From a virus, in IMG/VR virus record IMGVR_UViG_3300049215_000529, positions 62,001 to 126,000 of that record: a DNA stretch of 64,000 nt; one strand, 5' to 3'. Below the pieces are notes generated by a model. That model searched no databases. It was given only the letters and a program-made list of their open reading frames with translations, and was not told the origin of the DNA. Position numbers and translations under genes: made by a program. Below, piece by piece: positions 1 through 64,000 of the stretch. Numbering within the stretch: position 1 is the stretch's first letter; the number at the start of each line of letters is the position of its first letter.

Positions 1-107
1 TTGATTTCGTCTACACGCAATCTATAATACTTAAATAAACGGGTAATAGGAACCGAGTTAGCGCGACGGATTAAATCTTGGTAGAAGGCTTTTCCTGAAG
101 AAGGCAT
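1..107 (-). CDS. N-terminal fragment, possible DnaG-type primase
   Basis: A minus-strand reading frame opens at an ATG at 107 behind a clear GGAG ribosome binding site eight bases upstream, and stays open to the window edge (35 residues visible). Residues 13-32 (RRANSVPITRLFKYYRLRVD) resemble the helix that precedes the CHC2 zinc knuckle in DnaG primases, where a similar 'pI..ll.yyg' pattern occurs. The zinc ligands themselves would lie outside the window, so the assignment is an inference. It overlaps the preceding gene by 37 bases, which fits the compact operon. Confidence 0.4.
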   Translation of the reverse strand, partial: MPSSGKAFYQDLIRRANSVPITRLFKYYRLRVDEI

Positions 108-250
108 TGCAAAATCTCCAGCTTCCCCTGGTGTCTCGCCCGAGCTAAAGGATCCGGTTGTATTTGGTAATGGGCACATAATTGTGAATATTTACTAAAA
201 TTATCTTTCTCTTCGGAAATTAATGACAATAGTAGTTCTTTGGTTATCAT
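71..250 (-). CDS. Small hypothetical protein (59 aa)
   Basis: The protein begins MITKELLLSLISEEK and contains two cysteines, with no family I recognise. I chose the ATG at 250 because a longer upstream in-frame start would overlap the preceding gene deeply. It lies between a 170-residue hypothetical protein and the primase-like gene, in the same orientation, and is probably co-transcribed with them. Confidence 0.5.
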   Translation of the reverse strand: MITKELLLSLISEEKDNFSKYSQLCAHYQIQPDPLARARHQGKLEILQCLLQEKPSTKI

Positions 251-257
251 AGCCAAG

Positions 258-770
258 TTATTCACTCTTTTTATTGGCGTCAAGTGCCTTAGAAATTTCT
301 TTTGAAATCGTTTCGGATAATGTGGCTGGATTTGTTCTTTTTTCCAATTGCAATACTGCATATTCTAACTTATTAATTTTGTCTCGCTGTTTAAAAACAG
401 TTCTCATCAATAAAGTAATCCAGCCCAATGATCCCATGCCTTCCTGCTCTGCTGGATCATTATTGATATCAATTGCAAGCTGGACCATCTTGGTCATGAT
501 TTCTTTTTCCATTTCATTTTGGAAAATATTCTTATTTTCTGGCAGAGTTTTATCTGCTAAGCATTTGTTAAACTGTGTTGCCAAGTCTGCGGCGCGGACT
601 CTGTATCCAGATTTACGCTCTTCACTGTTTTTAACTTTACGATCCAAATCCTCTTGAGTAGGCTTCTTTGGCATAGAATCGAAGATAGACTTCTGGCTGC
701 TAACATTTTTTAGACCAAGCTTCTGCGATTGTACAGAAGGCTGCTCAGTATCTTCTTCGTCAAATGGCAT
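258..770 (-). CDS. Hypothetical protein (170 aa)
   Basis: The protein is hydrophilic, with an acidic, glutamine-rich N-terminus (about residues 1-45) and a central helical region holding the stretch GSLGWITLLMRTVFKQRDK (about 113-131). It ends in a charged helix likely to be a short coiled coil. No catalytic motif, signal peptide or membrane segment is visible. It sits 10 bases from the next upstream gene on the same strand. Function unknown. Confidence 0.6.
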   Translation of the reverse strand: MPFDEEDTEQPSVQSQKLGLKNVSSQKSIFDSMPKKPTQEDLDRKVKNSEERKSGYRVRAADLATQFNKCLADKTLPENKNIFQNEMEKEIMTKMVQLAIDINNDPAEQEGMGSLGWITLLMRTVFKQRDKINKLEYAVLQLEKRTNPATLSETISKEISKALDANKKSE

Positions 771-780
771 GTGACCTCAA

Positions 781-1125
781 TTATTTCTTAGTGAGCGGAG
801 TAACAGCGCGCGAGACAATTAGAAATCTATCTGCTAGCTCCACCACATAAGCTTTACCAACAGCAACTTCCAATGAGGGAAGAACTGCAGTAGAAGTAGC
901 AGTTAAATACAACTTGCTAGGCTCAATGTTTACTGGAGTAGCATGCATATGGACTTTCTGATCTGGAAGGGCAAACATTTCGATGCTCTTATCCTTAATC
1001 TCATTCCAAATAGTACCTGCTTCAGTTCCAGCTAAAGATGTTGCAACTTGCTCCGCTTTAGTTTGATGTGCGGCTTGTGCTTGTTGCGCTAAGGTTGGTT
1101 CTTTTCCAGTCTTCTTCTTACTCAT
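781..1125 (-). CDS. Hypothetical protein (114 aa)
   Basis: The start at 1125 (MSKKKTGKEP) is preferred over an in-frame ATG 24 bases upstream because a GGAG site sits six bases before it. An alanine- and glutamine-rich N-terminal helix is followed by a beta-rich C-terminal half with alternating hydrophobic residues. No family is recognised. It follows the thioredoxin-like gene in the same operon. Confidence 0.6.
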   Translation of the reverse strand: MSKKKTGKEPTLAQQAQAAHQTKAEQVATSLAGTEAGTIWNEIKDKSIEMFALPDQKVHMHATPVNIEPSKLYLTATSTAVLPSLEVAVGKAYVVELADRFLIVSRAVTPLTKK

Positions 1126-1156
1126 GATATTCTCCAAATTTATGGGCATTCAGTTA

Positions 1157-1456
1157 TTATATATCAGCAAATGCGCTCCTCAATGCGCTCGTCATAACCA
1201 AACCATTAATCCTTTTAACTTCTGCTCCATCTACTAAAATCAAAACACTAGGAATTGATTCTATATTGAAGCGACGACATAATCCTTTAAAATGGTCTAC
1301 ATCTATGGCAAAGAATCCAATGTCTTTATGTTTTTCTTCTATCTTTTCAATTATATTAAGCATTTTCTTATGAAAAGGCATCCAGGATGCATAAAAATAG
1401 ATGGATTGCACTTTTTTATTAAAAGTTAAATCGACTTCTTGAGTTAAAAACAACAT
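1157..1456 (-). CDS. Thioredoxin-fold protein lacking the active-site cysteines
   Basis: The 99-residue protein has the thioredoxin layout: a beta strand IYFYASW, the redox-site helix, a second strand GFFAIDVDHF, and a cis-proline loop SIPSVLIL. The WCGPC redox centre is replaced by WMPFH, so both catalytic cysteines are missing and it cannot act as a standard oxidoreductase. A scaffold or polymerase-processivity type role, as host thioredoxin plays for T7, is possible but only an inference. Its ATG overlaps the upstream stop codon (TGATG), suggesting translational coupling. An intact thioredoxin is at 58754-59074. Confidence 0.75.
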   Translation of the reverse strand: MLFLTQEVDLTFNKKVQSIYFYASWMPFHKKMLNIIEKIEEKHKDIGFFAIDVDHFKGLCRRFNIESIPSVLILVDGAEVKRINGLVMTSALRSAFADI

Positions 1457-1689
1457 CAGTTATCGGTGCTTTTCTTGTTAAGATTTTTGATAATTTCATC
1501 AATATTACCGGAAACTTGTGCCTTTTCTAAAATAACTCTAGAAAGCTGATCATTCAATTTCTTTATTTCTTGATTAAGGGCGTCTTGTGTAACTACACCG
1601 GCAGCAATTAATACATTTTCAAGCGCTTTAAGTCTAATCAAAGCCTCAGCAACCAACATTTCACTTGGTAATTCTTTTTCTTTTTCCAT
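1456..1689 (-). CDS. Small coiled-coil hypothetical protein (77 aa)
   Basis: Nearly the whole protein is predicted helical with heptad-like leucine and isoleucine spacing (EALIRLKALENVLIAAGVV). The ATG at 1689 shares a base with the deformylase stop codon (TAATG), so it is probably translated by coupling to that gene. No known family is recognised. Confidence 0.6.
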   Translation of the reverse strand: MEKEKELPSEMLVAEALIRLKALENVLIAAGVVTQDALNQEIKKLNDQLSRVILEKAQVSGNIDEIIKNLNKKSTDN

Positions 1690-2228
1690 TATAATACCTT
1701 CCCGCAACACTTTTTATATTTCTTCCCAGAGCCACAAATGCATGGCTGATTAGGTCCCACCTTGGTTTTATTGATAACGGGCGCGATTTTAGGAATGGCA
1801 CGATCCATAAACAAAGTGGAACTAAGATGATCAATTTCGTGCTGGCATACCACTGCCAATAAGCCAGTTGCTACGAAACTGTACGGCTCTACTAAATTGT
1901 TAGTAACATGTACTTCTTGAAAACGGGTGGTGTCTTCTGTGCGACCAGGAAAAGATAAACATCCCTCCTGTCTAAACATCAGGGGATCATATCCATTTTG
2001 GATTTTAGCATTCACTAAATTTAGGTCCAATCCTTTACCCAGCCTGATAATTGCAATATTTTTAGCAATACCTATTTGTGGCGCCGCTAACCCAATGCCA
2101 CCCTTACCCAATCGGTTGGCTTGATTAAGCTCATTTTCTAGAGTAGCAATTAAGGAACCCACTTCATCAAGTGAAACATCCTCACATTTGACGCGGAGCG
2201 CCTCTTCATTATTCGTAATAATCATCAC
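1689..2228 (-). CDS. def: Peptide deformylase with C-terminal SEC-C zinc knuckle
   Basis: Peptide deformylase removes the formyl group from the N-terminal methionine of nascent bacterial proteins at the ribosome exit. All three family motifs are visible: [10 protein letters not shown] (residues 44-53), EGCLSFPG with metal-ligand C90, and QHEIDH with H130, E131 and H134. The last 20 residues add CICGSG...CC (C163, C165, C174, C175), a SEC-C type zinc knuckle like that at the C-terminus of SecA, which is not part of standard deformylases. Phage deformylases are known; the SEC-C fusion may tether the enzyme to the ribosome or another protein (inference). The gene is followed by two translationally coupled small genes. 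Confidence 0.93.
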
Positions 2229-2247
2229 TTACCTATATATCAGTTGC

Positions 2248-2454
2248 CTATTTTCTACCGCCACACCCACAACCTCTGTGTCGGTTCCTCTCCGCAGCAC
2301 TTATTATTCTTTTGAGGCAGGCGGCGCATTGCTTGTTGTTTGCAGAACAAACTTCGCATAGCACAGCTATTGATATAAAAACAGTCTGTTGACAGCGGAC
2401 ACAAGCCTTCTTAGTATTGACAGAAGCGAGCTTAGAACAATTTTCGCATAACAT
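2248..2454 (-). CDS. Cysteine-rich zinc-binding protein (68 aa)
   Basis: Four CxxC pairs (CENC, CVRC, CEVC, CAAC) are spaced as two treble-clef or rubredoxin-like zinc knuckles, followed by a short basic tail ending GCGCGGRK. Such small proteins often bind nucleic acid or protein partners. It sits 19 bases upstream of the deformylase gene in the same direction. Exact role unknown. Confidence 0.65.
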   Translation of the reverse strand: MLCENCSKLASVNTKKACVRCQQTVFISIAVLCEVCSANNKQCAACLKRIISAAERNRHRGCGCGGRK

Positions 2455-2499
2455 AGTGATCCTTATTACTATGCAGGCATATTAACTATGGAGGTTAGC

Positions 2500-2655
2500 A
2501 TGGATATCTTTGACCCTTTGTATGATCCTAAGATCCAACAAAAGAAAGAGTGGGAACCTGAACCTCTATACATCGAACTGGGACCGCCGCCACCAGTAGA
2601 GAAAAAGAAAGACGAAGAGGAAACGCCTCGCGTCATTATCATAGAAATATTATGA
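2500..2655 (+). CDS. Small proline- and acid-rich protein (51 aa)
   Basis: This plus-strand frame starts at ATG 2500 with a perfect GGAGG site (2490-2494) five bases upstream, the best ribosome binding site in this region. The product is proline-rich and highly charged (PPPPVEKKKDEEE) and ends in a hydrophobic VIIIEIL strand. It overlaps the convergent 49-residue gene by six bases. Only the ribosome binding site and uninterrupted frame support it. Confidence 0.55.
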   Translation: MDIFDPLYDPKIQQKKEWEPEPLYIELGPPPPVEKKKDEEETPRVIIIEIL

Positions 2656-2799
2656 TGTGCGCCAGTTTATCTCAAAACTAACCGCATACTTGCCGGGCAC
2701 TTTCCACCATGCAACTCTAAAGAATGCAAATTGGATTTTGTTTACACCTATCCACTTGAATCCGAAACGATTCAGTGTCAATTCAAAATCAACAACCAT
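2650..2799 (-). CDS. Small hypothetical protein (49 aa)
   Basis: An open frame from ATG 2799 lies six bases downstream of the stop of the next gene in the operon, with an AAGG motif before the start. The product has a regular amphipathic beta pattern with many aromatic residues (FRVAWWKVPGKYAVSF), typical of a real small folded domain and not of a chance frame. No family recognised. Confidence 0.5.
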   Translation of the reverse strand: MVVDFELTLNRFGFKWIGVNKIQFAFFRVAWWKVPGKYAVSFEINWRTS

Positions 2800-2804
2800 T
2801 AACC

Positions 2805-3050
2805 TTATTTCTTTCTAGAATCAAGAATATCTTGTACTTCACCAAATAATTGACGAGTACCAGAAGCTTTCAAATAGCCATTTACGATCTCACGAACCTG
2901 ACGATAGTCTTCGGCTGGATCAGAACTCTCAAGGCATGCTTGGCAAACCTTAAAAGAGGTGACGTTGATTTTAGACAAAGCGACGCTTTCCAGCTCGTCT
3001 GGGTCAAATTCATTGGCACAAATTATGCAGTTACAGCTTACCGAGGTCAT
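2805..3050 (-). CDS. Zinc-ribbon hypothetical protein (81 aa)
   Basis: An N-terminal CNCIIC and a later CQAC pair form a probable zinc ribbon (about residues 6-39), followed by a helical C-terminal half. It heads a short minus-strand run and is preceded at 3060-3067 by a GATATATA motif also found before several other genes here. Function unknown. Confidence 0.6.
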   Translation of the reverse strand: MTSVSCNCIICANEFDPDELESVALSKINVTSFKVCQACLESSDPAEDYRQVREIVNGYLKASGTRQLFGEVQDILDSRKK

Positions 3051-3059
3051 GGTCCATCC

Positions 3060-3067
3060 TATATATC
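3060..3067 (-). promoter_or_regulatory. GATATATA motif before 2805-3050
   Basis: On the minus strand the sequence reads CCCGATATATAGGATGGACC and then ATG. Similar GATATATA motifs lie just upstream of other starts (for example at 2234, 52205, 60277 and 63449). It resembles a late-promoter -10 element by position and AT content, but no start site can be read from sequence alone. Confidence 0.3.
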
Positions 3068-3102
3068 GGGAGACTATATAGTATTCGGTAATATTGCATG
3101 AT

Positions 3103-3142
3103 TGAAGGAGTTAATGTAAGTTACATTAACTCCTTCATTTTT
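3103..3142 (+). terminator. Perfect 17-bp palindrome followed by five T
   Basis: Bases 3103-3119 and 3121-3137 are perfect inverted repeats separated by one base, and the plus strand continues with TTTTT. This fits an intrinsic terminator acting on plus-strand transcripts, although the only plus gene upstream ends 450 bases earlier. On the minus strand it lies between two genes but lacks a U tract. Confidence 0.5.
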
Positions 3143-3182
3143 GATGCTTTAATCACTATTCCATTAGAAATGGTGAATTTTA

Positions 3183-3695
3183 TTAGGAATTACCCAAGAA
3201 ATCATCCCAATCTGGATGCCAATGCTCTTGTGGGTCAGCAACATAATGCTGTGCAGAAAAAGATGGATGGGTAGGTCTCTTTAGCAATACCATGCTAGCT
3301 TGTTCTGGCGTTCTATCTGCCTTTTTGTTGTTACAAATCTGGCAACAAACTACACAGTTAGTGAAGGACGTGATGCCTCCCTGTGCTCTTGGCAGAACAT
3401 GGTCGATGGTAATTTGGGACGCAGTTAGCTTCTTACCACAGTATTGGCAAGTGCTTCTGTCTCTTTTAACCAAAGCTTTACGGCTGAAATTAGAATTGAA
3501 GTAATTTCTTTTAACGTGATTCTTCAATCTCAAAACAGATGGGTGCTTAATCTTTCCTTGACCCCAAACGATCTTGTCATCCCAATTGGAAATGACTTCA
3601 ACCTTGTCTTTGAACAAAAGTTTGAAGACCTTGCGCTCAGGTATAAATGCGATCACTTCATAAGACGCATTAAGTAATAACGTTTTCTTATTCAT
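3183..3695 (-). CDS. HNH endonuclease
   Basis: The 170-residue protein carries a complete HNH/McrA module: CQYCGK, then ITIDHVLPRAQGG, then NCVVCCQICNNKKAD, giving four zinc cysteines and the catalytic histidine of the IDH motif. The N-terminal 70 residues (LLNASYEVI...) match the extension typical of this bacterial and phage HNH subfamily. Its ATG overlaps the stop of the upstream HNH fragment (ATGA). It could be a homing nuclease or a packaging- or defence-related nuclease. Confidence 0.85.
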   Translation of the reverse strand: MNKKTLLLNASYEVIAFIPERKVFKLLFKDKVEVISNWDDKIVWGQGKIKHPSVLRLKNHVKRNYFNSNFSRKALVKRDRSTCQYCGKKLTASQITIDHVLPRAQGGITSFTNCVVCCQICNNKKADRTPEQASMVLLKRPTHPSFSAQHYVADPQEHWHPDWDDFLGNS

Positions 3696-4434
3696 CTTCT
3701 ATTGCCATCGATTAGATTTTGCTTTGCTGATAGCGGGCGTAAATTATTCAACGCCCAACACTTTTTGAAATTGTCGTCTTCCATACTTGAATATGGCAAT
3801 GAGGAATGTGGAATTATATGATCTATATTCCAAGTCCATGTTGTAGGAGCATTATCGTCCCAATTTTTACGATCATACTTCCCTTGATTATCCCATGTCA
3901 TCCACGGCTCAAACTGTTTTTCTTTTTCAAGAAACCAAATATGGCGGTAGATAAGTTCATCCTTAATCTAAAGAAAGGATCGGTATCATATCGTAGCTTT
4001 TGATTTTTATTTCTTTCTTCTTTGTGAGAGAGTCGATACTGTTCTCTTGTAGCCCTACACATCTCAAAATTATTTTCGTAATACTCTTTCTGATTTTCAA
4101 GAATGACTTCTTTGTTCTCTTCGTAATACTGTTTTCTATTTTCCTTCAGTTTATCCGCATTTTCAGTAGCATACTCACGAACTCGACTCTTTATTTCTTC
4201 TTTGTTTTCTTGGTAATACTTGGCATTCTTTTCTTTGAAGAGCGGCTTATTAGCTTCATAAATCGGTTTTTTATTGTCCTGATAATACTGTCTATCATAT
4301 TCTTGTTGTTCTGCTTTATGGTCATAACGATATTGTTTATCACAATCTTTACATTGCGATTTTAGATAGCCTTTACCGCCCTTACTAAAACAACTTTCAT
4401 CTTTTGGTAGCCCGCATTTAGAACAAATCTTCAT
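3692..4434 (-). pseudogene. Split HNH homing endonuclease (frameshift and probable deletion)
   Basis: Two overlapping frames, 3898-4434 (178 aa, two CxxC zinc pairs then a repetitive lysine-, glutamate- and tyrosine-rich helix) and 3692-3901 (69 aa, with WTWNIDHIIPHSS and the LRPLSAKQN tail), together match the intact family member encoded around 23874-24620. In the alternate frame the junction reads FLEKEKQFEPWMTWDNQGK, matching HIEKQFEPWMSWNNQGK of that paralogue. About 20 residues before the catalytic part are missing, so a deletion with frame change is most likely. The junction contains AAAAAGAAAAAC, so -1 frameshifting, or reinitiation at the ATGA overlap (3898-3901), are alternatives. 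Confidence 0.7.
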
Positions 4435-4889
4435 TTGATATTTGTTAGATCAATTACCGGCATACAAAACAATTTGCCATGCTTATCTCTGTGGCTTTCT
4501 TCGCCAAAATAAAATTCAATTGTTATTTTAGCTTGTGTTGGCTTTGTATCTGAGAATTTTTTCATTTCTACACTAGGCTCTACCAAACCCATTGATGTTG
4601 GTAGTCCATTTTCATTAAGATTTTCATAATCAAAACCTTCATATGGTATACCATTTGCCTCTTGTTGATAAGCACATGCTTCCAATGCCTTATCTACGAC
4701 ATCATGTACCGCTTTCTTAACTTGCTCTGAATTAATTATTGATTTAGGCATATTATCTAGTCCTTTTCTAATTAGAGTTCTAACCAGAGCAGAAAATGAG
4801 GTATGTTCTTTTTCTGATAATTTGCGAGCTAACTCTTCAATTTCTTGAATTGTCGCCTTATCAATTCTCAATAATTTTGGAATCAACAT
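4431..4889 (-). CDS. Ribbon-helix-helix-like DNA-binding protein
   Basis: Residues 6-45 (beginning LRIDKATIQEIEELARKL) fit the ribbon-helix-helix pattern of CopG/Arc-type regulators: a short strand followed by two helices with a hydrophobic core. The C-terminal hundred residues are unassigned. The gene has its own sigma70-like promoter (4906-4933), and its stop overlaps the start of the following HNH gene, so it might regulate the HNH group (inference). Confidence 0.5.
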   Translation of the reverse strand: MLIPKLLRIDKATIQEIEELARKLSEKEHTSFSALVRTLIRKGLDNMPKSIINSEQVKKAVHDVVDKALEACAYQQEANGIPYEGFDYENLNENGLPTSMGLVEPSVEMKKFSDTKPTQAKITIEFYFGEESHRDKHGKLFCMPVIDLTNIK

Positions 4890-4905
4890 TTTTTCTCCGA
4901 TATAT

Positions 4906-4933
4906 ATTGTATATCGCTTTATTGATATGTCAA
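4906..4933 (-). promoter_or_regulatory. Sigma70-type promoter
   Basis: The minus strand carries TTGACA (4933-4928), a 16-base spacer and TACAAT (4911-4906). It is directed at the gene starting at 4889, leaving a short leader. Confidence 0.6.
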
Positions 4934-5004
4934 ATTAAAAATAATTTGCCTTGACATGACGACACAATAATCCTTGGAAATTGAACGGTCAAGGGATACT
5001 AATA

Positions 5005-5733
5005 TTATAAATTAGCGAGTGAGTCCCTGATATCCTCGCCGTAACAAACCTCATTGCCTAAGCAAGTCCAGTCTGGACGAACACGACGAGCAAATAATTC
5101 AAGCTTATCACTCTTTGGAAACATAATCTCCAATGAATCCTGCAATGTCTCGGGCTTAGCTGAATGTTTCAAATTTTCAGCGAAACATACAGAGCGCTGA
5201 GATTTGTTGGCTAGTTGCTTGTATATCTTGTTATTGCTGGTTCCTATTAAACAAATTTCATGAGTCTGTCTAAATAAACGACCCATTCCAAAAGCTAATA
5301 CATTATCAAGTGATAATTCTTTAAAAGAGTTAATAAAATAATTTTGCCAAACCTTTAACTTATATTTATCACTATTAGAAACACCTGGTCGCTTTTCAAG
5401 TAAATAACCAGTTGATATTATATCTTTTAGGAGTCCTGGCAAAAAAGATTTAAACGATTCTTTTTTATTCTTAACCCAAATATAAGTTTGTTTATGATGG
5501 AAACCCCAAGCACTCATGGTATCTAAACCTTCTTGCAATAGCGAGGATGGAACCCATAAAGCCAAGATGCTACCAGAAGGCGAGATAAAGTCTTTTACTG
5601 GCAACTGCTTAATATCAGAAATTGACATGGTGCTGTAGTTAGCCTTGGCACCACGTTTAACATCTGACATCTTTAAAGAATCAGAAAACGACCACGGCGG
5701 GTCTGCAACTATAACCCCAAATTTCTTACTCAT
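5005..5733 (-). CDS. MT-A70 family adenine-N6 methyltransferase
   Basis: The protein has the catalytic DPPW motif at residues 11-14 (VIVADPPWSF), the family features SILALWVPSS and GFHHKQTYIWVKNK, and the C-terminal KLELFARRVRPDW. These define the MT-A70 class, which methylates N6 of adenine in DNA or RNA. In phages such enzymes commonly protect the genome from restriction. An AGGTTTACAT leader precedes the ATG. No restriction partner is adjacent, so it is probably a solitary methyltransferase. Confidence 0.88.
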   Translation of the reverse strand: MSKKFGVIVADPPWSFSDSLKMSDVKRGAKANYSTMSISDIKQLPVKDFISPSGSILALWVPSSLLQEGLDTMSAWGFHHKQTYIWVKNKKESFKSFLPGLLKDIISTGYLLEKRPGVSNSDKYKLKVWQNYFINSFKELSLDNVLAFGMGRLFRQTHEICLIGTSNNKIYKQLANKSQRSVCFAENLKHSAKPETLQDSLEIMFPKSDKLELFARRVRPDWTCLGNEVCYGEDIRDSLANL

Positions 5734-5746
5734 ATGTAAACCTAAA

Positions 5747-6565
5747 TTATGACTTAATAATCATGACTTGTAACTCCAATGGAGATACGCTGCCATCAAC
5801 TTCAACATCTTGAACTGCTTCAATCTTTTCTTTGGTTAAAGACTCTCGTTTGCGAACAGTGACTCTATATCCGCCAATAGGTAAAGCAGCTTGCCATTTA
5901 CCAGTTCCATTGGTTCTAGTTTTAGAAACCGTCTCTCCACTTGAGTGAGAAACAATCTCTACATCCGCCAAAAACACGGAGTTACCACTTTTATTAACTA
6001 CACGTTGTTGAACTGGAATAGCATTTTGCGCTAAAGCTGGATGTGCTAATTTAGTTTTAGTTGGCGCTGTTTTGTTGGTAGCTTCGGGTGGAACAAAAGC
6101 TTCCGCTTGTGGACCTCTTCCTGGTGGTGCCTTAGGAAGTTGAACTGGATATTTGTGAGTTTCTTCTGGTTCGGATTTTGGTAAATAAGCATTATCGCCC
6201 TCAAAAGTTTCTGGCCTAGAAGTTCTCCTAAATCCTTTTGGAGAATTCTCTAGTGGCAGTTTATTATCTGCAGAAATGGGAACTCGTCTTTCAGGATCAA
6301 ATGGTATGTTAGAACCTTGCTTTTCAGAATCAAGTGGAACGCTCTGGTTTTGATAGCGCCAAGTTTGCGGCGGAACCTGTACAGCCTCTACCGTAATTTT
6401 TGGTGGACCAGCTGATAGTTTTTCCACAATCTGCATTACTTCATTTAACTTATTAGAAACGATCTTAAGACTTAAATCTTGAGAGCGAACAATACCAATT
6501 AGAACCTTAATATCAGATTCTAGTTCTAGCAACACATCAGAAGCTTTTCTTTTTTCGTCGGTCAT
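5747..6565 (-). CDS. Multidomain hypothetical protein with C-terminal carboxypeptidase-regulatory-like fold
   Basis: Residues 1-55 form a helical, coiled-coil-like region; 60-190 are low-complexity and proline-rich; and about 195-272 resemble a carboxypeptidase regulatory-like beta sandwich (VFLADVEIVSHSSGETVSKT, then a GKWQAALPIGGYRVTVRK block). This layout is common in virion or cell-surface proteins. A strong AGGAG site precedes the ATG. It is 11 bases from 6577-7299, probably the same operon. Confidence 0.55.
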   Translation of the reverse strand: MTDEKRKASDVLLELESDIKVLIGIVRSQDLSLKIVSNKLNEVMQIVEKLSAGPPKITVEAVQVPPQTWRYQNQSVPLDSEKQGSNIPFDPERRVPISADNKLPLENSPKGFRRTSRPETFEGDNAYLPKSEPEETHKYPVQLPKAPPGRGPQAEAFVPPEATNKTAPTKTKLAHPALAQNAIPVQQRVVNKSGNSVFLADVEIVSHSSGETVSKTRTNGTGKWQAALPIGGYRVTVRKRESLTKEKIEAVQDVEVDGSVSPLELQVMIIKS

Positions 6566-6576
6566 AGAAACTCCTA

Positions 6577-7299
6577 TTATTCCAAAAAGAGTCCAATTTT
6601 AAATTTAACTCTTCGTAGGACAGTAATGTCCTCAATTGGCATCGGGTCTCCACCACACAACGGATGCTCTCCAAACACGAGCGCCCTAGTCTGTTCCTGA
6701 ACTGCATCTAAATCACCGGAACAGATGGCTTTGCCATCTACTAGAAGTACAAACTCACCTTCATTTAAGTTCTTTAGAACGGCAGATAAGTACTCTTCAT
6801 GCAATGCATCTTGAAGTTCATTTTCTGTTAAGAAAGTCTTGGCAGGTGGTTGCACCGGAGCATCTTCAACCTCCAAGGGCTCTTCAGAATCGGACTCGCT
6901 AGAAATGCCTAAAGCTGCGTCGCTAACAAAATCATTGTTATCGAGCATCTCTTGGTCAATATCAATATCTTCGGAAAGATCATCAATAATCTCTCCATCT
7001 ACACTGGACCAAGTTTGTTCCATGTTGTTACCAACATTTGGTAATGGTCCTTTACCTCTGCCCACTGGTGATGGCACGGCTTCTGCATAAGGCTGACGCA
7101 TCATAGGTCGTGGGGCACGGGGATTAGTTTTAGGAAGAGGTTGTGGCTTAGTAGCCGCCTCAATACGATAGCTTGCGGATAGCGGACTATTGTATTCCTC
7201 AGGCTCTACGCCCCTCAGTTGATACTGAGGGATGTAGGGCTTTAAGTTGGTCGGTCTATTTCTTTCAGGATTTTTGTAAAGTTTTACTTTTCCAGACAT
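6577..7299 (-). CDS. Acidic, proline-rich hypothetical protein (240 aa)
   Basis: The N-terminal half is proline- and asparagine-rich, the centre strongly acidic (DDLSEDIDIDQE), and the last 80 residues (TENELQDALHEEYLSAVLKN onward) look globular. No motif is recognisable. With its neighbour at 5747-6565 it may be a virion or scaffold protein, judged only from composition. Confidence 0.5.
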   Translation of the reverse strand: MSGKVKLYKNPERNRPTNLKPYIPQYQLRGVEPEEYNSPLSASYRIEAATKPQPLPKTNPRAPRPMMRQPYAEAVPSPVGRGKGPLPNVGNNMEQTWSSVDGEIIDDLSEDIDIDQEMLDNNDFVSDAALGISSESDSEEPLEVEDAPVQPPAKTFLTENELQDALHEEYLSAVLKNLNEGEFVLLVDGKAICSGDLDAVQEQTRALVFGEHPLCGGDPMPIEDITVLRRVKFKIGLFLE

Positions 7300-7310
7300 A
7301 TTATTTCCAG

Positions 7311-7688
7311 TTATTCTGGAGATACGCTAGACTTGGGGTGGCGCTTGAAAGAAGGCTTATTCTTTCTTTCGTAGAATTGATTTTGACCGGTTGAATCAAT
7401 TTCCAAACGCTTTCTCTTCATCTCGTTACGTTTTCTCCTGTGTTTATCAGATGGCTTCTCGTAAGACTGCTTCTCTTTATAGGTAGAGAGAATGCGTTCT
7501 TTTTGAACGAGGGCTCTAAAGGCGCGGAGGGCTTTGTCAAAATTACCGTGGTAAACTTTGACTTCTAGTGGTTGTGCTTGCACTGGTTGGATATGTGCAA
7601 ATTTGTCGTTGACTTCGACTTGGCTCGATTCACCTCCCCTCGGTGCCTTTTTAAAGTTCTTTCTCGATTTCTTATAATTATCTTTCAT
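7311..7688 (-). CDS. rpsU: Ribosomal protein bS21 homologue
   Basis: Residues about 42-95 match bS21: LEVKVYHGNFDKALRAFRAL, then VQKERILSTYKEKQSYEKPS and a basic DKHRRKRNEMKRK helix. Cellular bS21 is about 70 residues and helps 30S subunits select mRNA near the anti-Shine-Dalgarno region; this 125-residue version has basic N- and C-terminal extensions. bS21 genes are documented in huge phages, where they are thought to replace the host protein and bias initiation to phage mRNA. Together with IF-3, deformylase and tmRNA in this window it supports translational takeover. Confidence 0.85.
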   Translation of the reverse strand: MKDNYKKSRKNFKKAPRGGESSQVEVNDKFAHIQPVQAQPLEVKVYHGNFDKALRAFRALVQKERILSTYKEKQSYEKPSDKHRRKRNEMKRKRLEIDSTGQNQFYERKNKPSFKRHPKSSVSPE

Positions 7689-7704
7689 TTCTCAATAACC
7701 CGTT

Positions 7705-9021
7705 TTAACCTTTGTTAAAGTATTTGTCCGTGTTAATAGCGTTACCGCTATTTAATATATTTTTATCTTTTACTAAGCGATTAAGTGCATTATCTATATC
7801 TTTTAATGTCGGTGCCTTGCGATTATGAGCCAAAGCCTCGAACATAGATGAGATATACAGCTCTTTCAAATAGGCATAAGAAAACTCATACATCTCTGCA
7901 TACTTAGCAAGCTCTTTACATTTCTTGTTGTCAATGAGATTGCCAAACCATCTCTTTAGATATATATAAGCCATTTTTTGATTTGGTAAGGGAATTTCAA
8001 ATTTTCTATCAAATCGGGATGGTCGTTGGGTAATATTGGCGGTTAGCTTTTTAACTTCATTTGCCGTAGCAATCACCAATAGACCGTTTTTTGTCGAAAT
8101 GCCGTCCATCAAATTTAAGAAGGTTGATTTATCCACTCCCCTCTCAAACAGAGAATCTAGGTCTTCAAAGTACAATAAAGACGGACTTTGTTCTTCGGCA
8201 TATGAAAACGCCTCACGAACCGAGTTGTCATCGGCACCAGGTTCAATTGTAACTGGCTTGAAATTATACTCAGAGATAATGGTGCGAATAATAGAGGTCT
8301 TACCATTACCTGGCTTACCATACAATAGCACGCCACGCTTCCATGGAATCTTCTTTTCCAGATAAAAATCCTTGGATGCCAAGAAATTCTCAACTAAACT
8401 CTTCAAATCATTTTTGATATCGTCGGGCAAGAACATTTGATCCCAAGTAACATCTTTAGTATACGGAATATCATCTCCATCTACTACATGAATGTTAAGA
8501 TTGCTTCTGTCTCTTTGTTGAACCCACTCATCGAACTTATTGCGAAAAACGATATAGTTCTCATAGTCTTTTTCGGACACAAGAACAAAAAAGCTAATCT
8601 CATCTTCATTCTGATTGCCCTTATGAAATAAGGCTGCATGAATAAAATTCACATTTTTTGATGTGATATGGAAAATTCCCTGAACAAAAAACTTTTCATA
8701 ATTGTTCTCAGACTTCCAAGAAATAATAGAGTCTTTCCAAAGACACTCTATCTTCACAGAGTTTTCTTCACAGAACTCTAGGAATTGTCCATCTATGATA
8801 ATTCTGTTATGAACTAACTTCAAAACCGGTTCTTTCAGAACGCCATTAGCAAAATTGTCTTTTGTCCAATTCATCAAGTCTATGAAATTTGCTGGCGGTC
8901 TTGCAGTAATTAAACTAGCAGGACTACATGATGGAGTAAGCGCCTTTAAACGCGATAAAGATAAATGCTCTTGTCTCTCCATATCAACCGGGGTCAAATA
9001 GTCTTTGTTTTTATCTACCAT
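7705..9021 (-). CDS. BCS1-like AAA+ ATPase
   Basis: Walker A is GKPGNGKT (residues 235-242), Walker B is LLYFEDLD (282-289), and the second region of homology holds TANEVKKLTANITQRPSRFD with arginine-finger candidates. The 200 residues before the ATPase resemble the BCS1-specific N-terminal part (strands ending in the WKRGVLLYG entry). BCS1-like AAA proteins remodel protein complexes; related proteins occur in several phages with unknown targets. No membrane segment is obvious. Confidence 0.8.
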   Translation of the reverse strand: MVDKNKDYLTPVDMERQEHLSLSRLKALTPSCSPASLITARPPANFIDLMNWTKDNFANGVLKEPVLKLVHNRIIIDGQFLEFCEENSVKIECLWKDSIISWKSENNYEKFFVQGIFHITSKNVNFIHAALFHKGNQNEDEISFFVLVSEKDYENYIVFRNKFDEWVQQRDRSNLNIHVVDGDDIPYTKDVTWDQMFLPDDIKNDLKSLVENFLASKDFYLEKKIPWKRGVLLYGKPGNGKTSIIRTIISEYNFKPVTIEPGADDNSVREAFSYAEEQSPSLLYFEDLDSLFERGVDKSTFLNLMDGISTKNGLLVIATANEVKKLTANITQRPSRFDRKFEIPLPNQKMAYIYLKRWFGNLIDNKKCKELAKYAEMYEFSYAYLKELYISSMFEALAHNRKAPTLKDIDNALNRLVKDKNILNSGNAINTDKYFNKG

Positions 9022-9052
9022 GAAACGATATACTCGTTCTTTCTAAAAATAG

Positions 9053-10834
9053 TTATGCGGCTTTTGTCACTGGTTTAGTATTACGACATTTGGGATATGC
9101 AGAACAAGCTAAAAATTTCTCTTTGCTTTCCTTGGCTTCTCTGACTGCCATCGGGCTTCCACATTTATCACAAAGCGTTCCACCATAACCTACATATGCC
9201 TTGTTTAATTCCTGTTTGAATTCTGGATAAAACTTTTTTAGCATATCGACATGATTAACTTTTCCAGCCTCTATTTCATCTAATTGCTGTTCCATTTTGG
9301 CTGTGTAATTATAGTCCATGAATGTAAAATATTGAGCCAGCACATCAGTAATCTTTTTGCCCAAATCGGTGGCATGAAAAACATTACCCTTCTTCTCAAC
9401 ATAATTGCGAGCAGTAATTTTGCTCAATAACTCAGCATAGGTTGCTGGACGACCAATGTTTTTATTAACCAGCTCTTTGATGAGTTTGTCTTCGGAGTAA
9501 CGTGCAGGTGGTTGAGTTTGTTTCTTTTCCACTCTAACAGGCGGCTTTCCAAGTACAGTAAGCGCATCACCCACATTGAGAGATGGAATTTCAATCTTAC
9601 TTTCTTCCACGCTGCCTAAAATCTCCATGAATCCAAGGCTTCTAAGAGCTTTGCCAGAGGCTTTAACTTCAGCTGATTTATCGTCCTTAACATGAGCAGT
9701 TACCTTTAATGTATCATATACTGCAGGCATCATTTGACTGGCAACAAAACATTTCCAAATAGTTTCATAAACCAGTTTCTCATCTGGGTCGATGATGGCA
9801 TAGTTGGCATTGGGCAACAATGTTAGGTCAGATGGACGAATACACTCATGTGCATCTTGTGCCGCATCTTTGTTCTTGTAAGAATTTGCTTTCTTTGGAA
9901 CTGCATGATTATTTGCAACAAGCCATTGTCTGACTTCTGATAATGCCTCATCACCAACTCGAACAGAATCGGTTCTAATATAAGTACAATAACCAGATTC
10001 ATAAAGAGCCTGAGCTGCCTTCATCGTACGATCAGCACTAAATCCATGTTGCTTAGACATAAGGCGTTGCAAAGTAGAAGTTACTAGAGGGGCTTGCGGA
10101 GCCCTCTTCTCTTCCTCTGCCAAAACCTCTGAAACAACATAATCTTTATGGTTAAGAGAGGTTGTTACATAATTGGCTCTTTTTTGGTCTGTAACTTTCC
10201 CTGGATATTTAGCTTCAAAACTGTCGGCGCCATTAGATAGTTCTACGTGAATAGTCCAATAATCTTCCGGAACAAATGCTTCAATTTCCCTTTCGCGATC
10301 AATGACCATACGAGTAACTACTGACTGAACACGCCCAGCTGATAGCTTGGGTCCGAAAAAATTCATTAGGAAAGGGGAGGCAGTAAATCCGACGAGACGA
10401 TCCAAAATTCTTCTTGCTTCCTGCGAGTGAAAGAGATTCATGTCGATATCGCGAACCTCTTTAGCGGCTTTTTGTAGTTTAGCCTTTTTGATTTCGTTGA
10501 ACACCATTCTTTTGATTGGTTTGCCGGTATCTGCTAGGCGTTCTGCTAGGTGCCAAGCAATAGCCTCGCCTTCTCTATCAGGGTCGCTTGCTACAAAGAT
10601 TTGATCAACCTTCTTAGCAGCTGCCAACAAACTATCCATTATGTCAAGTCTATCGTCCATCAAAACATATCGTGGTTTGAAATTATTGTCGATATCTACT
10701 CCCAAACCAAAGGGACCGCCCTTAGCCAAATCTGTGATGTGACCTTTACTTGCCATCACGATAAAATCTTTACCCAAATACTCTTGAATCTTTTGACCCT
10801 TAGCAGGGGATTCGACTATCACTAATGTTTTCAT
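9053..10834 (-). CDS. topA: DNA topoisomerase I (type IA)
   Basis: Type IA topoisomerase relaxes negative supercoils through a 5'-phosphotyrosine. The TOPRIM domain shows VIVESPAKG (residues 5-13) and DPDREGE (84-90); the catalytic tyrosine is Y285 in TYIRTDS. The C-terminus has one four-cysteine zinc finger (CDKCGS...CSAYPKC). At 593 residues it is shorter than the roughly 865-residue E. coli enzyme, which has extra C-terminal zinc domains. It would help manage topology during phage DNA replication. Confidence 0.95.
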   Translation of the reverse strand: MKTLVIVESPAKGQKIQEYLGKDFIVMASKGHITDLAKGGPFGLGVDIDNNFKPRYVLMDDRLDIMDSLLAAAKKVDQIFVASDPDREGEAIAWHLAERLADTGKPIKRMVFNEIKKAKLQKAAKEVRDIDMNLFHSQEARRILDRLVGFTASPFLMNFFGPKLSAGRVQSVVTRMVIDREREIEAFVPEDYWTIHVELSNGADSFEAKYPGKVTDQKRANYVTTSLNHKDYVVSEVLAEEEKRAPQAPLVTSTLQRLMSKQHGFSADRTMKAAQALYESGYCTYIRTDSVRVGDEALSEVRQWLVANNHAVPKKANSYKNKDAAQDAHECIRPSDLTLLPNANYAIIDPDEKLVYETIWKCFVASQMMPAVYDTLKVTAHVKDDKSAEVKASGKALRSLGFMEILGSVEESKIEIPSLNVGDALTVLGKPPVRVEKKQTQPPARYSEDKLIKELVNKNIGRPATYAELLSKITARNYVEKKGNVFHATDLGKKITDVLAQYFTFMDYNYTAKMEQQLDEIEAGKVNHVDMLKKFYPEFKQELNKAYVGYGGTLCDKCGSPMAVREAKESKEKFLACSAYPKCRNTKPVTKAA

Positions 10835-10872
10835 TCAGTCACCAATGTCTTTCAATATTTCTGTATTTATAA

Positions 10873-11325
10873 ATGGATACTCTTCACGGAAACATCACAA
10901 ATTTTTTTGAAGAACTTCTAACGGATTTGGATTGCCAATGCGACACCAAAGCATACATTGTTAGTATTTATGGAAAATATAAATCGGCGGAGTTCGATCT
11001 ATCTAAAGATAGTGTCACTTTACTATTTGCGCAAGCCCGATACAATCAAGATTTTTTAACCTATCAAAATTTAGGAGATTGGATATTTTTCTCCAATACT
11101 CTCGCGCCTGAGCATCTTAAATTTGCTAGCAAAGATTATTACGATACAGTAGCCAGGTTGTCCTATTATTCTTGCTACAAATTAATCAATAAACAATGGA
11201 AACTATTTGAAGAGTTATCTGATAACTTTTTGACTCTAGAGTCACAAGTCAAACGCAAATTAAGCGCAATACACCTCAGTAATCAAACTTGTGAGGGTAT
11301 CTATATCGAGCCTTTCTTTGACTAA
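10873..11325 (+). CDS. Hypothetical protein (150 aa)
   Basis: This plus-strand gene diverges from topA. The product is soluble and mostly helical with many tyrosines (DYYDTVARLSYYSCYKLINK). No family is recognised. No clear ribosome binding site precedes ATG 10873. Its last 50 bases overlap the convergent gene 11276-11734. Confidence 0.55.
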   Translation: MDTLHGNITNFFEELLTDLDCQCDTKAYIVSIYGKYKSAEFDLSKDSVTLLFAQARYNQDFLTYQNLGDWIFFSNTLAPEHLKFASKDYYDTVARLSYYSCYKLINKQWKLFEELSDNFLTLESQVKRKLSAIHLSNQTCEGIYIEPFFD

Positions 11326-11734
11326 TCTCGGGACGGCGCCTACTACCTTTATTATTGAAAGCCCAGGCAGTCAAACCACACGGACACCATAATGTTTCCT
11401 TGCATTCGCTCTTTTCGTACAATCTACTTCTAAAAGCATGAGAGCTTAAACTTTTATAGCTTGGAGAGTGTTTAAACATAGCTAAACTATTAAATGCAGA
11501 TGGATTAGTATCTAAATAGAAATCATAGCATATCTTTTTATAGACCTTCTTAACAATATTAAAATGCTTACGAACTATGGAATGATCTCTAATGGGATTA
11601 GGACCTTTTTCAACAGAATATTCTGTTGGACCAGATTGACAATATTTACATCTGGCTCTAGCCATGAAAGAGGATGATAAATTAATGTAGATAATTTCAG
11701 GGGTGTACGTAGAGATTTTTTTAGCTTTACTCAT
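11276..11734 (-). CDS. Cysteine-containing basic hypothetical protein (152 aa)
   Basis: The ATG at 11734 overlaps the end of the upstream gene (ATGAGTAA) and is preferred over a longer upstream start. CKYC near the N-terminus and CPCG near the C-terminus could together bind one zinc ion. The protein is rich in lysine, arginine and tyrosine, and the segment CPCGLTAWAFNNKGSRRRPE resembles a nucleic-acid binding tail. Function unknown. Confidence 0.5.
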   Translation of the reverse strand: MSKAKKISTYTPEIIYINLSSSFMARARCKYCQSGPTEYSVEKGPNPIRDHSIVRKHFNIVKKVYKKICYDFYLDTNPSAFNSLAMFKHSPSYKSLSSHAFRSRLYEKSECKETLWCPCGLTAWAFNNKGSRRRPEISQRKARYRYPHKFDY

Positions 11735-13079
11735 CTTTACTGTTTTCCAACAAAATTGCACGATCTACAATTTTCTTACGAACTCGATTAATGTAAACCA
11801 TACCTCCCATTTGGTAATGAGGGGGTACTCTTAAATGAGTAACTATTACTTTAGTTCCAGGAGTTATGTCTTTTATCTTAATAAGAGAGAAAGTATATTC
11901 TGATACAAGATCAATAATTGGTTCTTTATTGTCTTTTCTAACAACACTCAGAAGCTTACCAATATAATATGGTTTGGTTACCTTAGCTTTTCTGCCACCA
12001 ATATAAAATTCTTGAGTATTATTTTTGATAGTTAATCTTTCATTAACTACTCCATCAAATACACTAATTCCTCCAAATAAAGAAAGATTCTCATCTAACA
12101 GAGATTCCACTTTGTGAAGTTTGTTATGTTTCTTAAATGTGAAGGGAAGAGACTCTTCGAGCAACCTAATATATTCTTGAAATATTTTATGTTGAAATCC
12201 GCCAGAGCGACTTTTATTCAAAAGATAATCTACCATCTCAGTTGGATATTTTGTCAGCAAATTGTCAAAAGCTTGGTAGGCTAAACACTTGTGCTTGACA
12301 GTAAAATCCGAGCTACTGTAGGGAACATTGTTGCTTTGATAGTCTATGACCTCTCGTACTAATGCAACTTTATTTTCTAGCGCTTCACGAATCTCTAACT
12401 GATCTTGGGCGTTCATAACAGCATCTGGCACGTCACCCTTCAAACCCGAACCATTCTTGATGGGCGCGTCCAGTGTAAGAAGTTCTACGTTGCTCTGTGA
12501 GCTTGGATGATGCATTCTTCCAAGACTAGACCATTGTCCAACGAAACAACAATCGAAATAGGGACATGCTACTATTGGAGAGTCATCCAAAGGATGCGGA
12601 ATAAATCTATCGCAATCTTCACAGTGATAACCGTTCTTATTGTGTTTAAAAAAGGTCCTGAAAAAAGCAATCTTTTTTGGATCTATTGTTTGCCTTAACT
12701 CATCCTCGCACTCTTCGCACTTGAAAACTTTGTTAATGATAGTAACCAAATTTTCCTTCTTCAAAAATAAACAGCCGGGACATAGATATTCTGTCTTTTT
12801 CTTGAGCTGAGGGACTGCCTTCTTTTTACAGTAGTCGTTGACGATGTAGAAAAGATATGAGTTAAGACCCTCTAAATCATCATTCTTATTGATGAAGGTC
12901 ACGCTCCCAGTTCTCAACACATCCATCAATTCTGCAACCAAAGCACGAACAGATAGCGGATCGCTGTTATGGAAGAACACACGATGTACAGTGGCAATGC
13001 CACTAGCGTGCTCCCGTAAAAAAGCATCGACAAGAGCATCCACCTCTAACAAATTGTTGGGACGTGATTCTAAAGACAT
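11727..13079 (-). CDS. Zinc-containing protein with sigma-factor-like segments (450 aa)
   Basis: Residues about 75-95 (LNSYLFYIVNDYCKKKA) resemble sigma region 2, and about 200-245 (LLTLDAPIKNGSGLKGDVPD followed by helices) resemble the linker before sigma region 4. Three cysteine groups between them (CPGC/CEEC, CEDC/CPYFDCC) look like inserted zinc knuckles. A C-terminal beta-rich domain follows. A divergent phage sigma factor or RNA polymerase-associated protein is my best guess, at low confidence. The ATG overlaps the FtsK-like stop (TAATG). Confidence 0.5.
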   Translation of the reverse strand: MSLESRPNNLLEVDALVDAFLREHASGIATVHRVFFHNSDPLSVRALVAELMDVLRTGSVTFINKNDDLEGLNSYLFYIVNDYCKKKAVPQLKKKTEYLCPGCLFLKKENLVTIINKVFKCEECEDELRQTIDPKKIAFFRTFFKHNKNGYHCEDCDRFIPHPLDDSPIVACPYFDCCFVGQWSSLGRMHHPSSQSNVELLTLDAPIKNGSGLKGDVPDAVMNAQDQLEIREALENKVALVREVIDYQSNNVPYSSSDFTVKHKCLAYQAFDNLLTKYPTEMVDYLLNKSRSGGFQHKIFQEYIRLLEESLPFTFKKHNKLHKVESLLDENLSLFGGISVFDGVVNERLTIKNNTQEFYIGGRKAKVTKPYYIGKLLSVVRKDNKEPIIDLVSEYTFSLIKIKDITPGTKVIVTHLRVPPHYQMGGMVYINRVRKKIVDRAILLENSKDE

Positions 13080-14065
13080 TATTTTCCGAAGTATGAACAC
13101 ACTTCTTGTGGAGTAATATATGCCACCTGGAATCGCTCTAGATATCTTGAATTATCTCGGATCAGTGCATCGCCTTTTCCTAGCAAATTTTCTGCTCCGC
13201 TGGAGTCTAAAATTACTTTCGAATCGACGTGACTTGCCACACGACACGCAATACGTGCCGGGAAATTGGCTTTAATAGTGCCGTTGATAATATTTACGGA
13301 TGGTCTTTGAGTTGCAAGCACCAAATGAATGCGAGCGGCGCGACACTTCTGTGCTAAACGACATAGCGCAATGTAAAACTCATCCTCTTTATCTTGCATG
13401 ATGAGATCGGCAAATTCATCGATCATCACGACTATTGGCTTGAGGCTAGTAGCTGGCGCACCTGCACGAAGCCTGTCATATCGATCTTCCATTACTTCTA
13501 GAAGATTGTTAAGTAGGTGCAAAGCGTCATCATACGTATAAAGTACTGGAACACCAAGTTTAGTTTCGTACTCTGCAAATTCGATTCTCTTTGGGTCCAC
13601 TAAATGAAGATCAACATCATTATAATTAAACAAGTTAGCAATTATATTGTGGAGTAGTGTGCTCTTACCGGAGCCAGTTGTGCCAGCTACCAACATATGC
13701 GGATTCTGTGCCAAATCCATCCACATGCAACGTCCATCAACAGTTTGACCTAACAAACAGTTTATCTCTCCCTTGGGAAGATGCTTGTTGGTAAAACCAT
13801 CCAATAATTTGAGTGCCTCTGTGCGTGGCGACGCGAATTCCAAACGAACCACGCCCTCATTATGCAGCACTTTTACACTCGGTTTGCATGGCGTTTTCAA
13901 TGCCAGCGAAATCTCGTCGCTATACTTTTGAATGTCCTTCACTCGGGCGTGAGGATTCAACTTCAAATCGTAGTAGAAATAGCTGTCAACTTTGCTATGA
14001 TTGACGCAAGAAGCTTTGATATTAAAAGACTGGAGAATGTTATTAAATTCTTGAATGAGTTCCAT
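13079..14065 (-). CDS. FtsK/SpoIIIE-type DNA translocase motor domain
   Basis: The protein holds the FtsK core: Walker A GTTGSGKST (residues 128-136), Walker B PIVVMIDEFADL, and the sensor region RIHLVLATQRPS followed by an IKANFPARIA segment. It lacks the membrane domain and the C-terminal gamma DNA-reading domain, so at 328 residues it is a soluble hexameric motor. Possible jobs are moving phage DNA, resolving replication products, or a packaging-like role. It is coupled by overlap to the downstream sigma-like gene. Confidence 0.9.
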   Translation of the reverse strand: MELIQEFNNILQSFNIKASCVNHSKVDSYFYYDLKLNPHARVKDIQKYSDEISLALKTPCKPSVKVLHNEGVVRLEFASPRTEALKLLDGFTNKHLPKGEINCLLGQTVDGRCMWMDLAQNPHMLVAGTTGSGKSTLLHNIIANLFNYNDVDLHLVDPKRIEFAEYETKLGVPVLYTYDDALHLLNNLLEVMEDRYDRLRAGAPATSLKPIVVMIDEFADLIMQDKEDEFYIALCRLAQKCRAARIHLVLATQRPSVNIINGTIKANFPARIACRVASHVDSKVILDSSGAENLLGKGDALIRDNSRYLERFQVAYITPQEVCSYFGK

Positions 14066-14089
14066 CTTGATGACTCTATTGTAATCACG

Positions 14090-14120
14090 AAAATTTGAGG
14101 GGCAAGGGGCTCAAATTTTT
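14090..14120 (-). terminator. Possible terminator hairpin after the DUF192 gene
   Basis: Ten base pairs (14090-14099 with 14110-14119) enclose a loop of about ten bases. On the minus strand the stem is followed by a short T stretch. It overlaps the stop codon of the DUF192 gene and lies before the FtsK-like gene. Confidence 0.4.
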
Positions 14121-14518
14121 ACAATTCTGTGGTATTTTTCGGCAATAATCTTTTTTAATTCTTCTTCCGTAGGCTTTACCAAACCGACTCTATGTCCTAA
14201 TTTTATTCCAGAAGAATTGGCTGTTCCATAAGGAAGCTCAATAACCAAATCACTGAAATTATTATCACCAATTGCGGCAGTAGAATAAGGTTCACCTTTG
14301 CAAATTTGCTTGACAATACCCTTCAAACAGAAAACAATATCCAATGGACTCGGAGTATTTTTCATCCAAAATTTATTAATGCGAGCATGTGAATAAATAA
14401 ATGACATAACTGGAGGTGGCCAATCCTGTTCCATTAATCCTTGTGTTTGTTCATCCTCTGAAATCGCAAGAAGAGTTGGAAACACATTGTTATGAATATA
14501 TATGTATCCTTCTTCCAT
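14111..14518 (-). CDS. DUF192 family protein
   Basis: The sequence QGLMEQDWPPPVMSFIYSHA followed by KFWMKNTPSPLDIVF and a later LGHRVGL matches the conserved core of DUF192 (RGLM... FWMKNT..PLDI.F). Members are small beta-rich proteins of about 120-150 residues, widespread in bacteria and phages, without an assigned biochemical role. No signal peptide is present, unlike many bacterial members. Confidence 0.75.
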   Translation of the reverse strand: MEEGYIYIHNNVFPTLLAISEDEQTQGLMEQDWPPPVMSFIYSHARINKFWMKNTPSPLDIVFCLKGIVKQICKGEPYSTAAIGDNNFSDLVIELPYGTANSSGIKLGHRVGLVKPTEEELKKIIAEKYHRIVKI

Positions 14519-16060
14519 TTAAACTCCAGAATGCTGCAAGGCGCGGGTCATTCCTCTAAGGGAAGTTATTTCTTTATTAACGCTTTTAATTAGTGGATCT
14601 AACTGATCAACATCCATGCCCTTCTCAAGCAAATCCATAATTTGATCTAAACTCTTTCTTATCTCGCCAGCCATCTTATAAATGTCTAGGCGGTAAGAAG
14701 AAGTTGAATCAAACAAGCTAAGTTGGTGCATAGTTTTACCATACCACTTTTTCAAGAAGTCTTGAGCTACTTTGTTTAATTCAGCTGAAGCTGTCTTAGG
14801 TGGTTCTGGTGTTGCTACAGGTGGTGTCACCACTGCTGGTGGAGTGGATGGAACTGGTGCTACCTTAGGTGGAACTGCTTTCACTTTTGCTTTAGCTTTT
14901 TGTTGAGTAGCAATTTCTTTTAAAGAAAGACCAGAGGTACCAAGTTCCGAATTTAATTGGGAAACCAAATGACCATACGTTGTACTCATCTGATTGACTA
15001 TGTTACTCTTATTTTGTTTTGGAGATGTTTTAAATGAATCAATCAAATTTCCAAGCTCCATTAGCTCGGGTGGACCTATTCCAAAATATAATGGAGCATA
15101 GGCTTTATAATCAGATATTATTCTTTTTGCGCTGTCGGCATCCAGGCTTTCTAATAAAACATTAGGAATAGTAGATGATGGCTCAGGTGGCGCTGATGGT
15201 TCTTCATCTCTTGGCGAGCCTGGATCCTTAAGCTCATCAGAAGGCTCAGCTAATGGATTAGAGTAATGCTCACGCTCTTCTCTTTTTTCTTTTGCCTTTT
15301 CATCATCCAACTCAGCTTCTAATTCAGGAGGTAATGCAATCTCTCCACCAGGATCTGCAACTTGTGCTGGCATGCTGCTCTTGTAGATAGTAAATCCTCT
15401 TGCAACTAGAACCCAACTATTCCAAGCCTCATTTAGTTTTTTGAAAGCGGCTGGAATACTAGACTTAGAAGATTTTACAACTTCCACTTGAAGTTTCCCC
15501 AAATCTTTATAGGTACGAGCACAGGCATTAAGCATAGCCATTCTTGCACGACGAACTCTTGCTGCCTCACTAGTTCCCATAGTAGGGGTTAATAGTTTAG
15601 TGAAAAATCTGGAAACGGGATTAGAGCCCTGTGCCACCAATTGATATTTAGTTTCCCAGGCTGCTAATTGTTTAGTTAAATCAGGCGTACCAGGGGCTGG
15701 GGGTGTTGGAGCAGGGGTTGCAGGACCAGCTTCAGGAGCAAGAGCTGCAGGAGCTTTAGGTTGCTTCTTGCGACGAGTTTTAGAATACTCTAATTGTTCA
15801 GCAACTAATGAATTACCACGCTGAGCAATATCTTGAAAATCCGCTGCTAATGATCCAATAATAGTTCCTGGATCTGCAGGCATTGCTTCACCAATACGAG
15901 ATCTTTCTTTGAAAAACTTAGATGGCCAACCATTCATTAGCTTCTTTAAATGGATCAAATCATTAACAAAGGCGGATACATCCTTGTTCCATAGCGCTTT
16001 GTTTTGTCTGAGTTTCTCCTGAGCTGGGTCAGCAGACGGCTTTCTGGCAGTCTTTTCCAT
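14519..16060 (-). CDS. Large hypothetical protein with proline-rich linkers (513 aa)
   Basis: Helical segments (about 20-105, 150-250, 320-400 and 430-513) are joined by low-complexity proline- and alanine-rich linkers (PAPTPPAPGTP). The last segment contains ASAELNKVAQDFLKKWYGK. Such bead-on-string organisation is common in virion or scaffolding proteins of large phages, but nothing identifies it. A hairpin at 16111-16138 separates it from clpP. Confidence 0.55.
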   Translation of the reverse strand: MEKTARKPSADPAQEKLRQNKALWNKDVSAFVNDLIHLKKLMNGWPSKFFKERSRIGEAMPADPGTIIGSLAADFQDIAQRGNSLVAEQLEYSKTRRKKQPKAPAALAPEAGPATPAPTPPAPGTPDLTKQLAAWETKYQLVAQGSNPVSRFFTKLLTPTMGTSEAARVRRARMAMLNACARTYKDLGKLQVEVVKSSKSSIPAAFKKLNEAWNSWVLVARGFTIYKSSMPAQVADPGGEIALPPELEAELDDEKAKEKREEREHYSNPLAEPSDELKDPGSPRDEEPSAPPEPSSTIPNVLLESLDADSAKRIISDYKAYAPLYFGIGPPELMELGNLIDSFKTSPKQNKSNIVNQMSTTYGHLVSQLNSELGTSGLSLKEIATQQKAKAKVKAVPPKVAPVPSTPPAVVTPPVATPEPPKTASAELNKVAQDFLKKWYGKTMHQLSLFDSTSSYRLDIYKMAGEIRKSLDQIMDLLEKGMDVDQLDPLIKSVNKEITSLRGMTRALQHSGV

Positions 16061-16110
16061 ATCATAGATGAAGTTTTATTGATATTCCTTCTCTTTAGGA
16101 AGTAGAAACA

Positions 16111-16138
16111 ATAATGCCCTGTTTTACCAGGGCATTAT
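16111..16138 (-). terminator. Hairpin after clpP
   Basis: An 11-bp perfect stem (16111-16121 with 16128-16138) with loop TTTTAC lies just after the clpP stop. On the minus strand it is followed by a moderately T-rich stretch, so it probably terminates or attenuates transcription, or protects the 3' end of clpP mRNA. Confidence 0.6.
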
Positions 16139-16161
16139 CGACTCCACAACAAAACTGCAAG

Positions 16162-16752
16162 TTAAGGTACAATATGGTCAACGATTCCGTATTCTAGCGC
16201 CTGTTTGGCGTCTAACCAGACATCATGGAGGCAATCTGCCTTGATTTTTTCCAAGGACTGTCCCGTATGTTGTGCCAGGATTTTCATTATGTTATCGTTG
16301 TTTTCTTTAAGAAAATCGTAATAGTTCTTGGTATTTATAACGTCATGCCCAGGTAATGGGAAGCCGCATTGAATTCCATGAATCATAATATTGGCGTTTC
16401 GGAAAGCATAGCGCTGTCCTTTGGTGCCAGCAGCCAATATAACAGCTCCAGCAGAGTAACATTTGCCAATGCAAATAGTTTTAACGGGCGCCCTAATCAT
16501 TTGCATTACATCGATGATGTTTGCTAAACCTGCAGCATCGCCACCATCCGAATGAATATACAACTCAATCATGGATTCATGATCTTCGTGATCATAATAC
16601 AATAGGAGGGCTGATAGTTGGGCAGCAGATTCTTTAGTAACTATCTCCGACATAAAAATAACGCGATCCTTAGCTAGTCTAATATAAGTTTCCTCATATC
16701 CCATCATCGGACGCATAGCATGTTCATGATCGTGATTGCTTTTCTTGTTCAT
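16162..16752 (-). CDS. clpP: ClpP protease, catalytic subunit
   Basis: The catalytic triad is intact: S100 in CYSAGAVILAAG, H125 in NIMIHGI and D177 in HDVWLDA, within a typical ClpP fold of 196 residues. ClpP forms a 14-subunit barrel that degrades proteins unfolded by ClpX or ClpA. Its histidine-rich N-terminus (NHDHEHAMRP) differs from cellular propeptides. It lies nine bases from a dead paralogue, suggesting a mixed ring. Clp proteases are reported in huge phages. With the phage tmRNA it could remove tagged proteins. Confidence 0.93.
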   Translation of the reverse strand: MNKKSNHDHEHAMRPMMGYEETYIRLAKDRVIFMSEIVTKESAAQLSALLLYYDHEDHESMIELYIHSDGGDAAGLANIIDVMQMIRAPVKTICIGKCYSAGAVILAAGTKGQRYAFRNANIMIHGIQCGFPLPGHDVINTKNYYDFLKENNDNIMKILAQHTGQSLEKIKADCLHDVWLDAKQALEYGIVDHIVP

Positions 16753-16761
16753 GAGTTTACC

Positions 16762-17346
16762 TTACTTAGCCGATCCTACAACATGATCAATTAACCCATA
16801 TTTCACAGCTTCAGAAGCATTCATAAACACTCTTCTATCAAAATCTTCCGAAACTTGCTTATAGGTTTTCTTAGTGCTCTTAGCAAAAATATCCATCATT
16901 TTTTTGTTGTCAGCGGTTACTTTTTCTAAAGCTTTTTTCGCGTCGGTCATGTCAGAAAATGATGCCCAATTAGTTACTAGCTGACTTACTGCAATGACAG
17001 AATTTTTCGTAGCTAGTCTCATGCCAGGAGTTCCCGCCGCCAAAATAATTGCGGCTTCATCCATAGCGGATCCAATGCAAACAGTCTCTATTGGAGATTC
17101 AATCATTTTCATCATATCATAAATCATTAAGACATTGCGAATATCGCCGCCATCAGAGTTAATAAATAATGTGATTTTTTTATCAGTATCCTCTGCATCT
17201 TTTAATAGCAACGTAGCCACAATATCAGTTGCCAATTTATCATCGATATTATTACAGATGAATAATATTCGATCATTAGATAGCTTCTGATAAATGTCCA
17301 CGGGCATTTCACCGTGCTCGGTCGATTCAAGTAGAATGGTATTCAA
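16762..17346 (-). CDS. Catalytically inactive ClpP paralogue (ClpR-like)
   Basis: The protein aligns with the neighbouring ClpP along its length, but every triad position has changed: the serine is D96 (SAMDEAAIILAAG), the histidine is S121 (SVIAVSQL) and the aspartate is R172 (RRVFMNA). The fold-defining residues (FINSDGGD, ILAAGTPGMR, KYGLIDHVV) are kept. Cyanobacterial and plastid ClpR subunits are known inactive partners in mixed Clp rings; a similar structural or adaptor-gating role is inferred. The start is a TTG at 17346; an ATG at 17307 is an alternative. Confidence 0.88.
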   Translation of the reverse strand: MNTILLESTEHGEMPVDIYQKLSNDRILFICNNIDDKLATDIVATLLLKDAEDTDKKITLFINSDGGDIRNVLMIYDMMKMIESPIETVCIGSAMDEAAIILAAGTPGMRLATKNSVIAVSQLVTNWASFSDMTDAKKALEKVTADNKKMMDIFAKSTKKTYKQVSEDFDRRVFMNASEAVKYGLIDHVVGSAK

Positions 17347-17349
17347 AAT

Positions 17350-17700
17350 TTAGAATCTCTTTCTTTGTTTATCCTCTGCCTCACGCTCTTCAGCGCAACC
17401 AACACAGGTTAAAAAATGTGGATTAATCAGCAATCGTTTTTCCGGAATCTGTTCTCCGCAATCTTGGCACAAACCATAAGAAGAATCTTCGATTCTTTTT
17501 AAAGCGTCTTCGATTTGTGTTAACTTTGCACTATTACGTGTATTAAGTTGATTGTGTAAATCAATTAAAATGTGAGCTTGAATTTCGTCAGTTTCATCTC
17601 CATCTGTGTCTATATCGTGACCCTGTGTAGACTGACCAATTAGCTCGTCTCTTTGAGCAAGCAATTTTTCTTTAGTTTTCTTCAAGAAAGCTTTTTTCAT
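17350..17700 (-). CDS. DksA/TraR family zinc-finger protein
   Basis: A helical N-terminal coiled-coil (residues 1-80) leads to the four-cysteine finger YGLCQDCGEQIPEKR...CVGC, the DksA/TraR signature. DksA-type proteins insert into the RNA polymerase secondary channel and change promoter choice with or without ppGpp; plasmid and phage versions (TraR) act alone. The acidic DTDGDETDE tip (residues 31-39) would be the polymerase-proximal part. It is four bases upstream of the ClpR-like gene. Confidence 0.88.
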   Translation of the reverse strand: MKKAFLKKTKEKLLAQRDELIGQSTQGHDIDTDGDETDEIQAHILIDLHNQLNTRNSAKLTQIEDALKRIEDSSYGLCQDCGEQIPEKRLLINPHFLTCVGCAEEREAEDKQRKRF

Positions 17701-18080
17701 TATATGAACCTCAAGTCGGAAACGGGAACTGTAATAGTTCCCTTGGGAGCGGGCATCTTTTTGTCATCTACCCTTTTGATAAAGACTAAATATGCCTGGT
17801 TTTCCGGCTCTTTCAATATGAACGCGTTAACCGTCCAATCATCATAGATAGCCTTTTTAGTCTCGTTAGAAAATTTAAGATTCCTCGTGTTCTCAATTAC
17901 TTGAGCCCTCTTTTTGTAAAACGGACCCATCACTTCTTTGGGTTGCATTAGAAAAGTTTCAGTAAATATGTTTGATGCTTCCTCGGGCGACGCAGCAGGA
18001 ATTACTTTAGTTAATAATTCTCCGACGCTTCCGAGACCTGCACAAACGAACACGGTGGGGCGGGCGCCTTTTCTACTCAT
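17700..18080 (-). CDS. Hypothetical protein (126 aa)
   Basis: The start at 18080 is favoured because GAGG lies seven bases upstream, whereas the ATG at 18086 is too close to it. The product has a glycine-rich start (AGLGSVGELLTK) and a C-terminal beta-rich half. No family recognised. It shares its last base with the start of the DksA-like gene. Confidence 0.55.
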   Translation of the reverse strand: MSRKGARPTVFVCAGLGSVGELLTKVIPAASPEEASNIFTETFLMQPKEVMGPFYKKRAQVIENTRNLKFSNETKKAIYDDWTVNAFILKEPENQAYLVFIKRVDDKKMPAPKGTITVPVSDLRFI

Positions 18081-18408
18081 AATCATTCCTCAAAGTTTTG
18101 TCAATGTCTAGATATTCACACAGCTTTTTGCGAAGAGGCGGCGTCAATTTGAATCTTAAAATTCTATAACCTTTAGATAGTACCATCTCTTTACGAACCA
18201 CGTCATGATATAAACGAGGTTTTGTATTCTTAAGTTCTAGAATTCCAAAATTAAATATCTTAATTGGCTTACCACTTTTTAAATCTTTAACTATCTCTTC
18301 AAACAAAATGTCGATTATACTAGCCACGTGATAATGATGAACAAATCTATTTATCTTTTTATTAATGTAACGCCAAAATACTCGACGATTAATGCTGTCA
18401 GGAATCAT
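18073..18408 (-). CDS. HU/IHF-like DNA-binding protein
   Basis: The order of elements matches the HU/IHF fold: a helical N-terminus (HVASIIDILFEEIVKDLKSG), the signature IKIFNFGILELKNTKPR, a beta arm, and the C-terminal LRFKLTPPLRKKL helix. The DNA-clamp arm is degenerate and lacks the usual proline tip. HU-like proteins bend DNA; phages use their own for genome compaction or transcription control. It sits in the operon with the DksA-like gene. Confidence 0.72.
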   Translation of the reverse strand: MIPDSINRRVFWRYINKKINRFVHHYHVASIIDILFEEIVKDLKSGKPIKIFNFGILELKNTKPRLYHDVVRKEMVLSKGYRILRFKLTPPLRKKLCEYLDIDKTLRNDYE

Positions 18409-18869
18409 TACTTCTCCTGAAATACAAAATTCAAATAATCGTCAAATGCTTCCCCACGCAATAAACAACTACCCATTTTAGTAATAATTTTAAGTTCGAG
18501 TAGTTGTTTAATACAAAATACGATATCTTGATTAGAAAACTTACTATGTAACCAGCTTATATCCATATTTGTCGTTTTAAGATTGTTGCAAATTTCTTTG
18601 CAGATATTAGGGTATTGTATCTTAAAAAATTCTAATGCCTTAATCTCTTTGGAAGAGATAACTTTGGCTGATTCATCAAAAGTACTTATTACATCAAGAA
18701 GTTTAGATCTAACTAGTTTTAGATTTTCTACTTCTTTAATTTTATTATCAATTACAGATATTCTGTTCTTAGCTTCGGATACAATTTCTTCGGCAGTGAA
18801 TTTATTGTTTCCAACACACTCAGCAATAAACTTACTAAGAAATTCGGGGTCTTTTTTCTTACCGCGCAT
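18408..18869 (-). CDS. Hypothetical protein with coiled coil (153 aa)
   Basis: Residues 20-70 form a probable coiled coil (EAKNRISVIDNKIKEVENL), and the C-terminal 80 residues look like a winged-helix fold (YPNICKEICNNLKTTNMDIS, then SNQDIVFCIKQLLELKIITK). It could bind DNA, but this is inference. It overlaps both neighbours by a few bases. Confidence 0.5.
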   Translation of the reverse strand: MRGKKKDPEFLSKFIAECVGNNKFTAEEIVSEAKNRISVIDNKIKEVENLKLVRSKLLDVISTFDESAKVISSKEIKALEFFKIQYPNICKEICNNLKTTNMDISWLHSKFSNQDIVFCIKQLLELKIITKMGSCLLRGEAFDDYLNFVFQEK

Positions 18870-19428
18870 CGTCGTCCCTGTAAACTAAATCATGATATCT
18901 AATAAAAGAAAGTAATGCACTATGCTGATCTTTATAATTCGAACACTTGCTCCAAGTCAATCCAACATCCCTAACTTGCTCCATGGCTGCTAGGAAGGTT
19001 GCTTGCAAAAAAGTATTGCATTCCATCCAGTCTTTTCCATTAAGTGAACACGCTATCATTGGTTCTGGATCAATAAATTCTGGTGGCTCAATTTGGGTTG
19101 CAGGATCAAATTGTTCTTGTCCAACCAAGTATAAACCATAGAATGGTAAATTTTTCAACTGAATCACCATTGCCATCTCTGGTAAATTTTTTGTAAGGGA
19201 ACAATCTCCTAACAATACTTTAAGTTCTTGTGTATCAGCCGATAATTGACATCCCCAAATACTATTTTGAGAATCTTCACCTTCTGATTCAAATGTTAAT
19301 TTGTCAGACAAAAGATACTCATTTCTCATTAAAGATTTGCTTTTATTAAAATCTACGTAAAGAGAAGGATATACTGCAAAATTAGAAAAGATATGTTTAA
19401 CTATTTCTTCCAATAGAACACGATTCAT
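18859..19428 (-). CDS. Hypothetical protein (189 aa)
   Basis: The protein is soluble and mixed alpha/beta with no motif that I recognise. Its stop overlaps the next start by 11 bases, so it belongs to the DksA/HU operon. A bordering CDS starts four bases into its start region (19425-19428), another coupled junction. Confidence 0.55.
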   Translation of the reverse strand: MNRVLLEEIVKHIFSNFAVYPSLYVDFNKSKSLMRNEYLLSDKLTFESEGEDSQNSIWGCQLSADTQELKVLLGDCSLTKNLPEMAMVIQLKNLPFYGLYLVGQEQFDPATQIEPPEFIDPEPMIACSLNGKDWMECNTFLQATFLAAMEQVRDVGLTWSKCSNYKDQHSALLSFIRYHDLVYRDDDAR

Positions 19429-19748
19429 TTGTTCAACTTTCTACCGATAGCTTGTTGTAACGCTTCTCGGATGTCAAATACTCCGAAGTTGAGCTTAGGC
19501 AGATCATTGTATGAATTATCAATGTATGTTTCATAATTAAAAACATCACCAGCCAAGCGTCGTTTTGCTAACTCTTCCATACACATGACTGCAATTTCTC
19601 GGTAACAACCAAAATATCTGTCACATACAATCATTTCACATAATTTTTCTGAAGAATAAGATGGTACGTTCTTGCGGACTAATTCTAAATCTAAAGTAGT
19701 CGCCTCAATTTCTTCAGTTGGAAATTCAAATAAATCTTTATCACTCAT
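19425..19748 (-). CDS. Hypothetical protein (107 aa)
   Basis: The protein is mostly helical and acidic, with a central segment SEKLCEMIVCDRYFGCYREIAVMCMEELAKRR holding four cysteines without zinc-like spacing. It overlaps the genes on both sides, so expression is probably coupled. No function can be assigned. Confidence 0.55.
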   Translation of the reverse strand: MSDKDLFEFPTEEIEATTLDLELVRKNVPSYSSEKLCEMIVCDRYFGCYREIAVMCMEELAKRRLAGDVFNYETYIDNSYNDLPKLNFGVFDIREALQQAIGRKLNK

Positions 19749-20088
19749 GGTGCCTCATCGGGGGCGGTGTAGAAACTTTCACTTTTAAAGACGGTAATAT
19801 ATGACCGCCCTTGCGATAGTCAAAGAAATGTAATTTCGTATCAAAAAATAAGTTATTGAAATTCAGAACTTTTCCCAGAATCAACAAATCCCTCATGCTT
19901 TGAAAAACTGCCGTAATTACCTGAGCTACTTCTGCTTTGGAAATTAAAGGATATCTAGCATAAACACGATTAACTAAATCTTCATTGTATTGAAGATTGA
20001 TAGGACTATCTGAATTGAGTTGATCTACCATCTCTTGATGAGATCGATCTTTAAAGAAAAACGGTTTAACTGTCTTAGGCTTCTTCAT
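19741..20088 (-). CDS. Divergent HU-like protein (115 aa)
   Basis: The pattern DLVNRVYARYPLISKAEV followed by ITAVFQSMRDLLILGKVLNF and a FDTKLHFFDYRKG arm resembles HU/IHF (helix-helix, then the G-x-V-x-L-x-x-F-G strand), though less clearly than 18073-18408. I chose ATG 20088 because the upstream alternative (20130) has no ribosome binding site. A TATATTAC motif lies just before the start. Confidence 0.5.
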   Translation of the reverse strand: MKKPKTVKPFFFKDRSHQEMVDQLNSDSPINLQYNEDLVNRVYARYPLISKAEVAQVITAVFQSMRDLLILGKVLNFNNLFFDTKLHFFDYRKGGHILPSLKVKVSTPPPMRHHE

Positions 20089-20203
20089 GGTTCCGTAATA
20101 TATAACTACTCCCCCTATAAGATCCCCCATTCATTTGTCGAGATCGAGTTCGCAAACTTTATTAATTTTCGGTGTCGTCCAAGTAGTTATATTCAGATCA
20201 CAA

Positions 20204-20821
20204 ATGACAGCTCGTATCCTGCAAAACCTAACTCATAAAATTCTAGTAGTCGGACCTGTTTACGATCAGTTAAGCAAGCTAGTAAAATTGGAAAGTTTAT
20301 TATCTGATTACTCACATATCATCGTTAATGGAAATCTTTGTTATCCAAATGATAATTTAGATGAGGTTCAAAAAAGAATTGACATTATGTCAGTACTTTG
20401 CAGCAGGGGAGTTATTTACAATTTGGGTAATTTTGATTTAAAACTATTAAGTAAATTAGAAGAATCGGGAGAATATCCCAAAATACAGAAATGGCTTAAA
20501 GAACACAACAATGTAGTAATTGCCCATTACCACGCTCAACCAACATACATAATTACTTCGGGTGGAATTACTCCTGAAATGACCAAAGAAGACATTGTGA
20601 ATGGGCTAGAAACGAGTTTTGTATCAAAGGTCAAAGATGCTCCATGGCATCGATGGTACGGTGGAGGACATGGCTACGTAATTTCCAATATGCCATTGAC
20701 CTTTAGTCCGCCCCAATTTTACAACTTTTCCGCCCAAATTGGAAATGTTTACCATGAAAAGGTAGAAGTTTATGCGCAAGAAGCGGGACCTGGTGGTTTG
20801 GGTCGCACTTTTCCCTTATAA
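20204..20821 (+). CDS. Degenerate calcineurin-like phosphoesterase
   Basis: The order of motifs follows metallophosphoesterases, but the metal ligands are altered: GDxH becomes VGPVYD, GDxxD becomes NGNLCY, and GNHE becomes LGNFD. Later histidines (IAHYHAQPTYI, HGYVISNMPL) are partly kept. Compare the intact enzyme at 49134-49859. It may have lost phosphatase activity. Start 20204 was chosen over an earlier frame that overlaps the divergent promoter region. Confidence 0.5.
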   Translation: MTARILQNLTHKILVVGPVYDQLSKLVKLESLLSDYSHIIVNGNLCYPNDNLDEVQKRIDIMSVLCSRGVIYNLGNFDLKLLSKLEESGEYPKIQKWLKEHNNVVIAHYHAQPTYIITSGGITPEMTKEDIVNGLETSFVSKVKDAPWHRWYGGGHGYVISNMPLTFSPPQFYNFSAQIGNVYHEKVEVYAQEAGPGGLGRTFPL

Positions 20822-20880
20822 AGATACTAATAAAAGCATATCTTTGTGGAATTCCCTCCACCGTTATAAACAGGTAATCA

Positions 20881-21321
20881 ATGGATAAGTGCAGCAAAGT
20901 CGCGGCTTTATATATAGCTACTCTTAAAGCCATCGCTCTAATTCATCAGAATAGTCACTGGACTACCAAAGGCGAACCATTTTATGGGGATCATTTGTTA
21001 TTTGAAAGACTGTATAATTCTGCATTAGAAGACCTAGACGTTGCGGCTGAGAAATTTGTGGGGCTATTTGGTAGTGAAGTGTTAAATTATGATCTTCAGG
21101 CTGACCTGCTACATAAAGTTCTTTTGAAGTATAGCGGCTTGGAGGGTTCACCCACGGAAATGTCCTTGGCAATCGAGAAAGAATTTCTTAAATTCTCTAG
21201 GAGCGCCTACGATTGCTTTGAGGAAGAGGGTCGCGCTTCTCAGGGATTAGAAGATATGATGCCTGCAATTGCAAGTTCCCGCGAAACGTCAGTCTATTTA
21301 CTACAACAAAAACTCAAGTAA
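20881..21321 (+). CDS. Dps-like ferritin-fold protein
   Basis: The segment HQNSHWTTKGEPFYGDH and the later SALEDLDVAAEKFVGL match the Dps helix pair that builds the inter-subunit iron site (H26, H38, D53 and E57 by spacing). Dps proteins oxidise and store iron and can coat DNA. The DNA-binding lysine tail of E. coli Dps is absent, and at 146 residues the protein is slightly short. AGG lies six bases before ATG. It may protect the replicating phage from oxidative damage. Confidence 0.75.
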   Translation: MDKCSKVAALYIATLKAIALIHQNSHWTTKGEPFYGDHLLFERLYNSALEDLDVAAEKFVGLFGSEVLNYDLQADLLHKVLLKYSGLEGSPTEMSLAIEKEFLKFSRSAYDCFEEEGRASQGLEDMMPAIASSRETSVYLLQQKLK

Positions 21322-21341
21322 GAAGAAACTAGGAGATACTT

Positions 21342-21689
21342 ATGGATCAGAAGAAGGTTAATGAATTGTTACTAAAGATTGCTTCCAATCAACAAAAGAT
21401 CATCAACAAGCTTGCTCAGCAACACTTGGGTGATCCATCTGCCCCACCTCCACAAAGCCTACCAGCTCCAGCTCATCCAGAGCTTCAGCCAGGCAAAGTG
21501 GTTATGAATGCGTTACCACCAACAGCAAAGCCTGCTGTCAAGGACATTCAAGCTAAGGGCAATGTATTAGAAGTGAGCTTCAATCAACCAAGCCAAGCAG
21601 CTCTTGACGCAGTTACCCAAACTGTACAGAAGCTACTTAACGCAAAACCACCTCTACTACCATTCGCTTACACTGTCAAAGCAGTCTAA
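21342..21689 (+). CDS. Hypothetical protein (115 aa)
   Basis: A helical N-terminus (VNELLLKIASNQQKIINKLA) is followed by a proline-rich linker and a small alpha/beta C-terminal domain. An AGGAG site is correctly placed before ATG. The N-terminal helix resembles those at the start of 30588-31121, so these may be related structural proteins (inference). Confidence 0.6.
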   Translation: MDQKKVNELLLKIASNQQKIINKLAQQHLGDPSAPPPQSLPAPAHPELQPGKVVMNALPPTAKPAVKDIQAKGNVLEVSFNQPSQAALDAVTQTVQKLLNAKPPLLPFAYTVKAV

Positions 21690-21690
21690 G

Positions 21691-21990
21691 TTAAGTAGTT
21701 GAATACTTTTGGCTGTAGTGTTCAACGCTACGGTATTGTAAAGCGATGCTCAAAGCTTCGAATACGTTAATGTTGTCTTTTAAAGACAATCCGGTTAACG
21801 TCAATAAAATCTCGCCCATTGCGCGAGATTTTAGCTTTTGGCGTTCGTCTTCGGGAACTTCTGTCTTTTGATCAATCACTTTGTAAAGATTGACCTTCAT
21901 CATTAGCTCGTCCATAAGTGACGCTTCGCCTTGGGTTTCTTGATGCAGCTTTTCGCATCTTTCCCATAGCTCTTCAAAGTGCATTGGCAT
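21691..21990 (-). CDS. Hypothetical protein (99 aa)
   Basis: The protein is entirely helical by composition and contains no known motif (FEELWERCEKLHQETQGEAS, then a VFEALSIALQYRSVEHY tail). It converges on 21342-21689 with a one-base gap and is two bases from the next minus-strand gene, so it is likely co-transcribed with that gene. Confidence 0.55.
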   Translation of the reverse strand: MPMHFEELWERCEKLHQETQGEASLMDELMMKVNLYKVIDQKTEVPEDERQKLKSRAMGEILLTLTGLSLKDNINVFEALSIALQYRSVEHYSQKYSTT

Positions 21991-21991
21991 G

Positions 21992-22186
21992 TTAATCCTC
22001 GACGTCTTTGTTATCCATCAAAGCGATTTGAAGTTGTTCATCACCTTTGTCAGAAATGAACACCAAAAAGACAGCGCCCTTCTCACAATCAATCAAAACC
22101 GGAGCCTTGACCTTACCGACATAAAAAATCATTCCGTCTTTGTCAGTACGAGCCTTCAAATCAATAGTAATATTCTTGTTAGACAT
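21992..22186 (-). CDS. Small beta-rich hypothetical protein (64 aa)
   Basis: A GGAG site precedes ATG. The product alternates charged and hydrophobic residues (ITIDLKARTDKDGMIFYVGK), consistent with a small beta barrel. No family recognised. It lies between the RmlD-like gene and a helical hypothetical gene. Confidence 0.55.
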   Translation of the reverse strand: MSNKNITIDLKARTDKDGMIFYVGKVKAPVLIDCEKGAVFLVFISDKGDEQLQIALMDNKDVED

Positions 22187-22197
22187 AAAATCTCCAA

Positions 22198-23103
22198 TTA
22201 TAAATTCTTAACGTATTTAGCCATACAATCTGCTAGAGCTTGTTTAGCTGGTGTCATAGTGAATCCTGCTGCTGCCAATTTATCACTGTTAATAATACAG
22301 TTAGAACGCTTAGCAGTTGTTAATCCATCTAGTTGCTGTTCGCTAATTATTTCGAAAGAATGCGATGGCACATATTTTTGATACTCTCTCATAACTTGAG
22401 CTGCCGTTAAAGGCTCTGGATTGGTCACGTGGAATATTCCAGTTTTTTCATTTTGAATCGCCCAATCTACACATCGAGCCAAGTCATCCATAAAAGTAAC
22501 TGAGTTAGGAATATCAATCACTTGTTTATAGCCTCGCAATTTGTTAATCAAGTTGCGTGAGGTGTTTCGGGTGGAGATTGGCATGCGAATGCGCAAAGTG
22601 GTTACATGGCTCATGCTACCAATCATTAAATCGCAAGCATACTTACTCTTTGAGTAAAATGACTTTGGATTAGCAAAGTCCGTTTCCATCCAGCCATCAT
22701 CTATTTTTTTAGCTGGCAATGTCACGGTGTGTGGCATATTCCAGCTAACATCTGGCATAGGCTTACCATCAGCTTGCACATAATGAAAATTAGGAGACTC
22801 GCCAAAGTAAATGCAGCCGGAACCAATCTGCACAAGACGAACAGAATGCTTGGCACAAACTTCAGCCAACACGATTGGTAGAACTACGTTCGCAGATGCA
22901 GTTTCTTCTTTGTGGGTTTCGCACCAGTCCACATTAGGACGACCAGTCTTGCCAATGCAATTAACTATCACATCTGGTTTGTATTGCTCAATAATACTTT
23001 GCATCTGCCCAATACTATTAGCAACAACTCTTTCATTGCCGCCCAAAATTTCATGTGGTAGATGTTCGGCTACAAATCCATTACCAATCGTCAATACTTT
23101 CAT
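22198..23103 (-). CDS. RmlD-like NAD(P)-dependent sugar reductase/epimerase
   Basis: The protein belongs to the extended short-chain dehydrogenases: N-terminal GNGFVAEHL in place of the usual GxxGxxG, then IVNCIGKTGRPNVDWCE, RLVQIGSGCIYFG and the catalytic pair YSKSKYACD. These resemble RmlD (dTDP-4-dehydrorhamnose reductase) and related sugar reductases. GAGG precedes the start. With the adjacent RmlA-like gene it suggests part of a dTDP-sugar pathway; the RmlB and RmlC steps are not visible here and may be host-supplied. Confidence 0.75.
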   Translation of the reverse strand: MKVLTIGNGFVAEHLPHEILGGNERVVANSIGQMQSIIEQYKPDVIVNCIGKTGRPNVDWCETHKEETASANVVLPIVLAEVCAKHSVRLVQIGSGCIYFGESPNFHYVQADGKPMPDVSWNMPHTVTLPAKKIDDGWMETDFANPKSFYSKSKYACDLMIGSMSHVTTLRIRMPISTRNTSRNLINKLRGYKQVIDIPNSVTFMDDLARCVDWAIQNEKTGIFHVTNPEPLTAAQVMREYQKYVPSHSFEIISEQQLDGLTTAKRSNCIINSDKLAAAGFTMTPAKQALADCMAKYVKNL

Positions 23104-23142
23104 GATACCTCAAATAGGAAATAACAATCAACAACTATTATA

Positions 23143-23892
23143 TCACATCTGAGTGATTCCGTGTTCCTTTTGATAGAAAAAATGATTGACATAGCTTATA
23201 GATTCATGAGTTCCAGCATCGCTCCATAAACCATTAACCATACTGTAATGAAGATTATCAGCCTCTAGATATTTTCTAATAATATCTGTAATTTCATATT
23301 CACCACGTGCACTAGGCTTTAGTTCTTTGAAGTACTCAAAGAAAACTGGAGTAAACAAATAACATCCAGAGATTGCCATGTTAGTAAATTGCGGGTCTAA
23401 TGACTTAGGCTTTTCTTCAATTTTGACAATTTTATTATTATCATCTATGGAGGCAACACCAAAGCGCGTTAAAGAGGGATGATTTGCCAGCATAATTTGG
23501 GCACGCGGATGAGTTTTCCAGTTAGGATTATTCCAACGTGGAGCCTTCTCAAACACATTGTCTCCCAAGATGACGGAAAAATCAACATCATCTCTAACGA
23601 ATCTTTCGCACAAGCTGATTGCGTGAGCGATTCCCTTGGGCTCAGGCTGGTAAACGTAATTAAAATTCATTCCATAACGACTACCATCGCCAAGATAACC
23701 CACTACTTGGGAGAAGTGATTGCCACCCAAAATAACGGTAACGTCTTGACAACCCAATTGTTTCAGGGTATCAATAGGATAATCTATAATGAACTTTCCA
23801 TTAAGATCTAATAGATGTTTATTAACTACACTAGTGAGTGGGGCTAGACGAGAGCCAGTTCCGCCTGCGAGAATTATACCATTTTTTGCCAT
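23143..23892 (-). CDS. rmlA: Glucose-1-phosphate thymidylyltransferase-like nucleotidyltransferase
   Basis: The N-terminus IILAGGTGSRLAPLTSVVNKHLL holds the nucleotide-binding signature with the catalytic lysine; YVYQPEPKGIAHAI, SVILGDNVFE and KIEEKPKSLDP complete the RmlA pattern. The enzyme joins dTTP and glucose-1-phosphate. At 249 residues it is shorter than the roughly 290-residue short-form RmlA. Its start lies inside the 3' end of the upstream HNH gene. Confidence 0.85.
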   Translation of the reverse strand: MAKNGIILAGGTGSRLAPLTSVVNKHLLDLNGKFIIDYPIDTLKQLGCQDVTVILGGNHFSQVVGYLGDGSRYGMNFNYVYQPEPKGIAHAISLCERFVRDDVDFSVILGDNVFEKAPRWNNPNWKTHPRAQIMLANHPSLTRFGVASIDDNNKIVKIEEKPKSLDPQFTNMAISGCYLFTPVFFEYFKELKPSARGEYEITDIIRKYLEADNLHYSMVNGLWSDAGTHESISYVNHFFYQKEHGITQM

Positions 23893-24598
23893 CCAACAAC
23901 CTTCCTATCTCCTTCTATAACATTGAGTTTTGCGGAGTAAGGTCGAAGGTTAGATAATTCCCAGCACTTCTTAATTTCTTCAGGTTTAGAAAAATCAAAA
24001 GAACTCTGTGGAATGATATGATCTAACTGCCAAGTCCAAGTAGAAATGTCATCATCTTTCCAAATTTCTACCTGATACTTTCCTTGGTTGTTCCAACTCA
24101 TCCAAGGTTCAAATTGTTTTTCAATATGAGTAATAAGCTCTTGAATAGAAAAAGAAATATAATCCATACAGCTATTCATTTTATTCAATCCGACTTTAGA
24201 TAGATAAAAATTGATTGATCTGGAGATATTCTTTCTCAATCTGTAAGATGGATCATTTTGCCTGCGGTCAGTTTCGTATTTACGATCTTTCTTTCTGATT
24301 TTCTCTTTATTGTTTGCCCTATAATTTTTACCATACTCTTGATTATAAAGTTTAACTTTTTCTGGGTTCTTTTCTCTATACTTTTTAGTATACTGGCGTT
24401 CAACAGAATTTTTCTTGATCTGCTCTTTATTTTCTTCGTAGTAACTGCGTCGATATTCTAATTTTTCTTCTTTATGAGAAGAATAAAATTGTTTATCTCT
24501 TTCTCTCAAGAGAGGTAGGTTATCCTGTCTATACTCTTTTTTCAAGCGTAAGATTGATGCTTTATTAGCTTGGTAATATTCTCTCTTACACTCTTTAC
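23874..24598 (-). pseudogene. HNH homing endonuclease, 3' part, interrupted by IS605
   Basis: The reading frame holds the rest of the N-terminal zinc knuckle (CKECKREYYQ), a lysine/glutamate/tyrosine-rich helical region, the EPWMSWNNQGK segment, the catalytic TWQLDHIIPQSS and the LRPYSAKLNVIEGDRK tail. Removing 24599-26190 joins it to the 5' part at 26191-26273 and restores CxxC. As it stands the first zinc pair is separated and translation would have to start inside the element (a TTG at 24620). It is related to the split gene at 3692-4434. Confidence 0.8.
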
Positions 24599-24616
24599 GA
24601 TCTCCAAAGCAGAAAG

Positions 24617-24636
24617 CCAACCACTTCAGTGGTTGG
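24617..24636 (+). repeat. IS left-end palindrome
   Basis: CCAACCAC and GTGGTTGG pair around TTCA, 18 bases inside the left edge. This is the position at which TnpA recognises single-stranded hairpins in IS200/IS605 elements. Confidence 0.85.
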
Positions 24637-24725
24637 ATGAATGCGTTAGCAGTTATTTGTCAGATAGATATTATTTTTATTTGAATATATACAGCTTCTG
24701 ATATATACATGTCAGAAGGTAATGT

Positions 24726-25124
24726 ATGAGCGCACGATGGACACATAGCAATAAGGCAATCTATAACATTGGATACCATATTATTTGGTGTCCAAAGTAT
24801 CGTCGTAAAGTCTTAGTAGATCAGATTGAAGTTAGGCTAAAAGAACTTCTTATTGAGATTAGTTCTTCAATTGATTGTCAGATTGAAACTATGGAAATTA
24901 TGCCTGATCATGTTCATATCTTCATTAAATGCTCTCCAGTTCATTCTCCGCACTATGTAGTTCAGCAATTGAAAGGCAAATCATCTCATATATTGAGAGA
25001 AGAGTTTCCATTATTGAAAACTAGATTGCCAACTCTTTGGACAAGAAGTTATTATTGCGAAAGCGTGGGACATATCTCTGCTGCCACAGTTGAAAAATAT
25101 ATCTTGGAACAGAAGGCACGATGA
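24726..25124 (+). CDS. tnpA: TnpA, IS200-type Y1 transposase
   Basis: The protein is a compact HUH transposase of 132 residues. IMPDHVHIFI contains the HUH pair (H-V-H), and the catalytic tyrosine lies in the C-terminal helix region SYYCESVG. The start YHIIWCPKYRRKVL is a family signature. It cuts and joins single-stranded DNA at the left and right ends as a dimer. All key residues are intact, so the element may still move. Its stop overlaps the tnpB start by four bases. Confidence 0.95.
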   Translation: MSARWTHSNKAIYNIGYHIIWCPKYRRKVLVDQIEVRLKELLIEISSSIDCQIETMEIMPDHVHIFIKCSPVHSPHYVVQQLKGKSSHILREEFPLLKTRLPTLWTRSYYCESVGHISAATVEKYILEQKAR

Positions 25125-26137
25125 GTATATTAGTTATCAAAATCAAACATAATGCCGATCTAACAGAACATTTGCGGAAGGCGGCGTTGGTAGCTAACTA
25201 TGCGATCAAAAATCGCATGAAATTATCATCAGTTAATGTCTCTAATATTGGTCTGCCTTCAGCAATTAGCAATCAAATTCTCCGCAAGTATGGCAAGAAC
25301 AAGAAGTGCAAGCGCATCAATCCAACGAAGATCAAGTTAGTAGCACCGGCACAGTCGATCAAGGTAGAAAGCTCTAAAATAAGAGTAGTACCTCTAAAAT
25401 TAACGCTAAACAATGAGAGTAAATATCAGATCGTAAAGGTCAAGCAGATTGAATTAGATGCTACTTATGCTTATGTTGCATTCGAGCAACAAGATCAGCC
25501 TATGCAACAATTGGAAAATTTTATTGGAGTTGATCTGAATGCAACATCTCATTGTGCGGTAGCTGCCGAACCTATTAGTGGTAAAGTTATTAAGCTTGGT
25601 AAGCAAGCACCTCATATACATAAGAAGTATAAGGCATTAAGAAGTAGTTTGCATAAGCAAAAATTATATAAGAAGTTGAAAGAAACAAAAGGTAAAGAAA
25701 CCAGAAAAGTAAAGTATCTTAATCATAAGATTAGCAAACAGATTGTTCAGTTTGCTAAAGACAACAATTGTGGTATCAAGTTAGAACAACTAACAGGTAT
25801 TCTCAATAGTAAAAAGAATAGTAAATCATTCCGTTATATTCTGAACTCTTGGAGCTACTATCAATTAGGCACAATGATCGCCTACAAAGCTCTACTTGCA
25901 GGTATTCCAGTATTGCATATTCGTCCAGCATACACCAGCCAAAACTGTAGTAAATGTGGCGAACTTGGAAAACGAAATGGTAAGAGGTTTAGCTGTTGTC
26001 ATTGCAAACACAGCGATCATGCGGATGTTAATGCGGCTTTCAATATCGCAAAGTCATCTGCCTTGATCACTTCCAAACAGACAGAGTTGTTTGGAAATGG
26101 TGCTACTGAAGCGCCTATGAGGCAATTCAATGTCTGA
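25121..26137 (+). CDS. tnpB: TnpB, RNA-guided RuvC nuclease of IS605
   Basis: RuvC motifs are all visible: FIGVDLNATS (first aspartate), GIKLEQLTGI (glutamate) and DHADVNAAFNIA (last aspartate), with the zinc ribbon CSKCG...CCHC between the last two. At 338 residues it is smaller than most characterised TnpBs (about 400). TnpB uses an omega RNA from the element's right end to cut empty target sites and promote retention. The ATG overlaps the tnpA stop (ATGA), so the two are coupled. Confidence 0.93.
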   Translation: MSILVIKIKHNADLTEHLRKAALVANYAIKNRMKLSSVNVSNIGLPSAISNQILRKYGKNKKCKRINPTKIKLVAPAQSIKVESSKIRVVPLKLTLNNESKYQIVKVKQIELDATYAYVAFEQQDQPMQQLENFIGVDLNATSHCAVAAEPISGKVIKLGKQAPHIHKKYKALRSSLHKQKLYKKLKETKGKETRKVKYLNHKISKQIVQFAKDNNCGIKLEQLTGILNSKKNSKSFRYILNSWSYYQLGTMIAYKALLAGIPVLHIRPAYTSQNCSKCGELGKRNGKRFSCCHCKHSDHADVNAAFNIAKSSALITSKQTELFGNGATEAPMRQFNV

Positions 26138-26190
26138 AGCAAGACTTTTGAAACCTCAGAACCCAACGACTTTAGTCGTTGGTTATTCAG
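26060..26190 (+). ncRNA. Candidate omega RNA at the IS right end
   Basis: The 3' end of tnpB and the right end contain a 9-bp hairpin (26071-26079 with 26088-26096) and the terminal palindrome (26163-26182). The decayed copy at 27660-27850 keeps the order but with different paired bases. This is where TnpB guide RNAs are encoded, with the guide beginning at the flank (26191). Boundaries are inferred. Confidence 0.4.
26163..26182 (+). repeat. IS right-end palindrome
   Basis: CCAACGACT and AGTCGTTGG pair around TT, eight bases before the right edge. An identical 20-base copy lies at 27668-27687. Confidence 0.85.
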
Positions 26191-26273
26191 AAGTGAATTG
26201 AGAGGTGCCATTGGCATTCTTGTATTCAGTTTTTTTCGCAACCATGTTTGGAGCAAATTGTTCCGTTCTTCAT
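26191..26273 (-). pseudogene. HNH homing endonuclease, 5' part
   Basis: From ATG 26273 the frame reads MKNGTICSKHGCEK and then stops, because a run of seven A (26230-26236 on the plus strand) shifts the frame; with six A it would continue TEYKNANGTSQFT into the 3' part beyond the IS. The fragment therefore has a homopolymer frameshift in addition to the insertion, unless one base is a sequencing error. Confidence 0.65.
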
Positions 26274-26303
26274 AATAAGAATGATCAATTATTGGCAGAT
26301 TTG

Positions 26304-26379
26304 TGGTCTCCCCGGCAGGATTCGAACCTGCGGCATTCAGTTTAGGAAACTGACGTTCTGTCCGCTGAACTACGGGGAG
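26304..26379 (-). tRNA. tRNA-Arg (anticodon CCT)
   Basis: The acceptor stem CTCCCCG pairs with CGGGGAG, the anticodon stem is TCAGT/ACTGA around loop TTCCTAA, the T loop is the canonical TTCGAAT, and CCA is encoded. It reads AGG, a codon that is rare in many bacteria. Confidence 0.95.
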
Positions 26380-26386
26380 ATACCAA

Positions 26387-26923
26387 TTATGCCTTTTGTT
26401 TAGTAGGCATAACTATCATACTCATAAATTTACCTTCCAAGGAAGTTGAGGGCGCAGGGGCAATCAAGCCAGCTAACTGCTGCAAAATCCAGTCCATCTT
26501 ATCCCTGCCTACTTGAGGATGGGTAATCTCACGACCACGGAAGCGAATAGTAAACTTAACTTTATGTCCCTCTGCCAAAAATTCTTTGGCTTGCTGAAGC
26601 TTGTGGTTCAAGTCATTCTCATCAGTATTGGGACGGAAAGTGAGTTCTTTCAATTCCTGAAGCCTTTGATTTTTCTTGGCTTCAGCCATTTTCTTTTTTT
26701 CTTCGTACTTATACTTACCGTAATCCATAATCTTACAGACAGGCGGAACAGCTCTTGGATTAATTTCTACCAAATCTAGGACTTGATCTTGAGCCATCTT
26801 AAGTGCATCACGTGTTGCCATGACGCCAGCATTGGTTCCATCGCTTAAAACCACACGAATTTGTGGGATGCGGATTTGATTGTTAATACGAATTCTTTGA
26901 TTAGTTGTTTGTGCGTTACTCAC
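26387..26923 (-). CDS. infC: Translation initiation factor IF-3
   Basis: The 178-residue protein has both IF-3 domains: the N-terminal NNQIRIPQIRVVLSDGTNAG with ALKMAQDQVLDLVEINP, and the C-terminal ELTFRPNTDENDLNHKLQQA, KVKFTIRFRGREITHP and the final MIVMPTKQK. IF-3 binds the 30S platform, keeps the subunits apart and checks start codons. Length and order equal the cellular protein. Translation starts at a GTG (26923) overlapping the upstream stop (GTGA). A phage copy next to tRNA and tmRNA genes fits ribosome takeover. Confidence 0.96.
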   Translation of the reverse strand: MSNAQTTNQRIRINNQIRIPQIRVVLSDGTNAGVMATRDALKMAQDQVLDLVEINPRAVPPVCKIMDYGKYKYEEKKKMAEAKKNQRLQELKELTFRPNTDENDLNHKLQQAKEFLAEGHKVKFTIRFRGREITHPQVGRDKMDWILQQLAGLIAPAPSTSLEGKFMSMIVMPTKQKA

Positions 26924-27279
26924 TCAGTTTCCTCTTGTTTTTCTTTAAGAACTTCAATGGCAGCTTCTAGCAAATCTTCTTTACGATTTGTAGTATAGAA
27001 TTGTCCCTCTATACCTCGGGTATTGTAAACCTTGTAACCTTGTTTGGTTAGTTCGGTAAAAACTTTGTCATGAGAAGGGTCTACCATGGTTTTGTCCAGC
27101 TCTAAGGCTACTGCTAGGGGACAAAACTTCCCATCCTCATAATTATAGGTATCTAGTACCATCTCTTCTGGATAAGTAATCACTCTTTGCAATTGTGCAA
27201 TAGTCAATTGTCGTAATCCATTTTTTAATCCAGTTTTACGAGGATCTTCATTTTTTAATTTTATTGACGTCAATCCCAT
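26920..27279 (-). CDS. Hypothetical protein (119 aa) upstream of infC
   Basis: I chose ATG 27279 (MGLTSIKLKNED) preceded by GGAAGAG. The segment YEDGKFCPLAVALELDKTMV and the C-terminal helix EDLLEAAIEVLKEKQEE suggest a small alpha/beta protein. It is translationally coupled to infC by a four-base overlap and overlaps the upstream broken gene by 32 bases. No family identified. Confidence 0.6.
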   Translation of the reverse strand: MGLTSIKLKNEDPRKTGLKNGLRQLTIAQLQRVITYPEEMVLDTYNYEDGKFCPLAVALELDKTMVDPSHDKVFTELTKQGYKVYNTRGIEGQFYTTNRKEDLLEAAIEVLKEKQEETE

Positions 27280-27659
27280 ACTCTTCCAGGCAAGATATAT
27301 CCAAAGTCCATTGTTTACGGCTGCGCATAACCCAAGTCCAAAAAGAGCCTTTAACATAAACATCAGCTTCTGGGCGCTTCATTTTATTGACTTTCATCAA
27401 ATGCTGAAGAGCCGCTTCGCCTTTACCTCGGGTTTGGGCGAGACCTATATGTTTAACCATGTGACAGTCGGGACACAAGGCAATCATACCTTCCAATTTT
27501 TGAATTAAATTCTTGTCGTCATAATTCCAAATTTCATGACATTCTACCGGATGCTTTGGACCGACTTCACCACAAATTTCACAAGTATGCCACGCTTTGC
27601 CATATACTTGAGATTTTACTGCATCCCATTGTTTCTGCGTTAATACAGAGCGAACATTG
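27248..27659 (-). pseudogene. HNH-like zinc protein, 5' end removed by an IS605 end
   Basis: The open frame reads FSNVRSVLTQKQWDAVKSQV and continues with HTCEICG, PVECHEIWNYDD, LCPDCHMVKHIGLAQTRGKG and a tail typical of a widespread bacterial HNH-like family. There is no in-frame start: the codons before it belong to the IS right end (27660 onward), which interrupts the gene near its N-terminus. An internal ATG at 27496 would give only the last 82 residues without the first cysteine pair. Confidence 0.75.
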
Positions 27660-27850
27660 CTGAATAACCAACGACTAAAGTCGTTGGGTTCCGAGGTTCA
27701 AAAAGCTTTTCTTCAAGCATTTGATTGCCTCATAAGCGTTTCAGTACCACTATTCCATATAGGCTTTTGCTATATGGAGTGAATAATTTTCTCAAATTAT
27801 TCAATGTCGAAAACCTGCTTTTATGAGCAGTTGTAAAAATATTACCACAG
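27660..27850 (-). mobile_element. Decayed IS605 right end (solo, no TnpB)
   Basis: The sequence repeats the right end of 24599-26190 in reverse orientation: TTATTCAG edge, identical palindrome (27668-27687), then similar sequence up to a hairpin (27755-27762 with 27770-27777). No intact tnpB is present; only a short frame with CGSCG remains on the minus strand. The homology becomes unclear beyond about 27780, so the inner boundary is approximate. Confidence 0.75.
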
Positions 27851-27920
27851 CTCCCACATTTTAGTTCAATTATTTTCATGTAATCACATATAACACGATG
27901 TGTGGAGGTGTTCAGTAATT

Positions 27921-28277
27921 TGGTGGAGATGTAGGGTACTGCCCCCTAGTCCGCGATATGCCCTTATCAAAACTCGTTCACAAACTTAGTCAATATCAAC
28001 GTCATTGACAACGTTGCTAGATTGTCGCTCTAGCGGGTTATTTACTGTTTATTTCAAATCCACAATCCGTAGCCGAATGTGGACTCTATCTTTAGTGGGT
28101 TGAATGTCCTTTGATTACCAAAGCTATCTCATCTGGGACATATCATCATGCGGCTAGCGCAAATGATTCAAATGCATTATCGTTTGCATTTATACGTCGA
28201 TTACTTTTGGAGGGGCAATCATCCTCTGTTTGCGTCATTCTGATAATTCGTTATCCCGTCGAATCTATGTCATCCCC
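27921..28277 (-). ncRNA. ssrA: tmRNA (complete), tag ANDNAFESFALAA
   Basis: tmRNA rescues stalled ribosomes by acting as alanine tRNA and then as a message for a degradation tag. The 5' end GGGGATG (28277-28271) pairs with CATCTCC before the 3' ACCA (27931-27921), including a G3-U pair, the alanine identity element. ATTCGACGGG follows the 5' stem. A P2 helix forms between TTATCAGAA and TTTTGATAA. The tag frame runs from GCA 28187 to GCA 28149, encodes ANDNAFESFALAA and ends TGATGA. A GGCTACG pseudoknot-like hairpin and GACTAAG follow. The T loop is GGCAGTA in place of TTCAA. Confidence 0.92.
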
Positions 28278-28451
28278 ATTTTTAGTTTTAAGCCATTCTA
28301 TTAAGTCAACAAAGAAATCAGAAACCTTCTGTGCAGCTTCTTTCTCTTCTAAGCCTAACCCATATTTTTTATCCTGCAACCAATAAGATAGTTGAGGCGA
28401 GCCAGGACATTTAGGAAATTTCTGTCTACGAAAACTCTGATACTCTTCCAT
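28251..28451 (-). CDS. Small hypothetical protein between the two tmRNA genes (66 aa)
   Basis: The product (start MEEYQSFRRQKFPKCPGS, centre GLGLEEKEAAQKVSDFF) looks like a real helical protein, but no Shine-Dalgarno site precedes ATG 28451. Its last nine codons lie inside the 5' end of the complete tmRNA. It occupies the position where the 3' half of the upstream tmRNA copy would be expected. It could also be a fragment of a mobile gene. No family recognised. Confidence 0.45.
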   Translation of the reverse strand: MEEYQSFRRQKFPKCPGSPQLSYWLQDKKYGLGLEEKEAAQKVSDFFVDLIEWLKTKNGDDIDSTG

Positions 28452-28460
28452 GAGATCAAT

Positions 28461-28746
28461 CGAGATACTTAGTCATTGGCAACAAAGACAGATAATCGCT
28501 CCATCGAGCTATCTACTGTTAATCTTATTATCATACATCGTAGCCCTATATGATAACCAGCTTTGTGGGTTGACGTTCTTTTGATTACTCAAGCAGTCTT
28601 ATCTCAGAACGTATGGGCCTTACTCAGGCAGCCATAGCATATGCATTATCGTTTGCATTTATTACGTTGATTACTTTGGTAGGTGTAATCGCCTCTGTCT
28701 GAATCATTTTGTCAATTCTTTACCACGTCGAAACCCGTGCATGCCC
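28461..28746 (-). ncRNA. Second tmRNA-type gene, 3' truncated, tag ANDNAYAMAA
   Basis: This segment matches the complete tmRNA from the 5' end (GGGCATGCACGGGTTTCGACG, 28746 on) through the tag frame (GCA 28656 to GCC 28627, then TGA), the GGCTACG hairpin and GACTAAG. Paired bases differ between copies while pairing is kept (for example TTATCATA/TATGATAA here versus TCCACA/TGTGGA). After about 28461 the P2 return strand, T arm and CCA end are missing, so it cannot form an acceptor stem alone. It may be a relic, or need another RNA. Confidence 0.8.
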
Positions 28747-28748
28747 TT

Positions 28749-28772
28749 AAATAAAACCCGCATTGTGCGGGT
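28749..28772 (-). terminator. Terminator directly after tRNA-Thr(CGT)
   Basis: The 7-bp stem ACCCGCA/TGCGGGT with loop TTG is followed on the minus strand by TTTATTT. It begins one base after the tRNA CCA and ends just before the second tmRNA copy. Confidence 0.75.
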
Positions 28773-28847
28773 TGGAGCTGATGATCGGTACTGCCCCGAT
28801 GCTATCTCGTTACGAGTGAGATGTTCTGCTATTTAAACTACATCAGC
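28773..28847 (-). tRNA. tRNA-Thr (anticodon CGT) with unusual T and D loops
   Basis: The acceptor GCTGATG/CATCAGC is perfect and CCA is encoded. The anticodon loop CTCGTAA sits on stem TCTCA/CGAGA with one A-C mismatch. The T stem ATCGG/CCGAT carries the non-canonical loop GGCAGTA, identical to that of the tmRNA at 27921-28277, and the D loop AAATAGCA lacks the usual GG. The 5' 15 bases overlap the HNH coding sequence. Confidence 0.85.
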
Positions 28848-29477
28848 TTTTATAGCGGCTATAACTTCTTTTTCAATCTTATAGCGTTTAGCCCTTTCAA
28901 ATCTACCATTACCTTTATTACGACCTGCAAAAGTAGGTGTTTGAGCGTCACAATTATGGCAGATTAATCGTAGATTACATATGCTGCTATCATGTGGGTT
29001 ACCATCAATATGATCCATAACTAAAGGAACGGGTTTGTTCATCCATTCTGTGATAAAGCAAATTTCACATCGAACGCCTCTTGTTTCTAAGAGAAAATTT
29101 TTTAACCTGCGTACCGATACATTTCTATTATCAGAAGATAATAATTCTTCTTTACTAGACTTCCACTCAAAATCTTTTTGACAAGAATTGCTACAAAATT
29201 TACGATTAGCTCTAGCTGCCTTTTTACCACAAGCTAAACAATTAGAAGCTTCTTGACCGTGCCTTCTAACACCTTTATTGTTGAAAGCGGCACCACATGA
29301 TTGGTTGCAAAAATCATTATATCTTTTCTCATAAGAGATAGGTGCATTGCAAAACTTGCATAATTTTGGATTGGCATTCCAATCATCGATGCGATTTTGT
29401 TTTCGCATAGCTGCTGTTTTTGCAGCTTCAATTCCGCCTAATTTACCAGCTTCACTGGTGGTCAGCCCTTGTCTCAT
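28833..29477 (-). CDS. HNH homing endonuclease between tRNA genes
   Basis: Several zinc pairs (CKFC/CNQSC, CLAC/CSNSC) precede the HNH core: CEICFI, VMDHIDGNPHD, LRLICHNCDAQTPTF. I chose start 29477 (MRQGLTTSEAGKLGG) because a longer frame would run through tRNA-Thr(GGT). The final codons and stop lie within the 5' end of tRNA-Thr(CGT), so gene and tRNA share 15 bases. Such nucleases typically spread by cutting alleles that lack them. Confidence 0.88.
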   Translation of the reverse strand: MRQGLTTSEAGKLGGIEAAKTAAMRKQNRIDDWNANPKLCKFCNAPISYEKRYNDFCNQSCGAAFNNKGVRRHGQEASNCLACGKKAARANRKFCSNSCQKDFEWKSSKEELLSSDNRNVSVRRLKNFLLETRGVRCEICFITEWMNKPVPLVMDHIDGNPHDSSICNLRLICHNCDAQTPTFAGRNKGNGRFERAKRYKIEKEVIAAIKADVV

Positions 29478-29518
29478 ATGAATGAATATATCAGCTAATT
29501 TTAGGATTCGAACTTTAT

Positions 29519-29593
29519 TGGAGCTGTAGGTGGGGATCGAACCCACGACCACTACTTTACCAAAGTAGTATTCTACCACTGAACTACTACAGC
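29519..29593 (-). tRNA. tRNA-Thr (anticodon GGT)
   Basis: The acceptor GCTGTAG/CTACAGC, anticodon stem CTACT/AGTAG with loop TTGGTAA, T loop TTCGATC and encoded CCA are all canonical. Confidence 0.96.
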
Positions 29594-29653
29594 TTATTCG
29601 GTTTCAGCTTGTTTCGTACCCAGTATATTCACCGAAAACTTTAACCTGGGACT

Positions 29654-29728
29654 TGGAGCTGGTGCCGAGAATCGAACTCGGGTCTCTGCGTTACAAGGGC
29701 AGGGTCTTACCATTAGGACGAAACCAGC
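29654..29728 (-). tRNA. tRNA-Thr (anticodon TGT)
   Basis: The anticodon loop CTTGTAA reads ACA codons; the T arm CCGAG/CTCGG with TTCGATT is canonical and CCA is encoded. Mismatches are present at 7-66 (T-C) and 31-39 (C-C). It is the first gene behind the promoter at 29741-29768. Confidence 0.93.
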
Positions 29729-29740
29729 TTACGTGTACAT

Positions 29741-29768
29741 ATTATAACACTTTATTCCCATGTGTCAA
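29741..29768 (-). promoter_or_regulatory. Consensus sigma70 promoter of the tRNA/tmRNA cluster
   Basis: The minus strand reads TTGACA (29768-29763), 16 bases, TATAAT (29746-29741), both perfect consensus. Transcription would begin about seven bases later, just before tRNA-Thr(TGT), pointing to use of host RNA polymerase. Confidence 0.85.
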
Positions 29769-29786
29769 CCGCCCCAAATTAAAAAA

Positions 29787-30572
29787 TTATTGTGGGGCTC
29801 GGAAAATATCGGATCCATGTTTAAAAATATTCGATAAAAAGGATTGGTCCTTGGTGAAAATAGGCAGGTCCGGACTGACCATCCATTTATTCTTCATGGT
29901 ACCATCTTCCATTATCTTAGGCGCCTTATAACAAGCAGCACCTCTCCTAAAAGCCATGGGGCAGTTATTAAAATCAATGTTGGCTTCCTGATTCAATAAA
30001 TCAATCTTTTCATCAACACTCATTCCACTCAACATGTCTTTGATGGTATTTTTATCGTACTTCTTTAATAGTTCATAGAAGCAAGCAGATTGAATAGAAG
30101 TATGAAAATTATTCTGCTGCTTATGTACTAAAGTATTGATGGCTTCCATAATATTCGGTACGGCAAATACTTGAGAGGTGAAGATTGCATCTCCCATTAG
30201 ATTCAAGTCTATAGCGCTGGCACACTTATTGAAGTGCAGAGTAGCGATGGCAGCAGTAACCGAGGCAATCTTTTGGACGCGATTGTCATACCATGGAGTC
30301 GTTTCCTGACTTTGATCATTGCGGGCGATGATTACAATTTCATCATTGTGTTGGTAAGCAAAAAGGGCGCCTTCAACCTCGGTGCAAAGTTTCAACATGG
30401 TTGACATGATGCATTCTGAAAACTTGGGACAGTATGGCTTATCCAATAGCGAAGTCAGCTTAGAGAACGCCCTTCCATTGACACAAATGACAATGGGTAG
30501 ACGAGCTAGAAGCTTGGTGTCTGACGATTCCCGATAGGAATCGATTCTGTCTTTCAGTTTTAGATTTGACAT
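29787..30572 (-). CDS. Thg1-like (tRNA-His guanylyltransferase-like) protein
   Basis: The sequence RLPIVICVNGRAFSKLTSLL and the later GALFAYQHNDEIVII match the palm domain of Thg1 (IDGR... and SDEI). Thg1-like proteins add nucleotides in the 3'-5' direction to repair tRNA 5' ends. The metal aspartate of IDGR is replaced by N32, while D77 and E78 are kept, so catalysis may be weakened or lost. It lies next to four tRNA genes, one of which has stem mismatches. Phage Thg1-like proteins are known. Confidence 0.8.
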   Translation of the reverse strand: MSNLKLKDRIDSYRESSDTKLLARLPIVICVNGRAFSKLTSLLDKPYCPKFSECIMSTMLKLCTEVEGALFAYQHNDEIVIIARNDQSQETTPWYDNRVQKIASVTAAIATLHFNKCASAIDLNLMGDAIFTSQVFAVPNIMEAINTLVHKQQNNFHTSIQSACFYELLKKYDKNTIKDMLSGMSVDEKIDLLNQEANIDFNNCPMAFRRGAACYKAPKIMEDGTMKNKWMVSPDLPIFTKDQSFLSNIFKHGSDIFRAPQ

Positions 30573-30587
30573 GATAATGAATATAAC

Positions 30588-31121
30588 TTAACGCAATACT
30601 GTCGGGTTATTACTTTTAATACTATTTAGGGTTTGCATCAATCTATCTTGCAAATTATATCCCAATTTTGAGGAAATATTTGGATTAAGCCCAGTTAATG
30701 CTCTAAATTGACCATTGCCCAACATAGCGTCTGCCCAAGTATGAATTTCATTAGGGGTAACTTTCCTTCCATACAAAGAGCCCTTATTCAAAAAAGTATC
30801 ATAAAACATTTGAGCAACAGTGCTGACATTCTTTTGGTCACCAGTGCTAGTACGATCGAGAACTCGGTCTATTATTTTTTGAAAGTTATCTTTGCCTTGG
30901 CTAGCGAAGTGCATAGCATCATTGAGCATTTTGGTCAATGTCCCAAATAGATTAACAGTGGGACCATTATATTCCCTTTTCCTATTAACCAATAACATGC
31001 CAGGTACAGCTGGAGGTGGTGGCAAAGCAGGAACAGTAGCCGCAGGTTGAGCAGGCTGCGTCGTAGGCGGAGTTGCCTGCGCTACCTTCTCTAATAGCTT
31101 AATTCTTAGTTTCCTGTTCAT
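30588..31121 (-). CDS. Hypothetical protein (177 aa)
   Basis: A basic N-terminal helix is followed by a proline/alanine linker (residues 16-41) and a C-terminal helical domain (about 55-177). The start overlaps the small membrane gene upstream by 23 bases. N-terminal helix and linker resemble those of 21342-21689. Probably a structural or scaffold protein, but this is only from composition. Confidence 0.55.
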   Translation of the reverse strand: MNRKLRIKLLEKVAQATPPTTQPAQPAATVPALPPPPAVPGMLLVNRKREYNGPTVNLFGTLTKMLNDAMHFASQGKDNFQKIIDRVLDRTSTGDQKNVSTVAQMFYDTFLNKGSLYGRKVTPNEIHTWADAMLGNGQFRALTGLNPNISSKLGYNLQDRLMQTLNSIKSNNPTVLR

Positions 31122-31209
31122 CTAGTACTTTATGCCGAAAATATAGTAGACCCAGGATTAGGAGCCACATAATTCCATACAATATCCAGCCACCATCAAG
31201 ATCTATCAT
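31099..31209 (-). CDS. Single-span membrane peptide (36 aa)
   Basis: From ATG 31209 the product has an acidic start (MIDLDGG), one hydrophobic span (WILYGIMWLLILGLLYF) and a charged tail. An AGG lies nine bases upstream. Its 3' end overlaps the following gene. Small membrane peptides of this kind are common in phages, for example as lysis or superinfection factors, but no role can be assigned. Confidence 0.5.
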   Translation of the reverse strand: MIDLDGGWILYGIMWLLILGLLYFRHKVLDEQETKN

Positions 31210-31291
31210 AATTTACTACCTTTGCGATTCCTATATACCAAAAAGGGGCGTGAGCGATATATTCCTGTTAGAAGAATTGTCGGAGAAATTA

Positions 31292-32065
31292 ATGACCACA
31301 TCCATAATGTTTGTAACCTACAACAGATTAGATTTGACAAAAAGAATGTTGGATAGCTTAGTCAAAAATACAAACTCCCCGTACCGACTAATTATTGTAG
31401 ATAATGCATCTACAGATGGTACGGCAGAGTGGCTTATAAAATTGAAGCGCTCCTACCTTAATTATCTGTCTGATTCTACGCATTGTCAAGGCTTAGACAT
31501 TCATATTAACGATAAAAATCTTGGTATCGGTCCTGGTAGAAACAAAGGTTTAGAAATCGCCGCCCAATACAAAGACCCATGGCTTTCCACGCTGGATAAT
31601 GATGTGGAGCTGAATCCTGGTTGGTTAAAAGAATGTATTGAAATTATGGAAGTGAATCCTAGATTGGCATTAGGTCTCAACATGGAAAATGTTGCATACC
31701 CTTTGGTAACTAGGGGCGGTAAGACTTTTCAGGTCAAACCAGCTGGAAATTTAGGAACTGCTTGTACGGTTTTTCATCGTGATTTGCACGATCGCATTGG
31801 ATTCTTTAATACTGAATATGGGCTATATGGTGAGGAAGATGCCGACTTCTTTTTTCGAGCCCGTTTAGTTGGCTGGGATCTTGGTTATTTAAAAGATATG
31901 GGAGTTCACTTTGGTCAAGGTGAATTAGATACGGGTGAGTATAGAGAATTTAAAGATTCTTGTCGCGGAAAAAATCTTGTCAAATTTAGGCAAAACTGTA
32001 GGGATTATGCTGCTGGGCAAAAACCATATTACATTCCGTTGCCCAAATCCGCCAATAATTCATAA
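31292..32065 (+). CDS. GT2-type glycosyltransferase
   Basis: The protein starts TTSIMFVTYNRLDLTKRMLD and contains LIIVDNASTDGT and LSTLDNDVELNPGW (the DxD-like metal site), the fold of inverting GT-A family 2 enzymes. LYGEEDADFFFRARLVGWDL is the acceptor-site region. I chose ATG 31292 behind GGAG at six bases over an upstream GTG with poor spacing. It opens the glycan island. Confidence 0.85.
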   Translation: MTTSIMFVTYNRLDLTKRMLDSLVKNTNSPYRLIIVDNASTDGTAEWLIKLKRSYLNYLSDSTHCQGLDIHINDKNLGIGPGRNKGLEIAAQYKDPWLSTLDNDVELNPGWLKECIEIMEVNPRLALGLNMENVAYPLVTRGGKTFQVKPAGNLGTACTVFHRDLHDRIGFFNTEYGLYGEEDADFFFRARLVGWDLGYLKDMGVHFGQGELDTGEYREFKDSCRGKNLVKFRQNCRDYAAGQKPYYIPLPKSANNS

Positions 32066-32105
32066 TATATAGTGGTAGTCTGATTAAGAATGGAAGAGGT
32101 CAGTT

Positions 32106-34511
32106 TTGTTTGACGGAAAATACCTAGAGTGGAATCAGAAGCGTATTAAGGGAATCCTTGAATTTTATGGCGGACATAAGTTTTGGTACTTCAAAAAAGT
32201 ATTAGATTTAGGTTGTGGTCAAGGCGATATTATTGGAGCCTTGTATCGCTTGGGAGCAGATGTTTTAGCATTAGATGCTAGACAAGAACATTTACAAACA
32301 GCTGGAAAGAAATTCCCCGGATTAAAAACAATCAAAGCCGATTTGGATAGAGATTGGCCTTTTCCTAATAAGAAATTTGATGTTATTTTAGATTTGGGAT
32401 TGCTTTGTCACGTAAGAGACTATGAAGCTCATTTGAGGGCAGTATGTGCATCTACAACTCACTTGATATTGGAAACAGCTGTCTGTGACTCAGATGATCC
32501 AAATAAATGTATTATTTCTTCTGAAAATAAAAACATTTTTGATTTGTCAGTTAATGGTGTTAGTTCAAGACCAACAGCGGCAGCAATTGAAAGAGTGTTA
32601 ACCGAATGCAGTATGAACTTCAAACGTGTCGATAATGCTAAGTTCAATGCTGGTAATTTTACATATGATTGGCAAGTTCAAAATACTGGAGATACTAGTA
32701 TTTTAAGAAGAAGAATTTGGTTTGCAGTTAAAAATAGCAGCCCAATTCAATTTGCTAAGCCAGCGGTACAAAGTACTTATACTCCTCCTCCAATGGCGCC
32801 TCCTCCGATAATGTTTTCTCATCCTGCTTTTAGCGGCAATAATCATGCGCCAAGACTCGCTCAAATTCCAAATATTAATGACACTTTGCCACATAACAGA
32901 CAGATTAGTCAGGCGGGCGCAATTGTTGGAATTTGGAAGAGAGATGGTGCAAATTGGATTTGGGATAACGGCGCCGCCCCAAGTACATCAACAATTCCAC
33001 CACCCACACCAGCATCGAATGGAGTTCCAAATTGGGATAGTCCAATTAAGAAATTCGTAATTGTAATTCCAAGTTATAATAATAGTAAATGGTGTGTTCA
33101 AAATATTAATTCTGCATTAAGTCAAAACTATGATCAATTTAGAATTATATTTACTGACGACTGTTCCAGTGATGATACTTTTACTAAAGTAAGTGAGGCA
33201 GTTAATGCTTCACCTCGCGCCGACAAGGTTACACTAATTAAAAATGTGAACCGTATCGGCGCACTAGCAAATTTGTATAATATGATTCATAGCTGTGATG
33301 ACGATGAAATCATTCTTACACTAGATGGTGATGATTGGTTTCCAGATGACAATGTGTTGAATCGTCTAAAACAGATTTATTCTAGCCGCGACATTTGGAT
33401 GACTTACGGACAATATAAGAATAGTACGGATGGTAGCACTGGTGTGGCTGCACCTTATCCGCCTCACATCGTAAATACTGGAGCATTCAGACATACAACT
33501 TGGGGAGCTTCTCACTTAAGAACTTTCTATGCATGGCTATTCAAGAAGATCAACAAAGAAGACTTGCAGCAGAATGGCAATTTCTTCCAAATGACTTGGG
33601 ACTTTGCTATCATGTTCCCAATGCTAGAAATGTCTGGAGATCATTCTCAATTCTTGTCTGATATTCTATACGTTTACAATCTTGATAATCCAATTAACGA
33701 TCATAAAGTCAGTCGTCAATTGCAACAAAGTCTGGATTCGTACATTAGGAACATGCCGAAGTACGCCAAAACAGAGAGACCACCACCACCAAAGATTGCG
33801 GTTGGATTGTTGCTTATTGCAACCAATAAGTATCAAAAATTTATTCAAGGACTCATCTCTTCGGCAGATAAGTATTTCTTAAATGATAGATTCCAAGTTA
33901 CTTACTATGTATTTAGTGATACTAATAATCAAATTGAAACCAATAGAAATGTAGTACAAATACATATTGATCATAAGCCTTTCCCACATGCCAGCATGGA
34001 TAGATTCAAGCATTTTACAAATTACGCTAGCCAATTTAGCAAACAAGATTTCTTATACTACGTGGACGTAGACTGTTTGTTTGTTGACAACATATCTACC
34101 GAAATTCTTGGCAACTTGGTTGGAGTAAGACACTGCGGATACTTTAGCTCTCAAGGTCCATATGAGCATAATCCACAATCATCTCTTTACGTGCCAGTTG
34201 AATATCCTAAACGTTACAAATACTACTTCGGTGGTGGTTTCAGTGGTGGACAACGCGACAGTTATCTAAACTTATCCCGCTGGTGTAGTGAGATGATTGA
34301 CAAAGACTTAGCCAATGGAATAACTCCAGTTTGGCATGATGAAACGGCTATCAATAGGTATTTCTTGGACAATGAACCAGATATAGTATTGTCTCCAAGT
34401 TATCACTACCCTCAATCAAATATAGAGTATTATCGAAGACAGTGGGGTTCCAATAACTTTCATCCTAAAATCTTGCTCTTAGATAAAAATCACCAGGATA
34501 TACGCGGATGA
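32106..34511 (+). CDS. Three-domain methyltransferase, GT2 and GT6 glycosyltransferase fusion
   Basis: Residues 25-130 form a class I SAM methyltransferase (VLDLGCGQGD). After a proline-rich linker, about 315-545 is a GT2 domain (FVIVIPSYNNSKWCVQNINS, with the TLDGDDW metal site). About 560-801 is a GT6 domain of the blood-group ABO transferase type (YYVDVDCLFV, D654-V-D656; YYFGGGFSGG; WHDETAINRYFL). Most bacterial GT6 enzymes have NxN, so the DxD is notable; a cyanophage GT6 with DxD has been described. Translation starts at TTG 32106 with AGAGG six bases upstream. Confidence 0.85.
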   Translation: MFDGKYLEWNQKRIKGILEFYGGHKFWYFKKVLDLGCGQGDIIGALYRLGADVLALDARQEHLQTAGKKFPGLKTIKADLDRDWPFPNKKFDVILDLGLLCHVRDYEAHLRAVCASTTHLILETAVCDSDDPNKCIISSENKNIFDLSVNGVSSRPTAAAIERVLTECSMNFKRVDNAKFNAGNFTYDWQVQNTGDTSILRRRIWFAVKNSSPIQFAKPAVQSTYTPPPMAPPPIMFSHPAFSGNNHAPRLAQIPNINDTLPHNRQISQAGAIVGIWKRDGANWIWDNGAAPSTSTIPPPTPASNGVPNWDSPIKKFVIVIPSYNNSKWCVQNINSALSQNYDQFRIIFTDDCSSDDTFTKVSEAVNASPRADKVTLIKNVNRIGALANLYNMIHSCDDDEIILTLDGDDWFPDDNVLNRLKQIYSSRDIWMTYGQYKNSTDGSTGVAAPYPPHIVNTGAFRHTTWGASHLRTFYAWLFKKINKEDLQQNGNFFQMTWDFAIMFPMLEMSGDHSQFLSDILYVYNLDNPINDHKVSRQLQQSLDSYIRNMPKYAKTERPPPPKIAVGLLLIATNKYQKFIQGLISSADKYFLNDRFQVTYYVFSDTNNQIETNRNVVQIHIDHKPFPHASMDRFKHFTNYASQFSKQDFLYYVDVDCLFVDNISTEILGNLVGVRHCGYFSSQGPYEHNPQSSLYVPVEYPKRYKYYFGGGFSGGQRDSYLNLSRWCSEMIDKDLANGITPVWHDETAINRYFLDNEPDIVLSPSYHYPQSNIEYYRRQWGSNNFHPKILLLDKNHQDIRG

Positions 34512-35221
34512 TTTCGTTCAAAAACTTAGGAAATATGGGAAGGTTGGGAAACCAATTATTTCAAATAGCTACAACAATATCGTTGGCTGTTGAAAATAAT
34601 GAAGAATATATGTTCCCAGAATGGGAATATTCTTCCTATTTTAGCTTAACTCGTTGTTTTTCCAACAACATTCCTAATTTAGAGACATATAAAGAATCGG
34701 GTTTCGTGTACACCCCGATTCCTTATCGACCCAACTTAAATTTGGAAGGATTTTTTCAATCCGAAAAGTATTTTATTAGGTCTCAAGATATAATACAAAA
34801 TTTACTAACTCCTAAAGTAGGTGGACCTATTCAATGGGATCATACTGCAGTACATATTAGGCGTGGTGATTACTTAAATCTTAAACAGGAGTATGTTCAG
34901 TTGGGTATGGATTATTACTCAAAAGCTATGCAAATGACAGCAACTAAGAATTATATTATATTTTCTGATGATATGGCTTGGTGTAAAGCAAATTTTCAAG
35001 GTGATAACATTACATTTTCAGAAGGCAAGTCACCAGTAGAAGATTTGGCATTGATGTTGAGCTGTGAACACACAATTATAGCTAATAGCAGTTTTTCTTG
35101 GTGGGGAGCTTACTTAAATAAGAATCCCTCTAAAATTGTAATTGCACCTCAAAGATGGTTTGGACCGAATTTGCCACATGATACGAGAGATTTGTTGCCT
35201 TCCCAATGGACAAAATTATGA
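34508..35221 (+). CDS. GT11 alpha-1,2-fucosyltransferase
   Basis: The enzyme moves fucose from GDP-fucose to the 2-OH of a galactose-like acceptor. MGRLGNQLFQIA (residues 10-21), VHIRRGDY (115-122) and NSSFSWWGAYLNK are the three signature motifs of GT11. The length (237) is slightly short of the usual 280-300. GDP-fucose can be made by the Gmd and Fcl homologues at 45518-47457. The start overlaps the previous stop (ATGA). Confidence 0.9.
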   Translation: MISFKNLGNMGRLGNQLFQIATTISLAVENNEEYMFPEWEYSSYFSLTRCFSNNIPNLETYKESGFVYTPIPYRPNLNLEGFFQSEKYFIRSQDIIQNLLTPKVGGPIQWDHTAVHIRRGDYLNLKQEYVQLGMDYYSKAMQMTATKNYIIFSDDMAWCKANFQGDNITFSEGKSPVEDLALMLSCEHTIIANSSFSWWGAYLNKNPSKIVIAPQRWFGPNLPHDTRDLLPSQWTKL

Positions 35222-35886
35222 CGATATACGAGAAAACCAGCAACTTCTATAATCAAAAAATAAATATTTCTAATATTAGAGAGTGGAGATTTGAATTCTT
35301 CGCAAAAACATGTCTTGGAAAGAGGGTTCTACATATAGGTTGCGCCGATTCGATGGTGTATGATCCCGAATCTAATCTTCATATTTATCTATCAAAAATA
35401 TATCAAAATAGCGACGAGTCACCCGCTCCCACTACCGTCTTGCACGGATTAGATATTGATGTTGAAACTACCAAAAAACTTTTAGAGGCATGTCCTGGAA
35501 CCTATTTTACATCATATGAGGATGTAAAAGAGGAATATGATATAGTTTTAGTTCCAGAAGTAATAGAACACGTTCCAAATGTTAATTCTTTTCTTAAAGA
35601 CATATTTTCAGTTAAATCTAAAGAATATTTAATTACTGTACCTAATATGAGTGTTGCTCAAATATTTTGTGATGATGAATATGCATTAGAGATGGTTCAT
35701 CCTGATCATAAATATTGGTTTTCACCTTATACACTATATAATACAGTAATACCTTTCCTTCCAGAAAATTTCAAAATGAAAATGTACTATCTAGAAAGAA
35801 AAGCTCAAATAGGAATACATTTCCAAAAGAAAACTGATTGTGAACTACACCTAGAGCAAAAAGAACAAGAGAAGGCGGCAGTATGA
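35218..35886 (+). CDS. Class I SAM-dependent methyltransferase (divergent)
   Basis: The motif RVLHIGCADS resembles motif I of class I methyltransferases, followed by LHGLDIDVETTKKLL and YDIVLVPEVIEHVPN. The acidic residue after motif I is present (LDID). Sugar O-methylation is likely from the context. The ATG at 35218 overlaps the fucosyltransferase stop. Confidence 0.7.
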   Translation: MTIYEKTSNFYNQKINISNIREWRFEFFAKTCLGKRVLHIGCADSMVYDPESNLHIYLSKIYQNSDESPAPTTVLHGLDIDVETTKKLLEACPGTYFTSYEDVKEEYDIVLVPEVIEHVPNVNSFLKDIFSVKSKEYLITVPNMSVAQIFCDDEYALEMVHPDHKYWFSPYTLYNTVIPFLPENFKMKMYYLERKAQIGIHFQKKTDCELHLEQKEQEKAAV

Positions 35887-36476
35887 CAACTTGGTGGAAT
35901 AAAAATGTAGTAAATAGAATGTCTGACTTTGAGGGTTGGATTGGAGATTTTGATCAACCAACAAAACTATTTTGTAGAAAATATGTTGCTGCCACAGGTT
36001 ACAAATCAATTATTGATTGTGGTTGTGGACTTGCGACAGAATATTTTGGATATAAAAATGATCAGTATGATGTGGATTATACTGGATTAGATAGCTGTAC
36101 ATACTTAGTTGACAAGAACAAAAATCTTGGTATCAAGATGGTAGAGGCTGAGCTTGAAGTAAACTTGCCACTGAAAGACAGCTCTTATGAATGTGTATAT
36201 TGTCGTGGAGTTATAGAACACCTTTCCTATTATGAAAAAACTATTAATGAATTCATCAGAGCTGCTAAAAAGGAAGTTTTAATTGGTTGGTTTATTAAAC
36301 CAGATAATGCAGATGATAAAATAGATTATTGGGTCGAGGAAGATTTGTATCATAATAAATATAATAAAGACAAGTTAGAAAAATTCATTATGAGCAACCC
36401 TAAAGTTGATAGAATTTTTTGGGATGAAATTGATGAAAAAGAAAACGTTCTGCACATCATGATAAAGGAAGTATGA
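35883..36476 (+). CDS. Class I SAM-dependent methyltransferase
   Basis: SIIDCGCGLATEYFG (motif I), YTGLDS (acidic strand end) and YECVYCRGVIEHLSYYEKT (motif for the active-site region) are visible in a 197-residue protein. It is translationally coupled to genes on both sides by four-base overlaps, so it probably methylates the same glycan that its neighbours build. Confidence 0.75.
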   Translation: MTTWWNKNVVNRMSDFEGWIGDFDQPTKLFCRKYVAATGYKSIIDCGCGLATEYFGYKNDQYDVDYTGLDSCTYLVDKNKNLGIKMVEAELEVNLPLKDSSYECVYCRGVIEHLSYYEKTINEFIRAAKKEVLIGWFIKPDNADDKIDYWVEEDLYHNKYNKDKLEKFIMSNPKVDRIFWDEIDEKENVLHIMIKEV

Positions 36477-37543
36477 GATTTTTTAATATAGATCAACACG
36501 TTTCAGTAATTGCCGACCTTGCTCATATCTTTAAAGATTTTGGGCATGAGACGGATGACTGGACGCTATCTGGGCACAACTGGGTTTTGAATAAACCAAA
36601 AAATACAATTAGGCTAGGCACCAGTGCTCTCACATGTTCTGGTGTTTGCTCAGAAGAAGTTTGTGATATTTTTTATGAAACTTATAAAGAAGAGTTCAAA
36701 AAATACGACGCTTTTATTGCTTGTTATCCAGCAGAATTTGCAATGCTTTATGAAAGATGGAACAAGCCCATTATTGTAATCAACTGCATTAGATATCAGC
36801 ATCCCAATACTTTTGATAACCCACATCTAGTAAAAAGATTAGAAGATTTTATGGCTAGAAAAACTGCTGATGGAACATTATATTGGGTATGTAGTAATAG
36901 AGGCGATCAGTGGTATACAGAATATCATACTGGTATTAAGGGAACATTTATTCCTCATTGGGGAACTTACACGAATCTAAAATATACAGGAACAAAAGAT
37001 AAATATATAATAGCTAATAGAACTGAAATATCAGTCTCTGGCGATTTAGCTATTCCTCTTTCTTCAATAAGAGATTCTAATTGGAGATATACTTGGGAAA
37101 ATTTATATAGTTATAAGGGAGTAATTCATATCCCATATGCAAATTCCACGTCATCAATGCATGAACAGTATACTGCAAACGTTCCACAATTTTTTCCATC
37201 TAAACAATATTGTAAAGAGATTTACCATCAAGGTAAAGCATTAGAAGAATTAACATTCTATAAAATAAACAAAAAACAAGAGCCAGATGATATTAATAAT
37301 CCCAACAGTCTTCGCAATCCTGCCATTTTAGAAAAGTGGTTAGACACTTCAGACTATTATGATCCAAAAGGTTTTTTGAAATATATTCAGTATTATGATT
37401 CGCCTGCCCATCTAGATCATTTATTAAGAACAGTCAACGCACGTGAAATTAGTAATGATATGTCATTTGCTAATATTGCAAAAAAAGAATACGCATATTC
37501 TGAATGGAAAAAAATACTTGACAGTATTAAAAATAAAACCTAA
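36473..37543 (+). CDS. Probable GT-B glycosyltransferase
   Basis: The segment KGVIHIPYANSTSSMHEQYT followed by ANVPQFFPS resembles the nucleotide-sugar region of GT-B enzymes, and the N-terminal domain (FNIDQHVSVIADLAHIFKDF) looks like a Rossmann-type start. No DxD motif is apparent, which agrees with GT-B. Family number cannot be given. Confidence 0.55.
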   Translation: MRFFNIDQHVSVIADLAHIFKDFGHETDDWTLSGHNWVLNKPKNTIRLGTSALTCSGVCSEEVCDIFYETYKEEFKKYDAFIACYPAEFAMLYERWNKPIIVINCIRYQHPNTFDNPHLVKRLEDFMARKTADGTLYWVCSNRGDQWYTEYHTGIKGTFIPHWGTYTNLKYTGTKDKYIIANRTEISVSGDLAIPLSSIRDSNWRYTWENLYSYKGVIHIPYANSTSSMHEQYTANVPQFFPSKQYCKEIYHQGKALEELTFYKINKKQEPDDINNPNSLRNPAILEKWLDTSDYYDPKGFLKYIQYYDSPAHLDHLLRTVNAREISNDMSFANIAKKEYAYSEWKKILDSIKNKT

Positions 37544-37557
37544 TTAATGGAACTAAT

Positions 37558-38334
37558 ATGAAAATCTCTTTATTTTCTTTTGCCGTAAATGAAAAATTTC
37601 CAATTGATATTGCACACAGGCAATTCAAAAAATATATGAAGGAAGATTTTGAGTTTATTTTATTTAATGATGCCATGGATGTTCAATCAGAACAAAATAT
37701 TAATATGATTTGTTCATATAACAATATAAAATGTGTAAGGGTACCTCAACATATTCATAGAGTACAAAATCCTTCGGAGGGATATGCTGCAACATTGAAT
37801 TGGGCAGTCCATGAGTACGCCCCACAAAATGGCTGCGAAATAATTGTTCTCCTTCATACGGACGTATTTCCAATTTGTGATGTTGTAGTTTCTGACATTA
37901 TTGGAGAGAACATTGTAGCAAGTACTAGTGAATTTAGAATTATGGATGGCAAAGGAGTTAATTATTTTTATCCAGCTTTAACAATGGTTAATATGAAGCG
38001 TCTTGCAAACCCTCATGAATTAGATTTTGGATTAGCTCCTGGATTAGATTGTGGTGGAAAAACTAAAGATTTTATCAAGTCCCATGAATCAGCAGTAAAA
38101 TTTTTGAACAATCATCAAATTTCGTACATGATTGCTATACTGACAGGGCAACCAATTGCAGAATATTTTTCGAATGATTTAGCAATTTGCAGATCACACG
38201 GTTTAAGTGCAGGTTGGGTTGCCGATGGATTTTATCACTATATGGCGGGCTCACAATGGAACAATGCAGAAAATCCAACTTTCGCTGCTGGACACAAATT
38301 AAGAATGGATCTGTTCTTAAATTATTTCTATTGA
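37558..38334 (+). CDS. Probable GT-A-like glycosyltransferase
   Basis: The protein starts with a beta strand (ISLFSFAVNEKFPIDIA) and has IIVLLHTDVFPICDVV, where HTDVFP fits a GT-A metal-binding turn, then HYMAGSQWNN near the end. It is 258 residues and follows the GT-B-like gene after 14 bases. Family unassigned. Confidence 0.5.
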   Translation: MKISLFSFAVNEKFPIDIAHRQFKKYMKEDFEFILFNDAMDVQSEQNINMICSYNNIKCVRVPQHIHRVQNPSEGYAATLNWAVHEYAPQNGCEIIVLLHTDVFPICDVVVSDIIGENIVASTSEFRIMDGKGVNYFYPALTMVNMKRLANPHELDFGLAPGLDCGGKTKDFIKSHESAVKFLNNHQISYMIAILTGQPIAEYFSNDLAICRSHGLSAGWVADGFYHYMAGSQWNNAENPTFAAGHKLRMDLFLNYFY

Positions 38335-38337
38335 TAT

Positions 38338-38915
38338 TTATTTCTTCAATAAATGGGCTAATCCGGTAGTAGCATTAATAACATCAACAATTTCCCAGCC
38401 GTCAAAGCTTTTCTTTTCCAGATATTGCTTGACAAATGTTCCGCGCCCGCCATCAACGGTCCAATCATGCAATAGAACATTAGTTCCAGGCTTTACTTTT
38501 GCCTCTAAGATTTTAAATGATTGTAAGTTTTCAGAAATATCTGGATACAGTTCTGCAGGAAATGGCAGCTTTGCATCCCATGTTTCATCTCCCCATCTAA
38601 AAATATTACAACACTATTATCTTCAAAGTTGTATCTCTTAGTAGCATTGATAAAATCTTCGTTAAATAATGAAATGTATGGTTTGTATACTGACTGCTCA
38701 TAAAAATTATTTGCACACTCCCAGTATGGAGTATAAGTTTCATAGGTGTGAAGTTGCCCTGCTTTATTTTCAAATAGAGCTTTTACTAAAAATAAAGTGC
38801 TTCCGCCACCCTGCCAAGTTCCACTTTCTATAACTAAATTTGGCTTTAAAGAAACGACCAAATTAAATAGATAGTCTCTTTCAACATTGCTGAGTTGCCC
38901 GTCTGGTATTTGCAT
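38338..38915 (-). pseudogene. Class I methyltransferase with a one-base frameshift
   Basis: ATG 38915 follows a strong AAAGGAG. The frame reads a methyltransferase core (VIESGTWQGGGSTLFLVKAL, HTYETYTPYWECANNFY) and then shifts at the CCCC run 38591-38594. With one more G on the coding strand it reads IFLDGGDETWDAKLPFP and continues to LLHDWTVDGGRGTFVKQYL, ending at 38338. The downstream part keeps clear coding character, so the change is recent or an assembly error. Confidence 0.75.
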
Positions 38916-38926
38916 AAATATCTCCT

Positions 38927-39739
38927 TTAAATCCCTGGGGCATCCAAAACAATTCCCTTTTCGCGAGCGTAGTTTCTTACTACTTCTAGGGCTCGCGGCG
39001 GAATGTGTTCTGTAATTCCTCCAATAAGAACTGGATGGGTTTGTCTGCAGTGAGCACAATGGAAAGCATTCATTGAATTAGCCTCTCTAAAAGAAAGACC
39101 TGGAACTGGTTCATCCCACTCTTGATAGGAAGGTATGGGGGCACGATGACCGTCCTCACCAAAATAACCATTAACTAATAGTTGTCCCTGATTATTATAT
39201 TGAGGATTTCCAAAATGAACTAGTAAATTATGCGTAACATTTGGATAGATCTTTTCAGCTAAAAATCCCTGATCATATGTGCCGGTTTTGCAGAATTCTT
39301 CCACCAAATCTTTCATCTCTGGAAGCATATAATTTCGAACGCCCCACATGCCGCCCATTATTTTTTGGCTGTGATAGCAATGATCTCTGATGATATGGAA
39401 ACTTCTATCACCTTCGAGCCACTGATCAACACACACTTTCTCTCTGACAGAAACCCAAGAGTCTGCATCTCTAGAGATCATAACTGTGTCGTATTCAGAA
39501 GCTGGCAAGAATCTCCATAGCATAGCCTCACTTCCACGATGATGCGGCATAACTACAACTTCAACATGTTCAAATGTTCTAAGAAGTTGTTCTATGCTTG
39601 GTGGTACAGTATCATCAATGTAAAATCTGGCAACCCAGCCGGGATAAATTTGTGGAATTAAAAGGCAGTTAATAATTGCGTTGATGCAATCTTTCGGACG
39701 GTTATTGTACAGCGAGTAGCTTACTATCTTCTTCATCAT
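38927..39739 (-). CDS. Glycosyltransferase-like protein (270 aa)
   Basis: From MMKKIVSYSLYNNRPKDCIN the protein shows PQIYPGWVARFYIDDTVP, VMPHHRGSEAMLWRFLPAS, the probable metal site VMISRDADS and FHIIRDHCYHSQKIMGGMWG. This set is typical of a family of GT-A-like proteins in large viruses and bacterial surface clusters. C-terminal CAHC may bind zinc. The start at 39739 was chosen because the longer frame would overlap the divergent gene. Confidence 0.65.
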   Translation of the reverse strand: MMKKIVSYSLYNNRPKDCINAIINCLLIPQIYPGWVARFYIDDTVPPSIEQLLRTFEHVEVVVMPHHRGSEAMLWRFLPASEYDTVMISRDADSWVSVREKVCVDQWLEGDRSFHIIRDHCYHSQKIMGGMWGVRNYMLPEMKDLVEEFCKTGTYDQGFLAEKIYPNVTHNLLVHFGNPQYNNQGQLLVNGYFGEDGHRAPIPSYQEWDEPVPGLSFREANSMNAFHCAHCRQTHPVLIGGITEHIPPRALEVVRNYAREKGIVLDAPGI

Positions 39740-39773
39740 ACTAATAAGGTTATATTGATATGGTGAGGCATAA

Positions 39774-40673
39774 ATGAGCAAGGGAAAAATTGGTATTTTT
39801 TGTGGTGAACAGCATGGTGATATTGGACTCTGTACAGCTGTTTTAAAATATAAAGATGTGTTGTGGCCAGATAAAGATATCGTATGGTTTGCCAATTTAG
39901 CTCCTGAAAAAGCTACTTATGTAGACATGCTTAAATTCAATGATGCAATTTCTGAAATTAGACAACAACCTCCAATTTGGTTTAGAGATATAATCGATAG
40001 GGACGGGCATCTTCTTCCAGAAAAAATGACAGATTTCGAGCAAACAAAAGACTTAGATGCAGGCTATTATCCAGCCCCATGGGCAGTGTTACCTAATCCA
40101 AAATTAGATAGTGTAAACTATTCAAACATACCTAGAATGGTTTGTGGAGCCGATCCTTCGTGGGAATGGCATTCATATTTAGGATTTTCTGATGAAGAAA
40201 GAGAAATGGCTAAAGATTTTTATGCCAGTTTGCCTCACGCAAAAACAGTTATGCTGGAAACCGAGTTAAGATCGGCTGGCAATTTTCAATTATTTGAAGA
40301 TTCAACTAGAAATATAATTCACCAATGTCGAAGCAAATTTGGCAAATGCAACTTCATTTTTGCTAGCAAAGTTGATCATACAAAGTTTGCAGATGACATA
40401 GGCGTTGTTTCTGGATCACAATTTACAGTTAGACAAACTGCACTGTTACATGCTCAATGTGATTTGTTCATCGGAGTAAGTAGCGGCATCACAGTTGCTG
40501 CAAATTGCTGGGGCAATAAGCCAGTTCCTAGGGTTGAATTTTGTGGATCTACTATCGTAAGCTCAATAATGGCTCATGGTCCAGTTAACAGCTTCATTTG
40601 TGACAACCTTACCGTAGAACAAAAGAAGGCAGGGCTAGAGCGCACCTTGGCGGATACCTTAAGTAGAATTTAA
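39774..40673 (+). CDS. GT9-like GT-B glycosyltransferase
   Basis: The N-terminal GIFCGEQHGDIGLCTAVLKY and the C-terminal RQTALLHAQCDLFIGVSSGI with TVAANCWGNKPVPRV resemble heptosyltransferase-type GT-B enzymes (a '.sDLfiG.sSG..~a~~~g.P' pattern). GAGG precedes ATG. It shares a divergent promoter region with 38927-39739. Confidence 0.6.
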   Translation: MSKGKIGIFCGEQHGDIGLCTAVLKYKDVLWPDKDIVWFANLAPEKATYVDMLKFNDAISEIRQQPPIWFRDIIDRDGHLLPEKMTDFEQTKDLDAGYYPAPWAVLPNPKLDSVNYSNIPRMVCGADPSWEWHSYLGFSDEEREMAKDFYASLPHAKTVMLETELRSAGNFQLFEDSTRNIIHQCRSKFGKCNFIFASKVDHTKFADDIGVVSGSQFTVRQTALLHAQCDLFIGVSSGITVAANCWGNKPVPRVEFCGSTIVSSIMAHGPVNSFICDNLTVEQKKAGLERTLADTLSRI

Positions 40674-40682
40674 GGAATTCTT

Positions 40683-41300
40683 ATGGTTAAGACTATTTGT
40701 ATATTTGGTGCAGGCGGTTTTGCTAGAGAAGTCTTTTGGCTCGCTAATCAGTGCGGCTGTGAGGTAGACGCTTTTATCGATGTGCAGGCAGGCAAAGACT
40801 ATTGTGGAGTAAAAGTAGAGGACGAGAATTATTTTGATCCCAACAAACATTTAGCTGTAGTTGCTGTTGGTAATCCGCGTATCCGCGAAATTATTGTAAA
40901 AAAAATTATTGACCACCATGGAGATAGTGTCTTCAAAACACTTATTCATCCCCGAGCTATTTTAATGGATCCCAATATTAGTATTGGCTCTGGTTCAGTT
41001 ATTTGTGCCAACTGTCTATTAACATGTGATATACAATTGGGGGCATTCTCACAGCTCAATTTAGCCACAACTATTGGTCACGATACTGTTACTGGAGATT
41101 TTTTTACTACCGCCCCAGGTGTTCACGTTAGTGGTCATGTGAAGACTGGTAACAGAGTGTATCTAGGCACCAACTCTTCAACCGTTGAAGATATTGCGAT
41201 CTGTAGCGATGTAACTATTGGTGCGGGCGCATGTGTGGTAAAAGATATTGCAGAAAGTGGAACTTATGTAGGTATACCTGCTAAGAAATTAAAGACATGA
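40683..41300 (+). CDS. PglD/NeuD-like sugar O/N-acetyltransferase
   Basis: The N-terminal Rossmann motif ICIFGAGGFAREVFWLA and the hexapeptide repeats from about residue 90 (IGSGSVICANC, LGAFSQLNLATTIGHDTVTG, IGAGACVVKDI) define the PglD/NeuD family of left-handed beta-helix acyltransferases. The catalytic histidine is probably in TTIGHD. Paired with the adjacent aminotransferase it would make an N-acylamino sugar. Confidence 0.85.
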   Translation: MVKTICIFGAGGFAREVFWLANQCGCEVDAFIDVQAGKDYCGVKVEDENYFDPNKHLAVVAVGNPRIREIIVKKIIDHHGDSVFKTLIHPRAILMDPNISIGSGSVICANCLLTCDIQLGAFSQLNLATTIGHDTVTGDFFTTAPGVHVSGHVKTGNRVYLGTNSSTVEDIAICSDVTIGAGACVVKDIAESGTYVGIPAKKLKT

Positions 41301-42409
41301 TTCCAATTTATAAGCCATACTTGCCAAAATCTTCTTTAGCATATGCACATGAAGCCCTGGATTCTACCTGGATTTCTTCGCAAGGAAAATACATACAACT
41401 AGCACAAGAAGCGTTACAGGAGCTGCTTAATGCGCCTTATGTTATTTTATTAAATAATGGCACTAGTGCCTGCCATCTAGTGGCTAAGTGTTTAGCAACC
41501 AAACAAAATAAGAATGAAATTATAGTTCCAAACAACGTCTATGTGGCAGCTTGGAATGCCTTTTTATTTGATAGAGATTACAAAATCTTCACTGTGGATG
41601 CCGACCTCAACACTTGGAATTACAATCTAGATGAACTAGATAAATCCATTATCGCTCATCCAAATGCTGCAGTCCTAATAGTACATAATATTGGAAATAT
41701 TATTAATGTGCCTAAATTAAAAAGAAAATATCCTAATACATTATTTGTTGAAGATAATTGTGAAGGATTTTTAGGAACTTATGAAAATGTCTTTACCGGC
41801 ACTGCCTCTTATGCTTCTAGCATTTCTTTTTTTGGAAATAAAAACATAACTAGTGGTGAAGGTGGCGCCTTCATTACTAACGATGAAGATGTATGTCTTT
41901 TTGCAAAGTGTGTGCAAGGTCAAGGACAATCTGCTAAACGATTCATTCACGATGAGTTGGGTTATAACTACCGCATGACCAATATTCAAGCGGCTATTTT
42001 GTATGGACAGCTTGAAATTTTACCAACTATCTTAGACCTGAAACACAAGATATTTGATAGATATCGCACCGAATTTCAAGACCGCTCAGACATTTTTATT
42101 CAAAAGAATGCAGATAATACAAAAAATGCTAATTGGCATTTTGGCGTTAGAGTGCCGGGGCAAACAAGCTATGAAGTGGCTGAGTCATTTTTCAAACAAC
42201 GCAGCATTGAAATTAGACCAATGTTTTACCCTATGCATGCACACAAATATATTAGTGACATGGATTGCATACAACAAGAAGATTCGACTAATGCCGTTCT
42301 TCTTAACAAAGAGTGTTTTCTTCTTCCAAGTTATCCAGAATTAAAATCGGATGAACAGGACTATATATTAAAATCTGTTAACGATTATCTAAATTCTGGT
42401 AAAAGATAA
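41297..42409 (+). CDS. DegT/DnrJ/EryC1/StrS-type sugar aminotransferase
   Basis: The PLP-binding lysine lies in FFGNKNITSGEGGAFI, with LLNNGTSACHL (phosphate site) and LFVEDNCEGFLG (aspartate that bonds the pyridine nitrogen). Typical of perosamine-synthase-type enzymes (about 370 residues) that aminate nucleotide-linked 4-keto sugars such as GDP-4-keto-6-deoxymannose, the product of the Gmd-like gene. The start overlaps the acetyltransferase stop. Confidence 0.9.
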   Translation: MIPIYKPYLPKSSLAYAHEALDSTWISSQGKYIQLAQEALQELLNAPYVILLNNGTSACHLVAKCLATKQNKNEIIVPNNVYVAAWNAFLFDRDYKIFTVDADLNTWNYNLDELDKSIIAHPNAAVLIVHNIGNIINVPKLKRKYPNTLFVEDNCEGFLGTYENVFTGTASYASSISFFGNKNITSGEGGAFITNDEDVCLFAKCVQGQGQSAKRFIHDELGYNYRMTNIQAAILYGQLEILPTILDLKHKIFDRYRTEFQDRSDIFIQKNADNTKNANWHFGVRVPGQTSYEVAESFFKQRSIEIRPMFYPMHAHKYISDMDCIQQEDSTNAVLLNKECFLLPSYPELKSDEQDYILKSVNDYLNSGKR

Positions 42410-43023
42410 GTGTCAGCCCTCTTTTTCAACATCTCAACTATTTCATCAGGATATTGATTTGCTGCAGATATGCTGTTTATTTTGTTCATATCAAAAGCGG
42501 CAGGATCTATCCACCAATCTTCAAATGGAAGATTGGGACCCATACCACAACCAAGTGGCGCACATACGTCAGGAAATACTCGTACATAGCCATAGCTGTC
42601 CAAAATAGCGCGCTCCGCAATTCTAGCAGCGTCACCAATTCTATAAGCATCATGCTCTATAGTAATAGTAGTGAATCTGTAATCAGCTAGCGGTAATTGT
42701 TTAAGTGCATCTACACTGCTATCATCACAATCTAATGAAAGATAATCTATTCTAGACGGATATCCTAAAGATTGAAATACTTCTTTATAATTAACTTTAG
42801 TTGCATCCTCATTTACAAAGTGACATGTTCTTTCCTTATATTGTTCTGCATATTGTGGACCTATTTCTACACAAATACCTTTCCAATTATATAGGTGTTC
42901 TAGAAGCCAAGAATTATTTAGATTCTTAGCATCATTGCTGCCAATATCCAAATAGGTTCCATCTCGCTTAAAGCTTAACATATTCCAAACAAAACTCTCT
43001 TGCCATGCCTGTGATCCGCCCAT
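42385..43023 (-). CDS. FkbM-like methyltransferase
   Basis: The protein has YLDIGSNDAKNLNNSWLLE (motif I), GICVEIGPQYAEQYKE, and IDYLSLDCDDSSVDALKQ, matching FkbM-type O-methyltransferases. AAGGA lies eight bases before ATG 43023. The 3' end overlaps the convergent aminotransferase gene by 25 bases. It probably acts on a sugar of the same glycan. Confidence 0.7.
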   Translation of the reverse strand: MGGSQAWQESFVWNMLSFKRDGTYLDIGSNDAKNLNNSWLLEHLYNWKGICVEIGPQYAEQYKERTCHFVNEDATKVNYKEVFQSLGYPSRIDYLSLDCDDSSVDALKQLPLADYRFTTITIEHDAYRIGDAARIAERAILDSYGYVRVFPDVCAPLGCGMGPNLPFEDWWIDPAAFDMNKINSISAANQYPDEIVEMLKKRADTYLLPEFR

Positions 43024-43033
43024 GTGTTTTTCC

Positions 43034-44251
43034 TTATATTCCAATAATTTCAAACTGAGGACATGGTACAATGAATTTACCACCTGCCCTCAAAAAATCT
43101 ATTTCGCGCGCCACAAATTCATTAATAAAATGCCACGGTAATACCAGTAAATAGTCTGGTTTATTTTTTCGCATATCTTCTTCCGAATAAATCGGAATAT
43201 TGGTTCCGACAGTATGCAAGCCAAATTTGTATGGACTACGTTCTGCCACACCATCAATTACAGTATGATCTAATCCAAAATATTGGAGCAGTGTATTGCC
43301 CTTAGTCGAGGCACCATACGCCCATATAGTTTTACCTTTGGCTTTTTCAGATTTGACAAAATCAACCGTTTGTTCGCGGAGCGCATTAATTCTATCATAA
43401 AAATGCTTCCAAGTTAAAATAGAGTCTAGGTGCAAAGTATCTTCAAACGCAAGAAGTGAATTAACTCTAAATTCACAAACATCACGATATGGCTGTGTCG
43501 CAAAATGTTTAGGATTGGAGCCTTGCTTCATAATGTAAACACGAAATGAACCGCCGTTTATATCATTCAATTGACAGTCCATTATTTTAAAACCATGCTT
43601 TTCTAGTAAAGATTTTAAATTAAATAACGAGTAATAGTAAATATGTTCGTGGCAAATGTTGTCGAAAGCGAGCTGCTGCAACATAAGAGGAGTATAGCTT
43701 AGTTGCATTACCCAAAGACCATCGCAATCCAATACGTCATAAATATCTTCAATAAAAGCATCCGGATGTTCTAAATCATAGAACATAGCAATAGAGGTGA
43801 TTACCTTGGCTTTTTTATCACCAAATTTTGATTGTTTAAAAACGTCAGCACTAAAATAGTCTTGAATAATTAGATCGGCACGTTTTTCTGACTCTGCCTT
43901 GTAGGTATCATCGGCTGGATCAATTCCCACTTTGACAACATTTGGCAGAATAAAACTAAGAAGCGTACCATCATTACAGGCAATATCTATCCAAAGATCA
44001 TTATTTTGCAAACTTATTACGCCAGTAATGGACTCGACAATGCCTTTAAGTTCATTGGTCATGGTAGCATTGATGCCAGAGCGATACCAATATCTGCCAT
44101 ACATTGCCTCTTTAGGAGCCTGTTTTTCTAGGCGAACAGCCCCGTTATCATCGAGCAAAAGTTTCATTTCTACCTTATCAGCACGAGGAGAATCCTCTGC
44201 TTTTAAGAAGTCAGAAACATATAGCTCGCCCAAAGAAAACAATTCTTTCAT
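43034..44251 (-). CDS. C-methyltransferase-type sugar methyltransferase
   Basis: A central SAM domain (WIDIACNDGTLLSF; IAMFYDLEHPDAFIEDI) is followed by a C-terminal domain GKTIWAYGASTKGNTLLQYF and YLLVLPWHFINEF, the two-domain layout of sugar C-methyltransferases such as TylCIII. The N-terminal zinc-binding cysteines of that family are absent (LFSLGELYVSDFLK). The gene couples with 44251-44511 through an overlapping base. Confidence 0.8.
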   Translation of the reverse strand: MKELFSLGELYVSDFLKAEDSPRADKVEMKLLLDDNGAVRLEKQAPKEAMYGRYWYRSGINATMTNELKGIVESITGVISLQNNDLWIDIACNDGTLLSFILPNVVKVGIDPADDTYKAESEKRADLIIQDYFSADVFKQSKFGDKKAKVITSIAMFYDLEHPDAFIEDIYDVLDCDGLWVMQLSYTPLMLQQLAFDNICHEHIYYYSLFNLKSLLEKHGFKIMDCQLNDINGGSFRVYIMKQGSNPKHFATQPYRDVCEFRVNSLLAFEDTLHLDSILTWKHFYDRINALREQTVDFVKSEKAKGKTIWAYGASTKGNTLLQYFGLDHTVIDGVAERSPYKFGLHTVGTNIPIYSEEDMRKNKPDYLLVLPWHFINEFVAREIDFLRAGGKFIVPCPQFEIIGI

Positions 44252-44511
44252 TATTTTTCCTTGCCATACATCTTATTTTTTCCCTGACCATATAGCTTTT
44301 GAACGGTTCCATTCTTTACCATATCATTTAGACATTCATCAATCTCCTGTATTAAATCATTTCTTTGTTGATTTGCTACATTAGTAAGGCGAGTTGCATC
44401 AGCAATTTGTTTATCAGTAGCATTTGGATCACGTTTAATATCTTCTGCCATCCAAATTCTAATATTTACAATGGTCAATTGGTCAATTAGGTTGCCTATG
44501 GTAACTTTCAT
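44251..44511 (-). CDS. Small helical protein in glycan island (86 aa)
   Basis: The start MKVTIGNLIDQLTIVNIRIW and an all-helical body recall small proteins found in sugar gene clusters, but I cannot name the family. AAAGGACA precedes ATG. It shares one base with the downstream methyltransferase. Confidence 0.55.
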   Translation of the reverse strand: MKVTIGNLIDQLTIVNIRIWMAEDIKRDPNATDKQIADATRLTNVANQQRNDLIQEIDECLNDMVKNGTVQKLYGQGKNKMYGKEK

Positions 44512-44579
44512 GTTATGTCCTTTACATCGAAAATGTGGATATATACATAGATAGCAAGCTATTGAAATTGAGGCATTAA

Positions 44580-45497
44580 ATGAGTATTTGTTTAGTTACT
44601 GGTGGAGCGGGATTCATTGGTAGTCATATTGTTGACTCTCTCATTGATAAGGGTCATCAGGTAGTAATTATAGACAATCTTGTTACTGGAAATATCAAGA
44701 ATCTTAATCCTAGAGCTACCTTTTACCAGCAAAACGTCATCAATCCTCTAAATTATATTTTCGATAAATTCAAATTTGATTATGTTTTTCATTTAGCTGC
44801 ACAAATTAATCTAAGACATTCCATCAAAGAACCGGCTGAAGACGCTCTAGCCAATGTAGTTGGCAGCCTCAACATCCTTGAAAATTGCGCGCGCGCTAAT
44901 GTAAAACGAGTCATCTTTTCTTCCACGGGCGGAGCCATCTATTCGCCCCATGAAATTTTACCATTTACCGAACAATCCCTGGCATATCCGGAGTCGCCTT
45001 ATGGCTTAGCAAAACAAACAGTAGAGAAGTATTTGGAAATTTTTCAAAAACTATATGGTCTACAATATACGGTATTAAGATACAGCAATGTTTTTGGTCC
45101 CCGTCAAGATAGCAAGGGTGAAGCTGGCGTCATCGCTATTTTCATCCAAAGAGCGCTTGCGGACGAAGATTTGACCATCTTTGGAGATGGAAAGCAGACC
45201 AGAGACTTTGTTTATGTGCAAGATGTAGTTCAGGCGAATATGTTAGCATTAGAGCAAGAACTGAATGGTACTTTTAATGTCAGCTCTAATTTACAATACA
45301 GTGTGAATGATGTTGCTCAAAAGATAGTTCAATATATTCCGACATCCTCTAAAATTGTTCATACAGCGCCTATTGTTGGAGAATTACTGTACACTCAATT
45401 AAGTGCCGAAAAATTAAAAGCCAGAGGGTGGAATAATTTCTGGTCTCTAGATAATGGAATAGTTGAAACGATCAAGTATTTTGATGATTTGATATAA
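44580..45497 (+). CDS. NAD-dependent nucleotide-sugar epimerase (GalE-like)
   Basis: The N-terminal VTGGAGFIGSHIVDSLI binds NAD. The catalytic YGLAK motif (YxxxK) is present with the preceding SSTGGAIY serine/threonine, and RHSIKEPAEDALANVVGSLN is typical of GalE-type SDR epimerases. It is 305 residues. GAGG precedes ATG. The substrate cannot be read from sequence. Confidence 0.85.
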   Translation: MSICLVTGGAGFIGSHIVDSLIDKGHQVVIIDNLVTGNIKNLNPRATFYQQNVINPLNYIFDKFKFDYVFHLAAQINLRHSIKEPAEDALANVVGSLNILENCARANVKRVIFSSTGGAIYSPHEILPFTEQSLAYPESPYGLAKQTVEKYLEIFQKLYGLQYTVLRYSNVFGPRQDSKGEAGVIAIFIQRALADEDLTIFGDGKQTRDFVYVQDVVQANMLALEQELNGTFNVSSNLQYSVNDVAQKIVQYIPTSSKIVHTAPIVGELLYTQLSAEKLKARGWNNFWSLDNGIVETIKYFDDLI

Positions 45498-45517
45498 TCA
45501 AGATAAAGGAATATTAA

Positions 45518-46519
45518 ATGGCACCTACGGCTTGCATTACTGGAATTACTGGACAAACTGGATCATATTTATGTGAATTACTCTTAGAAAAGGGATATCA
45601 GATATACGGTCTTAAAAGACGCAGCTCTTCATTTAATACAGAAAGATTAAATCATGTATATGAAGATCCACATGCTGATAGTAAACTAAAATTGGTTTAT
45701 GGTGATTTGTCTGACTTCTCTTCTTTATCTAGTTTAGTTGCTGAGGTGAAGCCTGATTTATTTTTTAATCTTGCAGCTCAAAGTCACGTGCGTGTTAGCT
45801 TTGATATTCCAGAGTATACGATGGATGTTACCGGAACTGGCGTAATAAGAGCGCTTGAAGCTATTCATAAGCACAGCCCTCAAACCAAATTTTTAACGGC
45901 ATCAAGCTCTGAAATGTTTGGTTCCACTCCTCCACCCCAAAGCGAGACCACACCATTTCATCCTCGCTCTCCATACGGAGTCGCCAAAGTGGCAGGCTTT
46001 TGGGCAACCACCAATTACCGCGAATCTTATGGAATGCATGCCTGTAATGCTATTTCTTTCAATCATGAATCTGGCAGGCGCGGAGAGACCTTCGTTACCC
46101 GTAAAATTACTATGGCAGCGACCAGAATCAAGCTTGGTTTACAAGACAAGCTCTATTTAGGAAATTTGGAAGCTAAGCGAGACTGGTCTCACGCCGCCGA
46201 TGTGGCTGATGCAATGTTTAAAATTATCACAGCGCCAGAGCCAGATGATTATGTGGTAGCCAGTGGCGAGATGCATTCAGTGCGCGAGTTTGCTGAAATG
46301 GTCTTCAACAAGCTTGATTTGGATTATTCTAAATATGTAGAATTTGACGCAAGATATTTGAGACCAGCCGAAGTTGATGCTTTGTGCGGGGATCCTACCA
46401 AATTAAAAACTAAATTAGGATGGCAGCCAAAGTATACCTTTGAACAGCTCGTCGATGAGATGATTGCTTCTGATATGGAACTGGCTCGTCAAGAAAAGAT
46501 CTTAAAGGACAACAAATGA
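45518..46519 (+). CDS. gmd: GDP-mannose 4,6-dehydratase
   Basis: [35 protein letters not shown] and [10 protein letters not shown] are the signature segments of Gmd; [15 protein letters not shown] and [20 protein letters not shown] complete the substrate-binding pattern. Gmd makes GDP-4-keto-6-deoxymannose, the branch point to GDP-fucose and GDP-perosamine. The stop overlaps the start of the next gene. Confidence 0.95.
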
Positions 46520-47457
46520 AAATCTTGGTCACGGGTGGCACTGGTTTTCTTGGAAAGCACGTAGTACCAAAATTAAAAGAGCAGCATGAGGTTTGGGCAC
46601 CTTCAAGCAAAGAAGTAAATGTACTAGACTTCTACGCACTTAATCATGCTGTAGTGCAGTCTGGTCCAGATGTAATTTTACATATGGCTGCCAAATGTGC
46701 GGGTATCCTTGGTAACCGCATCAATCCAGCTGACTTTTTAAGAGATAATACTCAAATGGGTCTCAATGTTTATGAAGTTGCCCGTATTTTAAAAATAGAG
46801 ACAGTTTATACTTTGGGTTCAGTATGTGCTTATCCAAAATTTTGTCCAGCCCCATTCAAAGAGGAAAACATTTGGAATGGTGCAGCAGAGGAAACAAACT
46901 TCCCATATGGTCAAGCCAAAAGAACGCTAATGATGTTAGGGCAAACTTATCGCCAACAATACGGCATGAAAGGCGCTCACCTTATTCCTGTAAATATGTA
47001 TGGAGAGTATGACACATTCGATCCAACTTACAGTCATGTTATTCCGGCACTTATTCGTAAATTTGAAGAGGCGATCCGCAATGATAGCGGAGTTGTTAAA
47101 TGCTGGGGAACTGGTGAAGCTACCAGAGAATTCTTGTACGCTGGCGACTGCTCTGAAGCCATTTTAAAAGCCGTAAACGACGGACTCGATACCGATTTAC
47201 CAATTAATCTTGGAGTTGGCAAGGATATTTCTATTAAAGATCTGGCTCATTTGGTCGGGCATCTGACTGGATTTCAAGGAGAAATCGTCTTCACGAATGA
47301 GGTGTCAGATGGGCAGCCTAAGAGAATGTTAGATGTTTCCCGCGCTAAAGAAATGCTTGGCTGGGCAGCAAAGACAGACTTTAAAGACGGACTACTTCGT
47401 GTCATTCAATGGTATCGAGATAATAGAGACCGGGTTATTGCGCAGGACGTTTCTTAA
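46516..47457 (+). CDS. fcl: GDP-L-fucose synthase
   Basis: [20 protein letters not shown] (cofactor site), [21 protein letters not shown] and [15 protein letters not shown] (YxxxK), with [13 protein letters not shown], match the epimerase-reductase that finishes GDP-L-fucose. Coupled to gmd by a four-base overlap. With the GT11 gene at 34508 the phage could make and use GDP-fucose without host fucose genes. Confidence 0.93.
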
Positions 47458-47602
47458 TTATTACGACTTCAGGCTCTTTTTTATCAGTAGCATCAGCATT
47501 GGTAAAGCCACACTGATTACACTTTACTTTTTTATTAATGGCACGATCATTGCCAACTATTTCCACTTCGCCACGACAGTATTTGCATCTAAGTAATTTC
47601 AT
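47435..47602 (-). CDS. Zinc-ribbon protein (55 aa)
   Basis: From ATG 47602, with AAAGGA seven bases upstream, the product reads MKLLRCKYCRGEVEIV and CNQCGF, a two-pair zinc ribbon, then a charged tail. It overlaps the convergent fcl gene by 23 bases. The shape is like small phage zinc ribbons of unknown role. Confidence 0.6.
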   Translation of the reverse strand: MKLLRCKYCRGEVEIVGNDRAINKKVKCNQCGFTNADATDKKEPEVVIIKKRPAQ

Positions 47603-47610
47603 ATCTTCCT

Positions 47611-48090
47611 TTATACAAATAACAAAAGTTTTTGTAATCTGGGTTCCATATACTTTTTATCTAAAGATATGCCAGGGTGCTCTTTGATAAAATTCATAAT
47701 TTCTGTTCTACACGTATTAAACATCTTCTCACTAAAATTACGCTGTTTGAAATTAGCCATCATTTTGGAAAATCTAATAATTCTCCTGTAATTTCCCGCC
47801 TCAAAAGTATGATCAACATAAACTAGTTTATTACGGCGTGGCGTAGAGAAAATCTTTACTGTTTCTGATTTATTATTGTGAGTGAATTCTAAATTAAAAT
47901 AAGGGCTCACATACAACATTTTATTCCAAGTTTCGAATTCAAAATCAGTGTAGTTTTGATTAACTGTTTTGGAAGAAAATTCTCCCATCCAATTAACAGT
48001 AGTGTCAGGAAACTTATCTTTCACCGCATTATGTTTGGCTAAATCTAATTCTAGATGTTCTATTCGTTGTTTGATTTTCTCGGTCGGCAT
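47611..48090 (-). CDS. Hypothetical protein (159 aa)
   Basis: The protein is basic and mixed alpha/beta, with TTVNWMGEFSSKTVNQNYTD and a helical C-terminus (MFNTCRTEIMNFIKEHPGIS). No family recognised. It follows a small membrane gene by nine bases. Confidence 0.55.
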   Translation of the reverse strand: MPTEKIKQRIEHLELDLAKHNAVKDKFPDTTVNWMGEFSSKTVNQNYTDFEFETWNKMLYVSPYFNLEFTHNNKSETVKIFSTPRRNKLVYVDHTFEAGNYRRIIRFSKMMANFKQRNFSEKMFNTCRTEIMNFIKEHPGISLDKKYMEPRLQKLLLFV

Positions 48091-48099
48091 AATTCGCTC

Positions 48100-48270
48100 T
48101 TAATAATGAACAACATTAAAGGCTTTATCAGTAGCATACTGAACTGCAGTTAGAACTACTGCTGCCACAATTCCGATTATCCAGCTTCCAGATAAGCCCC
48201 AACCAAATACTACCCACATAGCAAATAATGCTGCTTCGCTAATAAACCATATTGCTTTTCTTTTATTCAT
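48100..48270 (-). CDS. Small membrane protein with two spans (56 aa)
   Basis: ATG 48270 follows GAGG at six bases. Two hydrophobic segments (AIWFISEAALFAMWVVFGWG and IIGIVAAVVLTAVQYA) flank a short turn, giving a helical hairpin. It resembles YgaP/DUF2061-like short membrane proteins in appearance only. Confidence 0.6.
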   Translation of the reverse strand: MNKRKAIWFISEAALFAMWVVFGWGLSGSWIIGIVAAVVLTAVQYATDKAFNVVHY

Positions 48271-48271
48271 A

Positions 48272-48787
48272 TCATTCCTCATGATCAAACGAAACAATGG
48301 TAAATCTATCGCCCAAGATTGGAGCAATAACTGGCTTCACTTCCGCCCAAGTCAATCCCCCGATCCCTACGCCAGGTCTCGGCAGGATTATTTGCTTAAG
48401 ATCAAATTGTTCGGCGTAGTCCGCCATAATCGTTGCAGATTGTTTAATTAATTGAATATTGGATTCCTTTCCCAAATTATTAATAGTTGGGAAGCTAAAG
48501 ATTAAACACTTATATTTATGATCCTTAATCATCTTTGGTGTCATATCTAAATGATTTCCTTGAGCATCAACAGCGCCAATAACAAAAGGAATGTTATTAT
48601 GATACTGCTTAAGTAGCTTTCCTAATCTTTTAGGAACTTCTGGCCAACGTCTTGCAGCTACACCAGCACATCCACCACCCATGCAAGCTAATCCGCCAAC
48701 AGTATAGTTTCCATTGGTAGTGACACAAATAGCATCTACACCATCATCAGCGATACACTCGAAAAGATCTTTCTTAATTTCTTTCAT
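48272..48787 (-). CDS. Macro domain protein (ADP-ribose processing)
   Basis: The sequence DAICVTTNGNYTVGGLACMG then GGCAGVAARRWPEVPKRLG forms the ADP-ribose pocket of macro domains, and LPRPGVGIGGLTWAEVKPVI is the conserved C-terminal segment of the Poa1p/Appr-1''-p type. These enzymes hydrolyse ADP-ribose 1''-phosphate or remove ADP-ribose from nucleic acid or protein. In this RNA repair neighbourhood it may reverse host ADP-ribosylation or process repair by-products (inference). Confidence 0.8.
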   Translation of the reverse strand: MKEIKKDLFECIADDGVDAICVTTNGNYTVGGLACMGGGCAGVAARRWPEVPKRLGKLLKQYHNNIPFVIGAVDAQGNHLDMTPKMIKDHKYKCLIFSFPTINNLGKESNIQLIKQSATIMADYAEQFDLKQIILPRPGVGIGGLTWAEVKPVIAPILGDRFTIVSFDHEE

Positions 48788-49137
48788 TTGATTATCTCAA
48801 AATCTGCTACCACACCCTTAGCATACTCTCTTAGAGTTGGTGAAGGATCATTGGTAGCCAATGCCTTTAATCTATCCAATATATCTTGAGGCGGCTTTCT
48901 ATCCAAATAAAAAGTAGAAACTCCAATAGCAGCACCTTCTCTAACAATGGCGTTCACATGTTTGAGAAGCTGTCTAAATACAGGGACGACCAACATTTCA
49001 TCAGTTACTTCGCCTCCTAAAATTTCAGCCCCAGAAGCCAACAATCTCATGTCGGCATTGGGGCTGGTTAAAATTCGTACTAACTCTTTAGGATTTGCTT
49101 TTGCTAGACTGATTAGTTGGGCGTCTGAATATTTCAT
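48784..49137 (-). CDS. HEAT-repeat-like protein (117 aa)
   Basis: Three helical pairs with HEAT-like spacing are visible (ELVRILTSPNADMRLLASGA; LLKHVNAIVREGAAIGVSTF; LKALATNDPSPTLREYAKGV). Such short solenoids usually mediate protein contacts. Four-base overlaps join it to both neighbours. Confidence 0.55.
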   Translation of the reverse strand: MKYSDAQLISLAKANPKELVRILTSPNADMRLLASGAEILGGEVTDEMLVVPVFRQLLKHVNAIVREGAAIGVSTFYLDRKPPQDILDRLKALATNDPSPTLREYAKGVVADFEIIK

Positions 49138-49859
49138 TTTATTTCGAAGTCTGACTTGTAGTATGTCCGCTTTGCTTGAACCTGAACAATTTCCTTAGTC
49201 TCTAAGATTAAGGCTGTTAGCCTGCCGCCAAAGCAGCCGCCAGTATCCAAACCATAACACATCACACCCGGTACCACCTCTTCAATAAGCGGATCTTCAT
49301 ATGAATGTACGTTGTGCCCATACACTACTGATTCTGGACCATCCCAGAACTCAGTCCAAAAGTGCGCGCCCGTTGCTTCTATTCCAAGCTTGCTAATTTT
49401 CTTCAAGCTAATAAATTTGTTATCATGATCCATGTACCTAATGTAGTACAGATCATCTTTCTTTTGATCTTGTAATTTGATGCCTGCTCTTAGTCCAGCA
49501 TGAACCACAATAGTATTAAATTCTTCCAATACAATGTAAGAAGACATACGAGCAATATAATTCACATCCTCATCTGAGAATTGTGTGTAGTGAGGGTGTC
49601 GATCATAAACTGCGTTCTGAGAGCCAAAGCTTTTGTACCACTTCATGAAGTTGTATTCATGGTTGCCCATAACACATTCCAAATTCATTTCTCTAGCACG
49701 TTTAACCATGCCAACAGAATCAGGACCACGATCAATCAAGTCACCTAACAAAATGAGCCTATCTGACTCTTTGTCATAGTTAAGCTTCTTAATTAGCTCA
49801 TCAAACTCATCCACACAGCCGTGGATGTCTCCAACTATAATAGTTCTCTTAATTCCCAT
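49134..49859 (-). CDS. PP1/PrpE-type serine/threonine or Ap4A phosphatase
   Basis: All metallophosphoesterase motifs are intact: GDIHG, GDLIDRGPDS, GNHE, VVHAGL and the GHNVH/LDTGGCFGG end. This is the lambda-phosphatase/PrpE type (241 residues). Substrate may be phosphoprotein, diadenosine tetraphosphate or RNA ends; the neighbouring ligases make RNA-end processing possible but unproven. Confidence 0.88.
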   Translation of the reverse strand: MGIKRTIIVGDIHGCVDEFDELIKKLNYDKESDRLILLGDLIDRGPDSVGMVKRAREMNLECVMGNHEYNFMKWYKSFGSQNAVYDRHPHYTQFSDEDVNYIARMSSYIVLEEFNTIVVHAGLRAGIKLQDQKKDDLYYIRYMDHDNKFISLKKISKLGIEATGAHFWTEFWDGPESVVYGHNVHSYEDPLIEEVVPGVMCYGLDTGGCFGGRLTALILETKEIVQVQAKRTYYKSDFEIK

Positions 49860-50103
49860 TCCTCTTTAATTCTTCTTTCTTTGATGGGTCAGGATCATCG
49901 AACACAATTTTGGTTCTACCCTCATGTCCATGAATAAATTGAACGTCTGCGAGACTGTTGTATAGGTTGGTGCTTGAATGCGCTCCAAACCATTCCAAGG
50001 CAACTTTGCCATCGGAGAATACACAACCCTCAGCAACAACTCCACAACCACTTACTCCAGACGCATCTTCCAGTCTTTCAAAATGAAATCTACGCATTCC
50101 CAT
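49849..50103 (-). CDS. Conserved small phage-type protein (84 aa)
   Basis: The sequence MRRFHFERLEDASGVSGCGV then VAEGCVFSDGKVALEW resembles short conserved proteins seen in many phages and bacteria, without a known function. AAGGATAAT precedes ATG. Overlaps the phosphatase start by 11 bases. Confidence 0.6.
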   Translation of the reverse strand: MGMRRFHFERLEDASGVSGCGVVAEGCVFSDGKVALEWFGAHSSTNLYNSLADVQFIHGHEGRTKIVFDDPDPSKKEELKRNGN

Positions 50104-50172
50104 TTTATTATCCTTGTTCCCCCTCGCCTCAATATCTCAATATTCACATAATAAGCACGAGGCGTCCGGTAG

Positions 50173-50847
50173 TCAAGATGGCTTGAGTTTATTCTTAATG
50201 ATTTCCTGGTCTTTCCAATGATCTGAAGTTTGTACATGATTAGCTCTAACACACTTCATAACCGATTTGGAGAAATCCTCATCACTAAAATGACTTGCGA
50301 CCCTGACCACTACGCCCTCCCTTATACCACCGCATAAGGAAGGTTGAATCATAAAAGATTCGACTAATTCTTTCAATTCCTTTTCCGAATGGACTATTCC
50401 TTTGAATAAGACTGGGACGGTAGGAACACCAAGCTCCTCTGCCCAAAGCTCAACTTCTTCCCAGCTTTGCCATAGAGGCTTTTCCTCATCATATGGTTCC
50501 AAATCACGCACATTAAACAAAAGGAAATAGCCAGGAAGCTCTTGATAAGCAATAGAGTGTAAAGCAAAGCACCATTCCCCAAACAGTTGTATACCTTCAG
50601 GAATGCTGTATTTAAGAGAAGCATGAAGCGCCTTCAATCCATCAAAAGAGGTGTGGCTAGGAGGTCCTGAGTGAGTTCTGGCAAAACAGCCACCAGATTC
50701 TAGGGAAGTGTTGCTGCCATCTATTTTCTCGGTAATTACAATTTGTACATTGAGAAGGCTGTCTACAGACGCAGCTATTTTGTCATCGTTGGTACACCCA
50801 GGTGACCACGGAAAATGCGGCGTTCGATTATATTTTGGAGAATCCAT
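50173..50847 (-). CDS. RNA ligase-type nucleotidyltransferase
   Basis: Covalent nucleotidyltransferase motifs appear in order: motif I TEKIDGSNTS with AMP-accepting K41, motif III IQLFGEWCFALH, motif IV REGVVVRVA and motif V MKCVRANH. These resemble Rnl2-like RNA ligases, but the 224-residue length lacks a C-terminal domain. The family seals RNA nicks in ATP-dependent fashion. One of three ligase-like genes here. Confidence 0.8.
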   Translation of the reverse strand: MDSPKYNRTPHFPWSPGCTNDDKIAASVDSLLNVQIVITEKIDGSNTSLESGGCFARTHSGPPSHTSFDGLKALHASLKYSIPEGIQLFGEWCFALHSIAYQELPGYFLLFNVRDLEPYDEEKPLWQSWEEVELWAEELGVPTVPVLFKGIVHSEKELKELVESFMIQPSLCGGIREGVVVRVASHFSDEDFSKSVMKCVRANHVQTSDHWKDQEIIKNKLKPS

Positions 50848-50895
50848 GATTCATTCCTTACTGCCAATAATAGCGGATATAGTATACAGGATAGC

Positions 50896-51495
50896 ATGAA
50901 AATTCAAAATCTTCTTCTAATTTTCACCCATATTGTAAGTATTTTAAGTCTAGGTATACTTTTTAATTTCGTAGTAGAAATTTACGATCCAACCTATCCT
51001 AATGTGGTTCATAAGACTTTATACATAGAAAGAAATTTTAATCAAGATGAAGTGGCTATGATTACTAATGCAGCAATCGCATGGACTCAAGCAACTCATC
51101 ATATTGCTGAAATTAATGTTGTTACTTTGCCTACATCTGAAAAGATGGATTTAATAAATGGCATTGTAGTGCTTAAAGAAACCTCTGACTTTCCAGAAAT
51201 TATCGTTTTAGACGGCGCCAATGAGAATTCTACAGTTGGGTATTGCAACAAACACGGAGTTATCCCATACATCGCATTAGTGTCTGACAGATTAAAGGAT
51301 GACGACGATGAATTTCAAACGGTAATTATACATGAACTGGGGCATGCACTCGGTCTACAGCACACCCACGGAATAGCTGGTATGAATTCAGTTATGTATC
51401 CAAATGTACTGGTGAGTGCCGACCACATTACTTCGTTAGATTTGGAACAGTTTTGCTCATTATATCATTGCGACGCTAACAAGTTAAAGAACTAA
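50896..51495 (+). CDS. Matrixin-like zinc metalloprotease with N-terminal signal/anchor
   Basis: An N-terminal hydrophobic segment (residues 5-27) would export or anchor the protein. The active site HELGHALGLQH (H146, H150, H156) and the Met-turn SVMYPN are diagnostic of metzincins. AGGA lies before ATG 50896; an upstream in-frame start would place the signal internally. An exported phage protease could act on the cell envelope or competitor proteins (inference). Confidence 0.8.
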   Translation: MKIQNLLLIFTHIVSILSLGILFNFVVEIYDPTYPNVVHKTLYIERNFNQDEVAMITNAAIAWTQATHHIAEINVVTLPTSEKMDLINGIVVLKETSDFPEIIVLDGANENSTVGYCNKHGVIPYIALVSDRLKDDDDEFQTVIIHELGHALGLQHTHGIAGMNSVMYPNVLVSADHITSLDLEQFCSLYHCDANKLKN

Positions 51496-52197
51496 AAAGA
51501 ACTTCTTCATCTTAGAACGCCTAACATATTTTGCAAATTTTTTGATCTCATTTATATTATCAGAATCCAAAACTACTTGCTCTATTTTTTCTACATTAGC
51601 TAGCTTGATCTTTTCAGCAAATAACTTCATGTAAGTGAATGAACCTGATTCAATAATAAGATTTTCTATCTGTTCAATATCTTTTGGATTAGTCAAATGC
51701 TTGGCGAGTTCAAATAAATATCTTGGTTTCTTGGACGAGATTATAATATCTTTAAATTTGTTGACGCTAGATCCCCTAACATGCTTTAGAAACATGTGAG
51801 CATATTTGACATTCTTAGATTTAAGAATGATAGATTCGAGTGGTTTACGATCCGCATTCTTCACAAAACAAGCAAATCTACAAATATACTTTGTCTTTTT
51901 AGACTCAACTACAACATGCCGCAATGCTTTGACATCACAATTGCGAATGTTTTGGGCAAACAATAGAGCATACTTGGCATTCTTATTATCTAAGATTACT
52001 TTCTGCATTCGATGAGGTTTGAAGCCATATTCAAATGCAAAAAAATAAGCCAGGGCTGAATCATTGTTTCTTATGATTTCTTCTTGAACCTTGTCCAATA
52101 CTTCATCTAAATTGTTATGGGCAGTAATCTTTTCACATTTCTGCGCCCATCTTAAAGAATCAGCACTATAGTCCCTTTCAAATAAGTATTTACTCAT
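51484..52197 (-). CDS. Alpha-solenoid repeat protein (237 aa)
   Basis: Five to six units of about 31-36 residues repeat the pattern 'vvlds.n.kya..Fa..vrn.dvk.le' (for example VILDNKNAKYALLFAQNIRN and IILKSKNVKYAHMFLKHVRG). This gives a helical solenoid probably used for protein binding. The end overlaps the convergent protease gene by 12 bases. A GATATATA motif lies at 52205. Confidence 0.6.
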   Translation of the reverse strand: MSKYLFERDYSADSLRWAQKCEKITAHNNLDEVLDKVQEEIIRNNDSALAYFFAFEYGFKPHRMQKVILDNKNAKYALLFAQNIRNCDVKALRHVVVESKKTKYICRFACFVKNADRKPLESIILKSKNVKYAHMFLKHVRGSSVNKFKDIIISSKKPRYLFELAKHLTNPKDIEQIENLIIESGSFTYMKLFAEKIKLANVEKIEQVVLDSDNINEIKKFAKYVRRSKMKKFFLVL

Positions 52198-52204
52198 ACC
52201 TATT

Positions 52205-52212
52205 TATATATC
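52205..52212 (-). promoter_or_regulatory. GATATATA motif before 51484-52197
   Basis: The minus strand reads CTGATATATAAATAGGT and then ATG, the same type of motif and distance as at 3060-3067. Confidence 0.3.
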
Positions 52213-52220
52213 AGGGGCTA

Positions 52221-52772
52221 TTATTCTAATCCAATCCAGTCTTTCATAAAGAGTAAGCCAGCTTTATGATTAGATTGATAAAAATGTCCGCCTTTCAAAT
52301 GATAAGACATTCCTTTAAAATGTTGGTTTAAACAGTGTGAGTGGTCTTTAGGTGGAACGATAAAATCATACTTGCCCTCAAAAGTTAGGGCTTTGTGGGG
52401 ACCAATAAGGTTAGGATTGGGCGTTTTACGTGGAGGATAATGTCGCTTTGTCGCGTTGAAAATAGGATAGTCGGTAGTGTCACCTAGTGGTGTCCAAAAG
52501 ACTAGCTTACTAATATTTGCATTGGGGCTGCAAGCTAGATTAGCTGCCCACCAGGCACCAAGCGAGTGCCCCGCCAGAATAGCATCTGGAAACAAATTAA
52601 CTAAATGACAAAGCTTATCTAACTCCCTATCAACCATAGAGTCAGACAATGGAGTTTTGCTAGGAAGATAAATACGACGATAATATTTCCACAGAGAATC
52701 GTTCCACACAAACCTGCTTTTGGCAAGCCATTTGGGAACCATAAATCCTGATATGAAAATAATTGTACGCAT
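52221..52772 (-). CDS. Alpha/beta hydrolase
   Basis: The nucleophile elbow GHSLGAWW, an aspartate in GKYDFIVPP and a histidine in KGGHFYQSNH form a serine hydrolase triad. The length (183) is small, of the YdeN/RBBP9 type. Substrate unknown. Confidence 0.75.
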   Translation of the reverse strand: MRTIIFISGFMVPKWLAKSRFVWNDSLWKYYRRIYLPSKTPLSDSMVDRELDKLCHLVNLFPDAILAGHSLGAWWAANLACSPNANISKLVFWTPLGDTTDYPIFNATKRHYPPRKTPNPNLIGPHKALTFEGKYDFIVPPKDHSHCLNQHFKGMSYHLKGGHFYQSNHKAGLLFMKDWIGLE

Positions 52773-52841
52773 GGTTTAAATCAAAATGCTCAGTTCATTT
52801 TAGTCTCGTACTTTATTGTAGGCATAATCTGATATGAAATT

Positions 52842-53630
52842 ATGCCCTATTTTATCTATGTTCTGCAAAATAAACTCGATAATAAATTGTATGTTGGTTA
52901 TACGTCCAATTCAAAGAGAAGGCGTAGAGAGCACTTCAAATTTGGATATAGACCGATGCTAAACAAACATCTTTACAACGCTATGAAGAAGTGTGGTTCC
53001 GACAATTTTATTTTCACAATTTTAGAAGAATTTGATAATTCTTTAGATGCTTTCGAGGCAGAAGTTTTTTGGATTGAATATTTTCGCTCTTGGGATCACG
53101 ATTTTGGTTATAACGATAGTCGAGGCGGTGAAAGCGGCAGTAAAGGAAGAAAACATAGCCCAGAAACTAAAAAGCGTTATAGTGAGGAACGCAAAGGAAG
53201 CCTCAACAAATTTGCCTCTCTTAACGAAGAGATAGTCTTATCAATCAGACAAAACTATTCTATAACTGATGATCCACTATTTGTTATTAGGACTGCTGAA
53301 CAGTATCGAGTATCTCAAGCCTGTATCTACCAGGTTTTACAAGGTAGAAGCTGGAAGCACGTCCCAATGGTCGAACGAACCAAACCCATAATTAGGCAAC
53401 AAATTAGTAAAGAAAATATAAGTAAAAGTAAGAAAGGACATACCACTAGCATTGGTTCTAAAAATTCAAGGGCGCAGTTTACAGAGGATCAAGTAAGAGA
53501 AATGAGAGAGCTATTTGCTATGAGTAATAAATCGGTAGAAACCAAGAAAAAATTGGCACTACAATTCAATATCACTTACAAAAATCTCTCTCAAATACTC
53601 TCTGGTCGCAGATGGAAACACGTCAAATAA
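52842..53630 (+). CDS. GIY-YIG homing endonuclease
   Basis: The catalytic domain starts FIYVLQNKLDNKLYVGYTSN with R and E following (RRRREHF; FEAEVFWIEYF). A NUMOD3-like SPETKKRYSEERKG and two DNA-binding helix repeats ending in GRSWKHV and GRRWKHV complete it. It is inserted opposite to its neighbours, between the hydrolase and the RNA ligase, the usual pattern of a free-standing homing gene. Confidence 0.9.
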   Translation: MPYFIYVLQNKLDNKLYVGYTSNSKRRRREHFKFGYRPMLNKHLYNAMKKCGSDNFIFTILEEFDNSLDAFEAEVFWIEYFRSWDHDFGYNDSRGGESGSKGRKHSPETKKRYSEERKGSLNKFASLNEEIVLSIRQNYSITDDPLFVIRTAEQYRVSQACIYQVLQGRSWKHVPMVERTKPIIRQQISKENISKSKKGHTTSIGSKNSRAQFTEDQVREMRELFAMSNKSVETKKKLALQFNITYKNLSQILSGRRWKHVK

Positions 53631-54852
53631 CTGATAAAATCTTATCAAGAAAACTATTTGACCACGTTCCGTCTTTACGATTTTTCTCAATGAAGTTTTT
53701 TATCGAACCTGCTTTATCATCATAAATAGCAAACAGTGCCGATGGTAAAGCTGGCTGATATTTTTGCACCGTCAAAGCAAACGTCTTCTTGTCGGGCGCA
53801 ATGGATTTTGCTTCATTTGAGATCACTTGGACTAAATCTTCTTGGGTTTTCAGCCATATCACAAATTTCTCTTTCAAAGAAACAAGATTTGCTTGTATTT
53901 CTTGTGGCAAAAAAGATGCTGCATCATCATCTTTACCCAACAAGATAAGCTCCAAACAATTTCGGGGAGAAGTAGCTAAAGACTCCCTATTTTTGGACGC
54001 TGCAACGTAGGCTGCGTTCTTGACCTTAATTCGGTTGAACTTCGAGTCTCGAACCACTACACCTTCGTGCTCCATTGGATTCAATGAAGAAACCCAATCA
54101 ACAAGTTCGTTCACAGACGTGTACGTATGTGCCTGAACAACTGGAACTCCAATAACGGACACCAGTCCAAGACCTGCCGGATTTTCTTCTTGCATAGTCT
54201 TCATATTGCGAGCAGCCAACAAAGTTATTCTGTTGTTTGGGTAAGCGACCACGATACGATTGTATAGGGTAGTTAACTCAAAGCAATAAGTATATGACTT
54301 GTCCAAATAAGAAGAAAGATCGTTGAAGGTAAACTTGCAAGTCTCTTCTAATGCCTTCTCGAACAAAGTTCGGAAAGTGAACAGTCCGTTATCCATTATC
54401 AAGTCAGCTTCTGGCACTGAACGAGTAGCTACGCACCACCCATTCACACCCGTAGGGTCCTTGAATGGATCCCAATAGACGATGCATAAGGTTCCATCTA
54501 ACTTTTCCAAAACAGCCAACTTTGGATCAGACCAATCGATATTAGCTGCGGAACCTTGACCATGATTGAAGAAGCGCTTCATTGGATAAGCAAGAACAGT
54601 GGTCTTGCCTGGGATCATGTTATCTCTGATGATTTTTCCATCTTTCATTTCGCCAAAAACTGGGCGTCCATCTTCACAAGATAAGACTAATCCACGGCAT
54701 TCTTGTGCTAATGGATCAGATTCCTTAGCTTCAATCTGATCATAGTTCAAAGAAAACTTGTGTCCAGACTTGGAAAAGGACGCATAAACGCCGTGCTCTT
54801 TTACTAAATCACCAAACGTCTTGTTTTCTAAAAACTTTTGCACCAACAACAT
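53623..54852 (-). CDS. T4 Rnl1-like RNA ligase
   Basis: Motif I is LEKLDGTLC with K117; FGEMKDGKIIRDNMI and YTYCFELTTLYNRIVV are motif Ia and III-type segments; HEGVVVRD and RIKVKN are motifs IV and V. The length (409) equals Rnl1-type ligases, which repair anticodon loops cut by host nucleases together with polynucleotide kinase-phosphatase (present at 57075). Minor 8-base overlap with the GIY-YIG gene. Confidence 0.9.
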   Translation of the reverse strand: MLLVQKFLENKTFGDLVKEHGVYASFSKSGHKFSLNYDQIEAKESDPLAQECRGLVLSCEDGRPVFGEMKDGKIIRDNMIPGKTTVLAYPMKRFFNHGQGSAANIDWSDPKLAVLEKLDGTLCIVYWDPFKDPTGVNGWCVATRSVPEADLIMDNGLFTFRTLFEKALEETCKFTFNDLSSYLDKSYTYCFELTTLYNRIVVAYPNNRITLLAARNMKTMQEENPAGLGLVSVIGVPVVQAHTYTSVNELVDWVSSLNPMEHEGVVVRDSKFNRIKVKNAAYVAASKNRESLATSPRNCLELILLGKDDDAASFLPQEIQANLVSLKEKFVIWLKTQEDLVQVISNEAKSIAPDKKTFALTVQKYQPALPSALFAIYDDKAGSIKNFIEKNRKDGTWSNSFLDKILSVI

Positions 54853-54862
54853 AACACACCTA

Positions 54863-55303
54863 TTACTTAAATCTTAAACCTGGGTCAATATGAAATGAAG
54901 GAGTATTCTTCAGATATTGTTCACGAGCTTCGGCTCCTTCTTTCAAAGCTTGGTCGATTGCCGCATCAGACATCGAATCCATTTTCTTAACTCTACCGAA
55001 CTCTTCATCAGTAATGCTTATGAGCATCCAATTCTTACCGTATTTGGCTTTCATGTAAGCAGTGAAGTGCTCATCTGTCATAGCGTCTAGTTCGTTCTTC
55101 AAAAGAACTCTAGCCAAAAGTGTATCAGAAATGAGATCTCCAATTATCTTACCTAGATTAGCGCCAAGTGTACGAAGCTCGTTCTCTGACATACTTTTTA
55201 CAGCCTCCTGCATAAAAGTGACAGCTAAACCAAAATTAAAATCTTCAACAAGTTTTTTACCTTCTTCTGACAAAAAACCATTATCCGTAAAATACTTATT
55301 CAT
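54863..55303 (-). CDS. Hypothetical protein (146 aa)
   Basis: The protein is fully helical, with a methionine-rich centre (VTFMQEAVKSMSENELRTLG) and an acidic C-terminal half. No motif recognised. It lies ten bases upstream of the Rnl1-like gene. Confidence 0.55.
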   Translation of the reverse strand: MNKYFTDNGFLSEEGKKLVEDFNFGLAVTFMQEAVKSMSENELRTLGANLGKIIGDLISDTLLARVLLKNELDAMTDEHFTAYMKAKYGKNWMLISITDEEFGRVKKMDSMSDAAIDQALKEGAEAREQYLKNTPSFHIDPGLRFK

Positions 55304-55304
55304 G

Positions 55305-55544
55305 TTATTCCCTTGTGTGAGCCAATGCCAACAGCACTACAACCGTTGGAATAATAGACGCCCAACTAAATGATTGTCCTGAAAATGTTAAAGGGCAATG
55401 ATGCAACATGGGAACAGAACTGAGAAACCAGTACATCCCCAACCAACCAAAGACACCTAATGTTAACTTCCAAAGCGCTCCCTTAATCAAAAGCACCCAT
55501 AGAAGATATATCGCGATTAATAAGCAAACGCCAAATACCATCAT
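55305..55544 (-). CDS. Small membrane protein (79 aa)
   Basis: Three hydrophobic segments (residues 4-25, 27-45 and 60-75) cover most of the protein. Its position between two ligase genes with one-base gaps suggests co-transcription and not shared function. Confidence 0.6.
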   Translation of the reverse strand: MMVFGVCLLIAIYLLWVLLIKGALWKLTLGVFGWLGMYWFLSSVPMLHHCPLTFSGQSFSWASIIPTVVVLLALAHTRE

Positions 55545-55545
55545 G

Positions 55546-56301
55546 TTAATATTTCGCTTCCTCCAAATTGTTATAGACAGGAACCCTATCTATTAAATGA
55601 CTACCTGAATTCAAAATCTTCTGAAGAAAATCATACCTAACATATTTGTATCTATTAAGTACTTGAAAATCATCTTCATGTTTAATGTATAAACCTTCCA
55701 TCATTCCAGACTCATCAGTCTCCGATAATACCTTGATGAAAGGAAACCCATACATATTACACTTATCTTGCAACTTGTTTTGCCAAAATGCTGACTGATA
55801 CTTAGACCGTCCAACCAAGCCCGTGATTTGCCACATAGCGGATGGCTTAAAGGCAGATATTACTGGAACTCGTTGAATATACTTGTGTTTGGACAGCAAG
55901 CTATTACGAGCGCTGGTAGATAACCAAATTCCCTTATCTTTATCATAGACGTCTGACTCTAGGAAGTATGCCGGAAGCTTATCATAGAAAATGGTATGTT
56001 TATGGTACATCCATTCACCAAATAGCACATAACGCTCGCCCAATAGGTCTAATAGGTCTTCCCAATGGTTTTCTGCCCATTCGTGGAGTAATCGGTACTC
56101 CTTGCCGGTGGCGGGGCTGCCACGATGGTCAATCTGGAGGTCCCAGTGGGTGTCTAGGCTGATGGAGACACCGCTGCCATCTACCTTCTCCTCGATAACC
56201 AGGAACTCCCCACACAATTTACTAAATTGTATTGCGTCGGGATCGGTCTGTCCCTCGGCGAGACGGGATCCTTCAATGTGTAGAGTTCTGGGCAGTTTCA
56301 T
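55546..56301 (-). CDS. RNA ligase-type nucleotidyltransferase
   Basis: Motif I IEEKVDGSGVS (K39), motif III VLFGEWMYHKH, motif IV MEGLYIKHE and motif V NRYKYVR are all present in a 251-residue protein. It is similar in length and motif wording to 50173-50847. Its own sigma70-type promoter is at 56313-56340. Confidence 0.82.
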   Translation of the reverse strand: MKLPRTLHIEGSRLAEGQTDPDAIQFSKLCGEFLVIEEKVDGSGVSISLDTHWDLQIDHRGSPATGKEYRLLHEWAENHWEDLLDLLGERYVLFGEWMYHKHTIFYDKLPAYFLESDVYDKDKGIWLSTSARNSLLSKHKYIQRVPVISAFKPSAMWQITGLVGRSKYQSAFWQNKLQDKCNMYGFPFIKVLSETDESGMMEGLYIKHEDDFQVLNRYKYVRYDFLQKILNSGSHLIDRVPVYNNLEEAKY

Positions 56302-56312
56302 GGTACACCTGT

Positions 56313-56340
56313 AGCATAATCATTGGAAATTGGGTGTCAA
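56313..56340 (-). promoter_or_regulatory. Sigma70-type promoter
   Basis: TTGACA (56340-56335), a 16-base spacer and TATGCT (56318-56313) precede the ligase gene. The box lies in TTGACACCCAATTT, repeated exactly at 59101-59128. Confidence 0.6.
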
Positions 56341-56357
56341 GCCGTTAATTTTATAAT

Positions 56358-56627
56358 TTAGACGCCCTCCACATGAGAATCAATGATAGACACCACTTCG
56401 GCATCAATCAGTCCCTTATTGAGTTTCTCCCAGACTATTTCTGGGAACTCAATAAGAACTTCTTTGCTCTCTGGATATTCTTTTAGAATCTTGACAGTCT
56501 TGGTTTCAAAGAAGGAGTTTAGCTGTTCTTTGAATTGCTTAATAGCGTCATCAAATACTTCTTGATGCCTAGCTTGTCCCTCTGATTTCTTCAGCCATTC
56601 AACTTTTAGTATTATCAGTCTTTTCAT
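56358..56627 (-). CDS. Hypothetical protein (89 aa)
   Basis: The protein is helical and charged (FDDAIKQFKEQLNSFFETKT) and ends in HVEGV. It overlaps the upstream gene by 29 bases. No family recognised. Confidence 0.5.
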   Translation of the reverse strand: MKRLIILKVEWLKKSEGQARHQEVFDDAIKQFKEQLNSFFETKTVKILKEYPESKEVLIEFPEIVWEKLNKGLIDAEVVSIIDSHVEGV

Positions 56628-57066
56628 TAGTCACCGATAATTGTGAGGCGCTTTCAGAACCATTATTTGATTCTATTTTCACTTTTGTATGAAATTTGGC
56701 AAAGAAATTTTTAAATTCTTCTGCGTCTTTTTCATTGGCACGTGAGATACCAGCATCGGTAGCTTTTTTATGAGCTAACAATTTGTCTTTTAAAGAAGTT
56801 CCAAACAATCTATCTACTAGTCCACAAACCTTTTCTTTTGTATCAAAATCATTGGGTGTACGCCATACTTTATCTTTTTTCATCCAAGACCCATCAAGGA
56901 GTTTTATCTCCTTAATGAAGACTTCGTTGTATGGCACTTCCACATTGATCGAGTGAGAGTGTCTAGTTCCATGAAGTCGAGTATAAATATAAATTCCTTT
57001 ACTCTCGTCTTTTAATAGAGATTTGTGTTTATCATAGGTCTGACCACATTTAAGTTTTTTAGACAT
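56599..57066 (-). CDS. Hypothetical basic protein (155 aa)
   Basis: ATG 57066 follows GAGGGG at four bases. The protein has a KLKCGQTYDKHKSLLKDESK start and an internal IYIYTRLHGTRHSHSINVEV strand pair. It may be a nucleic-acid binding protein by charge only. Confidence 0.5.
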   Translation of the reverse strand: MSKKLKCGQTYDKHKSLLKDESKGIYIYTRLHGTRHSHSINVEVPYNEVFIKEIKLLDGSWMKKDKVWRTPNDFDTKEKVCGLVDRLFGTSLKDKLLAHKKATDAGISRANEKDAEEFKNFFAKFHTKVKIESNNGSESASQLSVTNEKTDNTKS

Positions 57067-57074
57067 AATACCCC

Positions 57075-58064
57075 TCAAAAATTACCGGGCGCCACTTGGA
57101 AGCAAGTCAAGCCCTTTTCACGCCAGAACTGGACAACAGAATTTCGATCGTCTAATACGCAAAGCACATTATACTTACCTTCGATTTGACCTTGGTAAAT
57201 CTCTTCCTTGATGATGGCGTCCTTACGGAAATCATCAGTCTTGCGCATGAAGAGTTGGTATGGGATTGGTGCTGTGACCATTTCTGCACCCAATACATCT
57301 GGATTGCTTGCCCACTTATCATACTCATATGTGCAGTGCTTTTCAATAAAGCGAATTGTCTCTGGTCGATATTTATCTTCACGCCCGGAGCAGAAAATGA
57401 TCTTTCGACCTGCTGCATGGTGAGCTTTAATGGTCTCGATAACTGGAACATTTGGAAGATCCTTAATATCACAGTCAGAGGCATCGTATGGGCTTCGACC
57501 ATGAATCAAAGCTAGCGTACCATCCAAGTCACAGATGATCGCTTCTGGAGCGCCCAGTACATGAGCAGGAGCTTCCACTGCAACATTGTTGCCTCTGTGT
57601 TCAGTAAAGATTTCTACACGTGGGTGATAGAACTTGAACTGCTTTCCGCCCGAGTCCTTCCACCATTTGCGAATTACTTCTTCCCCGACCTTAGCCTTAC
57701 CTTCACGCTTTGAATCGCGAGCGATTGCTTCATCCAATTCAATGTAAAAAGCCTTCTCGAACACTTGAATGTCAGAGTTGACCGACTTAGCGATCTTGCA
57801 AACATCATCGAAGTGACGACGATTAAGATTTAGGTTGTCGATAACAACGTTCTTACCACGCTTGAGAGCGTCTCGGATCAAATAGTTACGAGCATCCGTA
57901 ATCATCTTTTCATAGTCCGCTGACCAGACAGATCCATTCATCATAGCACGAAGGTCGTCATTGTTGACGCGAACCCAGTTGTTTGGATCTTTGGAAACTA
58001 ATTGCTTTGCATACGTGGACTTTCCTGAAGCAGGCAATCCCACCAACATTTCTACTCTAATCAT
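57075..58064 (-). CDS. pseT: Polynucleotide 5'-kinase/3'-phosphatase (T4 Pnkp/PseT-like)
   Basis: The N-terminal kinase has Walker A GLPASGKST and the lid RDSKREGKAKVGEEVIRKWW; the C-terminal phosphatase has ICDLDGTLAL (DxDGT) and IIFCSGREDKYR. The order and length (329) equal T4 Pnkp. It prepares broken tRNA ends (5'-P, 3'-OH) for the Rnl1-like ligase. Confidence 0.95.
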   Translation of the reverse strand: MIRVEMLVGLPASGKSTYAKQLVSKDPNNWVRVNNDDLRAMMNGSVWSADYEKMITDARNYLIRDALKRGKNVVIDNLNLNRRHFDDVCKIAKSVNSDIQVFEKAFYIELDEAIARDSKREGKAKVGEEVIRKWWKDSGGKQFKFYHPRVEIFTEHRGNNVAVEAPAHVLGAPEAIICDLDGTLALIHGRSPYDASDCDIKDLPNVPVIETIKAHHAAGRKIIFCSGREDKYRPETIRFIEKHCTYEYDKWASNPDVLGAEMVTAPIPYQLFMRKTDDFRKDAIIKEEIYQGQIEGKYNVLCVLDDRNSVVQFWREKGLTCFQVAPGNF

Positions 58065-58375
58065 AGCTTTATATCCTTGGAAATAACTTTCATTGCGGCT
58101 ATAACGACACGATCTGCATCATCTATGCCTTTATCATCTTTATTTATTCCGTTACCATCTTTGGCTGCACTAATAGAATCATCCATGCATTTAAACTGAG
58201 CTAACAACTCATCTTCGGGCAAAGCATAAACCGCATTTACTATGTCATCTACTAAAACATCACCGTGATTTGGATAATCTGACTTAATCCAATTAAGTGT
58301 TTTCTCTTTATCAAAATGACCCCATATAGCCAACTTAGCCATAAAGATACAGTGCTTTCTAGTCAGAACTTTCAT
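58061..58375 (-). CDS. Hypothetical protein (104 aa)
   Basis: ATG 58375 with AGGA at seven bases is preferred over a TTG at 58420. The product is helical (LTRKHCIFMAKLAIWG...; DADRVVIAAMKVI). It overlaps the kinase-phosphatase start by four bases. Confidence 0.55.
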   Translation of the reverse strand: MKVLTRKHCIFMAKLAIWGHFDKEKTLNWIKSDYPNHGDVLVDDIVNAVYALPEDELLAQFKCMDDSISAAKDGNGINKDDKGIDDADRVVIAAMKVISKDIKL

Positions 58376-58416
58376 CGACTTATCCTGTGTGAAAAGAAGC
58401 GCAGATGATACCTTTT

Positions 58417-58689
58417 TCAAGGTGCTCTGCCGCTTCGCCTAAATACTTCTAAAGCTTCTTCATACAATGCTTCATAAATTTTATCAGCTTCTTTGCTGGT
58501 CTTCTCAGCTTCCTTGTTCAAGCGAGCTGCTTCAAGCGCTAGGCGAGCTTGCTCTACTCTTTGCTTAGCCTCTGTTAGGGCATCTTTTCTTTTGGGGCGG
58601 AGATCACGTATCATTTTAAATAAAGGGATGCCAATAAAAATTGTAGTGGTCCCTGCCAATATTAGCAATATCAAAGTTTCAAATAACAT
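58417..58689 (-). CDS. Membrane-anchored coiled-coil protein (90 aa)
   Basis: One membrane span (FETLILLILAGTTTIFIGIP) is followed by a charged coiled coil (EAKQRVEQARLALEAARLNK). The layout fits phage spanin-like or membrane tether proteins, but no signal motif proves it. Confidence 0.55.
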   Translation of the reverse strand: MLFETLILLILAGTTTIFIGIPLFKMIRDLRPKRKDALTEAKQRVEQARLALEAARLNKEAEKTSKEADKIYEALYEEALEVFRRSGRAP

Positions 58690-58701
58690 AATGTCACCCA
58701 A

Positions 58702-58728
58702 TAAAAAAGCCAGCATATAGCTGGCTTA
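58702..58728 (-). terminator. Intrinsic terminator after thioredoxin
   Basis: A 7-bp stem AGCCAGC/GCTGGCT with loop ATATA is followed on the minus strand by TTTTTTA. It isolates the thioredoxin gene from the next one. Confidence 0.85.
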
Positions 58729-58753
58729 GAATTACAAGTAGTACGATAATTAC

Positions 58754-59074
58754 TTACGCACCAAAAGCTATCTTCCTCAAAGTATCTAATGTAGTTAATC
58801 CAACTTGAGAAGCCTTCTTCTCACCATGTTGGAAGACTAACATTGTAGGAACTCCCTTAATGCCAAACTTAGATGCAATGGCTGGAGATTCATCAACATC
58901 AATCTTACAGACTTTAACCTTATTCAGGTTCTCAGTTGCAAACTTTTCTACAATAGGCATTTGCCTTTGGCATGGTCCGCACCATGTCGCACTAAAATCA
59001 ACTAATACGGGCATTTCCGACTTTAGGACTTCAGTTTCAAAATTATTCTCGTCAACGTATACTACATCGCTCAT
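58754..59074 (-). CDS. trxA: Thioredoxin
   Basis: The 106-residue protein has the intact redox centre WCGPC and cis-proline loop GVPTMLVF. Thioredoxin supplies electrons to ribonucleotide reductase and keeps proteins reduced. It has its own promoter (59101-59128), GAGG site and terminator, so it is a monoc. Confidence 0.95.
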   Translation of the reverse strand: MSDVVYVDENNFETEVLKSEMPVLVDFSATWCGPCQRQMPIVEKFATENLNKVKVCKIDVDESPAIASKFGIKGVPTMLVFQHGEKKASQVGLTTLDTLRKIAFGA

Positions 59075-59100
59075 GGATGCCTCGCTTATTATGTGTGGGT

Positions 59101-59128
59101 AAAGTAAATCTTACAAATTGGGTGTCAA
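59101..59128 (-). promoter_or_regulatory. Sigma70-type promoter of thioredoxin gene
   Basis: TTGACA (59128-59123), a 16-base spacer and a weaker TACTTT (59106-59101) precede the gene at 59074. The first 14 bases are identical to those of the promoter at 56313-56340. Confidence 0.55.
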
Positions 59129-59138
59129 GGACGGGGCA

Positions 59139-60251
59139 TCACTTCTTTAGCGTAACGTTTTCATTAAGCTTATTGAAGTGTTCGAAGAAAGCTTTACAAG
59201 AATATAATTTATGCTTGGTTATCATATCAAAATCAAAGGAATTATAAAATCCCATGACTTGAACCTCGTGCTCCACACTATAGTCTGTAAGAAATTTACA
59301 TAAGTGTTCTAGATATACAAACCTATTCTTAGATTTTGCAGCTTCTGAAAAAACTTTTTGCTTGGCAAAATAGCAAGCAGAAACTACGAAAACAACCTTC
59401 TCACTTGGAGCTAATGACTGGAAGTCAAACTTCATCGTTCCAGATTCAATTAGGGAATGAATAAATGGTTCAAATTTACGATAATGCTCATACCAAATTT
59501 TGAATCTTAGCCCCGCCTCATTTCCAACAAAGCCGGAAATGATTTGAGTGACGGTCTCTATATCAACAATCTTTAGGTCTTTAGCCTTAATCAAAGCATC
59601 AGAGGCTTGAATCCAACCTCTTGGAGAAGGGCTGGCATAGCAAGAGTCTTCAATGCTTCCACAAGCAAAAGAGGGATCACTTCTTAAGAACCCCAAAATC
59701 AAATCATGAACCTGATTGGCTTTCGCCCAATCTACCCACCTTTCAAAATTAAAAGATAGGATATACTTGGATCCTCTATCCAATAACGCACTGCTAATCT
59801 GATTGGAGTATGCTCCTTCATTGGAAAGATTTCCAGTTAGAATGCAAGAGGCAGCGTTGATAGGAATCCCGTTAATAGATTTGAATTGCAAAATTTCAAG
59901 TAATGGTGCCGTAACTTCTGATGGCGCCTTATCTACTTCATCGAAAAGAATAACACTATCGGGTTCTTTTCCCTTCTCTAATCGCGGCAAAAAGGATGGT
60001 GATTTGAATGTAATAACTTCACCAGGAGCATTTATATTAGGGTATCCGGCTAAGTCGGGTCGTTCAATTACACTTAAGTTAATGTAATTGACTTTCATCT
60101 TGCACTCTTGTGCTGCCTGAATTACTATATGAGTTTTACCAACGCCCCTTCTTCCGAAGAGGAATAAATTTTGTTGTGCCCTGATAGAAAACTTACTAAG
60201 ATTGAACGCCTGCTCTTGGTCTATTTCCGGCAAGTTGAGTGAATTGGTCAT
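59139..60251 (-). CDS. MoxR-type AAA+ ATPase
   Basis: Walker A GRRGVGKT, Walker B VILFDEVDKAPSEV and the sensor segment ILTGNLSNEGAYSNQI with SSALLDRGSKY are MoxR/dynein-related. MoxR proteins act as chaperones, often with VWA-domain partners; none is adjacent here. The C-terminal half is helical and unassigned. A GATATATA motif lies upstream at 60277. Confidence 0.82.
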   Translation of the reverse strand: MTNSLNLPEIDQEQAFNLSKFSIRAQQNLFLFGRRGVGKTHIVIQAAQECKMKVNYINLSVIERPDLAGYPNINAPGEVITFKSPSFLPRLEKGKEPDSVILFDEVDKAPSEVTAPLLEILQFKSINGIPINAASCILTGNLSNEGAYSNQISSALLDRGSKYILSFNFERWVDWAKANQVHDLILGFLRSDPSFACGSIEDSCYASPSPRGWIQASDALIKAKDLKIVDIETVTQIISGFVGNEAGLRFKIWYEHYRKFEPFIHSLIESGTMKFDFQSLAPSEKVVFVVSACYFAKQKVFSEAAKSKNRFVYLEHLCKFLTDYSVEHEVQVMGFYNSFDFDMITKHKLYSCKAFFEHFNKLNENVTLKK

Positions 60252-60276
60252 GCTTTTCTCTGAGATATCATATGAC

Positions 60277-60284
60277 TATATATC
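60277..60284 (-). promoter_or_regulatory. GATATATA motif before the MoxR-type gene
   Basis: The minus strand reads GAGATATATAGTCATATGATATCTC, an imperfect palindrome centred on the motif, about 25 bases before ATG 60251. It could be a promoter element or an operator. Confidence 0.3.
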
Positions 60285-60301
60285 TCAGCCCCAATCACAC
60301 A

Positions 60302-61309
60302 TTACAGCAAAGGCAATAAAGATTTGTACTCTGGAAAATTTTTAATGAATTCTACCAACCATTTTTCACTCTTAAGTTCAATTAATTTTCGTAAAATCTT
60401 CCTCTTTTTACTAAAGGAAACTTCTATCGCATATTTTACAATATGATCTGGGTCGGCATTATCTAAAAAGGAATCTTCAAATTCTTCCACTTTATCTGGA
60501 TAATGATCCTTTAAATAAAGACAAAAGTGTTTTACTAATTTTGTATTGAAGGTAAGTCCATTAATAATCTGTGACCACAAAGCTGCCTGACATTTCCACT
60601 TATTATCATCTATGAGGGAACGAGTAAACTTATCGGTTATTGAAATAATCTCAACAATAATAGATAAATAATGTTCTAGTCCATTATCGTAATGTTGTAT
60701 AAGGGTTGGAATTATATGATTTTCTAGAGTCTCGGGCTCATTTGCTATAACTTCAGAAATATAGCGCTTAACTGAGAAATTCCAGGACCTGTCTAGTTTA
60801 GTAACCAATAATTTTTTAAGAAAGTAACTTGGATCCTTATCAATAAGCCGAAGAAACTTATTTATGACTTTTATCTGAGCCTCTCGGTTCAAATAGATAA
60901 GTTCAATAAAAATTGTCTCAGAGCTATCTGTATTGATACCTCTAGCAATTTTTTCTTCCAAAAATACAAAAAAGTGATCTGGATGATTGTGTTTGGCTAA
61001 ATGAGTCTCAAGCTGTTCAATCAATTCATTGTCGCCCAAATCTAAAATAACTCTGATTAATTTTCTGTAAGATAGAAAACGAGACATATCGTGGGGCTTA
61101 ATGATCTTCGATGCCTCGCAGACCTTATCATATAGAACATCAATAATAAATTGTTTTAGATCAACATAAGCCATAAAAGTTTTTACCGTTTCAGTAAAAA
61201 CAACTATATCTTCGTCTGAGAAATTATAATATATTAATTGATGGATTACAAAATCTAATTTCTCAGCAAATTCAATTTCTAATTGAGTTCGTTCTTCTAA
61301 ATCAGTCAT
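60302..61309 (-). CDS. Large helical hypothetical protein (335 aa)
   Basis: The protein is almost wholly alpha-helical with evenly spaced helix pairs, possibly a solenoid distantly like 51484-52197 (SYRKLIRVILDLGDNELIEQ; IKVINKFLRLIDKDPSYFLK). No catalytic motif. It probably works as a protein-binding scaffold, without direct evidence. Confidence 0.55.
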   Translation of the reverse strand: MTDLEERTQLEIEFAEKLDFVIHQLIYYNFSDEDIVVFTETVKTFMAYVDLKQFIIDVLYDKVCEASKIIKPHDMSRFLSYRKLIRVILDLGDNELIEQLETHLAKHNHPDHFFVFLEEKIARGINTDSSETIFIELIYLNREAQIKVINKFLRLIDKDPSYFLKKLLVTKLDRSWNFSVKRYISEVIANEPETLENHIIPTLIQHYDNGLEHYLSIIVEIISITDKFTRSLIDDNKWKCQAALWSQIINGLTFNTKLVKHFCLYLKDHYPDKVEEFEDSFLDNADPDHIVKYAIEVSFSKKRKILRKLIELKSEKWLVEFIKNFPEYKSLLPLL

Positions 61310-61312
61310 AAT

Positions 61313-61537
61313 TTAATTATATAGTACTTTTTGCTCTTTTATATCGTGCAATATTTCTGGAATGAAGAATGGAGAATCATACACTTGAACAGCAACTTCT
61401 GCTTGGTCATTGCCTTCCTTTTTTGCTTGTTTGAGAAACTCGGTCAAATCATGATTGGCAGCTTCCTGAGAGATAGCCAATGATACCAAGTGCCACGCTG
61501 CTTTCGGTCTGCTCTTCAAATAGATCCCATGAATCAT
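61313..61537 (-). CDS. Hypothetical protein (74 aa)
   Basis: A short helical protein with a basic start (IYLKSRPKAAWHLVSLAISQ) and no recognised family. It lies between the Fe-S carrier and the large helical gene with gaps of eight and three bases. Confidence 0.5.
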   Translation of the reverse strand: MIHGIYLKSRPKAAWHLVSLAISQEAANHDLTEFLKQAKKEGNDQAEVAVQVYDSPFFIPEILHDIKEQKVLYN

Positions 61538-61545
61538 ATCATTCC

Positions 61546-61887
61546 TTATACGCTAAAAGAGTGTCCACATCCACACTGGCTTTTAACATTAGGATTCAAG
61601 AACTTAAATCCCTGATTCATTAGAGATTGTTCCCAATCTAATGTACAGCCATCCAAATACAGAATGCTTTTGCGATCCACTATTAAGTGAATGCCTTCTA
61701 CTTCAAAAACTAAATCTTTAGATTTAGAAGCATCCTCATATTGTAAAACATATGAGAAGCCAGAGCAGCCTCCACCCTTAACACCTAACCTTACACATGC
61801 ATTAGGAGTTCCTCGGGCAACAAGTTGCTTAGTAATTTGTTCAGCAGCTAGGGCTGAAACAAAGACTTGGTACTTCTCTACTTCCAT
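61546..61887 (-). CDS. A-type iron-sulfur carrier (IscA/ErpA/HesB family)
   Basis: The three conserved cysteines are present: one in VKGGGCSGFSY and two in QCGCGHSF near the C-terminus. A-type carriers pass iron-sulfur clusters to target enzymes. The length (113) is normal. Phage copies are known, and may support Fe-S enzymes during infection. No other Isc gene is in the window. Confidence 0.92.
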   Translation of the reverse strand: MEVEKYQVFVSALAAEQITKQLVARGTPNACVRLGVKGGGCSGFSYVLQYEDASKSKDLVFEVEGIHLIVDRKSILYLDGCTLDWEQSLMNQGFKFLNPNVKSQCGCGHSFSV

Positions 61888-61905
61888 CTTATTAATGCAA
61901 CTTTA

Positions 61906-62268
61906 TTATCTTTTTGCCTTCTTAGGGGCTTCTTCCTGAGCTGCCACCATATTTGGAATGGCATCGATACGAGTCTTCAAATTATCTTCAAAGATTGCTT
62001 TGTCAGCATGAAGAAACTCAATACGCTCTACTAACTTTTGGACCATCTCATCAGATAGGTTGTGGGCATTGTCGGTTATGAACTTTTCAATGTCCTTAGC
62101 GCTATCTGATGTGAGTTTGACTCTGGCAATCTTATCAGAATCAGAAATGTCACTCTTGCGTTTGCGAAAAGATTTCCATCTATCCGAAAGAGAGTCTGAG
62201 ATGAAAACATCCCACATTAAGATGGCAGCGCCGACTCCGAAAACTATTTCAATAATATGTTCCAACAT
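61906..62268 (-). CDS. Membrane-anchored hypothetical protein (120 aa)
   Basis: An N-terminal membrane span (IIEIVFGVGAAILMWDVFIS) is followed by a charged helical cytoplasmic or periplasmic domain with a lysine-rich tail. No family recognised. Two bases separate it from the nucleotidyltransferase gene. Confidence 0.55.
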   Translation of the reverse strand: MLEHIIEIVFGVGAAILMWDVFISDSLSDRWKSFRKRKSDISDSDKIARVKLTSDSAKDIEKFITDNAHNLSDEMVQKLVERIEFLHADKAIFEDNLKTRIDAIPNMVAAQEEAPKKAKR

Positions 62269-62269
62269 G

Positions 62270-63424
62270 TTACCCTACTAATCGATTAATCATTTTTTGT
62301 ACGTTATACCAAGAGTACTTCGATAGAGATTTCTCTACCAGTTCAATGCACAGCTTATCTAGCTTCTCTTTGTCAGGAGTCTTAGGTAGAACATTAGTGC
62401 TGTTGTATAATGAGTTGAGTTCTTTATCTTCTCTCTCAGCAAATTCAATTAACTGATCATAACTCCAAGCACCATTACGAATGGATAGTAGTTCCTCGCG
62501 GTCGGGACGTTTGACGACTACTTTTCCAGTGGTCAGAACCTCACGACACATACGAATCAATCGAACCAAATGATAGGCATGCTTGGTGTCATAGCCATAT
62601 TTCTCTTCTAAGGCAGAGCGGGTTGGGTTACGAGTCTTCTTCCAGTTTTGATACTGATCCCACTCACGCTTAGCGTTGGTATACATACGCTCGCGCTGCA
62701 TGAGTTCAATGAAATTGTCATCGAGACCAATCTTACGAGCCGCACTCATCCAGTGCTGATCGGCAGTAATCTTCAGCTCTGCTAACATTTCGGTGACTGT
62801 AGTTCGGATACCAATCTTCTGAGATTCTTCGAGTCCTTCCATAAAATCGAACTGGAATCGGTCTAACTCCTTCTGGATCTCCGCGCTAGCAGCTGCAAGC
62901 TGACCCGCATCAATTAGAGTGGTTTCCGGTAATCCAAAGCCAGTTCGTGTCGGCTCATCGACCGGAGGAGTCATAATCCATCGTTTGTGGGTCTTAATTC
63001 TCTTTAGCTGTGAAACAGAGTAGCCAAGGAAGGTATGCTTGATTTTCTTTGATAGGAAGTCATCTTTATGTTCCAGAATAACTTCACCAATGGAATCAAC
63101 GACGAAGTGGTCGCTAGGATCTGTATGTAGAACCTCTACAATATTTGGATTGCTATCTGCTGCCAAGTTAAAAAATTTTCGTATATCGTAAATTACTGCA
63201 TCCGGATCTGGTGCTTTTAACTCTGCTTGTTCAAATCTTTTGGTATAACCAAAAAAATATTCTTTGGTAGGAATACAAACACCTTTAAAATCCTCATCAG
63301 AGGTAGCGACATTAGTTCCATATGCATGGCTACCATGCCTCACTAAGAGGCAGGTGCCTTTAGTAATCCACGATAAATGTGGAGAATTTTTCACAATAGT
63401 ATCTAAAACGGGATGATTTTGCAT
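62270..63424 (-). CDS. Predicted nucleotidyltransferase (COG3541-type)
   Basis: The motif LLVRHGSHAYGTNVATSDED holds the G-S and DxD metal residues of the polymerase-beta superfamily, and DAVIYDIRKFFNLAADSNPN, with a long helical C-terminal region, matches the COG3541 type common in bacteria and phages. The substrate is unknown; RNA ends are plausible in this setting. Confidence 0.82.
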   Translation of the reverse strand: MQNHPVLDTIVKNSPHLSWITKGTCLLVRHGSHAYGTNVATSDEDFKGVCIPTKEYFFGYTKRFEQAELKAPDPDAVIYDIRKFFNLAADSNPNIVEVLHTDPSDHFVVDSIGEVILEHKDDFLSKKIKHTFLGYSVSQLKRIKTHKRWIMTPPVDEPTRTGFGLPETTLIDAGQLAAASAEIQKELDRFQFDFMEGLEESQKIGIRTTVTEMLAELKITADQHWMSAARKIGLDDNFIELMQRERMYTNAKREWDQYQNWKKTRNPTRSALEEKYGYDTKHAYHLVRLIRMCREVLTTGKVVVKRPDREELLSIRNGAWSYDQLIEFAEREDKELNSLYNSTNVLPKTPDKEKLDKLCIELVEKSLSKYSWYNVQKMINRLVG

Positions 63425-63448
63425 TATTCTATCAATTCTAACCCATGC

Positions 63449-63456
63449 TATATATC
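63449..63456 (-). promoter_or_regulatory. GATATATA motif in divergent region
   Basis: The minus strand reads AGCGATATATAGCATGGG, 25 bases before ATG 63424. The region is shared with the divergent HNH gene at 63472. Confidence 0.3.
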
Positions 63457-63471
63457 GCTAGGGTTGCAATC

Positions 63472-64000
63472 ATGAAACAGTGTAATACGTGCAAAGAAAA
63501 CAAAAAGCTAGGTGATTTTCACAAAAAGAGTTGTGTGCCTGATGGTCATAGCAATAAATGTAAAACGTGCCAAAAGAAATATCAGCAAAGTCATTACTTG
63601 CGAAACAAAGACAGAATTTACCAAAACAATCTTTCTAAAAGAAAATACCTTGCTCAAGAAGTGGATAAACTAAAAGATTATCCTTGCAAAGATTGTGGCA
63701 AAAAGTATGAACCATTCTGTATGGACTTTGACCACTTATCAGATAAGATCATGGCTGTATCAAAAATGGTTCACGAAACTTTTTCTTTGGAGAAGATTAA
63801 AGAAGAAATTACCAAATGTGAATTGGTTTGCGTCCTCTGTCATAAAAATAGAACCTACCAAAGATTACAAGAAATAGAAAAGAAGAAACTATATCCTTGT
63901 TATGATAGGAATCGAGAAATTATCAAACTTGCCAAAAATCAACCATGTGCCGTTTGCAATATTCAGTACCAGTCATGGCAAATGGAATTTGATCACATTG
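63472..64000 (+). CDS. HNH endonuclease with two HNH modules (partial, runs off the end)
   Basis: From ATG 63472: an N-terminal zinc pair (CNTC...CKTC), a first HNH-like module (CKDCGKKYEPFCMDFDHL then CELVCVLCHKNRT), and the start of a second one (CAVCNIQYQSWQMEFDHI) cut by the window end. Proteins of this family are common free-standing phage nucleases; the tandem modules are less common. Confidence 0.8.
   Translation, partial: MKQCNTCKENKKLGDFHKKSCVPDGHSNKCKTCQKKYQQSHYLRNKDRIYQNNLSKRKYLAQEVDKLKDYPCKDCGKKYEPFCMDFDHLSDKIMAVSKMVHETFSLEKIKEEITKCELVCVLCHKNRTYQRLQEIEKKKLYPCYDRNREIIKLAKNQPCAVCNIQYQSWQMEFDHI

What the first reader, a model, noticed from the sequence alone, without database searches (positions are those of the whole stretch)
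27921..28746. Two tandem tmRNA-type genes with different degradation tags
Two minus-strand non-coding segments share the ATTCGACG-type 5' motif, the tag frame after GCAAACGAT, a GGCTACG hairpin and GACTAAG. The downstream copy (27921-28277) is complete: a 7-bp acceptor with G3-U, CCA, P2 helix and tag ANDNAFESFALAA. The upstream copy (28461-28746) encodes ANDNAYAMAA but ends before its T arm and CCA. Paired bases differ between copies while pairing is maintained, which argues that both were selected as RNAs. tmRNA in phages is uncommon and a tandem pair with distinct tags is, to my knowledge, not described.
Basis: partly seen in the sequence, partly recalled or inferred. Interest (0 to 1): 0.9.

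Follow-up and report, generated by a model that had tools for sequence, protein, structure and literature searches.

The report
Huge-phage tmRNA plus truncated second copy
A very large bacterial virus carries one complete tmRNA (the RNA that frees stuck ribosomes and tags the unfinished protein) and, just before it, a second tmRNA with a different tag that has lost the end that must carry alanine, so it is most likely a leftover of recombination and not a second working gene.

Summary
On the minus strand, 27921-28277 is a complete one-piece tmRNA (Rfam 96 bits, E 3e-36; tag ANDNAFESFALAA). 28457-28746 is a second tmRNA body with tag ANDNAYAMAA. It scores 41 bits, below the family cut-off, and lacks the 3' P2 strand, T arm, 3' acceptor strand and CCA. 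No trans 3' piece was found. In three tested helices the copies differ by 14 double compensatory changes with no broken pair, so both were shaped as RNAs.

The context is new. All 15 related phage contigs tested carry one complete tmRNA, and only this phage has two copies. The copies come from different tmRNA lineages and are mosaics. The downstream copy has the ends of one lineage (93% to G019) and the middle of another (57% to G019, 71% to G009). The upstream copy carries the middle of the first lineage.

Best reading: one working phage tmRNA that uses host SmpB, plus a truncated relic left when two tmRNA lineages recombined. Phage tmRNAs and one-ended tmRNA pseudogenes are known. A tandem, differently tagged pair was not found in the papers searched. 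The odd T-loop GGCAGUA, at first striking, is the ordinary alphaproteobacterial tmRNA loop.

The parts
27921..28277 (-). complete one-piece tmRNA gene (downstream copy)
   Evidence: RF00023 96.1 bits, E 3.2e-36, model 1-374 of 374
28146..28187 (-). tag reading frame ANDNAFESFALAA + stop of the downstream tmRNA
   Evidence: translation; long-tag class shared with G009, G010, G011, G020, G021
27932..27948 (-). T arm of the downstream tmRNA, stem UAGGG/CCCUA, loop GGCAGUA (alphaproteobacterial type)
28457..28746 (-). truncated tmRNA body (upstream copy): acceptor 5' strand, D-loop, 5' P2, PK1, tag, P5, PK2, PK3, most of PK4; 3' P2, T arm, acceptor 3' strand and CCA missing
   Evidence: RF00023 41.2 bits below gathering 47; covariation; 3' end at shuffle level
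28624..28656 (-). tag reading frame ANDNAYAMAA + stop of the upstream copy
   Evidence: translation
28776..28847 (-). tRNA-Thr(CGU)-like gene whose T-loop (GGCAGUA) and D-loop (AUAGCA) are of tmRNA type
   Evidence: RF00005 44.3 bits; same loop as the downstream tmRNA; relatives' tRNA-Thr(CGU) is canonical
28755..28773 (-). terminator-like hairpin between the tRNA and the upstream tmRNA copy; also present in relative L036
28251..28451 (-). 66-codon ORF over the lost 3' end of the upstream copy and into the downstream tmRNA; orphan, probably chance
   Evidence: no relative in viral contigs except the same phage; no PHROGs hit
29741..29768 (-). perfect sigma-70 promoter match (TTGACA-16-TATAAT with TG) ahead of the Thr-tRNA/tmRNA cluster
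   Evidence: a similar sequence is seen in L036, L037 and L039
29657..29728 (-). tRNA-Thr(UGU)
29519..29593 (-). tRNA-Thr(GGU)
29787..30572 (-). tRNA-His guanylyltransferase (Thg1-like) gene, the syntenic marker used to find relatives
   Evidence: phrog_4717 E 1e-42

Best explanation
The downstream RNA is a working one-piece tmRNA of a huge phage. It is expected to be cut out of a tRNA-tmRNA transcript, charged with alanine through G3-U70, brought to stalled ribosomes by host SmpB and EF-Tu, and to add the tag ANDNAFESFALAA for proteolysis, keeping ribosomes in circulation during infection. The upstream RNA is a truncated relic of a second tmRNA of another lineage. Two tmRNA lineages met in one genome and exchanged their middle parts; one recombinant kept both ends and works, the other kept the tag and pseudoknots but lost its 3' P2 strand, T arm and acceptor strand. 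Shown by sequence: completeness of one copy, truncation of the other, covariation, mosaic ancestry, conserved synteny. Inferred: transcription, processing, charging, activity, and the order of events.
For: Full-length RF00023 match with CCA and G3-U70. All 15 related contigs carry one complete tmRNA. No SmpB gene in the 204-kb record or in 17 related contigs, so host SmpB must serve. Upstream copy below gathering, its 3' part at shuffle level, and no 3' partner with a T stem of 5 pairs and all 7 acceptor pairs. Mosaic: downstream versus G019 is 93% at both ends and 57% in the middle (P 2e-14); downstream groups with G019 on the ends (support 98) and inside the long-tag group on the middle (support 100), while the upstream 5' part groups with G014 (86) and its middle is closest to G016/G019 (82%, 81%).
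Against: The three tested helices of the upstream copy have no broken pair against G019/G016/G002 (6 double changes, 0 lost), so either truncation is recent or the RNA still has a use. PK1 stem 1 is already weakened. No closer relative with an intact upstream copy was found. Recombination order is inferred from single genes of 90-140 nt; several tree nodes have weak support.
Confidence: 0.8

Rival explanations
1. Both copies work as tmRNAs: the upstream RNA gets its missing acceptor half in trans, as in two-piece tmRNAs, so the phage uses two tags.
For: Tag, PK1-PK3 and tag context intact with compensatory changes. A permuted-tmRNA model gives 46 bits over the tRNA-Thr and the upstream 5' part.
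Against: The 46 bits are an artefact of a tRNA next to a tmRNA 5' end: relative L036, whose tmRNA is complete and one-piece, scores 60 bits in the same place. The tRNA acceptor (CAUCAGC) does not pair with GGGCAUG. A scan of the 204-kb record found no site with all 7 acceptor pairs plus a full T stem; RF00023 finds no other acceptor half in contig G001, which covers more of the genome. The 3' P2 strand is absent too.
Confidence: 0.06
2. The upstream RNA is kept as a tmRNA-like RNA without a tRNA part, with a regulatory or decoy role, for example binding a protein that recognises the pseudoknot ring, or acting as a processed leader of the operon.
For: Unbroken helices with compensatory changes. 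A phage RNA that keeps only the tRNA-like part (DS6A) inhibits tmRNA when expressed in E. coli (PMC4131195, PMC11915505), so phage tmRNA fragments can act.
Against: Known SmpB and EF-Tu contacts are in the tRNA-like part, which is missing (established knowledge). Not conserved in any of 15 relatives.
Confidence: 0.12
3. Assembly artefact: two strains' tmRNA alleles were joined side by side.
For: Metagenomic record; mosaic sequence; two contigs of another record set break nearby (27660-27786).
Against: A second record (contig 3300047462_000385) spans the whole two-copy region and is 100% identical over 14,184 bp. The contig break lies downstream of the tmRNAs, at a 95-bp repeat. It is not known, though, that the two records come from independent samples.
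Confidence: 0.04

Closest known systems
One-piece tmRNA (Rfam RF00023), including phage tmRNAs such as those of Bacillus phage G and mycobacteriophages Bxz1 and Wildcat (PMC4131195)
   Same: Downstream copy: all parts, G3-U70, CCA, Ala-led tag, four pseudoknot regions
   Different: D/T-loop elbow of alphaproteobacterial type in a one-piece gene; mosaic middle; followed from a Thr-tRNA cluster next to a Thg1-like gene
[quoted passage not shown]
   Same: Upstream copy lacks one gene end and sits beside a complete gene
   Different: In a phage; tag and three tested helices intact with compensatory changes; different tag from the intact gene
Alphaproteobacterial permuted two-piece tmRNA (RF01849 / RF04321)
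   Same: T-loop GGCAGUR with A18-G19 type D-loop
   Different: Downstream copy is not permuted; acceptor strands are in normal order
Tag-less tmRNA of mycobacteriophage DS6A
   Same: A phage-borne partial tmRNA
   Different: DS6A keeps the tRNA-like part and lacks the tag; here the upstream copy is the reverse

Membership tests
tmRNA, one-piece (RF00023): downstream copy | Covariance-model match over full length above the gathering score | tested here: met
   96.1 bits, 1-374, cut-off 47
tmRNA, one-piece (RF00023): downstream copy | Alanine identity G3-U70 and 3' CCA | tested here: met
   GGGGAUG/CAUCUCC + ACCA in the alignment
tmRNA, one-piece (RF00023): downstream copy | Tag frame starting with a resume Ala codon and ending at a stop, proteolysis-type C-end | tested here: met
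   ANDNAFESFALAA
tmRNA, one-piece (RF00023): downstream copy | Stable RNA, alanylation, trans-translation activity | not testable with these tools
   needs infected cells
tmRNA, one-piece (RF00023): upstream copy | Covariance-model match above the gathering score | tested here: not met
   41.2 bits versus 47
tmRNA, one-piece (RF00023): upstream copy | Closed acceptor stem, T arm, CCA | tested here: not met
   3' 75 nt at shuffle level
tmRNA, one-piece (RF00023): upstream copy | Tag frame and pseudoknot helices | tested here: met
   ANDNAYAMAA; P5, PK2, PK3 fully paired with 6 double changes against G019 and 0 lost
Permuted two-piece tmRNA (RF04321): tRNA-Thr + upstream copy | Score above gathering and acceptor strands that pair | tested here: not met
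   46.0 versus 47 bits; control L036 gives 60.4 with a complete one-piece tmRNA
Intron-interrupted tmRNA (group I intron in the T-loop) | Group I intron match after an intact 3' P2 strand | tested here: not met
   no intron family in 27500-30000 and no 3' P2 strand

The most novel reading that the evidence does not exclude
The upstream RNA is a retained, functional tmRNA body without a tRNA-like part (the reverse of the DS6A case), or takes its acceptor half in trans, giving the phage a second tag or a decoy/regulator of trans-translation.
Probability: 0.12. Interest if true: 0.7.

Novelty: new member of a known kind. Interest (0 to 1): 0.35.

Why it matters
It shows that a complete tmRNA is a conserved gene of a huge-phage clade, next to a Thg1-like gene and Thr-tRNAs, and that phage tmRNAs evolve by exchange of their middle (tag and pseudoknots) against constant ends. 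The clade has two tag classes (about 10 aa ending AMAA/AEAA, and 12-13 aa ending ALAA/AQAA), so tag choice can be swapped by recombination. ARAGORN, which is widely used for phage annotation, missed every clade member with the alphaproteobacterial-type T-loop, so phage tmRNA counts made with it are probably too low.

Tried and rejected
(1) Novel T-loop: GGCAGUA plus an A18-type D-loop in the downstream tmRNA looked new and covaries across the clade, but a scan of public genomes shows it is the usual loop of alphaproteobacterial and some Saccharibacteria tmRNAs (98 of 117 hits have a permuted tmRNA with pairing acceptor strands), and U-to-G changes there are noted for Caulobacter and Reclinomonas (PMC1168896). 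(2) Trans 3' half for the upstream copy: no candidate with 7 of 7 acceptor pairs and a full T stem in the 204-kb record; CATGTCCTCCA at 20662-20672(-) has no T arm. (3) Permuted gene with the tRNA-Thr as acceptor piece: rejected by the L036 control. (4) A remnant 3' acceptor strand AUGUCC at the expected length (about 28411-28406): not significant. (5) Group I intron in the upstream copy: none. (6) The 66-codon ORF as an inserted gene: no relatives. (7) 76-nt 'tmRNA' matches of 36-50 bits in relatives look like tRNAs, not tag-less tmRNAs (inspection of sequences). (8) A published 485-kb phage record, LR745208.1, which matches the region only over 79 bp, has no tmRNA match.

Full report
Setting. 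The window is 62,001-126,000 of a 204,190-bp virus record from IMG/VR. Two contigs of another record set match it at 100% and together reach about 324 kb (contig lengths), so the phage is a huge phage. The locus lies on the minus strand behind a Thg1-like gene: a perfect sigma-70 promoter match (29768-29741), tRNA-Thr(UGU), tRNA-Thr(GGU), an ORF with an HNH-endonuclease match, a tRNA-Thr(CGU)-like gene, a terminator-like hairpin, the upstream tmRNA copy and the downstream tmRNA copy.

Downstream copy. RF00023 aligns over its whole length with 96.1 bits (E 3.2e-36). Acceptor GGGGAUG/CAUCUCC with G3-U70, ACCA, P2, PK1, P5 and PK2-PK4 are present. The tag is ANDNAFESFALAA. ARAGORN misses it in the window and alone. 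It also misses every relative with the same kind of T-loop, as well as G010, G014 and G020.

Upstream copy. The sequence from 28746 to about 28457 matches tmRNA with 41.2 bits, below the cut-off. Tag ANDNAYAMAA. The 3' P2 strand, T arm, 3' acceptor strand and CCA are missing; the 75 nt in their place are no more tmRNA-like than shuffles. In relatives G017 and G012 the motif GACTAAG also lies inside PK4, so the upstream GACTAAG does not mark the start of P2.

Selection as RNA. On an alignment of 17 tmRNA middles, three helices (20 pairs) pair in 88% of cells, against 59% in shuffles and 38-48% when slid; 19 of 20 pairs show changes on both sides. Upstream against G019: 12 same, 1 one-sided, 6 double, 1 gained, 0 lost. 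Upstream against downstream: 6 same, 14 double, 0 lost. The helix columns were laid out on the upstream sequence, which favours it somewhat; the count among other sequences does not depend on that. PK1 stem 1 of the upstream copy is weakened (by eye).

Relatives. Thg1 and tmRNA motifs brought in related contigs. All 15 relatives tested have one complete tmRNA; only this phage (and its second record, G008) shows a second copy. The relatives are mostly fragments, so absence of a second copy elsewhere in those genomes is not proven. No SmpB gene was found in G000 or in 17 related contigs, so a phage tmRNA would depend on host SmpB.

Mosaic origin. The downstream copy matches G019 at 84/90 positions in the 5' part and 70/75 in the 3' part but only 79/139 in the middle (P 2e-14); its middle is closest to G009 (98/139), a long-tag relative. 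The upstream copy has its 5' part closest to G014 (72/90) and its middle closest to G016/G019 (112/137, 111/137). Trees agree: ends put downstream with G019 (98), the middle puts it in the long-tag group (100), the 5' part puts upstream with G014 (86); other nodes are weak. The simplest reading is that two tmRNA lineages were present together and exchanged middles, leaving one complete recombinant and one truncated one. The order of events is inference.

The elbow. The downstream tmRNA has T-loop GGCAGUA and D-loop AGAUUCGAC. In the clade the change G18 to A goes with U55 to G: six tmRNAs have A with GC-type loops, ten have GG with UC-type loops. A scan of public genomes shows that GGCAGUR is the usual loop in alphaproteobacterial permuted tmRNAs, and related U-to-G changes are in print (PMC1168896). 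It is therefore not new. What remains odd is that the tRNA-Thr(CGU)-like gene at 28776-28847 has the same loop, while the same gene in relatives has a canonical loop.

Known background. tmRNA genes in phages are known: 402 of 18,146 genomes in one survey (PMC9004378), ten listed phages in another (PMC4131195), and huge phages (PMC7162821). tmRNA pseudogenes missing one end are known in bacteria (PMC4131195). Searches of the open-access library found no report of two tmRNA genes in tandem in a phage; subscription papers were not covered.

Verdict. One complete phage tmRNA (shown by sequence, activity inferred) and one truncated tmRNA of a different tag class, most likely a relic. Interest is moderate: a clear evolutionary snapshot and a useful warning on annotation tools, not a new kind of system.

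Noticed in passing
window 28776-28847 (-): A tRNA-Thr(CGU)-like gene carries the T-loop GGCAGUA and an AG-type D-loop normally found in alphaproteobacterial tmRNA; ARAGORN misses it, Rfam gives 44 bits. Relatives' copies are canonical.
   Followed up: partly
L037, L039, L036 and other Thg1/tmRNA loci: A conserved Thg1-like gene, Thr-tRNA cluster and tmRNA neighbourhood in a clade of huge phages (contigs up to 481 kb).
   Followed up: yes
G016, G002, L037 tmRNAs: Their T-loop is only six bases (UGCAAU), and G010 and G020 have eight-base T-loops; all with CCA and G3-U70-type acceptors.
   Followed up: no
window 26387-26923 (-): Phage translation initiation factor (IF3-like, phrog_9787 E 6e-51) close to the tmRNAs.
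   Followed up: no
window 26096-26190 and 27660-27754: A 95-bp inverted repeat, 85% identical, next to the tmRNA locus; assembly contigs of a second record set break there.
   Followed up: no
Viral-contig scan, L095-L214: At least 105 viral contigs carry permuted, alphaproteobacterial-type tmRNA genes (scan stopped at its limit), so phage two-piece tmRNAs are common.
   Followed up: partly
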